NCBI GenBank assembly: GCA_011390155.1
Contig: JAABSW010000007.1
Span: 49,317 to 113,316 of the forward strand
Reading direction: 5' to 3'
Origin: Clostridiaceae bacterium
GTDB taxonomy: Bacteria; Bacillota; Clostridia; Peptostreptococcales; Tindalliaceae
Length of the DNA stretch: 64,000 nucleotides
A program made the position numbers and the translations under genes. Position 1 is the first letter of the stretch; each line of letters starts with the position of its first letter. The notes beneath the pieces were generated by a model. That model searched no databases and was not told where the DNA came from. It saw nothing but the letters and a program-made list of their open reading frames with translations. Below are positions 1 to 64,000 of the stretch, piece by piece.

Positions 1-1773
1 GGCTTCGTTCACCTGTTCAATCCCGGAGGCCTGTTCATTGGAGGCGTTAGCAATTTCTGACACCAAACGGGCGGCGTCGGTGACACCGGAAACAATGTTT
101 TCCAGTGCTTTGGCAGTTTCCTGGGCGATGTTGGTGCCTGTCCCCGCCTTGGCGATGGAACCTTCAATCATCTCTGTGGTTTCTTTGGCGGCGTTGGCGC
201 TTCTGGCGGCCAGGTTTCGTACTTCTTCCGCCACCACGGCAAAACCTTTTCCGTGCTGACCAGCCCGGGCAGCTTCCACGGCGGCGTTCAGGGCCAGGAT
301 GTTGGTTTGGAAAGCGATTTCGTCAATGACTTTGATGATCTTTGAGATGTTTCGTGAAGATTCATTGATTTCGTCCATGGACACCAGCATCTCTTTCATC
401 CGGTTGTTACCCTGCTCGGCGTCTATTTTTGCCTGTGTGGCGATGTTGTTGGCTTCACCTGCATTGGCAGCGTTCTGGTTGGTTTGAGCGGATAATTCTT
501 CCATGGAGGCGGTGATTTCTTCCACGGAACTGGCTTGTTCTGTGGCGCCCTGGGACAGTTGTTGGCTGGAATCTGCCACCTGCCCTGATCCGGCGGACAC
601 TTGCTCAGCAGCGGAGTTGATGTCTGTCATGACTTCATTGACGTTTTCTGCCATGGCGGCAAAGGCTTTGGCCAAATCACCGATTTCGTCTTTGCTGCTG
701 GCGTCAATTTTTACGTTCAGGTCCCCTGCCGCAATTTTTTGCGAAACGCCTACCAATTTTGTGATGGGCTTTTTGATGGCCCGGCTGATGAAGATGCCCA
801 GCAGGATGGAAAGAATGATGGCAAATATAGTGAATCCGATCATCATGGACATGGAAGTGGTAACGGCGGAAGTTGCCAGTTCCGTGTTCAGTGTTTCAAT
901 TTCTTCCAGCAATTCTATTGCCTGGTTGAAGTTGGGGGTGTTTACTTCCAAGGCTTGGGCCAGCATGGTTTCCAGCACTGCATCTGACTGGTCCACCACA
1001 TCGTTCATTTCCTGTAAAATACCAAGCACTTCTGTCATGTTGGGCAAAGCCTGTGTCCGGTAGAGGTTCCACGCCTCGGCTTCCCAGTTTTCGCCGCCGG
1101 TTGTGATGAGTTGGTTTATTCGACCGCCGGCTTCATGCACCCGGTTGTGGGGTTCCTGAATGGCTGTCATTAACTGCTGTAATTCTGCGTTTCTGGTTTG
1201 ATAGCTGTTTAACCAGCCCCCCAGTGCACACAGGTTTCCGTCCACCTGACCTGAAAAAGCAGTTTGGTTGTTGATGGCTTCTGACAACTGCCAGATCCAC
1301 TGGTAGTGGTCCCGGCGGCGCAAGGCAAGTTGATAATGAACGTTTTCAGGGTTTTCGATGCCAATGGCGTCCAGCTGTTGTGATTGGGCCAGGAACTCTT
1401 CATGCCCGGCTCGCCATTGTTGTACCGCTGGGTCCACCTGGGCCCACACCCGTTCTTCTTCGCCTGTCATGGGCAATTTCATAAACTCGTCCCAATGCCG
1501 ATCCAAATCTTGTGACAGTTCTTCCAAATTTAAGTATAGAGGTTGTTTTTCTTCATAGCTTAATTGTGGTATAAGAAGTGAGTTCTCGATGGATTCCATT
1601 TGGGCTAAATCCATTTGAATTTCCATCAAATAACGGACACTTGGCAGCCGTACATTACCCACTTCCCGAAGCCCCCAGATTCCTACGCCCCCAACGAAGC
1701 CTGCAATGAGTGCCACGATGATAAACCCGGTTAACAGTTTGGTGCCGATTTTCAGGTTATTATACCATTTCAT
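1..1773 (-). CDS. Methyl-accepting chemotaxis protein (3' end truncated by window start)
   Basis: Minus-strand frame opens at 1773 ([40 protein letters not shown]...), with N-terminal TM segment and C-terminal MCP signalling-like sequence ([18 protein letters not shown]) running off the window. Absent from ORF track because it has no stop in the window. Confidence 0.9.
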
Positions 1774-1828
1774 TGTCTAACCCTCCCTTGATTATTTGCT
1801 GTTTCTCTGTTTGTTTTTCTTTCTCTTT

Positions 1829-2329
1829 TTATAAGGACACTTGTTCCACAATTTCCATTTCGTCGTCACTGAGGAGTTTTTCGCAGTCCAAAATAAGTTT
1901 GACTTCTTCCTCAACCCGGCCAATACTTTTGATGTACTTGTTTTGGAAGCCGGTGCGGTAGTCTGGTGGAGGAACAATGTTCTGATCCTCGATGCTGAGC
2001 ACTTCTGCCACCTGGTCTACGATGAGGCCTACGGAGGTGTTGTCAATGTCAATGACGATGATGCAGGTGCGGTCATTGTATTCCACAGCCTCCTTCTTAA
2101 ACTTCAGCCGGACATCGATGAGGGGGATAATTCTTCCCCGCAGGTTGATGATCCCTTTCACGTAATCCGGCACTTCCGGCACTTCTGAGATGGGCTGTAT
2201 CCCGATGATCTCTGTAACGTACCGAATTTCAATGCCGAAGACTTCTTTGCCCAGGTTAAAGGTCAGGTATTTGCCTCTCTGGGTGTCTTCTTCCTGTTCC
2301 AATATCATGTCTCTTTCATCTGCCATCAT
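1829..2329 (-). CDS. cheW: Chemotaxis coupling protein CheW
   Basis: YLTFNLGKEVFGIEIRYVTEIIGIQPISEVPEVPDYVKGIINLRGRIIPLIDVRLKF is typical CheW; lies directly upstream of the MCP. Confidence 0.95.
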   Translation of the reverse strand: MMADERDMILEQEEDTQRGKYLTFNLGKEVFGIEIRYVTEIIGIQPISEVPEVPDYVKGIINLRGRIIPLIDVRLKFKKEAVEYNDRTCIIVIDIDNTSVGLIVDQVAEVLSIEDQNIVPPPDYRTGFQNKYIKSIGRVEEEVKLILDCEKLLSDDEMEIVEQVSL

Positions 2330-2630
2330 GATCCCCCTCTACTCTTTCATCAGTATACTTTTCCGTCTCAAGTGAATGCACTACCTTTATCCTCAACCTC
2401 CGAACCATCTTATGATATGTATGACAATTCGAGTTCCTTTTTCTTATGAAGGATGCGATTTCCTACCTCTGATATCACTAAAATCACCCGTCCAAGGAAT
2501 AAATGTCAAATAGATATGTTTGTTAGCTATAACTATATATAGTTTAATGGTAATCTAATTGCTTGTCAACCTATTGTGGAAATATTTTAAGAATATTTGC
2601 TTTTTCTTCTTTCATACAGGAAATACATTG

Positions 2631-2676
2631 TAAAAAGCCCCTTTGAACATAGTCTAAAACTTGTTCAAAGAGGCTT
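2631..2676 (-). terminator. Rho-independent terminator downstream of the J-domain/GGDEF gene
   Basis: Inverted repeat AAGCCCCTTTGAACA ... TGTTCAAAGAGGCTT followed by a T-run on the minus strand. Confidence 0.7.
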
Positions 2677-2724
2677 GCTTGTCCCATGACTACCGCCGAT
2701 ACGTCCCAAGATAAGGCATTCTTA

Positions 2725-3921
2725 CTAAACCGCCTTACCCGTCATCACAATGCTGGTTTTTTCTCTTCCGTCCATACGGCTTTTTTGCAGCAATGCGTTG
2801 GATTCCGCCATCCGTAATGTTTCTTCCAACGAATTTTGAAAATAACCTGAACAGCCTGCGGCAACCTCGTAATCAATCCTTTGATGCTGGCTTACATAAT
2901 CAACCATTTTCTCAATGGCTCGTTGAGCATCTTCTTCACAAGTTTCAGTAAACAACACTGCAAACCCCATCTCAGACCAGCGGCCCACCACATCTGTCTG
3001 GCGAAAAACCTGCAGCATCATCTGCGCCATGTTTTCGAGGCACAAATCACGGTATTGTTCATAGTGGAGTTCCACCATGTTTTTCACCGGAAGTACATGG
3101 ATCACTGCAATGGTAAAGGGGTTTCGGTAACGCTGGCTTCGTTTTGCCTCTCGTTCAAATTCTTCCATGAGGCCATACTGGCTTAACATTCCTGTGAGGC
3201 CGTCTACCCGCATCATAGCGTCTGCCAAGGTGCGGTCCGGGTTCATATGCTTGCCTTGAGACGCCATATGCCTCAATTTCAGAATAAAAGGTTTTAAATC
3301 CCGGTATCCCAGACAGACTCGCCAGGCATCACCATCCCATGCCACATACTTGGGAATGGTTTCTTCATTAATCCGACCGGTGAGAACCTGCTTATCACAT
3401 GTATACACGGAATACTCCCTGACTTCGGAATACAGCTGATCTGCAAAATGACAGTCCCTGTGTTTTCGGAACAACTTCAATGCATAGGAACCCAACTGAA
3501 ATACCCTGGACACCTCAATTTTCCATTCTGAAAATTCTTTCAGGCTAATTCGCTTCCGGTCTCCCCGGGTCAAGCGCTGGTATGCCGTCGCCCAGTTTTC
3601 CATCATCAAATCGTGAAAATACCCGTCAACAACCTGATAACAGGCATCTAAAGAAGAACCAGCTGACTCTCGCCGATGGCTGAGGGGGTCTTTGCCGCTC
3701 ACCAGCTGCAGCCACTGGTTATGATACTCCCGCCGTCGCTGGGAGTCGGCCAGCACTTCATAGGCAAGGTTGATTTGCTTCATGCGTTCCATAGAAGCAG
3801 GGTTGTTATTGAGATCAGGATGGTTCAGCTTACTAAGGCGTCGATACGCCGCTTCAATAACCTCCGGAGCAGCTTCATAATGAACTTGCAAGATCCGGTA
3901 ATAGTCCGTTACATATACCAT
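2725..3921 (-). CDS. J-domain protein with C-terminal degenerate GGDEF-like domain
   Basis: N-terminus DYYRILQVHYEAAPEVIEAAYRRLSKLNHPDLNNNP (J domain with HPD); C-terminus DGLTGMLSQYGLMEEFEREAKRSQRYRNPFTIAVIHV...VVGRWSEMGFAVLF aligns by eye with GGDEF domains, but the signature is SEMGF. Confidence 0.75.
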   Translation of the reverse strand: MVYVTDYYRILQVHYEAAPEVIEAAYRRLSKLNHPDLNNNPASMERMKQINLAYEVLADSQRRREYHNQWLQLVSGKDPLSHRRESAGSSLDACYQVVDGYFHDLMMENWATAYQRLTRGDRKRISLKEFSEWKIEVSRVFQLGSYALKLFRKHRDCHFADQLYSEVREYSVYTCDKQVLTGRINEETIPKYVAWDGDAWRVCLGYRDLKPFILKLRHMASQGKHMNPDRTLADAMMRVDGLTGMLSQYGLMEEFEREAKRSQRYRNPFTIAVIHVLPVKNMVELHYEQYRDLCLENMAQMMLQVFRQTDVVGRWSEMGFAVLFTETCEEDAQRAIEKMVDYVSQHQRIDYEVAAGCSGYFQNSLEETLRMAESNALLQKSRMDGREKTSIVMTGKAV

Positions 3922-4201
3922 TGAATTTCCTCCCGGAATATGACGTCAATCGTCAATTTATCTTCTGTCATCAAGCATAGCACATTCAGTTTTTCTTTCC
4001 AAATTATTTATCAAATATACTGTGTCTATGTGTCCCACTGGAACCACCACATACATCTTTTTACTAATTATCTCCAATACCTCCACATCTTATCACCAAT
4101 TCCCATAAGCATCCAATAGATTGGCGTCACAGATACGCTGCAGTGCTGTCCGTAAAGAAGCCGCTTTGTCAAACTTCAGGCACATCCAAAGCAATTCAAG
4201 A

Positions 4202-4236
4202 GCAAAAAAGTCCAACGAATAGAGTTCGTTGGACTT
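4202..4236 (-). terminator. Terminator of the tRNA operon
   Basis: Perfect 12-bp hairpin AAGTCCAACGAA-N5-TTCGTTGGACTT followed on the minus strand by TTTTTTGC. Confidence 0.85.
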
Positions 4237-4247
4237 ATTGCTATAAC

Positions 4248-4324
4248 TGGCGCGGCATGCAGGACTCGAACCTGCAACCAACTGATTCGAAGTCAGGTAC
4301 TCTATCCAATTGAGCTAATGCCGC
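4248..4324 (-). tRNA. tRNA-Arg (anticodon TCG)
   Basis: GCGGCATTAGCTCAATTGGATAGAGTACCTGACTTCGAATCAG...GGTTCGAGTCCTGCATGCCGCGCCA; anticodon loop CTTCGAA; encoded CCA. Confidence 0.93.
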
Positions 4325-4334
4325 AGGATGAAAT

Positions 4335-4409
4335 TGGAGCGGAAGACGGGAATTGAACCCGCGACCCTCGCCTTGGCAAGGCGATGCTCTACCGCTGAGC
4401 CACTTCCGC
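4335..4409 (-). tRNA. tRNA-Gly (anticodon GCC)
   Basis: GCGGAAGTGGCTCAGCGGTAGAGCATCGCCTTGCCAAGGCGAGGGTCGCGGGTTCAATTCCCGTCTTCCGCTCCA. Confidence 0.95.
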
Positions 4410-4438
4410 ATAATGGCGGGATTTATACCCGCCTCGGT

Positions 4439-4514
4439 TGGCTGGGATAGCAGGACTCGAACCTGCGCATGACGGAGTCAAAGTCCGCTGCCTTACCGAC
4501 TTGGCTATATCCCA
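4439..4514 (-). tRNA. tRNA-Gln (anticodon TTG)
   Basis: TGGGATATAGCCAAGTCGGTAAGGCAGCGGACTTTGACTCCG...GGTTCGAGTCCTGCTATCCCAGCCA. Confidence 0.95.
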
Positions 4515-4518
4515 ATGG

Positions 4519-4595
4519 TGGGGTGGATGATGGGATTCGAACCCACGCGTGCAGGAGCCACAATCCTGTGTCTTAACCACTTGACTACATCCACC
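4519..4595 (-). tRNA. tRNA-His (anticodon GTG)
   Basis: GTGGATGTAGTCAAGTGGTTAAGACACAGGATTGTGGCTCCTG...GGTTCGAATCCCATCATCCACCCCA; extra 5' G (-1) opposite C73 expected for tRNA-His. Confidence 0.94.
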
Positions 4596-4600
4596 ATGAT

Positions 4601-4674
4601 TGGAGCGGGCGAAGGGAATCGAACCCTCACGGTCAGCTTGGAAGGCTGAAGTTCTACCATTGAACTACGCCCGC
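4601..4674 (-). tRNA. tRNA-Gly (anticodon TCC)
   Basis: GCGGGCGTAGTTCAATGGTAGAACTTCAGCCTTCCAAGCTGACCGTGAGGGTTCGATTCCCTTCGCCCGCTCCA. Confidence 0.95.
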
Positions 4675-4795
4675 ACACTGGTGTACTTCTTTTTGTCACA
4701 TCTATTAATTTACCATTGATCCAGGTACTTGTCAAGGAAAAATATTATCTCCAAACCGATGTAAAATCCAGTGATTTTAACACCGTGTTTCATAC

Positions 4796-5320
4796 CTACC
4801 CAACTGTAAAGGTTTCCCTCATCACAATTTTCTGTGTGTCAATGTTTGTTACAATAAATTCCGGCTTTGGAGAAGTCTGAAAAAGGGCGCAGGTATTACC
4901 ATGCTCGCTTCTCTTCCGAGAAGTGGTCCCCGGGTTAAGGAGCACCATACCCTCATTAAAAAAAACAGGCACATGGGTATGGCCAAAAACAACCACGTCT
5001 GCTTTCTTTTCCAAACCATGATAATACAGGTGAGTCAATCCACGGTACAAATAATGACGATGGCCGTGGCACAGTAAAATTGACAGGCCATCTATTTTCA
5101 ACACTCTTTCGTGGGGTCCCGCTTCTTCCGGGTCTCCATTACCTGTTACCGTGATAATTTCTCCCTGGTACTTTGTTTTCATCCATAATGCGTCCCGGTA
5201 ATAATCCCCTGCATGGAGAATACAGTCCGTGTCCTTTAGTGTGTTCAGCGCTCGCGTCATTTGCATTTCATTACCATGGGTATCACTTATCAAACCAATT
5301 TTCACACTTCTATCCTCCAA
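4796..5320 (-). CDS. YfcE/MJ0936-family metallophosphoesterase
   Basis: KIGLISDTHGN...ILHAGDYY...VTGNGDPE...LCHGHRHY...VVFGHTHVP...LNPGTTSRKR metallophosphoesterase motifs. Confidence 0.92.
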   Translation of the reverse strand: MEDRSVKIGLISDTHGNEMQMTRALNTLKDTDCILHAGDYYRDALWMKTKYQGEIITVTGNGDPEEAGPHERVLKIDGLSILLCHGHRHYLYRGLTHLYYHGLEKKADVVVFGHTHVPVFFNEGMVLLNPGTTSRKRSEHGNTCALFQTSPKPEFIVTNIDTQKIVMRETFTVG

Positions 5321-5322
5321 CT

Positions 5323-5931
5323 TTATGCATTAAAGATTTCTTCCAGCTTTGTCTTCATCAGTTCAATGGCACGTCCACGGTGACTCATGCTGTTCTTGAT
5401 GACAGGCCCCAGTTGTCCAAAGGTTTGTTGGTAAGCCGGAATCAGGAACAAAGGGTCATACCCAAAACCATGAGAGCCTTTTTCCTCAAAATCGATGTAG
5501 CCTTCAACGGTACCCCTCACGACAATTTTTAGTCCGTCTGGAAAAACCACCGCCAAGGCACAAACAAACCGTGCCTTTCTGTTTTCCAATGAAATGTCCT
5601 TTAACGCTTCCAACAACTTTTTGTTGTTTGCTTCGTCGTTGCCTTGCTCCCCTGCATAACGGGCGGAATAAATGCCTGGGGCGCCACCTAATGCATCTAC
5701 CTCCAGGCCTGAATCATCTGCCAGTGCCATGAGCCCCGTCTTGCCACACACTGTTTCAGCTTTTATCACCGCATTTTCTTCAAAGGTTGTACCTGTTTCT
5801 TCTATTTCCAATCCTTCCAAGCCTATGTCGTCCATGGATTTGACCTGGATACTGAAATCCTTCAGCATTTCCGAAATTTCTTCCAGCTTATGTCTGTTGC
5901 CGGTGGCAATGACCGCAATCTGTTGGTTCAT
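5323..5931 (-). CDS. rdgB: XTP/dITP diphosphatase (RdgB/HAM1 family)
   Basis: [15 protein letters not shown]...[15 protein letters not shown]...[24 protein letters not shown]...[11 protein letters not shown]...MSHRGRA. Confidence 0.96.
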
Positions 5932-6689
5932 GCCTTTTCCTCCCCCATTGCAGCAGCCAGCTTTTCTCTGTAAATCTCATTAACCGTGTCTTTTTGTGCC
6001 TGGATCAGTTCATTAATCCCTTGGCGTGCCATGTCCACCATGGTATTCATTTCTTCCAGACTAAAGGTGGCTTCTTCTCCTGAACCCTGAATCTCAACCA
6101 CCTGCTGGTGTTCTGTCATGACCAGGTTCATGTCCACAGAAGCACCTGAGTCCTCTTCATAACATAGGTCTAACAGGGGTTTGCCCTCTACGATCCCCAC
6201 GCTGACAGCAGCCAGATAATGGCTCACGGGAATTTCCCTGATCTGTTTTGCCTCTCGCATTTTAATAAATGCTTCCATCAGTGCCACAAAGGCTCCAGTA
6301 ATGGAGGCTGTGCGCGTTCCTCCATCTGCCTGAATTACGTCGCAATCGATCCAAACGGTTCTCTCACCCAATTGACTAAGGTCTACAACAGAGCGAAGGG
6401 CACGGCCGATTAAACGCTGAATTTCCTGGGTTCTTCCGTCCACTTTGCCCCGGGTGGATTCCCTCATTTTTCTTGTATGGGTGGCGCTGGGCAGCATGGA
6501 ATATTCTGCCGTCACCCAACCTTTACCGGAACCTTTGAGAAAAGGAGGTACTTTTTCTTCCACAAAAGCGGTGCAGATCACCTTGGTTTCTCCCATTTCT
6601 GTCAGTACTGAACCCAGGGCATGGTTGGTAAAATTTCGGGTGAAGGTAACTGGCCTCAGTTGATTATCTTTACGCTTGTCTTTTCGCAT
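5928..6689 (-). CDS. rph: Ribonuclease PH
   Basis: [77 protein letters not shown]...; start chosen at MRKD (ORF extends to 6710). Confidence 0.96.
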
Positions 6690-6715
6690 ATCGTTGTCTC
6701 CTTGTGACATAGATT

Positions 6716-7234
6716 TTATTTTCGTTTTAAACGACTGAAAAACCCGCCTTTGATGGAACGGGTGTCAAGTATGGTAACAAAAGCTTTCTGGTCATGCTCA
6801 TTCAGAAGTTGGTTTAGACGGCGTAAATGTTTGCGCTGGATGGTGATGTTAAGTAAGTGATTAATACCGTTACGTCCATGGCCTTCCACCACTGTCACCC
6901 CATAACCTTCTTCTCTTAATATGTCAACCAGGTCCATGGCTTTTTTATAAGTGATGACTTGCACCATAATGCTGCCCAGGGCCATTTTTTCTTCTATCAT
7001 GATTCCCACGTAATTGCCGGCTGCAAAACCTGATGCATACACAATAACATTGATGGGGTCGTCAAGGTTGCTCAGCACGCTGCCCACCGCCAAAATCCAT
7101 ATGCTCACTTCCACAAAACCTATGGCGGCTGCATGGACTCGCTTACCTTTTACCACCATGATCATGCGCACGGTGGCAAGGCTTACGTCTGCTACTTTTG
7201 CCATAAAAATTAATAAATACCCTATCAGGGCCAT
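6716..7234 (-). CDS. UPF0316/DUF2179-family membrane protein
   Basis: [32 protein letters not shown]...[43 protein letters not shown]; start moved to the internal Met. Confidence 0.85.
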
Positions 7235-7284
7235 GGCATCATTCTCTCCTTTCGTCTGTTTCATATGGAACCAGACCATAGTGG

Positions 7285-9456
7285 TTATGGTCTGGCTGAT
7301 AAGTGTGTCAGGCTTTCTTCAAAATAACGGATAACAGATCGCAGCACACCTGCTGCCGCTCGCTGTCTGTATTCTGATGTGGCCAACAGTCTTTCTTCTT
7401 CACTATTTGACATAAACCCGATTTCTGTAATGATGGCCGGCATCCTGGTTTCACGTAATACCACCAGTTTTTCCCTGGCGTTAATCCGATGACTCTCAGC
7501 TCCCAGGGTTTTAACCATTTCGTCATGAAATATTTCCGCCAGGAACCTATTGTTTCGGAAATCCATGGGTTCTTTTTCGCTAGGGTAATAGAGGGTTTCA
7601 ACACCTTTCAGGTCCGCCCGCGGTGCTGCATTGGAATGTATACTGATAAACAAATCTGCACGTAATTGATTGGCAATAGCAGCCCGGTCCTGTATGGAAA
7701 TATAAGTATCATCTGTTCGTGTCATATACACTCTGAATCCAGCAGATTCCAACAATCTCTTAGCTTCCTGTGCCACTTCCAGGTTAATGTCTTTTTCCTT
7801 CATTTTCATGTTGGTTGAAATAGCCCCCGGGTCAGAGCCACCATGGCCGGGATCAATCACAACCAGTTTTTCACGGTATTTCAGATTGCTGTTGGTAAAG
7901 TTCAATACCAGGTCCCTTGTGTTCTCAAGGCCGTTGGCTGTGGCCGACACGCCAGGCTTCAGGTGTATATTGGCAATGAGTTCCCTGCCATTACTACTCC
8001 TGGTGGTTTGAATAAATTCCAGCATCACATCATCCACGTCCAGCAGTTCAAAGGGAACGCTCATGTTATCTGACGGCATGCTGACTTTTAACATTTCGCC
8101 GTTGGCTTCCAAATCAACCTGGTAATCAACTTGGTTTTCACCGAAGAAGGTGAGTCGAGAGGTGGTCCATCCTGTTTCTTCATACCGGTAACCCTGGTCA
8201 GGTTCGCCTTCCAGATGTACCCTGAGACTTCCATTTTCTTTTTGAATAAAAAGGTCGTCTTGCCTCAATTGACTGTTCAAGTCCACCACCACCCGGACAA
8301 TTTTATCTTCCGGGTCGTAATGATGGTCCGGTTTAAACTCAGACACCCGTACCCGCTGAATCATACGTCCGTCGATGGCCTGGTCCAGTATCTTTCTGGC
8401 TGGGTTAAGCACCGATTCCTTGATGTCCACCACCAGACGGTGGGGGTTATCCAGGTGCATGGTGTTATAATTTGAAACATCGCCGCCTTCTATGACCACC
8501 ACTTCACGGGCATTGAAACGTTCCAGTCTCACATCATCCACATAGTTGATGAGTCGTATGACCATGTCTTGGTTATCTTCATCATAACTGACTTCATACC
8601 CGAGGGATTCTTTCATATCCAGTACCAACCGGACAATGTTGGGGTTGATGTCAAATTGTGAAGACCGAACCCCTGATAAATATTGGTTGTTAGGAGCACT
8701 CACTTTGACGGTTTTGTCCTGCTGTACTTTTTCATTGTCTGTCACCATTAATAGGGAATCACTAAAATCAAACACAATGCGGTCCGGGTCAGTCAAAAGA
8801 GCTGTTGAATAGCTCATCTCACCACCACTTTTGATTCTGATTTCAGGAATATCGCCTTGAAGGGAGACAGATATGTCTTCTATCAAATAATCTTCCGATG
8901 CTGTATCAACATTATCAGGTGGATCAGGTTCTTCAATTGTTTCTGGCTCAACTGGTTCTGGCGTTATAATGTTGACAGTACGTGTGTTTTCATCCCATCC
9001 GATTTCCAACCCCAGCTCCTGTCCCACAAAAGCAACCGGCACCATGGTGCGACCTCGGTTCTGGTAAGTGACGATTTTTGCAGGCACCTGGCTTGGCAGT
9101 ATTTTTTCTTCACCATTGACAAGAACAACACTACTGTTTATTTTCAGGATGATGGTTTTATCTCCTTTGGTGAGGGTAACCTCTTCACGGTCACCATCCC
9201 AAGATACGCCGGCACCAACATATTCTGCCACAGCAGCCACCGGCACAAGGGTACGGTATTGTTGCTGAAATTCCATCAGCACCGGCGGTACATCCGATGC
9301 CAGGTACTGGTTGTCCAGTGTCATGTTCACCGTGTATAGTTTTGTGTTGCGTTTATCCACAACGGCGGTAATGTGAGGTTCATCCGCTGTGACAATCATT
9401 GGCAGCGCTGTGACAAAAAGTATGATGCCCAATAGCATTGCCAGTCTTTTCTTCAT
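7285..9456 (-). CDS. N-acetylmuramoyl-L-alanine amidase with copper-amine-oxidase-N-like and AMIN domains
   Basis: Signal peptide; VPPVLMEFQQQYRTLVPVAAVAEYVGAGVSWDGDREEVTL; AMIN-like repeats; C-terminal VVIDPGHGGSDPGAIS...DLFISIHSNAA...ITEIGFMSNSEEE (Amidase_3). Confidence 0.93.
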   Translation of the reverse strand: MKKRLAMLLGIILFVTALPMIVTADEPHITAVVDKRNTKLYTVNMTLDNQYLASDVPPVLMEFQQQYRTLVPVAAVAEYVGAGVSWDGDREEVTLTKGDKTIILKINSSVVLVNGEEKILPSQVPAKIVTYQNRGRTMVPVAFVGQELGLEIGWDENTRTVNIITPEPVEPETIEEPDPPDNVDTASEDYLIEDISVSLQGDIPEIRIKSGGEMSYSTALLTDPDRIVFDFSDSLLMVTDNEKVQQDKTVKVSAPNNQYLSGVRSSQFDINPNIVRLVLDMKESLGYEVSYDEDNQDMVIRLINYVDDVRLERFNAREVVVIEGGDVSNYNTMHLDNPHRLVVDIKESVLNPARKILDQAIDGRMIQRVRVSEFKPDHHYDPEDKIVRVVVDLNSQLRQDDLFIQKENGSLRVHLEGEPDQGYRYEETGWTTSRLTFFGENQVDYQVDLEANGEMLKVSMPSDNMSVPFELLDVDDVMLEFIQTTRSSNGRELIANIHLKPGVSATANGLENTRDLVLNFTNSNLKYREKLVVIDPGHGGSDPGAISTNMKMKEKDINLEVAQEAKRLLESAGFRVYMTRTDDTYISIQDRAAIANQLRADLFISIHSNAAPRADLKGVETLYYPSEKEPMDFRNNRFLAEIFHDEMVKTLGAESHRINAREKLVVLRETRMPAIITEIGFMSNSEEERLLATSEYRQRAAAGVLRSVIRYFEESLTHLSARP

Positions 9457-9597
9457 ATAAAAACCCCCAATGGGAATAAATTCAAATGATTTTCATCTGT
9501 ACTTCTCTTTATAGCACTCCTTGTCTTGAGCGTCAACGGATTTACATAAGATGTAAATAAGATGTAACACCCCTTCGTGCAACTCATTACCTTATGC

Positions 9598-10581
9598 CTA
9601 GACAACTTTGTATAATTCATCAATTTCCGGCGGGGCCATCATTTCTTTCTTTCCATCGTTAATTACATACCGTTCACCCTCAGTAATTTTTCCTATCACA
9701 GACCATTGGATATTAGCTTCTGAAAGTGCATGCCCAAGCTGATCCAGTTGCTCCTGGGCAACGGACATCAACATCACACCACTGGAGATAAGTCTGTAGG
9801 GATCAATGTGGAAAGCGTCGCATATCTTTCGGGTGGACGGCAGCACAGGGATCTTCTCCACGTTGATCTCCAGTCCTTTTCCAGAGGCTTCTGCCAGTTC
9901 CCAGGCAGCACCCAGGATGCCCCCTTCTGTGGCATCGTGCATGCTGTTGACCCCGAATCTTCCCGCAATCATGCCTTCCGGCACAACACTGATGTGATGT
10001 TTCAGTTCCTTTGCTTCTTCAATGACCTGGGACGAGACAAAATCGGCCAAATCCGTCTCTTTATCATGGGCCAGAATGGCGGTTCCTTCCAGGCCGGCGG
10101 TCTTTGTCATGATCACCATGTCACCTGTCTTGGCCCCTGATGTGGTGACCATGGTTTCTCGATGATGTTTTCCCAGAGCTACGGTACTAATCAGCACCCG
10201 GTTAACCACATCGGTTATTTCTGTGTGGCCGCCCATGATTTCAACATTAATCCGGGCAGCGGCTTTATTGGCATCATCCATAATCTGTCTGAGATCATCT
10301 TCAGTGGTCCCCGCTGGGGCCAACACTGTCATCATAACTGCAATGGGTTCTGCCCCATTGGAAGCAATGTCGTTGCAGGCAATGTCAATGGCCAGGCTTC
10401 CAATTTCCGCCACCGCACCTGTAATGGGATCTGTGCTAATGACACAAAGTTGGTCTTCAAAGTCCAAAACTGCACAATCTTCTCCTACTGCTGAACCAAC
10501 CAGCACCTCTGACCTTTTGGTGGTAATACGGCCAATTATCAGGTTTTTCAAAACATCTACTGGTACCTTCCCAATTTTCAT
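9598..10581 (-). CDS. AIR synthase-related protein (HypE-like)
   Basis: GSAVGEDCAVLDF...ISTDPITG...GSLAIDIACNDIASNGAEPIAVMMTVLAP...GGHTEIT; PurM/HypE-type fold. Confidence 0.85.
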   Translation of the reverse strand: MKIGKVPVDVLKNLIIGRITTKRSEVLVGSAVGEDCAVLDFEDQLCVISTDPITGAVAEIGSLAIDIACNDIASNGAEPIAVMMTVLAPAGTTEDDLRQIMDDANKAAARINVEIMGGHTEITDVVNRVLISTVALGKHHRETMVTTSGAKTGDMVIMTKTAGLEGTAILAHDKETDLADFVSSQVIEEAKELKHHISVVPEGMIAGRFGVNSMHDATEGGILGAAWELAEASGKGLEINVEKIPVLPSTRKICDAFHIDPYRLISSGVMLMSVAQEQLDQLGHALSEANIQWSVIGKITEGERYVINDGKKEMMAPPEIDELYKVV

Positions 10582-11270
10582 GATGCTTCTCCTTTCTTCA
10601 GGCGGCGTTCCACCACCCAGGCGGTTAAGCCCACTATCAGCAAAGCACTCATGGCATAAACACCAATCTTAATGGCTGTGTTGATAAAAAACGTCTCTGG
10701 CAGTAATTGTATCAGCACATGTCTGCCGGGATCAAGGATCCATAAATCATTGTCAAATAACAATAAATGAAAATAGGTGAAATACCTGGAGAAATCCAGC
10801 CATATCAATAAACCCAATAAAATCATCATATCAACATTGGCCAGTCCCGTATAAAAAAGGGTTCTAAGCCAGTGGTTTTTCCACCTGGGATCTCTGGCGA
10901 CAACGTAGCCCAGGAGTACGATGGTCAACGCCAGGGAGACGTTTCGAATCATCCTGGCCCGTTCAAAAAGAAACAGTACATCTTCCATGTGAACCCGTTC
11001 TCTTTCATCGTACAACTCTTGAAAGTCTCCGTCCTTCACAGCCGTTGTCTGAAAATCATTCTTATTGCCTTTTAAATACCGGGTGATTTCTTCCGCTGCA
11101 ACAGCCTGGTTTTCCTGATCCATACCGGTGGCAGGGTTCCATTCCTGTTTTTCAAACTCTGTGAGATAATGATCTACATCATAAGTCACCAATTCAAGGG
11201 CTGTCACCCAGGTGAACAAGGTAACACAGATGCCGATGACAACATAAATGAAACGCAGCCGCCATTTCAT
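10578..11270 (-). CDS. TIGR01906-like integral membrane protein
   Basis: MKWRLRFIYVVIGICVTLFTWVTALELVTYDVDHYLTEFEKQEW...; several TM segments; start moved from 11348 to the internal Met at 11270. Confidence 0.75.
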   Translation of the reverse strand: MKWRLRFIYVVIGICVTLFTWVTALELVTYDVDHYLTEFEKQEWNPATGMDQENQAVAAEEITRYLKGNKNDFQTTAVKDGDFQELYDERERVHMEDVLFLFERARMIRNVSLALTIVLLGYVVARDPRWKNHWLRTLFYTGLANVDMMILLGLLIWLDFSRYFTYFHLLLFDNDLWILDPGRHVLIQLLPETFFINTAIKIGVYAMSALLIVGLTAWVVERRLKKGEAS

Positions 11271-11329
11271 AGTACTCTCCACCCTTCGGTCATTGATATT
11301 TGTTTTAATGCTTTTTGGGAAATCCTGTT

Positions 11330-12079
11330 TTATGACTCCCGTAAACAATCGAGAATTTCTTCCTTTACAGATATATACGCTGCATCGGTAAAAAGGTTCA
11401 GATGACGTGGCCGTTTCAGGGGCACATCAAAAACTCCTTTAACCACCGCAGGTCTTTGTGAAAGGACACAAATGCTGTCGGAAAGGATGATGGCTTCATC
11501 CACATCGTGGGTGATGAGAAGAATGGAGGCGTCCAATTTATTAAGCACCTCCATGAGCCAGGTTTGCATTGCCTGCCTGGTCATGGCGTCCAGACCACCA
11601 AAGGGTTCATCCAGGAGAAGAATATCCCTGGAGAATAAAAAAGTCCTGAGCAGGGCCGCCCGTTGTCGCATACCGCCGGACAACTGGTCAGGATAATAAT
11701 GTTCAAAGCCATCCAACCCGAACAGATGAAAATACCCTTGGGCCTGTTCTCTTGCCTCTTTCGCGATGACACCCTTTAGAAAGAGGGGCATGGCAGTGTT
11801 ATCCAATATGCTTTTCCAAGGAAGCAACAGGTCTTTTTGGTGCATAAAACTCACCCTGCCCGTTTGATGGGTGTGGTCAATGCCATCAATCAACACCCTG
11901 CCCTGGTCCGGCTTAATCAAGCCAGCAATGATGGAGAAGAGGGTGCTTTTTCCACATCCGCTGGGACCCAGTACGGAAACAAACTGGTTTTTTTTCAGGA
12001 CCAGGGAGATATCCTTCACCGTAGGCAAATTTGGATAATTTTTTTTCAGTTGTTGGACTTCCAGCTTGACCTCACCCAC
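11330..12079 (-). CDS. ABC transporter ATP-binding protein (nitrate/sulfonate/thiamine-precursor type)
   Basis: Walker A LGPSGCGKST, LSGGMRQRAALLRT signature, LLLDEPFGGLD. Confidence 0.94.
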   Translation of the reverse strand: MGEVKLEVQQLKKNYPNLPTVKDISLVLKKNQFVSVLGPSGCGKSTLFSIIAGLIKPDQGRVLIDGIDHTHQTGRVSFMHQKDLLLPWKSILDNTAMPLFLKGVIAKEAREQAQGYFHLFGLDGFEHYYPDQLSGGMRQRAALLRTFLFSRDILLLDEPFGGLDAMTRQAMQTWLMEVLNKLDASILLITHDVDEAIILSDSICVLSQRPAVVKGVFDVPLKRPRHLNLFTDAAYISVKEEILDCLRES

Positions 12080-12101
12080 ACCATCACTACCCTTTTCGAA
12101 G

Positions 12102-12899
12102 TTATTGGTTCACCATTTCCTCTGCTTCCTGTTTCCTCGCAACACTCATCCATGGCATAGTTCTCTTTTCCATCCACTGGATGAGTTTCAGCACTGCGAT
12201 GCTGAGCAAAACGATGACAACAATCACGGAAAACACACGGTCTGTGGCAAAAGACTGCCGCACCCGCAGCATATAGACACCCAGTCCCATGCTGCCCCCA
12301 ATCCATTCTCCTATGACAGCACCCATGATACTGTATGTTCCTGATATTTTTAATCCTGCAAAAAAAGATGGCATGGCGGCAGGGATCTTTACCCACCGAT
12401 ACCGTTGCCAGGGAGTGGCACCCATGGACCGCATCAAATCAATGAGTTCTTTGTCAACAGAGGCAAGTCCTTCCATGGAACTGATGGTAATGGGGAAAAA
12501 ACACACCAGAATGACGATGAGCACCTTGGGTAAGTAACCAAATCCAAACCACATGGCAAACAGAGGCGCTAGGGTAACGATGGGCACCGTTTGAGACGTA
12601 ATCAGGTATGGGTACACCATGCGCCTGACCAAGGGTGAATGATCCAACCAAAGTGCCAGTAAACCCCCTGAAATCACAGCGATTGAAAAACCCAGGGCGG
12701 CCTCCATAAGCGTAACCCCGCCATGACGCAGTAACAACCCGGCATCGTTGACCAGTGCCTGGATCACCCTGGAAGGTGGCGGCAATAGATACGCTGGCAG
12801 CCACTGAAAAAAACCTATGGCTTCCCACATAATAAGAAACACCATCCCTGCAGCGGCAGGCAGCAATTTATCCCCTATACTTTCCCACTTTTTCATCAA
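12102..12899 (-). CDS. ABC transporter permease (TauC/SsuC/ThiX type)
   Basis: IMWEAIGFFQWLPAYLLPPPSRVIQALV...SQTVPIVTLAPLFAMWFGFGYLPKVLIVILVCFFPI...IGEWIGGSMGLGVYML. Confidence 0.93.
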   Translation of the reverse strand: MMKKWESIGDKLLPAAAGMVFLIMWEAIGFFQWLPAYLLPPPSRVIQALVNDAGLLLRHGGVTLMEAALGFSIAVISGGLLALWLDHSPLVRRMVYPYLITSQTVPIVTLAPLFAMWFGFGYLPKVLIVILVCFFPITISSMEGLASVDKELIDLMRSMGATPWQRYRWVKIPAAMPSFFAGLKISGTYSIMGAVIGEWIGGSMGLGVYMLRVRQSFATDRVFSVIVVIVLLSIAVLKLIQWMEKRTMPWMSVARKQEAEEMVNQ

Positions 12900-13176
12900 T
12901 GGTCACGCCTTTCGGCTTGTAATGGATTTTAACGATGGACATGACACTGCCGGCTCCTGCCTCAATACAAAGCAATTGTGCCTGCCTGACAATGTCCAGA
13001 AGCTCCTCCAGGTCACCTTCCATGGTGGTTTCCATTGGTCCCACTTCATAACGCACACCGCTGTTGGCGATCAACTCAATGACTTTGTCCACCACAGGGT
13101 ACACGTCTTCCGATGGCACACTTGGCAATACCTGAAGTCCTACGTTTGCGTTGCTGGTTTTATTGTTATCGCTCAT
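12868..13176 (-). CDS. MTH1187/YkoF-family thiamine-binding protein
   Basis: VGLQVLPSVPSEDVYPVVDKVIELIANSGVRYEVGPMETTMEGDLEELLDIVRQAQLLCIEAGAGSVMSIVKIHYKP; overlaps the permease start. Confidence 0.88.
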   Translation of the reverse strand: MSDNNKTSNANVGLQVLPSVPSEDVYPVVDKVIELIANSGVRYEVGPMETTMEGDLEELLDIVRQAQLLCIEAGAGSVMSIVKIHYKPKGVTIDEKVGKYRG

Positions 13177-13206
13177 GTTTTGCCTCCTTTTGACTTTCTT
13201 CCATAA

Positions 13207-15252
13207 TTAAGAGAGTTGCTGCAAAAAATCTGCTTCACTCATCAGCACCAGATCAGGATTTTTCCCAGATTCCTTTATTTGAGTGGCTTTCTTCAGTTTA
13301 CTGCCAGCGTCTTCCCCATGAACCAGTATGTCAGTTTTTGCACTGACACTGTCTGTCACCTGGGCCCCTAGCTTTGTTAACAGGTCTTTCATCTCCTGGC
13401 GGCTGTAATGAGCCATTTTTCCGGTAACAACCACGGTTTTTCCTGTAAAATAATTCTCCTTAATTCTCCCATCTGCTCCTTCATAAACAGGCTTCACCCC
13501 GGATTCCAACAGCGCACTGACTGCTTCCCTTACGTGTTTCTCCCTGAAAAAGGTGACGATGCTATCAGCCACAATGTCACCCACATCCTGCAGTGACACC
13601 AACTCTTCCATCTCTGCTTCCATGACGGACTCCAGACTTTTAAAGTGATTGGCCAGTTCCTGTGCTGTTCTTTTTCCCACGTTGGGAATTCCCAGGGCGT
13701 ATAAAAAGCGGTGCAGGGAAATTTCTTTGCTGGCTTCCAAAGCTTTCACCAGATTTTCAGCTTTTTTATGCTGAAAGCCCTCCAGTTCCATCAACTGCTC
13801 CACCGTCAGGTGATACAGCTCATGAACGCTTCTTAAATCGATGACATCAAATAGCAGGGCGGCTGTTTTTTCGCTGAAACCTTCAATGTCCATGGCATCA
13901 CGGCTGGCAAAGTGCGCAAGGGAAGCCACCAACTGAGGTTTGCAAGCCAATCGGTTGGGACAAAACAAATGCGCCCCTTTTTCAACAATTTCACTTCCGC
14001 AGGCAGGACAATGTTCCGGTTTTTCAATAGGTGTACATTGCTCATCCCCATCACCTGCCCTGCCCATGACCTCAGGGATCACGTCGTTTGAACGCCGCAG
14101 CCACACCATACAGCCTTTTTCCAGTTTTTTTCGCTGAATATCTTCATAGTTATTCAGGGTGGCCCTGCGTACTGTCACCCCTCCGATGTCCACAGGGGTT
14201 AGTTCCGCTGCCGGTGTCAATTTACCGGTTCGCCCCACCTGCCAGACTACCTCTTCCAGCCGGGTGGTGGTTTCCATGGCTTCAAACTTATAGGCAACGG
14301 CCCACCGGGGAAATTTCATGGTGTAACCCGCTTCCTGACGAAGCTGGTATTCATTAAGTTTCATCACAACCCCATCCACAAGGTAATCCAACCGAGGAAT
14401 CTGTGCTTCCATCCATTTGATTTTCTCCACGGCTTCTTCAATGCCAGATACTTTATAAATCATTGGACTTACAGGAAACCGATTCTTTTCAAGAAAGACA
14501 AGCATTTCCTCATGAGTGGTAAACACAGTGTCTTCTGTATAGCCTACCTGGTAACACAACAGGTCCAGTTTTCTGGTGGCGGTGGTTTGGGGGTTAAGAT
14601 TTCGCAAGGCCCCTGCAGCTGCATTTCTTGGATTCTTCAATGGTTCAGCGGCCCTCTGGTTATAGGCTTCAAAGACAGACAGTTTCATGAGTCCCTCTCC
14701 CTGGATTTCCATCACTCCCTGATGGGGAATGGCCAGGGGAACACTGCCCATGGTTTTAACCTGCGGCAAAATTCCTTCACCCATCTCACCATTACCACGT
14801 GTAGCTGCCTGGACCAACAGCCCATTTTCATAGGTCAGGTTAATGGTCAACCCATCGTACTTATACTCAAGGATGTACTCCAATGACTCCTGCGCTTTCA
14901 ACCTGTCACCCAACTGACGGCGAAGTCTGTTTTCCCATTCCAACAGCTCCTGGGCTGAACGCACCTTGTCCAGGCTCCACAAGGGGGCTTTATGACGGTG
15001 GGATTCAAACGATTTGACAGGTTCATCCCCCACCCTTTTCGTTGGTGTGTCAGGCAACCATGAACCGGTTTCCTTTTCTAGTTTCACCAGTTCATCGTAC
15101 AGCCGGTCATACTCTCCATCTGAAACCCGCGGATCATCCAGTACATAATAATGATAACTGTATTCATTCAGCTGGTCCACCAGATGACGCATGCGTTCCA
15201 TGGGATTCTCTTTCTTCAATGGAATCACCTTCCCATTCAGTTTATGTTTCAA
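13207..15252 (-). CDS. ligA: NAD-dependent DNA ligase
   Basis: LEYILEYKYDGLTINLTYENGLLVQAATRGNGEMGE; zinc finger CPACGSEIVEKGAHLFCPNRLAC; HhH and BRCT C-terminus. Start may be the internal Met (MERMRHLV). Confidence 0.95.
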   Translation of the reverse strand: MKHKLNGKVIPLKKENPMERMRHLVDQLNEYSYHYYVLDDPRVSDGEYDRLYDELVKLEKETGSWLPDTPTKRVGDEPVKSFESHRHKAPLWSLDKVRSAQELLEWENRLRRQLGDRLKAQESLEYILEYKYDGLTINLTYENGLLVQAATRGNGEMGEGILPQVKTMGSVPLAIPHQGVMEIQGEGLMKLSVFEAYNQRAAEPLKNPRNAAAGALRNLNPQTTATRKLDLLCYQVGYTEDTVFTTHEEMLVFLEKNRFPVSPMIYKVSGIEEAVEKIKWMEAQIPRLDYLVDGVVMKLNEYQLRQEAGYTMKFPRWAVAYKFEAMETTTRLEEVVWQVGRTGKLTPAAELTPVDIGGVTVRRATLNNYEDIQRKKLEKGCMVWLRRSNDVIPEVMGRAGDGDEQCTPIEKPEHCPACGSEIVEKGAHLFCPNRLACKPQLVASLAHFASRDAMDIEGFSEKTAALLFDVIDLRSVHELYHLTVEQLMELEGFQHKKAENLVKALEASKEISLHRFLYALGIPNVGKRTAQELANHFKSLESVMEAEMEELVSLQDVGDIVADSIVTFFREKHVREAVSALLESGVKPVYEGADGRIKENYFTGKTVVVTGKMAHYSRQEMKDLLTKLGAQVTDSVSAKTDILVHGEDAGSKLKKATQIKESGKNPDLVLMSEADFLQQLS

Positions 15253-17680
15253 GGGTTAGTTTTACATACCCCAGGGTGATTTTTTTAATTCCCTTGTCTG
15301 GGAATGCAATGGTTACTACGTCTCCATCCCTGGCCACCACAGTTCCCTTCCCAAAGGAGGGGTGTCTGACCTGATTGCCCATGGATATGTTGGCCTCAGG
15401 CGCAGCTTCGGAACTCGTGTTTTTATTTAAATGGTTCCCTGGCACCTTCGGTGCAGCATTAAAAGCGCCACCGATGGCAAACCCGGTGGGAGGTGTTGGT
15501 GCTTTTTTCTTTTTTGACCACCGGTCGCTCCGGTCCTTCATGCTGCCCAATGATCCATCTTCCTGTGATATGACACAATGCTCGGGAATTTCTTCTAAAA
15601 ATCGTGAGGGAGGATTACTGTTGGGTCGGCCATAAAGTGTGCGCTGCTGAGCATTGCTCATAAATAATTTTACCTTCGCCCGGGTAATGCCCACATAACA
15701 AAGGCGCCGTTCCTCCTCTTCGTTGCCTTCATTTAACGACATGGAAGAAGGAAAAATATTTTCCTCCATTCCAGGCATGAAAACAACAGGGAATTCCAGC
15801 CCTTTGGCACTGTGAAGGGTCATAAGAAGCATCCCTGGGTCCGATTCGTCCAAATTGTCCACCGCTGCTTCCAGGGAAGTGTTGGCCAGAAATCCTTCCA
15901 GTGTTTTATCATCTGACACTTCGTCGTATTCTTTCGTCAGTGATAAAAACTCCATCAGGTTTTCCACCCTTCCCAGGGATTCGATGGTGTTCTCTTTTTT
16001 TAATCCGTCAATCATACCTGTATCATCATAAATTTTCTGGGTTAGCATGGTCACGGGAATGCTATTCTTTTCCTCTATCCACCGGTCCAGCAATTGTGCA
16101 AAGTCTGTCAGGTTTTTCATAGCCCTACCACCAGCCATAATCAACAACCGTGGGTCTTTCAACACCTGGTAGATGGTGCACTGGTGATCTTCTGCAACGG
16201 TTTCAAGGGCTTCAATGGTTTTGCTGCCAATGCCCCTGCGGGGGACATTGACAATGCGTTTAAGACTAACCCCGTCACTGGGGTTTTCGATAACTTTCAG
16301 GTATGCCAAAATGTCCCGGATTTCCTTTCTGTCATAGAAGCGTGTGCCCCCATAAATGCGGTAAGGAATGGCTGCTTTCATAAGCGCTTCCTCAAGTACC
16401 CTCGACTGGGCATGGGTACGGTAGAGTACGGCAAAATCGCTGCTGCTATAACCGTCGTCTATGAGACTTCTGGCTGTGTTCACCAGAAAAGCAGCTTCAT
16501 CATACTCATTGCTGCAGCGTTTGTAAACCAGTGGTTCTCCCTTATTTCCTTCTGTAAACAGTTTTTTGTGTTTTCTCATCTGGTTGTTGGCCACCACTTT
16601 GTTGGCGGCTTCCAGGATGGTGGAGGTGGAGCGGTAGTTCTGCTCCAGTTTAACCGTTCGTGTATCGGAAAAATCTTTCTCAAAGCCCAGGATATTACTG
16701 ATATCAGCCCCGCGCCATCCGTAGATGGATTGGTCGTCGTCACCTACCACACACAGGTTATGATGACGGTCAGCAATTGACCGTACCCATAGATATTGTG
16801 GTCGGTTTGTATCCTGAAACTCATCCACCAAGACATATTGAAAACGCTGTTGGTAATAGGCCAAGACATCCGGTGCTTCCCTGAACAGGATAAGGGTTTT
16901 GACAATCAGATCGTCAAAATCAAGGGCATTGTTTTTTTTCAGTTTCTTCTCGTACAGTTCATACAACTGGGCCATTTGTTTCTGGTAATAATCATTTCCA
17001 GCTTCTTTAACACATTCTGCAGGGGTCATCATGACATCTTTACGTTTGCTTATGTAACCACTGACCATCCCCGGGGAAAAGATTTTTTCACTGATGTTCA
17101 GGTCTTTGATGCATTCTTTCAGCAGAATTTTTTGGTCCTGTGTGTCATAAATCACGAAATTGCGGCCATAACCCAGCCGTTCGATGTCTTTACGCAGGAT
17201 TCGAGCACAGGCAGCGTGGAAGGTATTGAGCCACATGGCGTCATAACGTCCTTCCAGTCTTTTCTGCACCCGCTCTTTCATTTCCTTTGCTGCTTTGTTA
17301 GTGAAGGTGATGGCCAGTATTTTGTACGGATCAACCCCTTCTGATTCCAGCAATCTGGCCATGGCCAGGGGTGGCTGTCGGGTTAAATCATCCTGATTAT
17401 CTTCCATCCATCTGTTCAATTCCAGTACCTGCTTTTCTGAAAGGTTCTCAGGTAATGCTTCTGTTCCATACACAGGACCGAACCGAATGAGGTGGCTGAT
17501 TCGATTCACCAGCATAGTGGTTTTTCCCGATCCGGCACCTGCCAGTACCAGTGAGGGACCGTGTACGTGCAACACTGCCTCACGTTGAGCTTTGTTCAGA
17601 TGAGGGTACTGGGCTTCTATAAAGGTATCCCGCAGCCGGATAAATTCCTTCTGCCAGGCATGTTCATTCATATGCAACAC
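15242..17680 (-). CDS. pcrA: ATP-dependent DNA helicase PcrA/UvrD
   Basis: LNKAQREAVLHVHGPSLVLAGAGSGKTTMLVNRI...ITFTNKAAKEM...VDEFQDTN...LEQNYRS...MTLHSAKGLEFPVVF. Confidence 0.97.
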   Translation of the reverse strand: MLHMNEHAWQKEFIRLRDTFIEAQYPHLNKAQREAVLHVHGPSLVLAGAGSGKTTMLVNRISHLIRFGPVYGTEALPENLSEKQVLELNRWMEDNQDDLTRQPPLAMARLLESEGVDPYKILAITFTNKAAKEMKERVQKRLEGRYDAMWLNTFHAACARILRKDIERLGYGRNFVIYDTQDQKILLKECIKDLNISEKIFSPGMVSGYISKRKDVMMTPAECVKEAGNDYYQKQMAQLYELYEKKLKKNNALDFDDLIVKTLILFREAPDVLAYYQQRFQYVLVDEFQDTNRPQYLWVRSIADRHHNLCVVGDDDQSIYGWRGADISNILGFEKDFSDTRTVKLEQNYRSTSTILEAANKVVANNQMRKHKKLFTEGNKGEPLVYKRCSNEYDEAAFLVNTARSLIDDGYSSSDFAVLYRTHAQSRVLEEALMKAAIPYRIYGGTRFYDRKEIRDILAYLKVIENPSDGVSLKRIVNVPRRGIGSKTIEALETVAEDHQCTIYQVLKDPRLLIMAGGRAMKNLTDFAQLLDRWIEEKNSIPVTMLTQKIYDDTGMIDGLKKENTIESLGRVENLMEFLSLTKEYDEVSDDKTLEGFLANTSLEAAVDNLDESDPGMLLMTLHSAKGLEFPVVFMPGMEENIFPSSMSLNEGNEEEERRLCYVGITRAKVKLFMSNAQQRTLYGRPNSNPPSRFLEEIPEHCVISQEDGSLGSMKDRSDRWSKKKKAPTPPTGFAIGGAFNAAPKVPGNHLNKNTSSEAAPEANISMGNQVRHPSFGKGTVVARDGDVVTIAFPDKGIKKITLGYVKLTLET

Positions 17681-17731
17681 TCCTTTCCACTGACAAGTAT
17701 AGCATAAAACACCGTTGTCCGGGGTACTTAA

Positions 17732-17757
17732 AAAACCCTGTCGGATGACAGGGTTTT
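17732..17757 (-). terminator. Terminator downstream of the response regulator-GGDEF gene
   Basis: Perfect hairpin AAAACCCTGTC-ATCC/GGAT-GACAGGGTTTT immediately after the TAA. Confidence 0.85.
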
Positions 17758-19087
17758 ACTCTTCCAAGCTGTTTCCATAGCGGTCCAATCTATTTATATG
17801 CTTCAAATTTTCTATTTCGTTGTAGTCAGGATGCGCCTTCATCATCTCCAACAGTTCTTTTAAGCGCTGGTCCCGGTTGTTCTGTTTATTGCGGTACATA
17901 TTGTCGTCAGCGTCCTTGATCATTTGTACTGCCGGCTTATCTTTATTGTATTTTGTCCCTGAACCCAGGGATAAACTGGTCAGTTTCCCATTTTTCATTT
18001 CTTCCTCACATCTTCGTTTAATGCGCCGCATGATTTTTCGCACATCTGCTTCATCGGTTTGTGACAATAAAACAGTGAATTCATCACCACCTGTGCGGCA
18101 AACGATGTCTTCATCCCGGCAACTTTCACTTAATATGTTGGCAATTTCGACGGCAACACTGTCTCCCTGTGGATGACCCAACACATCATTGACAAGTTTC
18201 AACCCATCGATATCTCCCAGAATAACACTCAGAGGGTATTGTCGTTCAGTGTCCAGGCGGTTCAGCTCCTCTTCAAAAAAGTCTCGGTTGTACAAACCAG
18301 TCAACCTATCCCGGAACCGGAGGTATATCATTTCTTCCTCCGCCTTTTTTCGTTCTGTCACATCCCTGACAATGGCCACTGCTTCATTCTCTCCACTGGC
18401 CATGACCCTCATCTCAAAAATCCGGGGTCCCTTGGCAATGGTTAGCTCATATTCCAAGGTTTGCAGGGTGTCAGTGGTAAGGGCCTTCTGCACCACTGAT
18501 AATATTTGTCCTCCCAAGGGATCGGGTAAGGTTTCCGTCACTTTTTTACCTTTCAACCAACTTGCGTCTTTCACCAGCAACTGATCATCTGAGGTGAAAA
18601 TTTCCAGGTGAGTACCTTCCTGGTCATAACAAAACAAAATATCCGGCAATACCTGGATCATGGATTGAAAACGTTGCTCACTGCGGTCTAGCGTTTGTTT
18701 CATTTCAGCTTTATAGAGTGCCAGTTCTATGTTTATGTAAAGTTCTTTTTCGTTAAAAGGTTTTACCAGAAAACCATAAGGTTCTGTGGCCAATACCCGT
18801 TCCATCAGATCTTCATTCAAGAGGCCCGAGAGGAACAGCACAGGAATTCCCAGGTGATTTTGCACCTGGTTAGCCGCCCATATACCGTCTTTTTCACCTT
18901 TTAGGGTGATGTCCATCAATACCAAGTCAGGTTTTCGTTTCATGATCATGGGCATCGCTTCTTCCACCGAATGGGCCACGCCCACAACACGATACCCCCG
19001 TTGTAACAGGGCATCTTTGATCACCTGTACATCCAGCAGACTATCTTCAACCACAAATATTTTCCCACTGCGTTTCATGTGCATCAC
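17756..19087 (-). CDS. Response regulator-PAS-diguanylate cyclase
   Basis: Receiver KIFVVEDSLLDVQVIKDAL...DLVLMDITLKGEKDG; PAS-like region; intact GGDEF (VCRTGGDEFTVLL). Confidence 0.93.
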   Translation of the reverse strand: MMHMKRSGKIFVVEDSLLDVQVIKDALLQRGYRVVGVAHSVEEAMPMIMKRKPDLVLMDITLKGEKDGIWAANQVQNHLGIPVLFLSGLLNEDLMERVLATEPYGFLVKPFNEKELYINIELALYKAEMKQTLDRSEQRFQSMIQVLPDILFCYDQEGTHLEIFTSDDQLLVKDASWLKGKKVTETLPDPLGGQILSVVQKALTTDTLQTLEYELTIAKGPRIFEMRVMASGENEAVAIVRDVTERKKAEEEMIYLRFRDRLTGLYNRDFFEEELNRLDTERQYPLSVILGDIDGLKLVNDVLGHPQGDSVAVEIANILSESCRDEDIVCRTGGDEFTVLLSQTDEADVRKIMRRIKRRCEEEMKNGKLTSLSLGSGTKYNKDKPAVQMIKDADDNMYRNKQNNRDQRLKELLEMMKAHPDYNEIENLKHINRLDRYGNSLEE

Positions 19088-19134
19088 CTCGAAGAAAGTT
19101 GGTTCTTTACTACCATTTTAGCATAAATCAGAGC

Positions 19135-20391
19135 TCAGTGCCCTCCATTTTGCAACACCTTATGGTATTTTTTAAAATAGGCTTCCATTTGCTTCTCTGT
19201 AACCCCTTCCAACTGCATTTGGAAAGCAGTTTCCAGTAAAACTCCCATTGTTTTTCCCTGTTCAAACCCCCATTTTTTCAAGTCAGTGCCTTTGACCAAT
19301 GGCTTGATCTTCTCCTGTGGTCGCCATTTTTTGATCCGGTACATTGCTTGGTGAACTTCTGAATCCCTGCCAATGTAACTCCAGAAGGGTGCTAAGGCGG
19401 TTATTGTCAGCATTAATTCATCCAGGTTTACGCCCAGGCTTAAACGCAGGACATCAGCTTTTCTCTCAGCATACAACTGAAAATTTTTGATTCCCCAAGA
19501 TATTTCAGTAATAAACCGTGTATGGTCATGATGATTGCTTAGTTCGGCATATTGCCTGATAACCCGGCTACGTATTTCCCTTTGGTCAGTCTCTGGGCTT
19601 TGTTGGTGTTCTGACAGCATACAGACTGACAAAAGAACGCCCCACATCCACTGCACCGGGTTGGCTGATTGGTTTCGCAGAGAGGCGGCACAGGTTAGCA
19701 CTTCATAGATCACTGTGTAAAAGGCTTTATTTGTTTGACACATTTCTGGTGTATGTCCCGTCTTACCAAGCAGCTCCCAGCCCTTTGCAGGGTTGAAACT
19801 CAGAAGCCATTTGTTTAGTTCCTCATAAATCCGTTCGTTGGCAACAGAATGCAGAGAAACCCGCCGCATGCCTTTCATGGTTTTTTCTTCAACGGAAAAA
19901 CCCATCCTTGCGCTTAATTGAACGGCACGAAGTACCCGAAGAGGGTCGTCTTCAAAGGTGTGGTTGGAAGCCATTCGCAATCGTCTCATTTCAAGGTCTT
20001 GCAGCCCTTCCAGCGGGTCTTTGATTTCTTCACTCAATGGATTCATATAGAGGGCATTGACTGTAAAATCCCTGCCTTCAGCGTCTCGTTTCATCATCTC
20101 CCATAAAGATAATTTTTGCTGGTCATCGCCCATTCGCGGTAACGAAAACTCAACCGCTAGGCCTTTCACCTGAAAGACACGAAAACTTTTTCCGTACTTC
20201 AACACTTGATCAAAATGCTCCAGCTCTCTTCGAAGCATGTTTTCATCCATACCAAAAACCACAACATCCGTATCTCGAACCGGTATTCCCAATAATTTGT
20301 CCCGGACGGTACCGCCTGTAATGAAGGGTTCCCCGCCTGCGCTGAGCAAATGTTGAAAAATTATTTTTTCCAGTGATGGCATGCTTTTCAC
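19135..20391 (-). CDS. CCA tRNA nucleotidyltransferase / poly(A) polymerase family
   Basis: GGEPFITGGTVRDKLLGIPVRDTDVVVFG...EGRDFTVNALYMNP...ILRAVQLSARMGFSVEEKT. Confidence 0.9.
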   Translation of the reverse strand: MKSMPSLEKIIFQHLLSAGGEPFITGGTVRDKLLGIPVRDTDVVVFGMDENMLRRELEHFDQVLKYGKSFRVFQVKGLAVEFSLPRMGDDQQKLSLWEMMKRDAEGRDFTVNALYMNPLSEEIKDPLEGLQDLEMRRLRMASNHTFEDDPLRVLRAVQLSARMGFSVEEKTMKGMRRVSLHSVANERIYEELNKWLLSFNPAKGWELLGKTGHTPEMCQTNKAFYTVIYEVLTCAASLRNQSANPVQWMWGVLLSVCMLSEHQQSPETDQREIRSRVIRQYAELSNHHDHTRFITEISWGIKNFQLYAERKADVLRLSLGVNLDELMLTITALAPFWSYIGRDSEVHQAMYRIKKWRPQEKIKPLVKGTDLKKWGFEQGKTMGVLLETAFQMQLEGVTEKQMEAYFKKYHKVLQNGGH

Positions 20392-20401
20392 CCCTTTGAC
20401 A

Positions 20402-20432
20402 AAAGGGAGCCTCCCACTGAGAGACTCCCTTT
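20402..20432 (-). terminator. Terminator downstream of the lipoprotein gene
   Basis: AAAGGGAG...CTCCCTTT inverted repeat followed by T-rich sequence on the minus strand. Confidence 0.6.
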
Positions 20433-20450
20433 CAATTCACTTCATCCTGT

Positions 20451-20888
20451 TTATTTTGCTTCTATTTCAGTGATCATGGGCTGTCCCTGTTCAAGTACCA
20501 GGTATTTAATGTACACTTCTGTGCCCGTATCGTATTCCTCTTCTTCCAATTGAGCCCGAACAGCTTCATCCAACTGAAAAACCATAAACGGCTGGGATTC
20601 TCCGATCAGTTCAATTTCCACCGAATGGCTGTCAGCAAATCCCACATACTTCCCTTCTGCTTCAATCAACTGATCTTCAGTTTCATTCTCCTGTTCTTGT
20701 TCCTGTTCTTGTTCTTCTTCCTGTTCTTCCGACCCAGGCGTTTCATTTTCCGGTGTCTCCACCACTTCTTCCGGTTCCGGTTCAGGTTCCGGTGTCTGGC
20801 TGCAACCAACCAGCACCAATACTATCACCATTATCAAAACCAATACTAATTTTTTGTTACCCTTGCCCCTTCTCATCATCTGCCACAT
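20451..20888 (-). CDS. Putative lipoprotein with Glu/Gln-rich linker and short beta-rich domain
   Basis: Lipobox-like VLVLIMVIVLVLVGCSQ; linker PEPEPEPEEVVETPENETPGSEEQEEEQEQEQEQENETEDQ; C-terminal YVGFADSHSVEIELIGESQ... domain. Confidence 0.7.
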   Translation of the reverse strand: MWQMMRRGKGNKKLVLVLIMVIVLVLVGCSQTPEPEPEPEEVVETPENETPGSEEQEEEQEQEQEQENETEDQLIEAEGKYVGFADSHSVEIELIGESQPFMVFQLDEAVRAQLEEEEYDTGTEVYIKYLVLEQGQPMITEIEAK

Positions 20889-20965
20889 CCTCTCAGGTCA
20901 TATTCTTCCTTTATTCCAGTTATACCCTTATATTTTATCAACTCAATCAGAAATTTATCCGATGA

Positions 20966-22006
20966 CTACTTGGATAGCGCCTGGGTCACGATTCCATTGG
21001 TACTGAAATCTGATCCTTTAATGGTGATCACCATTAACACACCCTCCGGCCCTGGTTCACGGTCTGCATCAACTTTTTCAATGATGGATTTTACTGACTC
21101 TGAGAGTGCTATGACCTGTACTTTACTGTTTATCATAAACTCGGCAAAATTGCTGTCGGCACGTCCCAGGTAACGGGCCTCAAGTACCACTTCTTCAAGA
21201 GGTTCTATCATAGTTAGTACCGGCATTTCTCCTTCTTCCACATTGAAGGAAACTGAATAAAGTGCCCCCTGTTCAACAGAATTTTCATTTAATGTATTTT
21301 TCAGTTCTTCCGTTAACCTGAATGACTGGTAATGGGCTGGCACATCAATGAGATTCATTTCAAGATAACTTCTATCAATCTGTTTAACAACAATAGCCAC
21401 ACCAACATTGGGCATTACTTCCTGTACCCCGAACATGGCGATGCTGTCTTCACCTTCTACCGGCGCTTCCATGGCTCCCATGACTCCGGGTGATTCATCT
21501 TCTACCGCATCTGGGGCAACTTCACTTGCAGCAATTTCTGGAGCTTCACTTGCAGCAATCTCGGGAGCTTCACCAGCAGCAGCTTCCGGGGCTGCCTCAG
21601 CAGGCATTTCTGTGTCTTCTGCCACCTCTGCCGACCGAAGCATGGCCGGAGCTTCCTGGGCCTCTTCCATGGCAGGGTTCATGCGGTCAATCTGACTGAA
21701 AATGCCAAAGGCAAGAAACAGAGTGGCTGCAACGGCGGCACCGCTGACCCACAGCTTTCTCCTAAATGGCTTTTGTTTTTCCTCATCAACAGCTTTGGCT
21801 GTTATGATCTCCTCTCCATCCGTCTCCAGGTCTGCCAACAACTCCTTTTCGCTGCGGAGGCGTTTAACCCCCCGAATGGTTTCCATCATGGCTGCAAAAT
21901 CCTGGTCCATTGAAGTTGGAGGCGCTGGTTTACATTCAACTATGAGTGCATCAATAAAATCATTAAGATAATCTTCCTGTTGTTGCTGAGTCATTTGGTT
22001 AAGCAT
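20966..22006 (-). CDS. Putative anti-sigma factor (single TM, extracytoplasmic duplicated domain)
   Basis: Overlaps the 3' end of the ECF sigma gene; one TM (LWVSGAAVAATLFLAFGIF); Ala/Glu-rich tandem-repeat linker; no catalytic motif recognised. Confidence 0.75.
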   Translation of the reverse strand: MLNQMTQQQQEDYLNDFIDALIVECKPAPPTSMDQDFAAMMETIRGVKRLRSEKELLADLETDGEEIITAKAVDEEKQKPFRRKLWVSGAAVAATLFLAFGIFSQIDRMNPAMEEAQEAPAMLRSAEVAEDTEMPAEAAPEAAAGEAPEIAASEAPEIAASEVAPDAVEDESPGVMGAMEAPVEGEDSIAMFGVQEVMPNVGVAIVVKQIDRSYLEMNLIDVPAHYQSFRLTEELKNTLNENSVEQGALYSVSFNVEEGEMPVLTMIEPLEEVVLEARYLGRADSNFAEFMINSKVQVIALSESVKSIIEKVDADREPGPEGVLMVITIKGSDFSTNGIVTQALSK

Positions 22007-22532
22007 TGAAATAGCCTCCTTCCTCTAAGATATCTTTCAGTTTCTGCACGCCTCGAAATTGAAGGCTTTTTATGGTTCCCACGGGTTTGGATAGTTCATC
22101 TGCCACATCCTTGAGGGGTCTACCTTCAACAATCCGCCAAAGGATGATTTTCCGGTATAATTCCGGGAGTTTTGCCAAGGCTTCCCGTAGCACAATGTTC
22201 TCTTCGATCATATGGCTTTCCGGTACCGCCAGGTTTTTTTCACTCACTTGGCTCATTTCCACCACTTTTGGACTTCTGCCCCGCTGGCGCCAGGTATCAT
22301 AGATGGTGTTTCTGGCAGCGGTAAAAATGTAAGCCCGGATTTTGTCTTCTTCCACATTGCCTTTCTTCACTTGCTGAAAAACTTTTTGAAACACTTCCTG
22401 TGTAAGTTCTTCTGCTTCCTCTTTGTTTTGAAGTCGATAATAAGCGTATTGATACACTTGTGGCCATAAGGTTTCATAGGTTTCCTGAAATAACTTATTC
22501 CAGGAAGATGATGCTGTTTTCATGACAGGCAC
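21999..22532 (-). CDS. ECF RNA polymerase sigma factor
   Basis: LWPQVYQYAYYRLQNKEEAEELTQEVFQKVFQQV...LPELYRKIILWRIVEGRPLKDVADELSKPVGTIKSLQFRGVQKL (sigma2/sigma4). Confidence 0.94.
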   Translation of the reverse strand: MPVMKTASSSWNKLFQETYETLWPQVYQYAYYRLQNKEEAEELTQEVFQKVFQQVKKGNVEEDKIRAYIFTAARNTIYDTWRQRGRSPKVVEMSQVSEKNLAVPESHMIEENIVLREALAKLPELYRKIILWRIVEGRPLKDVADELSKPVGTIKSLQFRGVQKLKDILEEGGYFNA

Positions 22533-22567
22533 CCTCTCTTTGTCGTATTGCTGGTTCTATAAGTTAA

Positions 22568-22593
22568 TACGTGCATACCCAAAAAGAGTTGCA
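22568..22593 (-). promoter_or_regulatory. Candidate ECF-type promoter (TGCAAC-N16-CGTA) upstream of the sigma gene
   Basis: Minus strand reads TGCAAC TCTTTTTGGGTATGCA CGTA, 36 nt upstream of the sigma start codon. Confidence 0.6.
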
Positions 22594-22670
22594 ATATGAC
22601 AGGATAAATCTTATGATAGAACTAGTGGTTTTGTGAACGAAGAAGATTCAAACATCAGGAGGTTTTTACC

Positions 22671-23978
22671 ATGAGTCATGGCGCTACAGAAGATGTTAAC
22701 CGTTCCAGTGCTTATCGATGGGTTGTGTGGAGTGTGCTGGTGTCAGCTTATTTGGTGGTATTCTTTCACCGCCTGGCACTTGGGGTTGTACGGGATGATT
22801 TAACCGTCGCATTTAGCATCAGTGCCACTACTTTCGGAAACCTGGGTGCCACTTATTTTTATGCCTACACCCTCATGCAAATTCCTTCCGGGTTGCTGGC
22901 TGATTCCATCGGGGCACGAAAAACCGTTACTTATGGCATACTGCTGGCAGCTGCAGGTTCCATCCTGTTTGGTCTCGCACCCACCATTGCCTGGGCTTAT
23001 GGCGGCCGGCTTTTTGTAGGTATCGGTGTGTCTGTTGTGTTAATCGCCATCCTTAAAATATTATCCCAATGGTTTCCTGCAGATCAGTTTGCCACCATGT
23101 CCGGCGTCACTGCTTTTATGGGCAATGTGGGAGGCATGATTGCCCAGACCCCTTTAGCCTTGATGGTGGTTTATTTCACTTGGCGAACCACCTTTGTTGG
23201 TATTGGTCTCTTCAGTTTTTTCATTGCCCTTCTTTGCTATGTACTTGTTCGAAACACACCGGAAGAAAAGGGGTTACCCTCAGTCTCACACAGGGGTTCT
23301 GTTGCCGCTAGCTCCTCTAAAGACAGTGACAAACCCTCGCTAAAAAGCGGACTTGTCTCCGCTGTTAAAAACCCGTATACATGGCCAGGCTTTTTTGTCT
23401 TTATGGGTGTTTTTGGTGCCTACGTTGCCCTAACAGGTTCCTGGGGCAACAGCTTTTTGCAGGATGTCTATGGGTATTCCTCCACTGGTGCCTCCAACCG
23501 TTTAATACTGGTGATCCTCGGCCATGCAATTGGCTGTCTCATCGTGGGAAAACTCTCTGACCGCATGAAACGCCGTCGTCGCCCCATGTTTTTATTTGTG
23601 TTGCTGCATTTAATCACATGGATGGTATTAATCGTTTGGAAGGACGGCACAGTCCCCGGTTTTCTTCTGGCGCCACTCCTTTTTCTCATGGGATTTGGGT
23701 CTTCAGCCGTTATCCTCACCTGGTCCTGCAGTAAAGATGTCAATGATCCTTCTATTTCCGGCATTGCCACCTCCATCGTCAACATGGGGGGTTTTATTGG
23801 CGCTGCCATCATCCCCGTACTCATTGGGGCCGTTATTGACCGTTACGGTGCACAACTGTCCGCTGCCGTACTATACCAACGGGCTTTTCTTATTTGCCTT
23901 GTGGCTGTTGCCATAAGCCTTGGAGCCACGCTTCTTGTAAAGGAGACTTACTGCCAAAACATTTTTTCCCAAAAGTAA
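22671..23978 (+). CDS. MFS transporter
   Basis: 12-TM-like hydrophobic profile; GRLFVGIGVSVVLIAILKILSQWFP; RBS AGGAGG upstream. Confidence 0.92.
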   Translation: MSHGATEDVNRSSAYRWVVWSVLVSAYLVVFFHRLALGVVRDDLTVAFSISATTFGNLGATYFYAYTLMQIPSGLLADSIGARKTVTYGILLAAAGSILFGLAPTIAWAYGGRLFVGIGVSVVLIAILKILSQWFPADQFATMSGVTAFMGNVGGMIAQTPLALMVVYFTWRTTFVGIGLFSFFIALLCYVLVRNTPEEKGLPSVSHRGSVAASSSKDSDKPSLKSGLVSAVKNPYTWPGFFVFMGVFGAYVALTGSWGNSFLQDVYGYSSTGASNRLILVILGHAIGCLIVGKLSDRMKRRRRPMFLFVLLHLITWMVLIVWKDGTVPGFLLAPLLFLMGFGSSAVILTWSCSKDVNDPSISGIATSIVNMGGFIGAAIIPVLIGAVIDRYGAQLSAAVLYQRAFLICLVAVAISLGATLLVKETYCQNIFSQK

Positions 23979-23980
23979 AA

Positions 23981-24002
23981 CCTGGTTCCGTATGGAATCA
24001 GG
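23981..24002. terminator. Bidirectional terminator between MFS and HPr genes
   Basis: CCTGGTTCC-GTAT-GGAATCAGG hairpin between convergent genes. Confidence 0.65.
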
Positions 24003-24264
24003 CTTCTTTAAAATCATTTTCAATAAGTGCTGTGATGGCTTGAAAAGCTTCTGTTTCATCTGGTCCGCTGACCTTAAGATGAATTTCTTCACTTTTTCTT
24101 ACTCCCATGCTCATAACGTTCATAATGCTCTTTGCATCATATTCGTTGCCGCCTCTGTAAATAAAAATGTCCGCTTTATACCTCATTGCCACTTTAACAA
24201 GAACAGCGGCAGGCCTGGCATGGATACCCGTTTCGTTGGTTACACAAATGGTTTTTTCAAGCAT
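23998..24264 (-). CDS. HPr-family phosphocarrier protein
   Basis: TGIHARPAAVLVKVAMRY (active-site His) and AKSIMNVMSMGV (Ser46 region). Confidence 0.93.
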   Translation of the reverse strand: MLEKTICVTNETGIHARPAAVLVKVAMRYKADIFIYRGGNEYDAKSIMNVMSMGVRKSEEIHLKVSGPDETEAFQAITALIENDFKEA

Positions 24265-24439
24265 ACGTCGTCACCCTTTCAGCAAGATTTTATGCTACTG
24301 TCTTTGGCAGATTATTACCTTGCACCATGCATCATCTATTTCGGCGAATCTTCTGAAGGTTTTCTCTTATTCATTGTACCTTAAACATCGTCAAAAAAAA
24401 AGCAAAAAAACAAACTTTATTATTAAGAGGAGGGTTACT

Positions 24440-25621
24440 ATGTCAAAATACAGTTTTGATGAAGTGATGGAACGCAGAGGCACCCATTCACTTAAGTGGG
24501 ATTTTGCACCAAGTTTATCCAACAGCCAGGAACTTTTACCGCTGTGGGTGGCCGACATGGACTTCAAAGGCGCTCCAGCCATCGTGGAAGCAGTGACATC
24601 CAGAGCAGAACATGGCATCTATGGGTACACCGGCATTTCCCAGGAATACAAAGATTCTGTAGTGTCCTGGATGCACCGAAGACACCAGTGGCAAATTCAA
24701 CCGGAATGGATCAGTGTGATCACCGGCATTGTACCAGCTTTGAACATGTTAATGCAGGCCTTTGCACAACCTGGTGACCAGGTGGTGATCCAGCCTCCTG
24801 TCTACTATCCTTTCTTTAACGCCATTCGGAACAATGGACAAACAGCGCTTCATAACACCTTGATCGACCGAAATGGCTACTACGAAATCGATTTTGAAGA
24901 TTTAGAAATAAAATTGGCAGATCCTAAGACCACCGTCATGATTTTATGCAGTCCACATAACCCGGTTGGCAGGGTATGGACAGAAGGGGAATTGCGACAA
25001 ATTGCGGAACGCTGTCTTGTTAACGATGTGCTTTTAATCTCTGACGAAATTCATCATGATTTAGTGTTTGCACCACACCGACACATTCCCACAGCGTCTT
25101 TGTCAGCGGAAATTGCGGCCAACACCATCACCTGCACCGCTCCCAGCAAAACCTTTAACCTGGCAGGTCTTCAATCTTCCAACATCATCATTTCAGATGA
25201 AAAAAAGCGACGCAAATTTCAACAGGCCCTGGATCGCAATGGGGTTTTTGCCATCAATCCCTTTGCCGATGTAGCCACCATTGCTGCCTACGGTAAAGGA
25301 GGGCCCTGGGTGGATGCCTTACTGGAATACCTCTCCGGAAACCTGGACTTGGTGGAGTCATACTTGCAGGAGCATCTGGCGCCCCTTACCATGAGACGGC
25401 CTGAAGGCACCTACCTGGCTTGGATTGATTGCCGGCAGTTGGGAATGAACACCCAGGAACTGCAGGAATTTATGGAAGAAAAAGCAGGTGTGGTGATGAA
25501 CCAGGGGCATGTATTTGGCGAAACTGGCGCAGGGTTCCAGCGTCTGAATGTGGCCTGCCCACGTTCTCTGCTGGTAGAAGGTTTAGACAAAATAGCCATG
25601 GCACTAAAATCCATATCTTAA
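24440..25621 (+). CDS. MalY/PatB-family PLP-dependent aminotransferase / cystathionine beta-lyase
   Basis: MSKYSFDEVMERRGTHSLKWDF...PLWVADMDFKGAPAIVEAV...CSPHNPVGRVWT...ISDEIHHDLVF...CTAPSKTFNLAGLQSSNIII; start at 24440 after AGAGGAGGG. Confidence 0.95.
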   Translation: MSKYSFDEVMERRGTHSLKWDFAPSLSNSQELLPLWVADMDFKGAPAIVEAVTSRAEHGIYGYTGISQEYKDSVVSWMHRRHQWQIQPEWISVITGIVPALNMLMQAFAQPGDQVVIQPPVYYPFFNAIRNNGQTALHNTLIDRNGYYEIDFEDLEIKLADPKTTVMILCSPHNPVGRVWTEGELRQIAERCLVNDVLLISDEIHHDLVFAPHRHIPTASLSAEIAANTITCTAPSKTFNLAGLQSSNIIISDEKKRRKFQQALDRNGVFAINPFADVATIAAYGKGGPWVDALLEYLSGNLDLVESYLQEHLAPLTMRRPEGTYLAWIDCRQLGMNTQELQEFMEEKAGVVMNQGHVFGETGAGFQRLNVACPRSLLVEGLDKIAMALKSIS

Positions 25622-25640
25622 CTCACACAAGTCAAAACAA

Positions 25641-25686
25641 AACCCCTGAACGACTTTCTTATGATAAATAAGCCGTTTCAGGGGTT
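25641..25686. terminator. Bidirectional terminator
   Basis: AACCCCTGAA ... TTCAGGGGTT between convergent genes. Confidence 0.7.
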
Positions 25687-25695
25687 CTTCCCGTT

Positions 25696-26316
25696 TTATA
25701 TGTTTAAATAATCAAGCAGAGCTGCAGCAGGGTCATCTGTTACTTCTTTAAATATTTCCTCACCCTCACTGTCATACACCACAACACCTCTTTTTACCCC
25801 AGTGTCTGTGCCTGCTATAATCCCTGCCTCCAGATAGTAGGAAAGCTGTTGGTCTGATAGTAAATCAAAACCCAGACTCTCTGCTTCCATTAATGCCTGG
25901 TGTGCACCCGGGGTGTCGGCACTGACCCCATACAAGGTATATCCCATATTCTCGATATCCTCAAGGTATTCGTTCAGCTGTACCAGCTGACTTCTGCAAA
26001 CGGTTCATCCGGCACCCAGAAAGAAAACAAAGATGTTTCCCTGGTCCGACTGATCCATTAGATCGCTCAATAAAACACTTTCATCCGAAGAGGTTGTCAG
26101 CGCTATGGCCTCCTGCGTCTCAGTATCAGTGATTGATCCAGCTTCATCCACAGATTCTGGTGTTGGTGCAGTACTGATATTCCTGAAACCAAGAAATGCC
26201 ACCACTGCAATGAGAATGACCGCCATCACCACCAACCAAAGAAAAGTTGATTTCCCCTTTGTCGGTAGATCCTTATTTTTATCATGCTTACGTTTCATTT
26301 TTCTAATTTGTGACAT
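25696..26316 (-). CDS. Candidate selenoprotein: membrane-anchored peroxiredoxin/thioredoxin-like protein with UxxC motif (TGA at 26005-26007 read as Sec104)
   Basis: ORFs 26005..26316 and 25696..25947 share one frame; read through TGA gives ...NIFVFFLGAGUTVCRSQLVQLNEYLEDIENMGYTLYGVSADTPGAHQALMEAESLGFDLLSDQQ..., a redoxin-type sequence with Sec in the usual catalytic Cys position. N-terminal TM STFLWLVVMAVILIAVVAFLGF; RBS AAAGGGGG. Confidence 0.85.
25974..25990 (-). promoter_or_regulatory. Candidate bacterial SECIS hairpin
   Basis: TCAGCT-GGTAC-AGCTGA; 6-bp stem, GG at the start of the apical loop, loop begins 20 nt after the UGA. Confidence 0.7.
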
Positions 26317-26639
26317 GCAGTCGCCCCCTTTATTAACCTGTTTTCCCTACTGTTGAAATCACAACCATCACCATTTCTTTATCAAACCATGCAGCTTATT
26401 TTCATCCCCTTGTTTCACCGGCAACCTTGTGAATAATACCTTACTTAACGGCCAATGGTTTATTGAGAATTATTTTTATTTTACGCAGGGATTTTTATTG
26501 ATTGTACCCCCAAATTTTGCAAAGAATCGCATTTCTTAAGGTTTTTAGTATTCCTATGGAAAGATGCTGCCGATTAATGATCCCCTCTTTTGGGTATTAT
26601 TCCCTCAACAAACACATTTCCCAATCCAGGAGGTAGACC

Positions 26640-27080
26640 ATGAACAACGAAACCACTCCCCAAAAGAAAGAAGCCATGAAGCATGTTGAATGGTGGTTTT
26701 TATTTGCCATTCTGATTATGATCGTTGTAACAATTTTTGCTCTTTCCAATGCTTCTCCTGCCCCAGTACGTTTTTTCATCTGGACCTTTGAGCTGAGCCT
26801 GGCACTGTTAATCTTTATTTCCGCTGCCATTGGCGCCGTCATCGCCATCATCCTGGGACTTATGAAACGATTGAGCAACCGTAAACGGTTTAAACTTCTT
26901 GAAAAACAGGTCGCATCCCTTGAAAAAGAGAAGGCTGCCCTTGAGATCCGCCTTGCAGAAATGGAGGCATTGCATCATAAAAGCCAGCCAGGGACAGTTG
27001 TTGGTTCAACAACCGAACCCATTGAACCCGTTGAAAAACAGGAAGAGTACCCACCAACACAGACTAGGGAAGCTGACTGA
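26640..27080 (+). CDS. LapA-domain (DUF1049) membrane protein
   Basis: WWFLFAILIMIVVTIFALSNASPAPVRFFIWTFELSLALLIFISAAIGAVIAIILGL followed by a coiled coil. Confidence 0.82.
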   Translation: MNNETTPQKKEAMKHVEWWFLFAILIMIVVTIFALSNASPAPVRFFIWTFELSLALLIFISAAIGAVIAIILGLMKRLSNRKRFKLLEKQVASLEKEKAALEIRLAEMEALHHKSQPGTVVGSTTEPIEPVEKQEEYPPTQTREAD

Positions 27081-28290
27081 AGGATTCCCTGTTTTTAATA
27101 AAAAAGTTCAACAACGCATCTTTCTTCTTTTCCCTTCCGGGCTTAAACAATGATTCAGATATTTTGATGAATGAAGCCAATCCATTGGCTTCATTTTTTT
27201 CCTTTTCCCAGGGACAGGTGCTGATGGTACGCATCCACTCTTCAAATGTATAGACCCTCAGGTGGTCAACATCACAAGCTTCAGCCACGGCTTCTGTGAT
27301 TCTCAGCAGTAACTCTCGGTATCCGTTAGTTTCATCCATATCCGACAACTTGATCAGTGCTGGTATGGCTTCTTCAAAAAACAGCCTGTTTAACGCTTTT
27401 TCTGATTTCAGTTCCAATGTTTTACATATTTCTTTTTTGACTTCTTCCGGCCATTGGCTGATCATTCTTAACGTTTCACCTTCTTCAGGAAAATCTTCCA
27501 GGTAATAGCGTCTGCCATGATAACCCCGAATCTTTTTTAACGTGTCATAATATCCCAAACTGAGGTTTTGTCTGATTTGCTTCTGGTTAAAATCCAACAT
27601 GCCCCCCAGATCACGAACCGGTTCAATGTAATGAATATTCGCGTCCTCCTGATCCACTTTAATAATCCTGCCGGCACTCAAAAGCCTTACCGCATAGATT
27701 TCCTTATAACCTTTTCGCACCAGCATGTTTGCCGGTAAATTGTTATAAAAACCACCATCCAAAAACATCTTGCCATCCAATAATCTCTCCTTAAACACAG
27801 GCAGGTAGGAAGAAGCTAAAAGGTATTCGCTCATTTTTCCCGAGGGAATGTCTTCTTTAAAAAGCTCCAGCGGTTTTGCATCCGTCAGGGAAAAAGTAAC
27901 AAAACCAAAGTCCATGGAGGAGTTTCTTATAACCTCTTCCTTAATCATCTTCTGAATCATTTTAAGGAGGGGCGAAGAATCAATGCCGCTGATTTTGATC
28001 ATTTTTCTTATATCATCAATGATTACTGAAATGTCGTTATAGTCCAGTCTTTTGTCACACAGCATTTTATGTATTTCATCATCCAGGGTCATGACTTGCT
28101 GTGGGGTGATGTTATACCAAAAATCCCAGGCAGTATCAAAATCATCCTGGACCATTAAACCACCATTAAAGGATCCCACAGATGTACCTGTAATTCCCTG
28201 AAATTCCATGCCCAATTCTCTGAAGGCCTTCCAGGCGCCTATCTGGTAAGCGCCCTTGACACCGCCACCTTCCAACGTCAGTCCGATCAT
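27064..28290 (-). CDS. Patatin-like phospholipase family protein
   Basis: MIGLTLEGGGVKGAYQIGAWKAF...GITGTSVGSFNGGL (GxSxG) and LDGGFYNNLPANML (DGG). Confidence 0.93.
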   Translation of the reverse strand: MIGLTLEGGGVKGAYQIGAWKAFRELGMEFQGITGTSVGSFNGGLMVQDDFDTAWDFWYNITPQQVMTLDDEIHKMLCDKRLDYNDISVIIDDIRKMIKISGIDSSPLLKMIQKMIKEEVIRNSSMDFGFVTFSLTDAKPLELFKEDIPSGKMSEYLLASSYLPVFKERLLDGKMFLDGGFYNNLPANMLVRKGYKEIYAVRLLSAGRIIKVDQEDANIHYIEPVRDLGGMLDFNQKQIRQNLSLGYYDTLKKIRGYHGRRYYLEDFPEEGETLRMISQWPEEVKKEICKTLELKSEKALNRLFFEEAIPALIKLSDMDETNGYRELLLRITEAVAEACDVDHLRVYTFEEWMRTISTCPWEKEKNEANGLASFIKISESLFKPGREKKKDALLNFFIKNRESFSQLP

Positions 28291-28302
28291 ATACCCTCAC
28301 TC

Positions 28303-29019
28303 CTATTCATAGAATTCTTTAAGCCGTTTCAAATCCTGCACAATGACCCTGCGGTTTCCTTCCAGCTTTAATATACCCTCTGATTGTAATGCTGAAAGTC
28401 TTCTACTGACCGTTTCTCTGGTCAATCCCAAATACGCTGCCATGTCTTCCCTGGACAGTGGCATTGTGATGGCAATGCCCTGGTCATCACCAACACCAAA
28501 GCCTTCCGCCAAGTTAGACAGAAGGACCGCCATCCGTACGTCCACATCTTTGTTAGTCACCACCTGCACCAATTTTTCCAGGGATTTAATCCTGTCATAG
28601 GCATGGGCCATCACCTTGTCTCTCACCTGGGGACTGGCGGCCAAAATCTCCCTGAAATCCTGTTGTGACAGAACACAAAAAGTGGTGTCTTCCAGGGCCG
28701 TCACATTGTATTCAAATACATCTTCTTTTAACAGGCTCAATTCCCCGATAAAATCTCCCTCTGCAAGTACATAGAGAATTTGTTCCTTTCCTTCCCTGGT
28801 ATAGGAATATGCTTTCACGCTGCCCTTATTAAGAATGTATAGACTGGACAGCGGTTCTCCTTCATGAAAAGCAGTCTCCCCTTTTTTAACACTTTTATGA
28901 CTGATCATCTGGGTAATCTCTTCCAGCCCCACTTCATCCAAGTGCTGAAACAGCGATACCTTTGAAGCACAGTATCGATCCTGGCAGGTTGTGCACCCAC
29001 ATCCTTTACACGCTGACAT
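28303..29019 (-). CDS. Crp/Fnr-family transcriptional regulator with Cys-rich N-terminus
   Basis: CKGCGCTTCQDRYC N-terminus; cNMP-binding fold; HTH MPLSREDMAAYLGLTRETVSRRLSALQSEGIL. Confidence 0.93.
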   Translation of the reverse strand: MSACKGCGCTTCQDRYCASKVSLFQHLDEVGLEEITQMISHKSVKKGETAFHEGEPLSSLYILNKGSVKAYSYTREGKEQILYVLAEGDFIGELSLLKEDVFEYNVTALEDTTFCVLSQQDFREILAASPQVRDKVMAHAYDRIKSLEKLVQVVTNKDVDVRMAVLLSNLAEGFGVGDDQGIAITMPLSREDMAAYLGLTRETVSRRLSALQSEGILKLEGNRRVIVQDLKRLKEFYE

Positions 29020-29133
29020 CCTCTGTCACATCCTCTCCAAATGTCTTTCATTGGTATATACCCATAATATCTCTTTTTGTTGCATTCAGATAGACGGTTC
29101 GTATTATTAACGGCATCAAAAACATTCACTGAC

Positions 29134-29147
29134 GTGATTTCAATCAC
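29134..29147. promoter_or_regulatory. Candidate FNR/CRP-like operator
   Basis: Palindrome GTGAT-TTCA-ATCAC in the divergent region between the Crp/Fnr gene and the Ric/ScdA operon. Confidence 0.6.
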
Positions 29148-29220
29148 ATGCAAGGCCTCTGTAACTTGGTAGAATGACATCAAGGCAATTAACCTGAACC
29201 TTAAAAAAGGAGAATGTGTT

Positions 29221-29922
29221 ATGAACACTCAACCAATCCAATTATCCGAAACCCTGGGCAGTATTGTAAGCCGCTATCCCGGTTCAATTCCCATATTAAC
29301 CAAACACGAAATCGACTTCTGCTGTGGCGGTCACCGAACCCTGGCAGTTGCATTGGAAACATCAGCAGAAACCCTCCGTCATCCTATTTTATCAGAACTG
29401 CGGGCAGGCTTTGAACAAGCCCTGGTGGAGGGAGAAGACATTCAGCAATTTCGTTATGAGGATCCAGTGATGCTGATGGACTACATTGTACACTGGCACC
29501 ATGAGCGTCTTCGGGAAAACCTGCCGGCCATAGCCAAGCTATTGCCAAAGTTGATCCAGGTTCATGGGGAAAATCACCCTGAACTCAACCAGGTTGAGGA
29601 GGTATTCACGCCCCTGAAAAATGCCATGATGGACCATCTTGCAGAAGAAGAAAACCACAGTTTTCCATTGATTAAAAAAGCCAGCGAAACAGACACAGTG
29701 ACACCTGAGGTAACAGGCGCCATTAACGGCTTACGGAATGACCATGATGATGTGGGTGATCATTTGAAAGCCCTGAGAAAAATCACAAGAGGTTATGTTC
29801 TGCCAGATGACGGGTGCGCCACCTACTCATTTGTCTACCAAAAACTGCAGGAACTTGAAAATGACACCTTTCAGCATGTGCACCTGGAAAACAATGTATT
29901 GTTTCATATGATAGGGTATTAA
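29221..29922 (+). CDS. ric: Iron-sulfur cluster repair di-iron protein (Ric/ScdA/YtfE)
   Basis: LSETLGSIVSRYPGSIPILTKHEIDFCCGGHRTL; hemerythrin-like His motifs HWHHERLRENLP...HLAEEENHSFPLI. Confidence 0.94.
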   Translation: MNTQPIQLSETLGSIVSRYPGSIPILTKHEIDFCCGGHRTLAVALETSAETLRHPILSELRAGFEQALVEGEDIQQFRYEDPVMLMDYIVHWHHERLRENLPAIAKLLPKLIQVHGENHPELNQVEEVFTPLKNAMMDHLAEEENHSFPLIKKASETDTVTPEVTGAINGLRNDHDDVGDHLKALRKITRGYVLPDDGCATYSFVYQKLQELENDTFQHVHLENNVLFHMIGY

Positions 29923-29964
29923 TACTAAACAAGGTACGCTCACCGTTAATAAGGAGGAATTGGT

Positions 29965-31152
29965 ATGTCAATGAAAATCAATGACCACATCACTTGGGTA
30001 GGAAAAATAGACTGGGAACTAAAAAAATTCCATGGAGAAGAGTATTCCACTCACCGGGGATCATCCTACAACTCCTACTTAGTCCGTGACAAGAAAACCG
30101 TGCTGATTGATACAATCTGGATGCCTTATGCAAAAGAATTTGTTCAAAACCTTAAAAAAGAAATTGATCTGTCGGAGATTGACTACATTATTGCTAATCA
30201 TGCTGAAGTGGACCACAGCGGTGCCTTGCCGGAACTGATGAAAGAGATCCCGGACACCCCTATTTACTGCACAAAAAATGGGATTCAATCCTTGAAGGGA
30301 CATTACCATCAGGACTGGAATTTTGTGGAAGTAAAAACGGGTGACAAGCTGAACATTGGCGACCGTGATTTAATCTTCGTGGAAGCCAGAATGCTCCATT
30401 GGCCGGACAGTATGTTTGTGTATATGACCGAAGACAACATTCTTTTCAGCAATGACGCCTTCGGACAGCATTACGCTTCTGAATCACTGTATAACGATAC
30501 CGTTGACCAGGCAGAACTATACCAGGAAGCCATAAAATATTATGCCAACATATTAACCCCTTTCAGCCCCTTTGTGACAAAAAAGATTGAAGAAGTGCTC
30601 TCCTTTAACCTGCCTGTTGACATGATTTGTACCAGCCATGGTGTTATCTGGCGGGATAATCCTGTACAAATTGTGGAACAGTATTTAAAATGGGCCGATC
30701 ATTACCAGGAAAACCAGGTCACCCTGGTGTATGACAGTATGTGGCGGGGCACTTCCCGCATGGCGGAAGGCATTGCAGAAGGTCTTAAAAAGAGCATGCC
30801 TGGCACCACCATTAAGCTGGTGCATGCCGGTTTGATGGATAAAAACGACGTGATCACCGAAATTTTCAAATCCAAGGCCATCCTGGTTGGATCTTCCACC
30901 ATTAACAAAGGCATCTTGTCATCCATGGCCGCCGTGCTTGAAATGGTGAAAGGCCTAAAGTTAAAAAATAAAAAAGGTGCCGCCTTTGGCAGTTATGGAT
31001 GGAGCGGTGAATCTGTTCCTCTGCTGGAGGAACTGCTGGAAGAATCCGGGATAGAACTGGCTTCTGCCGGAATTAAAGAATTGTGGAACCCGGATGAAGA
31101 CGCCATGGCACGGTGCGTTGATTACGGAGAAACATTGGGTAAAACCCTTTAG
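29965..31152 (+). CDS. FprA-family A-type flavoprotein (flavodiiron protein)
   Basis: Beta-lactamase-like di-iron motif NHAEVDHSGALPEL, HWPDSMFVY, NDAFGQHYAS, plus C-terminal flavodoxin VYDSMWRGTSRMAEGIAEGL. Confidence 0.95.
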   Translation: MSMKINDHITWVGKIDWELKKFHGEEYSTHRGSSYNSYLVRDKKTVLIDTIWMPYAKEFVQNLKKEIDLSEIDYIIANHAEVDHSGALPELMKEIPDTPIYCTKNGIQSLKGHYHQDWNFVEVKTGDKLNIGDRDLIFVEARMLHWPDSMFVYMTEDNILFSNDAFGQHYASESLYNDTVDQAELYQEAIKYYANILTPFSPFVTKKIEEVLSFNLPVDMICTSHGVIWRDNPVQIVEQYLKWADHYQENQVTLVYDSMWRGTSRMAEGIAEGLKKSMPGTTIKLVHAGLMDKNDVITEIFKSKAILVGSSTINKGILSSMAAVLEMVKGLKLKNKKGAAFGSYGWSGESVPLLEELLEESGIELASAGIKELWNPDEDAMARCVDYGETLGKTL

Positions 31153-31204
31153 GTTCTGTGAGGGCTTTGCTAACATATAACGGTTGATACTTTTCAGCTA
31201 TTGC

Positions 31205-31229
31205 ATTGTAAGTGAAAATGAGTTACAAT
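31205..31229. promoter_or_regulatory. Candidate operator (inverted repeat ATTGTAA-N11-TTACAAT)
   Basis: Perfect 7-bp inverted repeat ~56 nt upstream of the DUF1858 gene start. Confidence 0.4.
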
Positions 31230-31284
31230 ATCATTCTAAAGTTAATTCCTACCAAAACACTTGTATATAAAGGAGACGATCTAC

Positions 31285-31479
31285 ATGAAAGTTACAAAAG
31301 ATATGACCATCGCTGAGGTACTGAAACACCAACCCAATGCTGCCGTTATTCTCATGCAATTTGGCATGGGTTGCATCGGCTGCCCCTCATCCCAGGCAGA
31401 AACACTGGCGGAAGCCGCACTGGTTCACAACATGGATTCTGATGAATTATTGGCCGCGCTGAACGGGGAGGATGCCTAA
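31285..31479 (+). CDS. DUF1858 domain protein (hybrid-cluster-associated redox disulfide type)
   Basis: MKVTKDMTIAEVLKHQPNAAVILMQFGMGCIGCPSSQAETLAEAALVHNMDSDELLAALN. Confidence 0.9.
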   Translation: MKVTKDMTIAEVLKHQPNAAVILMQFGMGCIGCPSSQAETLAEAALVHNMDSDELLAALNGEDA

Positions 31480-32120
31480 TGAGTTTGTTTTTGGGAAAAG
31501 TTCATTATTGGCTCTTCAATAAAATAAAACTCACAGAAGACCTTGAAAAGGATCTGCTTAAAATTGCAGAAGAAAACGACCTTCCAGTTGATGGATATAT
31601 GAAGGCTGCCCTCCAGCAGTTTGAATCACCCTTGCCACAGGCATCATTGGAATCTTTGATCGATCATCAAAACATCCACGGGTGGTTGCAGCACCGAATC
31701 GCACAGGCAGAATCTCGCTTGGCCTTTTATGTCACAAAGATGCTTGATGCACAGCCATCACTGAAGAACGAACTTCTGGGTTTATATGAAAACCAGGCGC
31801 TGACAGCTGCAGAAAAAACTGAGGCAGCACCGCCAACACCCGAATCCATGCTGCAGGCAATACATGATTTTCTGTTAGAAGGCATGCCTTGCGACCGCGC
31901 GCAGCAAGTGCTTGAAAAAACAGATAGAAACCTTGCGTGGAAATATGAACCCTGCCTTCACAAGGATTACTGGACAGGTGTCGAAGGGGATATTACTCAT
32001 TACTATGATTTCAGAAAACAATGGATTGAATCTTATGTGACCGCACTACAGCCTTCCTGGCAGTATTCCCTGTCTCCAGAAGGAGTTCATACATTAAGCT
32101 TGGAGGGATCTTCAAAATGA
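31479..32120 (+). CDS. Hypothetical protein in nitrosative-stress operon
   Basis: Complete 213-aa ORF with start/stop overlaps to both neighbours; no family recognised. Confidence 0.75.
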   Translation: MSLFLGKVHYWLFNKIKLTEDLEKDLLKIAEENDLPVDGYMKAALQQFESPLPQASLESLIDHQNIHGWLQHRIAQAESRLAFYVTKMLDAQPSLKNELLGLYENQALTAAEKTEAAPPTPESMLQAIHDFLLEGMPCDRAQQVLEKTDRNLAWKYEPCLHKDYWTGVEGDITHYYDFRKQWIESYVTALQPSWQYSLSPEGVHTLSLEGSSK

Positions 32121-32674
32121 ATGCCATTGAGTTAATGACCTACGAACACACTTTTATCCGACGGATGCTTACTGTCATGCGAAACTTTTCCTACCAGCTG
32201 ATGAAAGATCCTGGAATGGATGTGTCTGATGCCCCTAAAATGATTGAATTTGTTCGTCAGTACGCTGATAAACATCATCATGGCAAGGAAGAAGACCTGC
32301 TGTTTAACCGCATGGTTGACCATCTGGGCTCTGCCGCCGAAAAACTGGTAAAACACGGTATGTTGGTGGAACATGACCTTGGTCGTCTTCACATGAAGTT
32401 GATGGAAGAAGGCATTGAAGCGTTTAAGGCTGGCGACGACACTGCCAGATTGGACATCATCGGCAACGCCATTGCGTACACCCAGTTGTTGGATCGGCAC
32501 ATTTCCAAGGAGGATGACATGGTGTACCCTTTCTCCTGGCGTCATTTTGACGAAAAAATGATTCACCTGATCAATGAAGAGACCAAAGCTTTTGAAGTGA
32601 AAGCGTCAGAAGCCGGTATTCAGGAACATTACCTGACACTGCTGGAAGACATGGAAGCTAAGTACCACAAGTAA
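32117..32674 (+). CDS. Hemerythrin-domain protein
   Basis: YEHTFIRRMLTVMRNF...DKHHHGKEEDLLFNRM...LVEHDLGRLHMKLM...HISKEDDMVYPF. Confidence 0.9.
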   Translation: MNAIELMTYEHTFIRRMLTVMRNFSYQLMKDPGMDVSDAPKMIEFVRQYADKHHHGKEEDLLFNRMVDHLGSAAEKLVKHGMLVEHDLGRLHMKLMEEGIEAFKAGDDTARLDIIGNAIAYTQLLDRHISKEDDMVYPFSWRHFDEKMIHLINEETKAFEVKASEAGIQEHYLTLLEDMEAKYHK

Positions 32675-32697
32675 TTGCAATGGTAGTATACATTGAG

Positions 32698-32727
32698 AAG
32701 CGCTGCAGGCAATTACCTGCAGCGCTT
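32698..32727. terminator. Bidirectional terminator
   Basis: Perfect 12-bp hairpin AAGCGCTGCAGG-CAATTA-CCTGCAGCGCTT between convergent genes. Confidence 0.85.
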
Positions 32728-32771
32728 TCATTATTTTGTGAAATTGATTATCTTCAAGCCGGCAGCGTTTT

Positions 32772-35700
32772 CTAGTCTTCTGCCATCTTCTTGTAGATGC
32801 TGTAACGCTCCTGGGCATCTTTTTCTGCCTGTTCAAAGAGAATGGCAGCTTCTTCAGGGAAGGTTTTTTTCAGGGACTTATACCGCACTTCACTGTCAAG
32901 GAATTCCTGGAAGGAAGCTTTTGGTTCCTTGGAATCCAAAATGAAGGCGTTCTTTCCTTCTTCCTTCAACAGGGGATTGTAACGATATAGGTGCCAGTAC
33001 CCAGCGTCAACAGCGCGCTTGGTTTGTTCCTGGGTTTTACCCATGCCTGCGTAGATTCCGTGAGCAATACAAGGTGTGTAGGCAATGATCAGTGATGGTC
33101 CTGGGTAAGCCTCAGCTTCTTTCAGGGCCTTCATCAACTGGTTCTTATCTGAACCCATAGCAACCTGTGCCACGTACACATATCCATAAGTGATCGCCAT
33201 GCGGCCCAAGTCTTTTTTGCGGATCTTTTTGCCTGAGGTGGCAAACTTGGCAACTGCACCGGCTGGTGATGCTTTGGATGACTGCCCACCTGTATTGGAA
33301 TACACCTCTGTGTCAAGCACCAATACGTTCACATCTTCCCCGGATGCCAGTACATGGTCCAGACCACCGTAGCCGATGTCATAGGCCCAACCGTCACCAC
33401 CAAAGATCCAGTGGGATTTTTTCACCAGGAAGTCTTTTTTCCTGATGATTTCATCCACCACAGCATTGCCTTTGGATGCTTCCAACAGAGGTAACATCTC
33501 ATAGGTGGCTTTCTTGGAGGCTGCTGCATTGTTCATGCCTTCAATCCAAGCCTTAAAGGTGTCTTTCAGTTCTGCTGCCAGGTCCATTTCAAGGCCTTCT
33601 GTCATCAGGTCTGCCAGTCTGTCTCTGAGTTGGTTGGTGGCCAGTGCCATGCCGTACCCATACTCTGCATTGTCTTCAAACAGTGAGTTTGCCCATGCAG
33701 GTCCCTGACCTTTTTCATTGACACAGTAAGGAACTGAAGGTGCGCTGCCGCCGTAAATGGAACTGCAGCCTGTAGCGTTGGCAATGGTCATGCGGTCTCC
33801 AAAGAGCTGTGTGACCAGTTTTACATAAGGTGTTTCCCCGCAGCCGGCGCATGCACCGGAGAATTCGAAGAGAGGCTGTGCAAACTGACTGCCTTTCATG
33901 GTTTGAATGTTCGTCAGGTCTGCTTTACTTTTCAGGGTTACTGCAAATTCCCAATTTTCCTTCTGTGCTTCGATTTGCGGTTCAACAGGCTTCATTTCCA
34001 AGGCCTTGGTTTTGGCAGGGCAGATATCTGCACAGTTACCGCAACCGGTGCAATCCAGTGTGGTCACTTGAATACGGTAAGTCATCCCAGCAAATTCCTT
34101 GCCCATGGCCTTCAGTGTTTCAAAGTTTTCCGGAGCTGCTTTCTGTTCATCTTCATCCAGCAGGAAGGGGCGAATAGCTGCGTGAGGACACACAAAGGCG
34201 CATTGGTTACACTGGATACAGTTCTCCTTGATCCATTCAGGTACATCAACTGCAATACCTCTTTTTTCGTAAGCCGAAGTTCCCATGGGGAAGTGGCCGT
34301 CTTCACGGTCAACGAAAGCACTGACAGGCAGTTCATCGCCTTCCTGAGCGTTCATGGGACGGAGGATGTCACTGATGAAAGCGGGTTCGTCTTTAGAGTC
34401 TTTTTCTACACAATTTGCGCCTGCCCATGAAGCAGGAACAGTCACTTGGTGCACAGCGTCCATGCCCATGTCGATGGCTTTCTGGTTCATTTGAACAATC
34501 TTATCACCTTTGGCACCATAGGTGTCAACCACGGCCTGTTTCATGTATTGAATGGCTTCATCCACTGGAATTACGTCTGCCAGTTTAAAAAACGCTGACT
34601 GCATAACCATGTTAATGCGCCCGCCCAGTCCGATATCGGCAGCAATTTTGGTTCCGTTAATGATGTAGAATTTGGCTTCTTTTTCTACAATGTCTTTTTT
34701 CAGGCATTCAGGCAATTTTTCGTCAAGCTCTTCCTCAGTCCACAAGCAATTAAGCAGGAAAGTACCGCCTTTTTTCAATCCTTTTAACAAGTCATACTGG
34801 TTCACATAGGCCTGGTTATGGGAGGCAATGAAATCAGCTTCGCTGATCAGGTATGTGGAACGAATAGGACTTTTACCGAAGCGTAGGTGGGAAATGGTTA
34901 CACCGCCAGACTTCTTGGAGTCATAGGAGAAATAACCCTGGGCATACATGTCTGTATGATCACCAATGATTTTAATTGAGTTTTTGTTGGCGCCAACCGT
35001 TCCGTCAGAACCAAGGCCCCAGAATTTGCATCGCACGGTACCTTCCGGCTCTGTACTGAGAGGGGGTAGTACCGGTAGTGAACTGTGGCTTACATCATCC
35101 ACAATACCCATGGTAAATAAGTTTTTCGGTGCGTCTTGTTTCAGGTTTTCGTAGACTGATAAAATCTGTGAAGGCGTGGTGTCTTTTGACCCCAAACCAT
35201 AACGACCGCCAACAATCACAGGCGCATTTTCTCTGCCATAGAACATGTCTTTAATATCAAGGTAGAGGGGTTCACCCGGTGCACCTGGTTCTTTGCAACG
35301 ATCCAGCACAGCAATTTTCTTCACTGTTTCAGGCATGACATCAAAGAAATACTTGGCAACAAAGGGACGATACAGATGCACTTTGATCAAACCTATTTTT
35401 TCGCCTTTTTTCAATAAATAATCAACGGTTTCGTCAATGGTTTCCGTGACGGAACCCATGGCAACGATGATGTGCTCGGCGTCTTCTGCCCCATAATAGT
35501 TAAAGGGCATATAGGTTCTGCCAGTCACATCACTGATTTTTTTCATGTAATCAACCACGATTTCAGGAAGCGCTTCATAATAAGGTGCGGCTGCTTCCTT
35601 TGCCTGGAAGAAAATATCAGGGTTTTGTGCTGTTCCCCGAAGTACGGGACGCTCAGGATTCAATGAACGGTTTCGGAAAGCTTCAATGGCATCCCAGTCA

Positions 35701-36323
35701 ACCAGTTCTTTGAAAACACTGTAATCAATGGTTTCGATTTTTTGTACTTCATGAGAGGTTCTGAATCCGTCAAAGAAATGAACAAAGGGCAGACTTCCTT
35801 TGATGGCTGATAAATGAGCCACACCTGCCAGGTCCATGGCTTCCTGCACACTACCGGATGCGATCATGGCACATCCTGTCTGACGGGCAGCCATGACATC
35901 TGAATGGTCTCCGAAAATAGACAGTGCATGTGCTGCCACTGCCCGGGCACTGACATGAAATACGCCTGGGAGTAATTCACCTGCAATTTTATACATGTTA
36001 GGGACCATCAACAGCAACCCTTGTGAGGCAGTATAAGTTGTGGTTAATGCACCCCCTGCAAGTGAACCGTGTACCGCGCCAGCTGCTCCTCCTTCTGATT
36101 GCAATTCTGTCACCTTTACGGTTTGACCAAAAATATTCTTCTGGCCATACGCACTCCACTCGTCCACACTTTCTGCCATGTTTGATGATGGCGTGATGGG
36201 GTAGATTGCGGCGACATCGGTGAACGCATATGAAACATATGCGGCAGCTGTGTTACCATCCATGGTTTTCATTGATTTTGCCATTTTGTTGCCTCCTTCT
36301 TGATTTTGTTTTATTTTTAACAT
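32772..36323 (-). CDS. nifJ: Pyruvate:ferredoxin (flavodoxin) oxidoreductase
   Basis: MKTMDGNTAAAYVSYAFTDVAAIYPITPSSNMAE; two 4Fe-4S motifs (CIQCNQCAFVCPH, CTGCGNCADICP); TPP-domain FEFSGACAGCGETPYVKLVTQLFGDR. Confidence 0.97.
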   Translation of the reverse strand: MLKIKQNQEGGNKMAKSMKTMDGNTAAAYVSYAFTDVAAIYPITPSSNMAESVDEWSAYGQKNIFGQTVKVTELQSEGGAAGAVHGSLAGGALTTTYTASQGLLLMVPNMYKIAGELLPGVFHVSARAVAAHALSIFGDHSDVMAARQTGCAMIASGSVQEAMDLAGVAHLSAIKGSLPFVHFFDGFRTSHEVQKIETIDYSVFKELVDWDAIEAFRNRSLNPERPVLRGTAQNPDIFFQAKEAAAPYYEALPEIVVDYMKKISDVTGRTYMPFNYYGAEDAEHIIVAMGSVTETIDETVDYLLKKGEKIGLIKVHLYRPFVAKYFFDVMPETVKKIAVLDRCKEPGAPGEPLYLDIKDMFYGRENAPVIVGGRYGLGSKDTTPSQILSVYENLKQDAPKNLFTMGIVDDVSHSSLPVLPPLSTEPEGTVRCKFWGLGSDGTVGANKNSIKIIGDHTDMYAQGYFSYDSKKSGGVTISHLRFGKSPIRSTYLISEADFIASHNQAYVNQYDLLKGLKKGGTFLLNCLWTEEELDEKLPECLKKDIVEKEAKFYIINGTKIAADIGLGGRINMVMQSAFFKLADVIPVDEAIQYMKQAVVDTYGAKGDKIVQMNQKAIDMGMDAVHQVTVPASWAGANCVEKDSKDEPAFISDILRPMNAQEGDELPVSAFVDREDGHFPMGTSAYEKRGIAVDVPEWIKENCIQCNQCAFVCPHAAIRPFLLDEDEQKAAPENFETLKAMGKEFAGMTYRIQVTTLDCTGCGNCADICPAKTKALEMKPVEPQIEAQKENWEFAVTLKSKADLTNIQTMKGSQFAQPLFEFSGACAGCGETPYVKLVTQLFGDRMTIANATGCSSIYGGSAPSVPYCVNEKGQGPAWANSLFEDNAEYGYGMALATNQLRDRLADLMTEGLEMDLAAELKDTFKAWIEGMNNAAASKKATYEMLPLLEASKGNAVVDEIIRKKDFLVKKSHWIFGGDGWAYDIGYGGLDHVLASGEDVNVLVLDTEVYSNTGGQSSKASPAGAVAKFATSGKKIRKKDLGRMAITYGYVYVAQVAMGSDKNQLMKALKEAEAYPGPSLIIAYTPCIAHGIYAGMGKTQEQTKRAVDAGYWHLYRYNPLLKEEGKNAFILDSKEPKASFQEFLDSEVRYKSLKKTFPEEAAILFEQAEKDAQERYSIYKKMAED

Positions 36324-36693
36324 TCATCAGGTTGGAATGTAAAGTGAGTTCTCTCTCATTATATAGTATACGATCAAGGTTTACCAGACCATCAGCCCAA
36401 ATATGGAAAGTTTATCTATTCAAAAATATGATTGATTGTAATTTAAACTTGCATATCAACCTTTTACCTGCATGGCTTGACATCTTTTGCACAAACCTCC
36501 CAGGCCCTCCACTGCTTACCATGGTGAATGGCAGCTCTGTCAATTCTCTATCAATGGCTTTCGAAATACAGATTAATTCAGTTTGTTGTCGGCTAATAGA
36601 TTGATTAGAGATTGTCAATGGTTTATAATGTAATCATGCATCCGCAGGATATCCCCCTATTTTCTGAATCTTTTTCCGACTCAAGGCGAAAGG

Positions 36694-37290
36694 ATGAAGC
36701 CCATGGAATGTTTGGAGCAATACATTTCTCCAGAAATACGCAGGGAAATGGAAGACCGTTTTTATTTGACTAACCCTGGTACCCACGAGCGCCGGGTTTT
36801 AAAATATGCCCTGCAATTATTCAATGTTATGGCTGGGCCCTTTTGTCTTGGAAGAAAAAAGAAAAACTTACTCTATTACAGCGCTCTTTTACATGATATT
36901 GGTTATGAAATCAGTCCTCAGAAACATGATGTTCACACCTATCGACTGATCTCTGAAGATCCATTTTTTGACTTTTGGCCTCACCAGGAACGTTTGATGT
37001 TGGCATTGGTAGCAGGTGGACATCGAAAAAACATCTGTGTTAACGTCAATCATCTGCCTCCCAAAGGCCAGTTGACCGTCAGACAACTTGCAGCAATTCT
37101 TCGCATTGCAGATGCCATCGACTACCCCAGAGATCAATCCCTGAAAATTATTGAAACTGAACTATCTGACCAGGAGCTGAATATTTTCATACAATCCACT
37201 GCTTCTGCCACGGTTTCTGCCAGAGTGGCGCAGAAATCGAAGCTCTTTAAGGATGTTTTTGGCCTTTCCGTCAGGGTTCTAGAATCATGA
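36694..37290 (+). CDS. HD-domain protein (stand-alone Ppx/GppA C-terminal-like domain)
   Basis: LLYYSALLHDIGYEIS (HD), HHxxxY-like and LRIADAIDYPRD motifs. Confidence 0.8.
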   Translation: MKPMECLEQYISPEIRREMEDRFYLTNPGTHERRVLKYALQLFNVMAGPFCLGRKKKNLLYYSALLHDIGYEISPQKHDVHTYRLISEDPFFDFWPHQERLMLALVAGGHRKNICVNVNHLPPKGQLTVRQLAAILRIADAIDYPRDQSLKIIETELSDQELNIFIQSTASATVSARVAQKSKLFKDVFGLSVRVLES

Positions 37291-37357
37291 AGGTGAAGGA
37301 ATTGGACAATTCCCTCTTTTTCTGGTATCATGAGGCCATTAACCTTAAAGGAGCGAT

Positions 37358-38107
37358 TTGATGACTGAAAGTCAAGTATTAGCCGTAGTAGAAGGCCGGG
37401 AAATTACCCAGGACGACCTGGAAATGGTCATCCGAAGCCTTGATCCCAGACAGGCAGCACAGTTTCAGACAGAGGAAGGCAAAGAACGTTTATTGCAGGA
37501 ACTGGTTCACCAGGAAATGATTTTATTGGATGCCATGGAGCAAAATATGGAAGACAACCTGGATTACCAGCGTTCTTTAAAGAAGATGAAGGACAACTTC
37601 CTGAAACAATACGCTATGAATGCCATGTTCCAAAAAGCCCAGGTAACTGAAGAAGAGGTTGAAGCTTATTATCAGGAAAACCCTGGCCAGTTTGAGTCAC
37701 CACCTCAAACCCTTGCAAGTCACATTCTGGTGGCTGAAGAAGAAAAAGCCCAGGAAATTAAAAAAGACCTGGACGAAGGTGCTTCCTTCGAAGAACAGGC
37801 AAAGGAACACTCCTCCTGCCCTTCCAGTGAAAAAGGCGGCGACTTGGGTTATTACCCTAAAGGACGCATGGTACCCGAGTTTGAAACGGCTGCAGACGAA
37901 CTGGCAGTTGGTGAAGTAAGCGCACCGGTCAAAACCCAGTTTGGCTATCACATTATTAAAGTCATGGACCGTAAAGAAGGCGAGACCCGTCAGCTGGATG
38001 AAGTCCGACAGCAGTTGGAACAGCACTTGGTGTCACAAAAACAACAAAATGTGTACACAGATACCGTGGACCGGTTAACGAAAAAATACAGCTTCGAAAT
38101 TAAATAA
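37358..38107 (+). CDS. Peptidylprolyl isomerase (PpiC/parvulin-type)
   Basis: [83 protein letters not shown]. Confidence 0.95.
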
Positions 38108-38119
38108 ACATGCACAGCA

Positions 38120-38146
38120 AAGCCCTGGTCACATTGACCAGGGCTT
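38120..38146. terminator. Bidirectional terminator
   Basis: AAGCCCTGGTCA-CAT-TGACCAGGGCTT, perfect 12 bp, between convergent genes. Confidence 0.85.
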
Positions 38147-38160
38147 CCTTATTCAGCCAC

Positions 38161-40485
38161 TTATTTTTTATCTAATGTCTTTTCCCGCAACGCCATGAAC
38201 ACTTTTTCCGGAGTGGCCGGCAACTGTCGGATTCTCACGCCACAGGCATGATGGATAGCATCGGCAATGGCTGGTGCCACTGTGTTCAGCACCACTTCTC
38301 CAATGGACTTTGCACCAAAGGGGCCTGTCTCATCGTAACCGTCCAACAGTTCAACCCTGACCTTCCCCACGTCTGCCCGACCAGGTATTTTATACTGCAT
38401 AAAGGTATCCTGGATTAATTTTCCCGTTCTGGTGTACGTCGCTTCTTCATACAGTGCCAATCCAATACCCTGTACAATACCTCCCTCAGCCTGCACACTG
38501 GCCAGCCTTGGATTAATGGGCGTTCCACAATCCACCACCCCCACAAAATCAATGGGTGTCACCTTCCCTGTCTCCAGGTCCACTTCCACTTCTGCAAAAC
38601 CTGCCATATAGGGAGGGGCTGCTTTTTTCGGTATAAAAGAACCTGTGACACATAGTTGCTGATGCATGGTGCTGTAGGTGATTTTGTTGGCAAAATCCGC
38701 CAGGGTAATGCTGTCTTCAGGATGATAACAAATCAGCTGATCACCCTGGTAGCTGATATGTTCCTCAGTTGTTTGAAAATAAGCGGCGGCGGCCGTAACA
38801 ATGGCCGATTTCATCTTATCGGCGGCATCGATGATGGCATTGCCGGTGGTATAGGTGGTGCTGGAGGCGTAAGCGCCACTGTCAAAGGGGGTTACATCCG
38901 TATCCGCTGTGTACAGAACAATTTTATCCATGGAAACACCCAGCGCTTCCGCTGCAATCTGGGTCAGGATGGTGTCAGCACCCGTGCCAATGTCCGTAGA
39001 CCCCAATGCCAGGTTGAAAAATCCGTCATCGTTCAGTTTTAATGTGGCTGCGGCCATGTCAATGTTGGGTAGTCCTGATCCCTGTTGGGAAATGGCCATG
39101 CCCACGCCACGCACCTTGTTACCATGCCGCTGTGGGGTTATTCTCTTCTGGTCCCAGTTTATGAGGGCTTTGCCTCTGCTCACACATTCCTCCAGCAGAC
39201 AGCTGTCCATGTACATGGGTGCATCCCCGGCCCCTTTTGTGACCATGTTATAAAGCTTGGTGGTTTCACCCTTGCGAATCATGTTTTTTTCCCGTAAGGC
39301 CACTGGATCCATGTCCAGGGTTTCCGCTAACTCATTCATCGCTGATTCAAGGGCAAAAATTCCCTGGGTAACACCATACCCGCGTAAAGCCCCGCCAGGC
39401 ACATGGTTGGTGTACACCGCTTTTCCGCTGAACCGACTGGCTTCCACCTTGTTATACAAGGTTAACACTTTTTTTCCCGCACTGCCCAGCGTGGTGGCGG
39501 CATGCTCACCATAGGCACCGGTGTCCCAGATGCCCTTCATATCAATGGCCCTGATCTTACCGTCCCTGTCAGCTCCCAGGGTGATGTCGAAGGTCATGGC
39601 GTGCCTGGATGTGGTGCCCCGGAAAACCTCACGCCGGGTGTATACAATTTTAGCTGGTTTGCCCGTGATCATGGTGACCAGGGCAGGGTAAAACTCCGAA
39701 TGCACTGTTTGCTTTGAACCGAAACCTCCACCGATGCGGGGTTTGATAACCCTTATTTTGGAAAGGGGCAAGTCCAGTGCATTGCCTAAAATCCTTCTGA
39801 CATGAAAGGGGATTTGGGTGGAACTGACGATCACCAGACGCCCGTAAACATCCAGGTAGCTGTAAGTACGCTGGGTTTCCATCATCGCCTGGGCCTGACC
39901 CTGGGTTTTATAGGTATGGGTCACCACCACGGGGCATTCAGGCATTACCTCATCAACGCTTCCCAGCTCAAAATCAACCCTTCCTGCAATGTTATGCGCA
40001 GGGTCATGACCAAAATTTGCCAGGGCTTTTATGTCTTCTTCCGGGTGTATGGGCGGCATGGTGTCCGCTGTTTCCATGTCAAGGACCATGGGTTGCATTT
40101 CATAGGTGACTTTTATCATTTTCAGTGCTTTCTCTGCCGTTTTTTCATCGATTGCTGCCACGATGGCCACATCGTCTCCCACATGACGCACCCTGTGGTC
40201 AAGGAGAAACTTATCGTGGGGTGACATTTCCGGGTAGGCCTGTCCTGCCCGGGTAAAGGGCTTTCGGATAACATCCTGGTGTGTCAGCACACACACCACT
40301 CCCGGCATCTTCTCGGCCCGACCCTTGTCGATGCTGGTGATCAGGGCGTGAGGGTGAGGGCTGCGCAATACTTTTACAACCAGGGCTTCCTTTGGTGCCA
40401 AGTCATCTGTATACACTGGTTTTCCCGTTACCAGGCTGATACCGTCCATTTTAGGGAGACTCTGGTTTACGATTTTCATCCTCAT
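38161..40485 (-). CDS. Xanthine dehydrogenase-family molybdenum-binding subunit
   Basis: DGISLVTGKPVYTDDL...GGGFGSKQTV...TNHVPGGALRGYGVTQGIFALESAMNELAE...GPFGAKSIGEVVLNTVAPAIADAIHHA. Confidence 0.94.
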   Translation of the reverse strand: MRMKIVNQSLPKMDGISLVTGKPVYTDDLAPKEALVVKVLRSPHPHALITSIDKGRAEKMPGVVCVLTHQDVIRKPFTRAGQAYPEMSPHDKFLLDHRVRHVGDDVAIVAAIDEKTAEKALKMIKVTYEMQPMVLDMETADTMPPIHPEEDIKALANFGHDPAHNIAGRVDFELGSVDEVMPECPVVVTHTYKTQGQAQAMMETQRTYSYLDVYGRLVIVSSTQIPFHVRRILGNALDLPLSKIRVIKPRIGGGFGSKQTVHSEFYPALVTMITGKPAKIVYTRREVFRGTTSRHAMTFDITLGADRDGKIRAIDMKGIWDTGAYGEHAATTLGSAGKKVLTLYNKVEASRFSGKAVYTNHVPGGALRGYGVTQGIFALESAMNELAETLDMDPVALREKNMIRKGETTKLYNMVTKGAGDAPMYMDSCLLEECVSRGKALINWDQKRITPQRHGNKVRGVGMAISQQGSGLPNIDMAAATLKLNDDGFFNLALGSTDIGTGADTILTQIAAEALGVSMDKIVLYTADTDVTPFDSGAYASSTTYTTGNAIIDAADKMKSAIVTAAAAYFQTTEEHISYQGDQLICYHPEDSITLADFANKITYSTMHQQLCVTGSFIPKKAAPPYMAGFAEVEVDLETGKVTPIDFVGVVDCGTPINPRLASVQAEGGIVQGIGLALYEEATYTRTGKLIQDTFMQYKIPGRADVGKVRVELLDGYDETGPFGAKSIGEVVLNTVAPAIADAIHHACGVRIRQLPATPEKVFMALREKTLDKK

Positions 40486-40972
40486 ACCCTCCCCTTGGCA
40501 CTTGGCCCTCAGATTTTTGCTGCCTTCTCAGGTTGAAATAGGCCTGGATGGCCCTCAATTGGCTGGCGTAACCGGTACATCTGCAAAGATTACCTTTTAA
40601 AAAATGTTTGATCTCTTCTTCAGTTGGATCTTCCACTAACTGCTCCATGTACAGGATGTTCATAACGGTTCCACTGGTACAGTAGCCGCATTGATCTGCT
40701 CCCTGTTCAACAAAAAAGTTGGCGATAGTTGCCGCCTGTTGGGGAACCCCTTCTATGGTGGTGATTTCATGACCTTCTGCCTTGATGGCCAGCAACACAC
40801 AGGAAAGCACCGATTTGCCATCCAGGTGTACTGTACAGACACCACAGTTGCCAGTGTCGCATCCCTGGCGAACCCCCAGGTACCCATTGGCCCTTAATAC
40901 ATCCACCAGGTAGTCATCCGGTCTGATTTCCAGGTTCTTTGGCATGCCGTTAATGGTTGTGTTCAGTTTCAC
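40451..40972 (-). CDS. Xanthine dehydrogenase-family (2Fe-2S)-binding subunit
   Basis: GVRQGCDTGNCGVCTVHLDGKSVLSC and QCGYCTSGTVMNILY...LKGNLCRCTGY. Confidence 0.96.
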   Translation of the reverse strand: MKLNTTINGMPKNLEIRPDDYLVDVLRANGYLGVRQGCDTGNCGVCTVHLDGKSVLSCVLLAIKAEGHEITTIEGVPQQAATIANFFVEQGADQCGYCTSGTVMNILYMEQLVEDPTEEEIKHFLKGNLCRCTGYASQLRAIQAYFNLRRQQKSEGQVPRGGYEDENRKPESP

Positions 40973-41765
40973 TGTTCGCCACCTCCTTCAACACCAGCGC
41001 GACCAGTACCTTGGCCATTTCTTTTCGGTAAGCTCCCGTACCCCGGCTGTTAGTGCCAAAAACCAATTCTTCTGATGCCATCCTGGCAGTCTCTTCCAGT
41101 GCCTCATTCCAGTTGCTCTGCTTGTTCAGGTACTCCATAGCCTTGACTGCCAGTTGAGCTCTGCCGGGTCGGGCACCCAGGCAAATGCGCCAATTCCCAT
41201 CAAAAAGTGCTGCTGATGCATTTAAGAGCGAGTAATCACCATCACTATTGCGCAGGGATGTGGTGAAGGTTTCCGTTTTACCTTTTGGAATAATGATCAT
41301 CTCCAACAGGTCCCTGCCTTCAACCCCTTTTTCGAGAAAAACCTCCAGGGACATGGTGCCTGCTTTGTACAGCTTCACCTGAACGGGTAAGGCCAACAAC
41401 CCGGTAATCAAGTCGGAAAAACCATACCTTGAATACACTGTGGCGCCCAGGGTAACCACGTTTCGCAGCTGCACACCAACGATGTGCTGCACTGATAATT
41501 TAAACAGCTGGCTGAAATCGCGGTTCAGCGCTGAGTGCCTTTCAAGCTCTCCCAAGGTTACCATGGCCCCTATGTGCCATTCATGCTCCTGCTCGCTAAT
41601 ATCATTAAGGCCACAGCTGCTAAGGTCAATGAGGGTGGTGATGTTTTTACTTCCCATTCTTAGAAAACCGCCACCCCCTAATAATGTGGCAAACTTGTTT
41701 TTCTGCAAAGCCTCGTATGCTTCATCCGTTGTTGAGGGTACCACCACTTCTCTAACGGTGATCAT
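40950..41765 (-). CDS. Xanthine dehydrogenase-family FAD-binding subunit
   Basis: FATLLGGGGFLRMGSKNITTLIDLSSCGLNDI...IVGVQLRNVVTLGATVYSRYGFSDLITGLLALP. Confidence 0.93.
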   Translation of the reverse strand: MITVREVVVPSTTDEAYEALQKNKFATLLGGGGFLRMGSKNITTLIDLSSCGLNDISEQEHEWHIGAMVTLGELERHSALNRDFSQLFKLSVQHIVGVQLRNVVTLGATVYSRYGFSDLITGLLALPVQVKLYKAGTMSLEVFLEKGVEGRDLLEMIIIPKGKTETFTTSLRNSDGDYSLLNASAALFDGNWRICLGARPGRAQLAVKAMEYLNKQSNWNEALEETARMASEELVFGTNSRGTGAYRKEMAKVLVALVLKEVANSETEHNH

Positions 41766-41768
41766 CCT

Positions 41769-43133
41769 CTATCCCTCCTGTTCCATTTCTCTTCTTTCCT
41801 GTTGTTCATCCGCTAATGTTTTTTGCGGTAAAATCAGGTTTAATCCAAAGGCCACAATTGTTGAAATAACAACGGCTGAGCGGCCAAATACCATGATCAC
41901 CCAGGCCGGAAAAAGTTCCAATGACTGGGGCACTGTGGTAATACCTATACCCAGGGCAACCGCCAAGCCAACAATGGCCATGTTCCGTCCGGAAAGTTCG
42001 TCCTGAATGATCAGTTTAATGCCTGTCATGGTGATCATGGCAAACACGGTGATGGTGGCACCGCCCAGCACACTCTGGGGAATGGTTGTCATCAAAGCAC
42101 CAAATTTTGGAACGAAACCGGCAAGCAAGATAAAGCCCGCTGCAATGGCCAGGACAAAACGACTCACGACTTTTGTCATTGCCACAATTCCCACGTTTTG
42201 GCTGTAGGTTGCCGTTGGTAAACCACCTATAAAGGAGGCTAGAATACTGGAAGCACCGTTACCCATGATACCACCTGATAATTCCTGGTCTGTTGCTTCT
42301 CTGCCCATACCACCGACAGTTGTGGCAGAAAGATCACCCACCGCCTGCACTGAATTGACGATGTACATGATCACCATGCTGAGGATGGCCGGCGGGTAAA
42401 ACTCAATGCCAAAATGAAGAGGTCTTGGCACTGCAAACCATGCAGCTTCCTGTACCGGAACATAACTGACCATTCCCAGAAGGGCAGCCACCACATAACC
42501 AACAATAATTCCCACTAAAATCGAAGCCAGTTTTGCATACCCTTTCGTAAACTGGTTACAGAACAGCACCACGCTCAATGTCAGCAGTGCCACCAGCCAG
42601 TTGGCATAAGAACCATAAGTGGCAGATCCAACCCCTCCGGCAATGTAGTTAATCGCAATGGGATACAATGATAAGCCAATGGTAAAGACTACGGTACCTG
42701 CCACAAGGGGCGGAAAATATTTACGTATATGTTTAATAAAAATACCGACGAAAATCGCCACAACTCCACCCACCAACTGGGCTCCAAAAATACCTGCGAT
42801 ACCATACTGCCCACCGATGGCAATCAGTGTGGGTACATAAGCGAAACTGACACCCATGATTACCGGCAGCCTTGACCCCACTCTGCCGATGGGATACAGC
42901 TGAAGCAACGTGGCAATGCCCGCAATGAACATGGCCATCTGAACCAACAGAGTTCTGTCGGCAGAACCCAGCCCCACCACACCTGCAATAATGATGGCCG
43001 GTGTTACATTACCAACGATCATGGCCAATACATGCTGCAGCCCCAGGGGTATTGCTTTCCCCATCGAGGGTATTCCGTTTACATCAAAAACCGACGTGTT
43101 CTTCATCGTGTTGCCTGTTACCGTTTTTTCCAT
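41769..43133 (-). CDS. Uracil-xanthine permease family transporter
   Basis: IPLGLQHVLAMIVGNVTPAIIIAGVVGL...GGLPTATYSQNVGIVAMTKVVSR; start set at MEKTVTG after GGAGGAAAAAAG. Confidence 0.94.
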   Translation of the reverse strand: MEKTVTGNTMKNTSVFDVNGIPSMGKAIPLGLQHVLAMIVGNVTPAIIIAGVVGLGSADRTLLVQMAMFIAGIATLLQLYPIGRVGSRLPVIMGVSFAYVPTLIAIGGQYGIAGIFGAQLVGGVVAIFVGIFIKHIRKYFPPLVAGTVVFTIGLSLYPIAINYIAGGVGSATYGSYANWLVALLTLSVVLFCNQFTKGYAKLASILVGIIVGYVVAALLGMVSYVPVQEAAWFAVPRPLHFGIEFYPPAILSMVIMYIVNSVQAVGDLSATTVGGMGREATDQELSGGIMGNGASSILASFIGGLPTATYSQNVGIVAMTKVVSRFVLAIAAGFILLAGFVPKFGALMTTIPQSVLGGATITVFAMITMTGIKLIIQDELSGRNMAIVGLAVALGIGITTVPQSLELFPAWVIMVFGRSAVVISTIVAFGLNLILPQKTLADEQQERREMEQEG

Positions 43134-43199
43134 CTTTTTTCCTCCATTCTGGATTTTGTTTTGGAAATTTTCCTTCAACCTGTGCCGGTTTTTGTCAAA

Positions 43200-43365
43200 A
43201 CAAAAGGCCGACACAAAACCGGGGTACACCCCCACTCGTGTCGGCCACCTTGAGCTTCATCATATGATCTCAGGTCGTTACCGTCCGCATCATTCAGTTG
43301 TAGTCATCCGTTATTCCGCTTCAGCACTGGGTCTGAAGGCGGCTAATTGTCAAAATGTTCAAATA
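43200..43365 (-). promoter_or_regulatory. Structured 5' leader ending in an intrinsic terminator (candidate riboswitch/attenuator)
   Basis: Minus strand: promoter-like TTGCGA-N18-TAAGAT, hairpin GCCGCCTTCAG...CTGAAGCGG, ACCTGAG..CTCAAGGT hairpin, then GGCCGACAC...GTGTCGGCC-TTTTGTTTT, all before the permease RBS. Confidence 0.55.
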
Positions 43366-43438
43366 CATCTTACCACAATGGCCCTGGGTTTCGCAAGACG
43401 TTAAAGAAAAAATGTTAAAGAAAAAACATGGGTTGCCT

Positions 43439-44221
43439 TCATCGAATGACGAGGACAATCTTCTCAGCGTTGCGCTGGCTGTCACAAGTTACTTCTTCCA
43501 ACTCAACAGCACAGGACATTACCCCAGAAAGATTTTTAATCAACGTGGTTTCATTCTCACCATAAAATATTTTTCTGTGGTAATCCACCAGACTGTAATG
43601 ACGACCATTCACCAAGATCCCTTCTTCCAGTTTGGTCAGGCATCCCTTCAGACGTATTTCGATTCTGTTTCCCTTAATGGCAACATGTACGTCCCTGGGT
43701 CCTTTTCCTGTCTGTTTTTTAAGAAAATGAGCCATTTCACCTCTGATCTTCATCTCCACTTCCGCCACTTGGTCTGCGTCCATGAGGCAATGCTCACCTA
43801 ACACAACCACGTCACCTTTTTTCATCAGGATGTCCCTGGCCACCCGTTGCATCTGTGTCATTAGCTCTTCCAAGTTGATGGGCTTCACCACGTAGTGAAC
43901 GATACCCACATCAACCGCCTCAATAATGGTTTCTGCGTCTGATAATGCAGAGGTAATAATCACCGGTGTTTCTTTGCCGTTTCTTCTCATCTGGCGAATC
44001 ATACTAAGTCCATCCATTTCGGGCATCTTCAAATCAGTAATGACCAATTGCGGTGCTTCATCATCAATGTAGCGTAAGGCTTCTTTTCCATTGGTTGCAA
44101 TGATAAGACGCCCCACCCGTCGCTTCAGGTACAACGCCAATTCCTGTCGCGTTTGGCTGTCGTCTTCAATGTACAACACCGTTAATTGCTTTAAAACTGC
44201 AGTAGATTCAGGTTGAATCAT
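43439..44221 (-). CDS. Response regulator with C-terminal DUF2294/MpsC-like domain
   Basis: CheY-like VLYIEDDSQTRQEL...PQLVITDLKMPEMDGLSMI...VVKPINLEEL; C-terminus GKGPRDVHVAIKGNRIEIRLKGCLTKLEEGIL... resembles DUF2294. Confidence 0.85.
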   Translation of the reverse strand: MIQPESTAVLKQLTVLYIEDDSQTRQELALYLKRRVGRLIIATNGKEALRYIDDEAPQLVITDLKMPEMDGLSMIRQMRRNGKETPVIITSALSDAETIIEAVDVGIVHYVVKPINLEELMTQMQRVARDILMKKGDVVVLGEHCLMDADQVAEVEMKIRGEMAHFLKKQTGKGPRDVHVAIKGNRIEIRLKGCLTKLEEGILVNGRHYSLVDYHRKIFYGENETTLIKNLSGVMSCAVELEEVTCDSQRNAEKIVLVIR

Positions 44222-46176
44222 ATTTTTTCCCCCTTAGTCACACCATGGATCCACACAGTCATAGTAGCCCCCTTTTCCCAATTATCCCAGGTCAATCGGC
44301 CTTTCAGCCTGCTCTCCACAATGGTTTTCGTCATATATAACCCCAGTCCGGTGCCCTGCTGTTGTGATTTTGTGCTGAAATAAGGCTCAGCGATTCGGTT
44401 GATAATTTTACCCGGTATGCCGCCGCCGGTATCCGAAACCGATATTTTTACCCACTGGTCTTCAGACAGTATACGAATCACAATAGCACGGTGTGCTGGT
44501 TTATTCTCCACCAACACATCAACGGCATTGGCAATGAGATTGAACACCGCCTGGGAAAATTGGTTGGCGTAGCCGTGCAGTTGAATCTCCTCCTCTGAGG
44601 ATATATGAACAACAATATGATGCACCCTGCATTTTTCATCCATTAAATCGACAATTTTTTCAATCTCCTGAAGAGGATCGAAGGATTCTTTGTCTTTTGT
44701 AGGATTGGCAAATTGCATAAAATCATCAATGGTACCAGACATTCTATTAATTAATTTTTTGCTTTTATCCATGGACAGCATTAGCTGGCTTTCATCCAAC
44801 TCTCCATGCCAAAAAGCATCTTCCAGGTTGGCCAATACCAACCCCATGTTATTTAATGGCTGTCGCCATTGATGGGCAATGTTTGCCACCATTTCTCCCA
44901 TGGCCGCCATGCGGGCTTGATAGATCATCAAAGCTTCCTTTTTTTTGTTTTCCTCTTCTGCTCGCCTAAACAATGCTTCCATCTTGCCAGCGGTACTCCT
45001 GGAGGCCATAGTGACCAACAACACACCACTTAGCACCAAAAGTGCGATGATGCTGGTCACTAACAACATCTGTCTTTGACTTTCAGTCTGCTCACTGCGG
45101 ATGTGATCGTAGTTAAAGATGAAACGACCGGGGTTAAAAGGCTGCTGCAACATGTTGAGTTGAGACAGCAACCGATGCATTTCCTCCCATCGAAAAGCGT
45201 GCAGGTTACCCAGTTCAACAACAGGGAAATAGCTGAGTTCTCTGACCTGGTTCGCCTGAAAGAGGTTGTAGGATAATACTTCCTCTTGATCACGTTCGGG
45301 ATAAAAGGTCTCCGCAATGGAGGTTGCCATGGTTTCCGGGTGTTCCAGGGCAAACAACCAACCTTTCAGTGTCGCCTTTCTGAATCGTTCCACCAGCTCA
45401 GGGCTCTCCAGTGTCAATTTAGTGGAGGTAAAGAGACTGTCACCATAAAAATCAATGCCATGATCGATGGGGCGCATGACTTGTAAGGAAATACCTGCAT
45501 CCTCTGCTTCTTTTAGTATGCTTCCCAGGTATACCGGCACCACATCGTACTCTCCCATTAACAGATCTTTCAAAACAAAACTCCCCTGTTTTTCAGTGTA
45601 GGATAACAGCTCCGGGTCAATCCCTTCGGCGATGAGCATCGCCTGTAATTCAATGTCCAGCAAATCATCTTCTCTTCTTGCTGTGTTTACATGCACCAGA
45701 TCAACAGGTGTTCTTACCCTGGTACCTTCCTTCATGTAATAACCCACGGCACTTCTTTGAAAAATAGCTGCCACTACTGTAAGCGGTTCATTTTGGTCAT
45801 TGGCCAATAAAATGTCAACGGCCCCAACGCCAAAATCGGCCCTTCCCGCCTGCACTTCCTCTGTGGCCTGAATAACCTCACCTTCATCTGAAAATCCGGA
45901 TCGAATCTCAACAGAAAAACCTTCCTCCTCATAGAATCCTTGCCAAAGAGCGGCATAGTAACCGGCAAATTGAAACTGTGGTTCCCATCTTAACTGGAGC
46001 ACCACTTTGTCCAACCCTTCTGCCTGAACAGGAAGAACAGAAAACATGATAATACCCCATAACAACAGCAGTGCCGCCATTGATAAAAATAATAATCTCT
46101 TCCCACTGTTCCATTGAATCACATGATCATATCCTTTAAGAGAATTATCCCTTTTACTGGATTTATTTTGCATCAA
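44218..46176 (-). CDS. Sensor histidine kinase with extracytoplasmic NMT1/THI5-like domain
   Basis: KVVLQLRWEPQFQFAGYYAALWQGFYEEEGFSVEIRSG (NMT1-like); TM; MGEMVANIAHQWRQPLNNMGLVLANLED (H-box); GGGIPGKIINRIAEPYFSTKSQQQGTGLGLYMTK (ATPase). Confidence 0.94.
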   Translation of the reverse strand: MMQNKSSKRDNSLKGYDHVIQWNSGKRLLFLSMAALLLLWGIIMFSVLPVQAEGLDKVVLQLRWEPQFQFAGYYAALWQGFYEEEGFSVEIRSGFSDEGEVIQATEEVQAGRADFGVGAVDILLANDQNEPLTVVAAIFQRSAVGYYMKEGTRVRTPVDLVHVNTARREDDLLDIELQAMLIAEGIDPELLSYTEKQGSFVLKDLLMGEYDVVPVYLGSILKEAEDAGISLQVMRPIDHGIDFYGDSLFTSTKLTLESPELVERFRKATLKGWLFALEHPETMATSIAETFYPERDQEEVLSYNLFQANQVRELSYFPVVELGNLHAFRWEEMHRLLSQLNMLQQPFNPGRFIFNYDHIRSEQTESQRQMLLVTSIIALLVLSGVLLVTMASRSTAGKMEALFRRAEEENKKKEALMIYQARMAAMGEMVANIAHQWRQPLNNMGLVLANLEDAFWHGELDESQLMLSMDKSKKLINRMSGTIDDFMQFANPTKDKESFDPLQEIEKIVDLMDEKCRVHHIVVHISSEEEIQLHGYANQFSQAVFNLIANAVDVLVENKPAHRAIVIRILSEDQWVKISVSDTGGGIPGKIINRIAEPYFSTKSQQQGTGLGLYMTKTIVESRLKGRLTWDNWEKGATMTVWIHGVTKGEKI

Positions 46177-46291
46177 AATTTACGTTGACAATTATACTCG
46201 TACTTCTTCGACAAAGACTTTCATTTTCCTGCTGTTTTTATTTCGATTTAAAGGAACGCAACGACTCGATGAATTTATTGGTCTTCTCCTC

Positions 46292-46320
46292 AAAAAAAAC
46301 AATCCTAAGATCAGGATTGT
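46292..46320 (-). terminator. Terminator downstream of the small selenoprotein candidate
   Basis: ACAATCCT-N6-AGGATTGT followed by TTTTTTTT on the minus strand. Confidence 0.75.
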
Positions 46321-46610
46321 TAGTAAGTGATGTCAACTCCTTCAATAAAAATCTCTTTGGTGAACAGGTACTTCCGGATATCCAATTTCACGGTTTCCCG
46401 GTTAAATTTAATGGATTTATTAAGGTATATGGTAATCCCGTCCACTTCTTGCTTATTGAACTTCTCCGGTTCTTTTGGCAGTGATTCCATCACCGATGGA
46501 AGGTTGGGCGCCAGTCAGCAGTTTTTAAGGTCAACCTGGTCCACGGTTAAGATCCTTGTATTTTTCTTTCCTAAATATTGTTTCAGTTTATCCGATAAAA
46601 CTAGGTTCAT
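46320..46610 (-). CDS. Candidate small selenoprotein, CC/Se-motif / HesB-like (TGA at 46515-46517 read as Sec32)
   Basis: Minus-strand reading with one in-frame TGA: MNLVLSDKLKQYLGKKNTRILTVDQVDLKNCULAPNLPSVMESLPKEPEKFNKQEVDGITIYLNKSIKFNRETVKLDIRKYLFTKEIFIEGVDITY*; strong RBS AAAGGAGG; downstream terminator. Confidence 0.8.
46485..46501 (-). promoter_or_regulatory. Candidate bacterial SECIS hairpin
   Basis: TTCCATC-GGT-GATGGAA; 7-bp perfect stem, GG in loop, loop begins 20 nt after the UGA. Confidence 0.75.
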
Positions 46611-46783
46611 GCAACATCCTCCTTTATTTGGCACCATAACAATATTGATATTTTTTCAAATCTATATTCTTTTCATTTTATAGCTTTGTAAATACCCCAC
46701 TGTCAATAAAATTACACACCAACTTTTTATCTGTGAGGAAGTGAAAAACAGTGGAGCTGCATCAAACAGATAAACAGGATTCT

Positions 46784-48388
46784 TTATATTGGTTTGTATT
46801 GTCTTATGATTTCTTCTGCTGTCTTTATCCCGTCCACAGCTGCAGACATGATGCCGCCTGCATGGCCGGAACCTTCTCCTGCAGGGTAAAAACCATGAAT
46901 AGCACTTTGGTGACGCTCATCACGCAACAGCCTCACCGGAGATGAACTTCTCGTTTCTACTCCAGTCAGCAACGCATCTTCCATGGCAAAGCCATTCATA
47001 CTATGGTTCCAGGATTTCAACGCTTCCTGTAACACCACCGTGACGTAAGACGGCAAACATTCTTCCAGGCTGGTCATGGTCACTCCTGGCCGGTAGGTCG
47101 GTGTCACACTTCCCGTATTGCCGGAAGGCTTTCCCTGTATAAAATCTTCTACCCGCTGGGCCGGAGCACGATAAGATTCTCCTCCAGCCAGAAAAGCCTT
47201 TTGTTCCCATTTGCGCTGAAAACTGATGCCTGCCAATGGATGTTTATCTCCAAAATCTTCAGGTGTTACGGAAACCAGCAGTGCACTGTTGGCATTCTTT
47301 CCTTTTCTGCCATAGGCACTCATGCCATTGGTCACCACACCTCCCCTTTCTGAGGCAGAAGCCACCACCTGACCTCCCGGACACATACAAAAACTATAGG
47401 CGCCCCGTCCCCCAGGGTGATGCCATGACAGACGGTAATCAGCTGCCCCCAGCACAGGAAATTTTACGGCGGCTTCTCCATACTGTATCCGGTTAATCAG
47501 TTCCTGAGGGTGTTCAATACGAACACCTATGGAAAAAGGTTTCGACATCATGGGAATCCCCTGGTGATAAAGGGTTTCAAATAAATCACGAGCGCTGTGG
47601 CCCATAGCACCAATGACAATATCAGCATCCAGCTCTTCGCTGTTCATTAGTTTGATTCCCCGAACTTTTCCGTCTTTCAGCACAAGCTTTTCCACTTCAT
47701 GTTCAAAAAGCACTTTTCCACCATGTTTCTCAATGGATTTTCTAATATTAACCACCACTTCTCGAAGACGATCTGTGCCGATATGAGGTTTGCTGTCGTA
47801 CAGCACATCCTCGGGTGCTCCGTGTTCAGCTAAGGCATTTAATACCCAGCGACAACGAGTGTCCGAGATGCGTGTGGTGAGTTTTCCATCTGAGAAGGTA
47901 CCTGCTCCTCCTTCTCCGAACTGTACGTTGGACTTTATGTCCAATGTGCCTTCTTTCCAGAAACCGTAGACGTCTGCCACCCGCTGGTCCACTGGTTTTC
48001 CTTTTTCAAGTAGTATAGGGTTGTATCCCTGGTAAGCCAGCAATAATCCTGCAAAGAGTCCCGCTGGTCCGGTTCCGATAATCACCGGCGGGTGCCGCAA
48101 TGTGTCTGAACCATGGGCCACCTTCAGAACAGATTCGACGGGTGTTGTCAATGCCTGTCCACTTTTAAGTTTTTTAAGCACCTGCTTTTCATTTTTTACA
48201 GTGGCATCAATGGTATAAACCAGTTGAATACTGTCTTTACGGCGCGCATCAATGGAACGTTTATAAATTCGCCAACTCAGTAAATCTTCTTTCTTTATGT
48301 GTAATGCCTTCAGCAGTTTTTTTTCCAGTTTATCCCCGACCTGGTCACCTTGACTAACAGGCACCTTAATGGATTGAATGCGGATCAT
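46784..48388 (-). CDS. NAD(P)/FAD-dependent oxidoreductase (COG2509-like)
   Basis: PPVIIGTGPAGLFAGLLLAYQGYNPILLEKGKPVDQRVADV...NVQFGEGGAGTFSDGKLTTR...YPAGEGSGHAGGIMSAAVDGIKTAE; start set at MIRIQS. Confidence 0.92.
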   Translation of the reverse strand: MIRIQSIKVPVSQGDQVGDKLEKKLLKALHIKKEDLLSWRIYKRSIDARRKDSIQLVYTIDATVKNEKQVLKKLKSGQALTTPVESVLKVAHGSDTLRHPPVIIGTGPAGLFAGLLLAYQGYNPILLEKGKPVDQRVADVYGFWKEGTLDIKSNVQFGEGGAGTFSDGKLTTRISDTRCRWVLNALAEHGAPEDVLYDSKPHIGTDRLREVVVNIRKSIEKHGGKVLFEHEVEKLVLKDGKVRGIKLMNSEELDADIVIGAMGHSARDLFETLYHQGIPMMSKPFSIGVRIEHPQELINRIQYGEAAVKFPVLGAADYRLSWHHPGGRGAYSFCMCPGGQVVASASERGGVVTNGMSAYGRKGKNANSALLVSVTPEDFGDKHPLAGISFQRKWEQKAFLAGGESYRAPAQRVEDFIQGKPSGNTGSVTPTYRPGVTMTSLEECLPSYVTVVLQEALKSWNHSMNGFAMEDALLTGVETRSSSPVRLLRDERHQSAIHGFYPAGEGSGHAGGIMSAAVDGIKTAEEIIRQYKPI

Positions 48389-49643
48389 TGGACAACTCCT
48401 TTCCGGCAGCTGCATGTCGTCCGGCGATGATGCCCGTTGCCCAGGCCCAGTACAGGTTAAATCCACCGCAATCACCGTCAACGTCCATCACTTCTCCTGT
48501 GAGGTACAACCCAGGACAACATTTTGACATAAGGGTAATAGAATCTATTTCACTGGTTTCAATACCTCCAGCCGTTACCTGCGCCTGGTTCCAGGACAGC
48601 GTGCCTGTGACGGGCACTTTCCATTCCCGGCATATGTCAGCCAATCGACTGATGGATTTCACAGGCACCTGGTGTGCCGGCTGCATCAGTTCCGTAATCC
48701 CAGCCTCTTTCAGGACAACGGAAATCAACCGTTTGTGAAACAGTCCTACCAGACAAAGTTCCACGGGTTTATCAGGATCCAGATGAAATCGGGTCATTAA
48801 CTGTTCATAAATTGATTCAGTAGTCCAATGAGGCAGCAGGTGAATCAACAATTCACACGACTTTTCCGGGTATTCATGCACCTGTCTGGATAATTGCAGC
48901 ACCGGAGGGCCAGAGATACCATAATCTGTAAAAAGAAGCTCACCAGCTTCCTGTCTGACCACTGTCCCATCAATCACCACTGATGCAGCACCTTGCCATT
49001 TAACACCCTTTAAGGTTTTAAGCCAGTGTGCCGCAAGCTTGATCTGGACCAGTGCCGGGTGCAAAGGAGTGATGGTATGACCCAGGCCAGCTGCCAGGGC
49101 ATATCCGCTGTCATCTGCCCCAAACTGGCTTCCTGCTTTACCTCCCGTGGCCAAAACCACCCGATGGGTTTCATGTTCTTTTCCAGCAGCCGTTTTCACA
49201 ATCCAGCCTTTGTGTTTTTTATCAAAGGATACCACTTTTTCACCCGTGTTTACTTCAACACCCAGGTGATCCATTTCGTAGCGAAGCAGGTCCAGTACAT
49301 TTGAGCCCTGGTCAGAATAGGGGTATACCTTTCCATCTTCTTCCACCTTCGGTGTGATGCCCAGCAGTTCAAAATACAGCTTCACTTCCTGTACGGGCAT
49401 ATGGTACAACACTGATTGTATCACGTCTTTATGCTGGCCATGGAAATGTCTGTCCTCGGCTTGCAGGTTAAGAAAATTGCAGCGGCCATTTCCTGTCGCC
49501 AGCAACTTTTTCCCCACGCGGTTTTCCTTTTCCAGCAACACCACCCGTGCGCCATAGCGAGCTGCCTCGATGGCAGCCACCATGCCTGAAGCGCCTCCGC
49601 CAATGACCAACACCTTACGTTGTTCATAGTTGTTTTGAGTCAT
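48366..49643 (-). CDS. NAD(P)/FAD-dependent oxidoreductase (HI0933/BaiN-like)
   Basis: KVLVIGGGASGMVAAIEAARYGARVVLLEKENRVGKKLLATGNGRCNFLN...LYLTGEVMDVDGDCGGFNLYWAWATGIIAG. Confidence 0.94.
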   Translation of the reverse strand: MTQNNYEQRKVLVIGGGASGMVAAIEAARYGARVVLLEKENRVGKKLLATGNGRCNFLNLQAEDRHFHGQHKDVIQSVLYHMPVQEVKLYFELLGITPKVEEDGKVYPYSDQGSNVLDLLRYEMDHLGVEVNTGEKVVSFDKKHKGWIVKTAAGKEHETHRVVLATGGKAGSQFGADDSGYALAAGLGHTITPLHPALVQIKLAAHWLKTLKGVKWQGAASVVIDGTVVRQEAGELLFTDYGISGPPVLQLSRQVHEYPEKSCELLIHLLPHWTTESIYEQLMTRFHLDPDKPVELCLVGLFHKRLISVVLKEAGITELMQPAHQVPVKSISRLADICREWKVPVTGTLSWNQAQVTAGGIETSEIDSITLMSKCCPGLYLTGEVMDVDGDCGGFNLYWAWATGIIAGRHAAAGKELSNDPHSIH

Positions 49644-49684
49644 TCACCCTCACATCCTGTTCAAAATTTTCGCTTATACATTAG

Positions 49685-49713
49685 CAAAAAGACTGTACCG
49701 ATTGATGGTACAG
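49685..49713 (-). terminator. Terminator downstream of the amino-acid ABC operon
   Basis: CTGTACC-N7-GGTACAG followed by TCTTTTTGC on the minus strand. Confidence 0.65.
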
Positions 49714-49850
49714 CCAGAAGACAAACGTTTTGATCTAAGGGTTATAAAAAGATACCCTTTGTTTTTTACTCCGACCTCAATGGTATTAAATATCGTACCA
49801 CAGGCGGCCATTTAACTCAATAGGTTGGGCATTCATTCAACAGAATTGGA

Positions 49851-50585
49851 TTACTCAAAGGATCGCAGAATCTTACCCAAAAAATCTTTGGTTCTTGGGT
49901 GTTGCGGTTCATTGAAAATAGCCTGGGGGGTGTTTTCTTCCACAATCAGACCCTCGTCCATGAAGAGCACCCTGGATCCCACCTGTCGCGCAAACCCCAT
50001 TTCATGGGTAACCACCACCATGGTCATTCCTTCAGCAGCCAGTTCTCTCATAACATCCAGCACTTCTCCCACCATCTCAGGGTCCAGGGATGATGTGGGT
50101 TCGTCGAACAGCATCACCTTGGGAGACATGGCCAGGGCTCTGGCAATGGCAATCCGTTGCTGTTGTCCTCCAGACAGTTGTTTGGGATAAGCTTTGGCTT
50201 TATCAAGCAAACCAATCCGCTTCAACAGTCCATAGGCCACTTCTTCCGCCTCAGCAGCTTTCATTTGTTTCACCTGGATCGGTGCCAGTGTAATGTTTTG
50301 CAAAACCGTCTTATGGGGGAACAGGTTGAATTGCTGAAACACCATACCCATTTTTTCACGCTGACGGTTAATGTTGTTATGTTTATCGGTGATTGAAACG
50401 CCATTGAAAAGAATCTCACCTTCTGTCGGTTCCTCCAAGAGGTTTAAACACCTTAAAAAAGTACTTTTACCGGATCCGCTGGGGCCAATGACCACCACCA
50501 CTTCGCCCTGTTGAATCTCTTCATTGATACCTTTTAAAACATGTAAATCTCCAAACTTTTTATGAAGATTTTTAATGTGAATCAC
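49851..50585 (-). CDS. Polar amino-acid ABC transporter ATP-binding protein
   Basis: [29 protein letters not shown]...[40 protein letters not shown]. Confidence 0.95.
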
Positions 50586-51252
50586 TGGCTCTCATCCTCC
50601 TTTCAGCGATGCCCAACAGGTTGGACAGGGTGAATGTGAGTACAAAGTAAATCAGCGCTGCAACAATGAGTGGTTCAAAGGGTCGGTATGTGATTCCCCT
50701 GACAATATTAGCACTGCGCATTATTTCATAAATACCAATCACCGATACAATGGCGGATTCTTTAATAACGACAATAAATTCATTTCCCAGGGCAGGCAGT
50801 ATGTTTTTAAAGGCCTGGGGTATAATGATGTACCGCATGGCTGTTTGATGGGTCATTCCCAGTGAACGGGCCGCTTCCATCTGTCCTCTGTCAACAGACT
50901 GCAGACCGGCTCTGATAATTTCTGCCACATACGCGGCACTGTTAAGGGACAGGGCAATGACCCCCGCTACAAAATCGGGAAATCGCATGCCCGTAATCAC
51001 CGGTAACCCATAAAAAATGATGAATAGCTGTACCAGAAGTGGTGTTCCTCTGACAAATTCAATATAAGCCGCAGCCACAAATTTGACCAACTTAAACCTG
51101 GAGCGCCGCATAAGCGCCAGACCCAACCCAATCACCACTCCAATTAACACTGCCAGCAGTGCCAGCATAATTGTGTTGCGCGTGCCAGTCAGGTAGAGAT
51201 CAGCATATTTAGTGATAAAGCTGAAATCCATGCTGTAATTCATTGTTAACAC
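50572..51252 (-). CDS. Amino-acid ABC transporter permease
   Basis: [30 protein letters not shown]...[20 protein letters not shown]...[39 protein letters not shown]. Confidence 0.95.
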
Positions 51253-51270
51253 ACCTCCAAATTCAAGAAA

Positions 51271-51302
51271 AAAGACGGCGCTTTCGGATGCGCACCGTCT
51301 TT
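51271..51302 (-). terminator. Intra-operon terminator/attenuator between binding protein and permease genes
   Basis: AAAGACGGcGC...GCGcACCGTCTTT hairpin between 51325 and 51252. Confidence 0.7.
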
Positions 51303-51324
51303 AAGCATACCAGATTGTCCTGAC

Positions 51325-52209
51325 TTATTCCACTTGTTGTTCATCTGCCAGCGCTGTGGCTTCGGCAATAAATTGGTTAATCAGGTCTGCTTCCATCATT
51401 CTTTCAAGGGATGCGTTGATGGAGGCTGTCAGGTCGTCGTTACCTTTGGCAATGGCGATGGCCACGCCGTCTTCCTGTCCGAAGCTGATGTCCGATACCT
51501 GAAGCTGGTCATCTGCCTTGGCATAAGAATCTGCCACAGGTCCCACCAATACGATGCCATCAATACGATCACTTTTCAGGTCCAGTACCAGGTCATTGAT
51601 ACGGCTTATTAAACGAATCTCTTCTGGATCCGTTATCTGTTCCTTGGCAATTTCTTCCTGTACGGTTGAAATCTGTGCTCCAATACGCTTTCCTGTTAAG
51701 GATTCAATGGTGCCCATTTCTGCTGCATCTTCAGCACGAACGAGAAAACGTTGTTCCGCGCTATAGTAAGGTATTGAAAAATCAACACTTTCCTTTCGCT
51801 CTTCCGTAGGGACCATGCCCGCCACAATGAAATCGATGTTGCCTGCTACCAATGCAGCCAGCAGACCGTCAAAATCCATGTCCCGAATTTCCAGCTCAAC
51901 TCCCAGGTCGTTGGCAATTTCCCGGGCAATTTCGATGTCAAATCCAACCACTTTAAGCTCGCCATCCACTTCCGTTATGAATTCATAAGGCGGGTAATCA
52001 GCCGAAGTACCCAATACAATTTTGCCTTCATTTTGAATGGCTTCGATTTTTCCACCAACAGCCGCTTCCCCATTGGATGGTTCCTCGGCAGGTGTTTCTT
52101 CTCCGTTGGATGGTTCTTCAGCAGGCGCTGTTTGTCCTCCGCAGGCTGTCAGCAGTAGTGCAAGTACCAGCATCAAAGCCAGCAGTATAGACGTTTTTCT
52201 TTTTTTCAT
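51325..52209 (-). CDS. Amino-acid ABC transporter substrate-binding lipoprotein
   Basis: LLALMLVLALLLTACGGQ lipobox; TSADYPPYEFITEVDGELKVVGFDIEIAREIANDLGVELEIRDMDFDGLLAALVAGNIDFIVAGM. Confidence 0.95.
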   Translation of the reverse strand: MKKRKTSILLALMLVLALLLTACGGQTAPAEEPSNGEETPAEEPSNGEAAVGGKIEAIQNEGKIVLGTSADYPPYEFITEVDGELKVVGFDIEIAREIANDLGVELEIRDMDFDGLLAALVAGNIDFIVAGMVPTEERKESVDFSIPYYSAEQRFLVRAEDAAEMGTIESLTGKRIGAQISTVQEEIAKEQITDPEEIRLISRINDLVLDLKSDRIDGIVLVGPVADSYAKADDQLQVSDISFGQEDGVAIAIAKGNDDLTASINASLERMMEADLINQFIAEATALADEQQVE

Positions 52210-52257
52210 GATTTCTTCCCCCTCAATAGTATGAATAAAAATTTAATCGATTGTATT

Positions 52258-52286
52258 ATTATACACTCGCTTTTCTAAAAATGCAA
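52258..52286 (-). promoter_or_regulatory. Sigma-A-type promoter of the amino-acid ABC operon
   Basis: Minus strand TTGCAT-N17-TATAAT upstream of 52209. Confidence 0.75.
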
Positions 52287-52309
52287 CCTTTTTTCTCGCT
52301 ATTCCCGAT

Positions 52310-53626
52310 TTATCCCTTTGTTGTATTGGTAAAACCCGGTAATATGCTTGAAGCGGAAGGAATCACATAGGTATCTAAATGAGTGCCCTGCCGCTGTTCA
52401 ATGTCAACAAGTGCTTCCGAAGCACTCCTGAAGACCCTGAACCCAATGCCTTGAAGAATGGATGGCTCCAACTCTGTCACACAATAAACCTGATAATCTT
52501 CTGCCATTTGTGATGCTAAAAATCCGGCAAATTTTGACACTGTAAAAGCCCTGCGCATTTCTTCCTCTCTGGCGGCATGGCTGTGATATCGCATCAACAA
52601 ATCACTCACTTCCGGATGGCCAACACCTTCTTCACACTGACACATCAAAAGTATAATGCCACCCTTATTGACAGCCTCCCTGGCACTGCTCAGTGCTTTG
52701 GTTGACTGGTAAAAGTCAATGTCTTTGGGATACCCTCCCGCAGAGACAACGGCAAAATCTGCCAGTCGGTCTATTGTTACCCGTTCAGCCTTGTCTAAAC
52801 GACGTTTTCCCTCTTCAAAAGCCTCCAGGTAATGTCCGGCCACCACGTCACTGATTCGGTTTTCTTCATTTACCATGACGTTTAGCATGAAGGACGGATT
52901 CACCATCCTGGCGGCTTCTTCCATGTCTGCGTTCAGGCGATTGCCTTCAACATTACCGCAACGAATGTTCGGGTGTATGCCGCTGCCATTTTCGTCACCC
53001 AAAGACAATGAATGGTTTGCCATGATGGAATCATATCCGGCGATGCCGGGCAAAATAGATTTTTTACCACCACCCCACCCTGCCAGGTCATGGAATACAA
53101 TACCTCCCGTAATGATTAGATGATCTGCTGCCAATGCTTGCCGGTTTAACTGTACCACCGTGCCTCTTGAAGTGGTACCCACTTCCACAAGGTTTTTTTC
53201 ATCGCGGCAGTCATGGCTTATGACACGGAATCGATTTTCTAGTTTAGGACCAAGAAGCACCCGTGCTTCTTCCTTGGTCATGGCTCGGTGAGAACCGGTG
53301 GCACATACAAATTGTATGGATTCATCCCCAATACCTGCTGTATTAATCCGATCAACCAATAAAGGTAAAAACACATGCATCCGTTGCCATGAACGGGTCA
53401 TGTCAGAGATGACAATGCAGACTGTTTCTCCCGGTTGCAGCAACTCTTTTAAAGCTGGTCTGCCAATGGGATTATCCAATGCCCCATTAACCAATTCTGT
53501 TTCACTTGGGGTTGGTTCCAAAGTATGTCTGCTTGCACCCGTGAGCACCGACAATACATTTTGATTCTTCAAATCAATACTTTGTGTTTTCCTTCCATAG
53601 GGAAGTTGGTACAGATTCGCATTCAT
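52310..53626 (-). CDS. LarA-like (nickel-dependent lactate racemase family) protein
   Basis: GETVCIVISDMTRSWQRMHVFLPLLVDRINTAGIGDESIQFVCATGSHRAMTKEE...GGIVFHDLAGWGGGKKSILPGIAGYDSIMANHSL. Confidence 0.88.
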   Translation of the reverse strand: MNANLYQLPYGRKTQSIDLKNQNVLSVLTGASRHTLEPTPSETELVNGALDNPIGRPALKELLQPGETVCIVISDMTRSWQRMHVFLPLLVDRINTAGIGDESIQFVCATGSHRAMTKEEARVLLGPKLENRFRVISHDCRDEKNLVEVGTTSRGTVVQLNRQALAADHLIITGGIVFHDLAGWGGGKKSILPGIAGYDSIMANHSLSLGDENGSGIHPNIRCGNVEGNRLNADMEEAARMVNPSFMLNVMVNEENRISDVVAGHYLEAFEEGKRRLDKAERVTIDRLADFAVVSAGGYPKDIDFYQSTKALSSAREAVNKGGIILLMCQCEEGVGHPEVSDLLMRYHSHAAREEEMRRAFTVSKFAGFLASQMAEDYQVYCVTELEPSILQGIGFRVFRSASEALVDIEQRQGTHLDTYVIPSASSILPGFTNTTKG

Positions 53627-53662
53627 AGCTCAATCTCCTCATATATCCATTCCTACTTAAAA

Positions 53663-53690
53663 AGGCATATGCATGAAAATGCATATGCCT
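53663..53690 (-). terminator. Terminator downstream of cysE
   Basis: Perfect 12-bp hairpin AGGCATATGCAT-N4-ATGCATATGCCT followed by TTTTTAAG on the minus strand. Confidence 0.8.
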
Positions 53691-53696
53691 ACAACA

Positions 53697-54266
53697 TTAT
53701 ACCACACGTGCCACTTCCGTGGTACCCACCTGAACACTATTCGTGAAGGAAGGGTTTTTTTCCTGACGTTGAGGAATCGACACAGCCGGGATCCCTACAG
53801 CACTATGCCGAGAAGGGACATCTTTCAGTACCACTGCATTGGCACCAACCTTTGCGTAGTCACCCACGTGTATGGGTCCCAGTATTTTAGCCCCGGTTCC
53901 AATCACAACATTGTTGCCTATGGTTGGATGACGTTTACCCTGGTCTTTCCCTGTTCCCCCCAGGGTCACCCCATGGAACAGGGTGACGTCGTCACCCACT
54001 TCAGCTGTTTCCCCTATCACAACTCCCATACCATGATCAATAAAAAATCCTTTGCCAATGTGGGCTCCCGGATGAATTTCGATGCCTGTCATAAAGCGAC
54101 TGAAATTGGAAATGATCCTGGCCAGAAGAAACCATTTATGTGTATATAGAAAATGGGCAATCCGGTGAAAAAAAAGTGCATGCATCCCCGGATAACAGAG
54201 TAAAATTTCCAGGCTGCTCCGGGCAGCGGGATCTCTTTCCCTCACAACATTAAAATAAGAAAACAT
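53697..54266 (-). CDS. cysE: Serine O-acetyltransferase
   Basis: [72 protein letters not shown]. Confidence 0.96.
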
Positions 54267-54323
54267 TTATCCACCCCCTGATCATGGTGTCCTCCAATTT
54301 GCCAGACATGCCTTGCTAAATGG

Positions 54324-55247
54324 TCATGCCTGCTCCTCATACAAAGGCGTGCTCAAATACCGTTCTCCGTTACTTGCTGAAATGACAACGATTCGTTTAC
54401 CAGGCCCCAGCTTTTTAGCCAGTTTCAAGGCAGCACCAATGGCCGCTCCCGATGAAATTCCCATGAACAGACCTTCTTCCCTGGCCACACGCCTGGCAGT
54501 TGAGTAGGCCTCTTCTTCCGTCATTTGAATGATATCATCTAACAGTGACACGTTCATCACTTCTGGTATAAAACCGGCACCTATTCCCTGGAGTTTATGG
54601 GGGCCGGGCTCACCGCCTGATAAAACAGGTGACCCCGCTGGTTCAACCGCAACAATGCGAATGGACTCATCCATTTCTTTCAGGTATTTGCCTGCACCTG
54701 TGATGGTTCCTCCAGTACCAACTCCTGCAACAAAGGCATCCACGCGACCTTCCATGTCTTGCCAAATCTCCGGCCCCGTGGTCCGATAATGCACGTTAGG
54801 GTTCGCCGGATTGTTGAATTGTCCCACAAGTACGGCGCCTGGTGTCTCTTCAATGATTTCCGCCGCCTTTTCCATGGCTCCTTTCATGCCTTTTGAACCC
54901 TCCGTTAACACCAGGGTTGCTCCATAAGCCTTTAGAATCTTTTTACGTTCCACCGTCATGGTTTCAGGCATCACCAAAGTTAGTTTATATCCTTTGGAGG
55001 CCGCCACCATGGCCAACCCAATCCCGGTATTACCACTGGTTGGCTCAACCAGAAGGGTATTTTCATTGATGAGGCTTTTTTCTTCCAGGGCTTCAATCAT
55101 GGCCAGAGCAATTCGATCCTTTACTGAGCCTCCAGGATTTTGAAATTCCAGTTTTACATAAATTTCTGCCATATCATCCTGACACTGTTGATTTAACCTG
55201 ACTATGGGAGTTTTCCCGATCAATTCACTAATTTGGTTTTTTCTCAT
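54324..55247 (-). CDS. cysK: Cysteine synthase A (O-acetylserine sulfhydrylase)
   Basis: [12 protein letters not shown]...[25 protein letters not shown]...[32 protein letters not shown]. Confidence 0.97.
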
Positions 55248-55271
55248 GTAATTATCCTCCTTTTATATCCT

Positions 55272-55327
55272 ACTATTCCAGTCGGAATAGTTGCTTTTAT
55301 TTTACTGGTTTCTATCCTTTGTGTCAA
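55272..55327 (-). promoter_or_regulatory. cysK promoter with overlapping candidate Rrf2/CymR-type operator
   Basis: Minus strand TTGACA (55322-55327)-N17-TAAAAT (55299-55304), then palindrome ACTATTCC-GACT-GGAATAGT (55272-55291) at the predicted start of transcription. Confidence 0.7.
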
Positions 55328-55497
55328 GTAAATCACTCTGCCATGTAAATTATGTTTTCAAATCGATCTTTCATCTTCATGTATCAACCATGCATTCGCT
55401 TATCATTTCTCCTGTTCATTTGATTTGTCCAAAGTCTTTCTTTTCTTTTATGGTCAATGTGTCTATAATAGAATTATGCCATAGGAGGTAATACACC

Positions 55498-56868
55498 ATG
55501 AAAGAGATTGCACAAAAGCACCGGCTGGGTACCGAAGCCATTCTGCCGTTATTAATTAAGCTTTCCATACCCGGTATCATTTCCATGACCATACAGGCAT
55601 TGTATAATGTTGTGGATAGTTTTTTCGTTTCCAGAATCAGCGAAGATGCCTTGACAGCTCTGGCCATTGCCTTTCCTGTCCATATTTTTTTAATCGCCAT
55701 CGCCGTAGGAACAGGGATTGGTACCAGCTCACTCATATCCCGTCTGCTGGGTCAGCAAAAAGAAGAAGAGGCTGTAAGGGTTGCCCAGCATGTATTATCC
55801 GCCGCTTTGGTATACGGAATTATCTCTGCCCTGGCAGGCATCTTTCTATCGGGGCCCATCGTCAGGGCTTTCAGCAATGATCCCCAGGTGATCCGGTATG
55901 GCATTCAATACACACGCATCATCATGATGGGCGGCGTTTTTCTCTTTACTTCCATCATTGCCAGCGATGTGCTGCGGGGACAGGGGAATACCTTCCTGCC
56001 CATGTTGGCCCTTATGCTGGGCGCTGTCACTAATATCATTCTTGACCCTTTAATGATCTTTGGTATTGGTTTTTTTCCCAGACTTGAAGTCACAGGGGCT
56101 GCTTTGGCCACCATTATTTCCAAAGGCATCAGCACCTTCTTTATCTTGCTGTTGCTTTTTAAAGGTACTCATCTGGTGAAACCAAAAATTGAAGCGTATA
56201 CACTTGACCTGTCCATTCTAAAACGTGTTTACCAAGTGGGCCTTCCCAGTATGTTTATGCAAATCTTAACCTCTTTCATGATCGGAGGACTTAACAGCAT
56301 TGTGGGCACCTACACAGAAACTGCCATCGCTGTCACTGGTGTGTATTTTAGGTTACAGTCTTTTGTACTGATGCCAGTGTTTGGGTTAACCCAGGGTTAT
56401 ATTCCCATCATTGGCTACAACTATGGAGCTCGTCAGGTCGACCGCATGAAACAGGCCTTGCGTTATGGGTTATCCATTTCGTTTGTGATCACCGCTTCCG
56501 GTGCACTGTTGTTCAGGTTTTTCCCCCATGTGCTAATCGGCATATTTAATCCAGGTCCTGAAATGATGAGCATCGGGGTGGAAGCTCTTTCCACCATTGC
56601 CCTTGGGTTGTTTGTTGTTGGACCGGCCATCATTGGCGCTACCACCTTTCAAGCCATCGGATTAGGGCTCCCAAGCCTGGCATTGTCCTTTCTGCGGCAA
56701 ATGATTCTCCTGTTGCCTTTGGCCTGGTTACTGGGCCGCATCGGTGGTCTCAGTGCAGTCTGGTATGCCATGCCATTGTCTGAATTCATTGCGTTGTTCA
56801 TTATGATCTTCTGGCTGGGCAGGCGGCTGCAAAAGATTTTTTCGTCATTATCTGACACAACATCATAA
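55498..56868 (+). CDS. MATE-family efflux transporter
   Basis: LIKLSIPGIISMTIQALYNVVDSFFVSRISEDALTALAIAFPVHIFLIAIAVGTGIGTSSLISRLLGQ. Confidence 0.96.
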   Translation: MKEIAQKHRLGTEAILPLLIKLSIPGIISMTIQALYNVVDSFFVSRISEDALTALAIAFPVHIFLIAIAVGTGIGTSSLISRLLGQQKEEEAVRVAQHVLSAALVYGIISALAGIFLSGPIVRAFSNDPQVIRYGIQYTRIIMMGGVFLFTSIIASDVLRGQGNTFLPMLALMLGAVTNIILDPLMIFGIGFFPRLEVTGAALATIISKGISTFFILLLLFKGTHLVKPKIEAYTLDLSILKRVYQVGLPSMFMQILTSFMIGGLNSIVGTYTETAIAVTGVYFRLQSFVLMPVFGLTQGYIPIIGYNYGARQVDRMKQALRYGLSISFVITASGALLFRFFPHVLIGIFNPGPEMMSIGVEALSTIALGLFVVGPAIIGATTFQAIGLGLPSLALSFLRQMILLLPLAWLLGRIGGLSAVWYAMPLSEFIALFIMIFWLGRRLQKIFSSLSDTTS

Positions 56869-56937
56869 ACAAGGTTGGCATAACTGCCAGTTTGAGGTAA
56901 AATAGAATAGATCTCATCATCTGACAGGAGGAACCTT

Positions 56938-57495
56938 ATGGAATCCAATCAAGTGGTGATGCGCGCATCACTACAGGGAATGCTTAGCAAGCTAATAAAA
57001 TTGGGAGTTTATTTTTTGGCCGTACTATTGGTCTGGAGAAGAGTTCGACGTTATCAAACTAACATCTTTGATACATATGATGTCAGTTATCTTTCTGCCC
57101 TGACCAATGCAATGGAAACTGACATTGAAATGGTTGAAGTCGGTTTACTGGTTGTTTCGTACCTGGCCGTTTTGGTGCTCATTTTTCTCTTTTTATACTT
57201 GGCCTACCATCTGCTCCGTCTACTCTCCCAATTGACCGGGGTCACGGTAATTGATTTCGAGAACAACAAAATTTTAGAGAAAAAATACCTTTTTCCTGTT
57301 CAGCGAATCGAAGATGAAAATATTTTTCATCAGATCATTCAGGTACGTATTGAACAAAACCTGATTGATCGTGTGTTAAAAGGTGGCCATCTCTATGTTG
57401 AATACCTGGTCCTCAGTAAACTTGATTCACAGCTTCGGGTTTTGGAAGTGCCTTTTATTTCCGAACCGGAACGAATAAAGAAGAAGCTCATGTAA
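56938..57495 (+). CDS. Hypothetical membrane protein
   Basis: Complete ORF with RBS AGGAGG; two TM-like segments; family not recognised. Confidence 0.7.
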   Translation: MESNQVVMRASLQGMLSKLIKLGVYFLAVLLVWRRVRRYQTNIFDTYDVSYLSALTNAMETDIEMVEVGLLVVSYLAVLVLIFLFLYLAYHLLRLLSQLTGVTVIDFENNKILEKKYLFPVQRIEDENIFHQIIQVRIEQNLIDRVLKGGHLYVEYLVLSKLDSQLRVLEVPFISEPERIKKKLM

Positions 57496-57518
57496 AGGCT
57501 AAAAAAAGCAAAAAAAAC

Positions 57519-57555
57519 AAAACGGTCAGTTCCTGTTTCGGAGACTGACCGTTTT
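57519..57555. terminator. Bidirectional terminator
   Basis: AAAACGGTCAGT...ACTGACCGTTTT between convergent genes. Confidence 0.8.
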
Positions 57556-57580
57556 GTTGCGTGTCCTTACATCTGGCCCA

Positions 57581-58387
57581 TCAGTATTCATACACCTTTG
57601 TAAACTCGTCCGGGTCCTTAACCATATCGAAGGGTACCCCACCGGATAAATAAGCGGCATCGACGGTGGAATCAACAATGACCCATTCTCCGTTTATATA
57701 CACTTCGTTCCAGGCATGGTAGCCGTCTACATGTTTTGTATAGCCTTTGACAAGTTTTGTGGGTATACCGTCACTCCGTTTCATGGCAGCCAGCAATGAG
57801 GAGTAATCATAACATATTCCCTTTTTTTCAAGAAATGTTTGTACAATGTTGGGTTTATATGCTGCCGTTAATGTTGGTATTTTATCGTAATCATACGTAT
57901 AATTTTTGATAATGTATTCGTAAATAAGATTGGCTTTTTTCCCTTCCTCTTCCAGTGCACCAATCAATTCCCTGCTTTTAAGAATTGGTTGGTCTTCCGT
58001 GTTCCAGTTTATTTCCTGGATGGAATTTAAAAACACACTGTTGGGATCTTCCATGGCCAGTTTAAGGGTTTTTGACTTTACATAACTGTAGCGTGTTCCA
58101 CCCACATTTTGCAGCACATCAATTTTATAGCTGCCATTGCCCATTTGCAGCGGATAGGTTTCAACCTTGCCATCGTTTCGCAGATCATAGGTATACCTTC
58201 CTTCCCCTTTGGTAATCATTACCTTCAAGGGACGCGAGCTTTTATAACTGATATGAACAATACCCAGGTTCAGGTCCTCCAGGTTAAAGGTAACCCCTGC
58301 AGCCTCACTCATCATGGGCACCATGACTATTAACAGGATTGTGACGATGTATTTCGCAAACCATTTTTTCATAACCCATACCTCCAC
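57581..58387 (-). CDS. Secreted transglutaminase-like domain protein
   Basis: Signal peptide; FLEKKGICYDYSSLLAAMKRSDGIPTKLVKGYTKHVDGYHAWNEVYINGEWVIVDSTVD (Cys-His-Asp pattern). Confidence 0.9.
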   Translation of the reverse strand: MEVWVMKKWFAKYIVTILLIVMVPMMSEAAGVTFNLEDLNLGIVHISYKSSRPLKVMITKGEGRYTYDLRNDGKVETYPLQMGNGSYKIDVLQNVGGTRYSYVKSKTLKLAMEDPNSVFLNSIQEINWNTEDQPILKSRELIGALEEEGKKANLIYEYIIKNYTYDYDKIPTLTAAYKPNIVQTFLEKKGICYDYSSLLAAMKRSDGIPTKLVKGYTKHVDGYHAWNEVYINGEWVIVDSTVDAAYLSGGVPFDMVKDPDEFTKVYEY

Positions 58388-58631
58388 TGCCTATATTCAT
58401 TGTTTACCCGATGACTACCACCCTGGATAACGCATTCTAACCTTCTGATGTAGTTAAAACTCCACCAGAAGCTAAGAATCCTGTTTATGATGAGTAGATC
58501 ATACAACAACCAAGGGAAAACGTCCAGTGTTTTCTCTTAACCATTACCATAAAGCTGAATTCACTACGCTGTTACCCTGTTTATGGCAGTAACAAGGCGC
58601 TTGTCGAAAACATCTGACGAAGGATATTAAA

Positions 58632-59750
58632 TCACTCTCCCTGTTCTGGCAAGTACCTGTGTATCACTTCTGGGTTTATGCAGTAGATCAACGCATCTTC
58701 CCTGGATATTTTACCCTTCTTAACCAGATTTGCCAGACTCATGTCCATGCCCACCATACCTTGCGACCTGCCTGTTTGGATGACTGCATCGATCTGAGGA
58801 ATTTTACCATCCCGTATCATGTTTCGTATGGCTGCATTAACGATCATGATTTCAAAAGCTGCCACACGACCATCTTGGTCTCCAGGGATTAACTGTTGTG
58901 AAACCACTGAATGCAGCACTGTTGATAACTGCACCCTTACCTGCTGTTGTTGATTGGCAGGGAACACATCGATAATTCGGTCGATTGTTTTGGCCGCCCC
59001 TACGGTATGAACCGTTGAGAGTACCAAGTGACCCGTTTCAGCCGCTGTCAGGGCAATGGATATTGTTTCGTAATCCCTCATCTCGCCTACAAAAATAACA
59101 TCGGGTGCTTGCCGCATGGCAGATCGCAGGGCTTTGGCATAATCTTTGGTATCCATCCCGATTTCCCGTTGATCCACCAAACTCTTTTTGTGGCTGTGCA
59201 AATATTCAATTGGGTCTTCCAGCGTAAGAATATGACAGGAGCGATTCTGGTTAATCAAATCAATGATAGCTGAAAGGGTTGTTGATTTTCCACTTCCCGT
59301 AGGTCCTGTGACAAGGATCAAGCCTTTTGTTCGTTTATGAAAATCCAGTACCGTATCAGGTATCCCCAGTTCTTGAGGATCTGGTTGTCCGAACCGTAGT
59401 ATTCTAACCGCCGCTGCCAGCGTGCCCCGCTGTGTATAGGCTGCCACCCTGAATCTACCCACCCCAGGCAATGAAATGGAAAAGTCTTTTTCACCTTCCT
59501 CTACAAACTCGTCATAATGACCTTTCTTTTCAAATAATTCTCCCACCAACCGTTGGGTGTCTTCAGGTGTAAGATCCACTTCGCCCATTTTTTTCAGCTG
59601 GCCGTCAATCTTTATGGTTGCCGGTCTTCCCACCGTTACAAATAGATCAGAGGCATTTCTTTTTACTGCTTCTTCTAATAAGCGGTTTATTTCACTCAAC
59701 TTGCACTTCCACCTCCACGTCCCTGAATTCGATGTCTTCTTTGTATTCAA
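58632..59750 (-). CDS. pilT: Type IV pilus twitching motility ATPase PilT
   Basis: KGLILVTGPTGSGKSTTLSAIIDLINQNRSCHILTLEDPIEYLH...RSAMRQAPDVIFVGEMRDYETISIALTAAETGHLVLSTVHT. Start may be the internal Leu/Met near LSEINRLLEEAV. Confidence 0.96.
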   Translation of the reverse strand: MNTKKTSNSGTWRWKCKLSEINRLLEEAVKRNASDLFVTVGRPATIKIDGQLKKMGEVDLTPEDTQRLVGELFEKKGHYDEFVEEGEKDFSISLPGVGRFRVAAYTQRGTLAAAVRILRFGQPDPQELGIPDTVLDFHKRTKGLILVTGPTGSGKSTTLSAIIDLINQNRSCHILTLEDPIEYLHSHKKSLVDQREIGMDTKDYAKALRSAMRQAPDVIFVGEMRDYETISIALTAAETGHLVLSTVHTVGAAKTIDRIIDVFPANQQQQVRVQLSTVLHSVVSQQLIPGDQDGRVAAFEIMIVNAAIRNMIRDGKIPQIDAVIQTGRSQGMVGMDMSLANLVKKGKISREDALIYCINPEVIHRYLPEQGE

Positions 59751-60282
59751 AGTCTTCTGTCACGCTTTTCCACACTGTTTTCTCCACCACTACCCGGGGA
59801 TGATCCCCTTTTGACAGGTCTATCCTATACTGAAGGGCGCTATAAAAACCAATTCGATCTTCCGTCGGAGGCAAAACAGATATTTCAGCCAGAAATACCA
59901 CATCTTCAACTTCTGTTGAGTGGTCACTTTTTGTGATTGTAACAGGCAGCTTCTTTTCAGCCACCCTACTCTCAATTGACTGCATGATGGTTTTTCCCTG
60001 ATCTGACACGTCTGTATCATCTGCCATAAAACTGGTGACATCCGCTGTTTCATCAAAAACCAGCTGGTGAAATTCAGCAGCAATCAATGCTGTCTCACTT
60101 TCCACCTGATGGTATTTTGTATTCCATTCACCATGTCTTCGTGCCACTGCTAATCCTGCATGGGCAGTCATCATGGAAAACACACCAAATACAACCAAGA
60201 CCAGCGACAGCATGATGACTAAAATTGAAGCGCTTCCTCTCCGAGGATTCATTCTGTTCATTTTTGTTCCCAGTGTTTTCAT
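59692..60282 (-). CDS. Putative pilus-locus protein (PilX-like, single N-terminal TM)
   Basis: MKTLGTKMNRMNPRRGSASILVIMLSLVLVVFGVFSMMTAHAGLAVARRH; overlaps the upstream stop as ATGA. Confidence 0.75.
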   Translation of the reverse strand: MKTLGTKMNRMNPRRGSASILVIMLSLVLVVFGVFSMMTAHAGLAVARRHGEWNTKYHQVESETALIAAEFHQLVFDETADVTSFMADDTDVSDQGKTIMQSIESRVAEKKLPVTITKSDHSTEVEDVVFLAEISVLPPTEDRIGFYSALQYRIDLSKGDHPRVVVEKTVWKSVTEDFEYKEDIEFRDVEVEVQVE

Positions 60283-60797
60283 TGGCTGGCCACCTCCCAT
60301 TCCGGCAGGTAACGTAACACTGAGAGACGGTACAAATCGGTGTATTCCTCCTGGCGCAGCAGATAGGGTTTTACCCGGTTTACCTTCACCGTCACGTGCC
60401 ATAACCCATCCAGTTGATGGGGTTCAATGTTTACCTGTACTGTGTGATAAATGGTTTGGTCTTCGTTGACCTCTTTGCCATCAACCGTCATCCACTTTTC
60501 ATTATACCATTGTTGTATTTCCACTGTGTCACCTTCGAAGGCAAAATTGGCTTGTTCAAAAAAAGGGTGAAGGGCCAACTCATTCCGTGATGAACCATCA
60601 ACCAGCTGCATAACAGTATTGGCCGTCTGTATACTTTCATCCATGTCAATGGTCTGTTGGTTAAGCCGATGTGCTGTTACGTAAATTTGGAGAGTGTAAA
60701 CACTCACCAGGCTCAGCAGCCCCACCGCCATGATGATTTCCAACAGGGAGAAACCTGCTCTTGTTCTTATCTTGCTAAACAGCATCATTGTTCCCAC
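60279..60797 (-). CDS. Prepilin-type N-terminal cleavage/methylation domain protein
   Basis: RTRAGFSLLEIIMAVGLLSLVSVYTLQIYVTAHRL. Confidence 0.88.
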   Translation of the reverse strand: MGTMMLFSKIRTRAGFSLLEIIMAVGLLSLVSVYTLQIYVTAHRLNQQTIDMDESIQTANTVMQLVDGSSRNELALHPFFEQANFAFEGDTVEIQQWYNEKWMTVDGKEVNEDQTIYHTVQVNIEPHQLDGLWHVTVKVNRVKPYLLRQEEYTDLYRLSVLRYLPEWEVASQ

Positions 60798-60816
60798 ATC
60801 CTTGTCAGGGTAATGG

Positions 60817-61380
60817 CTACTGGGTTATAGTACCCACCGATTGTTCTGTCTTTAATTCGTAATAGCCCCTCCGACTGAGGGTTTCTTTGCCAATGTCATA
60901 CGTCACTTCATATTCAATGGTTTGTCCCTGATTAATCCCATTGACATAAAGGCCATCAATTCTGGCAATGGGAAAACTGATGTCATCTTCAATGGATTCC
61001 CCGGGGCTGATCAATACTTCCCGCAGGTATCCCTGGTTGAAGTAGATCCAGGTCTCCAATGAAGTTCCATAATATTCTTCTTTTATCACCAGTGCTTTGG
61101 TTGGTAGTGATGGGTGAGGTCTGATGGAAATCATTCCCTGTTCATCGTGTTGCCGTAACCTGGTATTAATATAGGCATAGGCAGTTCGCATTTCTGACAG
61201 GCTCTCCTGCCGATCAATCAACTGTTGGGATGCCTGTTGTCCTGTAAGCACCATGGCAAAGGTTGAAACGCCAAAAACCAACAGGATCACCATTACCAAG
61301 AGCAGTTCTGTCAGTGCCCGCCCTTCATTGCGAAACAATCTTTTCTTCATGACCATTCCTCCATTACTGCCATCTTTCAT
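60817..61380 (-). CDS. Pseudopilin-like DUF4860-type protein
   Basis: NEGRALTELLLVMVILLVFGVSTFAMVLTGQQASQQL; pilin-like N-terminal helix. Confidence 0.7.
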   Translation of the reverse strand: MKDGSNGGMVMKKRLFRNEGRALTELLLVMVILLVFGVSTFAMVLTGQQASQQLIDRQESLSEMRTAYAYINTRLRQHDEQGMISIRPHPSLPTKALVIKEEYYGTSLETWIYFNQGYLREVLISPGESIEDDISFPIARIDGLYVNGINQGQTIEYEVTYDIGKETLSRRGYYELKTEQSVGTITQ

Positions 61381-61678
61381 AAACCCCGATCTGGGGCATC
61401 AGGTTTGAACCCAGGACTTCGTAATGATAAAAATAAGCCTTTTCATTCAGCACCAACCCATAATGTCTAACCAAATAATGCAAGTCAGGAGGATAGCTTC
61501 CTTCAATGGCATAGCACTGTATGGCAGCACGTTGAACAGCCTCTTCCACAAGCTGCAGGCTTTCCTCTGAAGCATCTTCACCAAAATTTTCCATACCACC
61601 GATTAAAACTAAAATCAGCATAAACAGCATGAACAGGCTCAACCAGCGACCCTGTTTTTCCCACATCATCATAATCAC
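61364..61678 (-). CDS. Small membrane-anchored pilus-locus protein
   Basis: Single N-terminal TM then AAIQCYAIEGSYPPDLHYLVRHYGLVLN, typical of pseudopilin C-terminal regions. Confidence 0.7.
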   Translation of the reverse strand: MIMMMWEKQGRWLSLFMLFMLILVLIGGMENFGEDASEESLQLVEEAVQRAAIQCYAIEGSYPPDLHYLVRHYGLVLNEKAYFYHYEVLGSNLMPQIGVYERWQ

Positions 61679-61739
61679 CTTCCCTATGTCTTAACATCTA
61701 CCACTTTTATGGGACTTTTGGTAAAACAGCTGGGTGTTT

Positions 61740-62825
61740 TCACCCAATGGTGGACAAGATCCGTACCAGGGGGAACATTACCGCCAGTAGTATGATGCCC
61801 ACAATGACAGACAACACAAACACCAGGGCAGGTTCAATGGAGGAGGTCAACCGATGTAGACTTCGTTCAGTTTCTTTCTCATAGACATTGGTGCTGCGGG
61901 CAAGAAAACCATCTAATTCGCCTGTTTGAATGCCTAGACTGACCATCTTTTTCATGAGAGATGGTATGGTAGTCATTTCATGAAAGGCTTCCTGTGGAGA
62001 ATTTCCACTTTCAATTGAATTCCGACACTGATTCAGTTCTGTTCTTGCCAGGTGGTTGTCCACAATACCTTCGCACATGGCAAGGGCTTCATTGAAGGAC
62101 AAACCTCCGCCCACCAACAGGCTCATGGCATGACTCAGACGAAAGGCAATCATTTTTCGTGTAAATGTGCCTACAACCGGGAGGGATAACCTGATTCTGT
62201 CAAATTGTCTTTTACCTTCGGCGGAACGCTGGTAAAGCCATAGCAAAGCTCCCAGGGTCAGTACACCCACCAGTAGCACGCTGCTGTATTGAAGCAGGGA
62301 CTGGCTCAGGTTAATCATTGCCCGGGTACTGGCAGGCACCTGCCCTCCAATGGATTCCAATATTTGGTGAAACAGGGGCAGCACCCGGAAAATCAGCAAC
62401 AATATGACTGCCCCCATCATGACACCCAGTATGACTGGATAGACAATGCTATTTTTCACTTTTTGTTCAATGGCATCCAGCCTCTCATAATAGGAGGATA
62501 ACCGCAGGGTTTCCTGGTCAAGTCTGCCGGTTTGTTCGGCTATGGCCAACATTCCCACCATGTATGCTGGAAACAAAGGTTGTTGACTGATACTTTCATA
62601 GAAGGTTTTTCCCCGGTACACGTCTTGGTAAAGCTGGTTCCCCACTTTTTTAAGAGTCGCGTTATCCATTTCATCTGCAAACAATTTCATCCCGTCCAAA
62701 AGTGGTATACCTGAATGAAAAATAACAGACAGCTGATAACAGAACAAGGATAACTCGGCCGGTTTCAGTGTGGCTGTTTGTCGCCGGGATTCTTCATTTG
62801 TAAGACGTTTTTTTGATTCGGACAT
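61740..62825 (-). CDS. Type II secretion system F family protein (PilC-like)
   Basis: LSLFCYQLSVIFHSGIPLLDGMKLFADE...FSHAMSLLVGGGLSFNEALAMCEGIV...SIEPALVFVLSVIVGIILLAVMFPLV. Confidence 0.93.
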   Translation of the reverse strand: MSESKKRLTNEESRRQTATLKPAELSLFCYQLSVIFHSGIPLLDGMKLFADEMDNATLKKVGNQLYQDVYRGKTFYESISQQPLFPAYMVGMLAIAEQTGRLDQETLRLSSYYERLDAIEQKVKNSIVYPVILGVMMGAVILLLIFRVLPLFHQILESIGGQVPASTRAMINLSQSLLQYSSVLLVGVLTLGALLWLYQRSAEGKRQFDRIRLSLPVVGTFTRKMIAFRLSHAMSLLVGGGLSFNEALAMCEGIVDNHLARTELNQCRNSIESGNSPQEAFHEMTTIPSLMKKMVSLGIQTGELDGFLARSTNVYEKETERSLHRLTSSIEPALVFVLSVIVGIILLAVMFPLVRILSTIG

Positions 62826-62869
62826 ACGTACACCTCCAGCATGTGTTGAATGTTACTTAGAAAAATCCT

Positions 62870-64000
62870 TTATGTTTCAGTCTTTTTATCCACACGATGC
62901 AATGCATACTTATCTGCATCTCTGCGGGAACAGATCAACTTCATGCGAACACCATCTGCTTCATGGGACAGTTCTTTGATTTCAGCGGTCTCATTGAGAT
63001 ATGAAACAACAGCACCTTTGTCATAAGGAATCAGCATTTCACAGGTTACATAATCATCAAAAAGTGTCTCTGTTACCCTCTCCATCAGTTCCTCCAACCC
63101 ATCACCGTACCTGGCTGAAAGAAAAACCGAGTTCTGTTTTACAGGCTGGCGCTGCTGCGTGGTGACAACATCCCTTTTATTATAGGCGTATATGCTGGGT
63201 ATTTCTGTGACACCAATGTCTTCCAGGGTTTTTTCAGTCACACGGATTTGTTCAAAATAGTCAGCGTTGGAATAATCCACCACATGAATCAACAGATCAG
63301 CTTCACGCACTTCTTCCAGTGTTGATCGAAAAGCTTTCACAAGGTGATGTGGCAGTTTATCAACAAACCCCACCGTGTCCGTCAACAATAACTGTCTGTT
63401 GCCTGACAGTGTTATTTTTCTTACCGCCGTCTCCAGGGTTGCAAAAAGCATATCTTTTTCCAATACCTGCTTTTCATCCAAACCGCCATAGCGGGCCATC
63501 AAAGCATTCAACAAGGTTGATTTCCCCGCATTGGTATACCCCACCAATGCCACCGACGGAATGCCTGATTTCAGACGCTGCTTTCTTTGTGTTTTTCGGT
63601 GAGCCGTCAAATCTCTCAGTTCTCTTCCTAATAATGTGATGCGGTCTTCAATATGCCGGCGATCCAGCTCCAGCTTTTTCTCTCCCACACCTCTGTTCTT
63701 TGTTCCGACTCCGCCCACCTGACGTCCCAGGGACTCTCTCAAACCTATCAACCTGGGCAGCATATATTGAAGGGCAGCCACCTCAACCTGCAGCTGGGCT
63801 TCCCTGGTTTGTGCACGTTCGGAAAAAATATCTAAAATCAGCATGGTTCTGTCAATCACTTTACACTGTAGGATCTCTTCGATGTTTCGTATTTGGGATG
63901 GCGACAGTTCATCATTGAATATGACGATCTCTGCCCCGGAGGTTTCCAGTTTTTCTGCTATTTCATCCAATTTTCCTTTTCCAATGTATGTGGTCCGGTT
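62870..64000 (-). CDS. hflX: GTPase HflX (5' end truncated by window end)
   Basis: GVGEKKLELDRRHIEDRITLLGRELRDL...VALVGYTNAGKSTLLNALM...LLTDTVGFVDKLPHHLVKAFRSTLEEV; reading continues upstream as NRTTYIGKGKLDEIAEKLE beyond the listed Met. Confidence 0.96.
   Translation of the reverse strand, partial: NRTTYIGKGKLDEIAEKLETSGAEIVIFNDELSPSQIRNIEEILQCKVIDRTMLILDIFSERAQTREAQLQVEVAALQYMLPRLIGLRESLGRQVGGVGTKNRGVGEKKLELDRRHIEDRITLLGRELRDLTAHRKTQRKQRLKSGIPSVALVGYTNAGKSTLLNALMARYGGLDEKQVLEKDMLFATLETAVRKITLSGNRQLLLTDTVGFVDKLPHHLVKAFRSTLEEVREADLLIHVVDYSNADYFEQIRVTEKTLEDIGVTEIPSIYAYNKRDVVTTQQRQPVKQNSVFLSARYGDGLEELMERVTETLFDDYVTCEMLIPYDKGAVVSYLNETAEIKELSHEADGVRMKLICSRRDADKYALHRVDKKTET

Follow-up and report, generated by a model that had tools for sequence, protein, structure and literature searches.

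A conserved terminator/antiterminator leader ahead of a clostridial xanthine permease operon and its association with MpsC-type response regulators

A leader of about 160 nt lies between a promoter-like site and a strong intrinsic terminator in the window, i.e., the whole stretch of 64,000 nt analyzed here. It is located between a response regulator gene (43439-44221) and the xanthine permease gene pbuX (ATG at 43133), and leader, promoter and terminator are all encoded on the minus strand, directly ahead of pbuX and xdh-like genes. The leader is probably a transcription attenuator operated by a two-component system whose genes lie directly upstream: the response regulator with an MpsC output domain (RR-MpsC) would stabilize an antiterminator via two hairpins, P1 and P2, leading to readthrough. 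With somewhat less confidence, it is proposed that the MpsC domain (PF10057/DUF2294) is, next to ANTAR, a further and so far unrecognized output domain through which response regulators bind RNA; its targets would be a new class of P1-P2 antiterminator leaders that govern operons for purines, citrate, amino acids and chemotaxis throughout the clostridial order. The features of the locus are as follows.

38161..40485, minus strand: xdh-like molybdopterin subunit (PF02738, PF20256, PF01315; XdhA model below the equivalog cut-off)
40451..40972, minus strand: xdh-like [2Fe-2S] subunit (PF01799, PF00111)
40950..41765, minus strand: xdh-like FAD-binding subunit (PF00941, PF03450)
41769..43133, minus strand: pbuX, xanthine permease (NCS2), proposed regulated gene (TIGR03173 above cut-off, PF00860)
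43197..43205, minus strand: terminator T-run TTTTGTTTT (sequence)
43206..43246, minus strand: intrinsic terminator hairpin (sequence, fold of -28.9 kcal/mol, covariation)
43247..43275, minus strand: hairpin P2, with a G-C-closed 1x2 internal loop, A43268 versus A43256-G43255 (fold, conservation, covariation)
43280..43285, minus strand: antiterminator 5' arm GACGGU, pairing with 43245-43240 (covariation)
43316..43342, minus strand: hairpin P1, CCGC-UUCAG, with the 8-nt loop ACCCAGUG, first A, last G (folding; counterparts in most relatives)
43367..43396, minus strand: promoter-like site, -35 TTGCGA (43396-43391), 18-nt spacer, -10 TAAGAT (43372-43367)
43439..44221, minus strand: response regulator with MpsC output domain, candidate antiterminator protein (PF00072 and PF10057; association)
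44218..46176, minus strand: histidine kinase with NMT1/THI5-like sensor domain, proposed partner (PF09084, PF00512, PF02518; also in relatives)

PbuX scored 433.5 against the NCBIfam cut-off of 414. The xdh-like subunits matched XDH models, yet under the equivalog cut-offs. The kinase gene is located upstream of the response regulator gene, whose MpsC domain scored 50.6 bits (curated cut-off 23). Elsewhere in the window, five tRNA genes are clustered at 4251-4674 on the minus strand.

The promoter TTGCGA-N18-TAAGAT named in the original prediction is present at 43396-43367 on the minus strand, though its score in a simple scan was not above chance; TTGCAT/TTGCAC-N17-TAAAAT/TACAAT occurs at the equivalent position in Anoxynatronum buryatiense (L009) and Tindallia-like genomes (L052/L053). 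The hairpin and T-run quoted there ahead of the first gene coincide exactly with 43246-43206 and 43205-43197. The three nested inverted repeats were not recovered as such; instead, P1, P2 and the terminator are arranged in series, and an additional antiterminator helix competes with the terminator. Folded alone, the terminator had a z of -5.2, and none of 200 shuffles was as stable. The leader as a whole (43362-43195) had a z of -2.6. Since the region 5' of the terminator, folded alone, was no more stable than shuffles (z of -0.8), thermodynamics is insufficient for the upstream structure, which was judged by comparison; it is comparative sequence evidence that proves this structure. An inverted repeat, CCGGTTTTGT ... 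ACAAAAACCGG, at 43222-43185 overlaps the terminator 3' arm and the DNA downstream.

Homologous loci were found via the permease; in a blastn search, the leader itself matched the 31 relatives in short low-complexity stretches only. A pbuX leader with the same parts was observed in A. buryatiense (L009), Tindallia-like genomes (L052, L053), Alkaliphilus (L010, L011, L013) and their kin L056-L058, as well as in the more distant genomes L059-L061, L077, L072 and L074; L052 and L053 are called Tindallia-like on the basis of their kinship. In L009, L010, L011 and L013, for which the upstream DNA was fully read, the kinase gene is followed by regulator, leader, pbuX and xdh, as in the window; in L072 and L074, the regulator gene is not adjacent to the leader. 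No leader was found upstream of pbuX in L014-L024 (Clostridium, C. difficile), many of which carry sigma-54-like TTGGCA-N5-TTGCT sites in its place.

The terminator/antiterminator arrangement was evaluated with 15 aligned leaders (A2). In the terminator stem, 95% of the cells were paired and nine pairs were changed on both sides, and 0 of 500 shuffles performed as well. A second helix is incompatible with the terminator: GACGGU at 43285-43280 pairs with the terminator 5' arm GCCGAC at 43245-43240 and encloses P2, with one A-A mismatch in the window. For antiterminator and P2 together, 92% of the cells were paired, with 11 two-sided pairs, and the covariation value of 0.517 (0.266 ± 0.023 for shuffles) collapsed in slid controls. 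The same structure yielded 0.364, compared to 0.213 ± 0.013, in 49 diverse leaders. In an arm-swap test, arms paired with their own partners reached a mean of -5.8 kcal/mol, while swapped arms reached -3.97 ± 0.27 kcal/mol (0 of 20,000 permutations as good), and the result was likewise obtained with 29 distinct arms. The antiterminator pairing was not encoded in R1, the model used to search for leaders; a model based on RNAalifold (R2) lost P2 and was set aside. Together, these sequence comparisons make a strong case for a terminator/antiterminator attenuator: terminator and antiterminator are mutually exclusive, and both covary, as in intrinsic-terminator attenuators. Thus, the collection of homologous leaders and the covariation analysis proposed with the original prediction revealed conservation and compensatory changes in relatives, which supports its view of a regulated-readthrough leader.

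A strong hairpin with a T-run behind a regulator gene could also be an ordinary constitutive terminator of that gene, with partial readthrough and no switch. This is highly improbable, since the terminator follows a promoter of its own, the helix competing for its arm covaries, and some leaders lie kilobases away from the RR gene.

The Rfam scan suggested at the outset matched no known class. For the window and 21 relatives, no match reached the gathering threshold, sub-threshold matches being unrelated RNAs at chance level, and none of the riboswitch covariance models (purine, xanthine/NMT1, Moco, ykkC and others) matched. The absence of a recognizable purine-riboswitch, ykkC-like or Moco core was thereby borne out at the gathering level, and the suggestion of an uncommon or undescribed leader class agrees with an element that has no Rfam family and is conserved and covarying in relatives.

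The genes behind the leader are diverse. Of 395 genomes from the order, 40 contained the leader (E<=0.01) in the model search; opposite-strand matches of strong hits are palindrome artefacts. Among the genes that follow are those for transporters, namely 2-hydroxycarboxylate (2HCT, citrate) carriers, carriers of the Na+/H+ antiporter type, and permeases for purines and amino acids. Others encode citrate lyase ligase, PrpF, an M28 peptidase and a subunit of the oxaloacetate-decarboxylase type; further ones were assigned to chemotaxis by eye. The chemotaxis variant is represented by L187, L188, L198, L200, L202 and L217, where it either follows an RR-MpsC gene or belongs to a genome that encodes RR-MpsC; members of the L187 type carry the antiterminator arm UAUGGA/UCCAUA, and the next gene in L187, L188, L198 and L217 reads as a methyl-accepting chemotaxis protein or CheV. 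In L148, behind the RR gene (9836 onward), P1, P2 and the antiterminator arm are recognizable, while the terminator hairpin and T-run are apparently lost; this remnant precedes a 2HCT-like carrier gene.

No single metabolite fits this range of contexts. Since the same leader precedes citrate, amino-acid, transporter and chemotaxis genes, a purine or molybdenum aptamer is unlikely, and the purine-, xanthine- or Mo-responsive reading initially put forward was rejected; the element also stands before PrpF and peptidase genes, and its constant partner is RR-MpsC. The leader resembles purine-family and xanthine (NMT1) riboswitches in its position ahead of purine transport genes and in its terminator output, but it does not match them in Rfam and its contexts are not purine-specific. 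A metabolite riboswitch of an undescribed class, in which the RNA binds purine, molybdate or a general signal (e.g., a nucleotide) and RR-MpsC acts elsewhere, would account for a terminator-ended leader before transport genes, for conserved hairpins and loops and for the missing Rfam match. It is quite unlikely, since it would have to serve citrate, amino-acid, PrpF and chemotaxis genes alike, since a large conserved core is absent, the conservation being mainly a small repeated internal loop, and since one kind of regulator is tightly associated.

This association was evident across genomes. All 29 genomes with strong leader matches encode an RR-MpsC, compared to 63 of 395 genomes overall (p 1e-26), and without the 15 training genomes the numbers were 14 of 14 and 48 of 380 (p 4e-14), both p-values overstating independence because the genomes are related and not phylogenetically independent. 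At E<=0.01, 35 of the 40 leader genomes encode RR-MpsC. Conversely, a leader (E<0.01) was found inside the stretch examined at 42 of 73 RR-MpsC loci, and in 22 of these it lies at most 400 nt behind the RR gene on the same strand. The remaining 31 loci gave no match to the leader model at E<0.01; among these model-negative loci, a leader is visible by eye in L187, L188, L198, L200, L202, L165, L166 and L180, and none is visible behind the RR gene in L152, L157, L162, L173 and L176. The sole believable leader outside the order (G433) is on the contig carrying that genome's only RR-MpsC. Leader matches in genomes lacking RR-MpsC (G097, G205, G231, G342, G374, G633) were weak, and the match in G633 was dismissed as an ordinary terminator on reading.

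Having a response regulator with an MpsC output domain as its constant partner, the leader points to a protein-controlled antiterminator. The protein acting on the RNA could be another RNA-binding protein, with RR-MpsC as a linked partner, e.g., regulating that protein. The 31 RR-MpsC loci without a detectable leader and the lack of a known RNA-binding fold in MpsC fit this alternative. Nonetheless, it is unlikely: among the leaders read, no other regulator gene recurred beside them, and RR-MpsC has no DNA-binding domain through which to act otherwise.

RNA binding by RR-MpsC itself is suggested by this association, and the two hairpins offer a repeated motif. P2, and often P1 too, contains a G-C-closed 1x2 internal loop in which a 5' A faces NG or GA on the 3' strand. 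In folds of single sequences, the loop was seen in P1 of 15 and in P2 of 18 of 49 leaders (0.28 and 0.12 in shuffles), the shared loop thus appearing by such folding in about one third of the leaders only. In the window, P2 carries the 1x2 loop (A/AG) under a 3-nt apical loop, and P1 has an 8-nt loop on a G-C pair, with A as its first and G as its last nucleotide. P1 seems to be missing from some leaders (L145, L156, L171). By analogy with ANTAR RNAs (PMC3369931), such a repeat may be what a dimeric protein would read.

The proposed mechanism is as follows. By default, the hairpin at 43246-43206, itself evident from sequence and covariation, would terminate transcription before pbuX. Alternatively, P2 would be extended by the covarying pairing of 43285-43280 with 43245-43240, which may block closure of the terminator. 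The NMT1-domain kinase may sense a ligand, probably a purine or a related compound, and would phosphorylate RR-MpsC; by analogy with ANTAR/EutV, phosphorylated RR-MpsC would dimerize and bind P1 and P2, and the bound protein would stabilize the antiterminator, allowing transcription to continue into pbuX-xdh. The energies calculated for the window were -40.6 kcal/mol for the antiterminator conformer and -54.5 kcal/mol for the terminator conformer. Since the antiterminator conformer is much less stable, by about 14 kcal/mol, a stabilizer or kinetic help would be needed, and the modeled gap is consistent with a default-off state. The system of the window may be one of a broad family of RR-MpsC and leader modules serving different operons.

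ANTAR systems (EutV/eut, NasR/nasF, AmiR/ami) likewise combine response regulators with dual-hairpin leader RNAs (PMC3369931). Common to both are a sensor-controlled regulator without a DNA-binding domain, two small leader hairpins before an intrinsic terminator with antitermination, as proposed here, and transport and catabolic operons as targets (PMC3369931). The tandem hairpins before the leader's terminator were found in the window and many relatives, P1 not being present in all. In contrast, the output domain here is MpsC: all 32 RR proteins scanned contained Response_reg and MpsC only, without a DNA-binding domain or the ANTAR RNA-binding output domain. Unlike the ANTAR hexanucleotide loops with A1 and G4, of which the window has none (8 nt in P1, 3 nt in P2), the motif here is a 1x2 loop (A opposite NG or GA) below an apical stem that varies. 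Moreover, a separate antiterminator helix competes for the 5' arm of the terminator, and the contexts include citrate and chemotaxis. Since the two defining features, domain and hexaloops, are missing, membership in the ANTAR class was rejected.

In BglG/LicT, PyrR and similar systems, an antiterminator influenced by a protein overlaps the terminator 5' arm. The leader shares this overlap and, as proposed, the protein influence, but no such regulator gene lies beside it, the RNA is different, and RR-MpsC is found instead. In open-licence papers, no description was found of this leader/regulator system, of DUF2294/MpsC as a regulator output or of a regulatory role of the domain. The system would represent antitermination by a response regulator, acting on an RNA family that is new; the RNA-binding output domain, if confirmed, would be new as well and would join ANTAR in two-component signaling. 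This would assign a function to the orphan MpsC/DUF2294 domain of response regulators and define an RNA family linking extracellular sensing to readthrough of genes for transport, citrate fermentation and chemotaxis. For dozens of orphan RR-MpsC systems, it would also yield a directly testable prediction of the operons that each one controls.

The MpsC domain was predicted with a pLDDT of 94.6 as a helix, a beta hairpin, three helices and a beta hairpin. A fold search with MpsC only against the PDB gave no significant match and no known RNA-binding fold, a PDB sequence search found no solved relative of the domain, and searching with the whole RR was uninformative because receiver domains dominate the matches. 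In the MpsC search (e.g., G090, G157 and G389), the domains separated into two groups. Most are high-scoring stand-alone proteins (120-134 bits) about 120-130 aa long, and the others are divergent receiver fusions that typically score 45-75 bits. In S. aureus, the MpsABC bicarbonate transporter locus encodes a stand-alone MpsC (DUF2294) of the same Pfam family, PF10057, whereas the domain here is receiver-fused and of the divergent subgroup. Up to four MpsC genes per genome were found, and the genome of the window has one, beside the leader.
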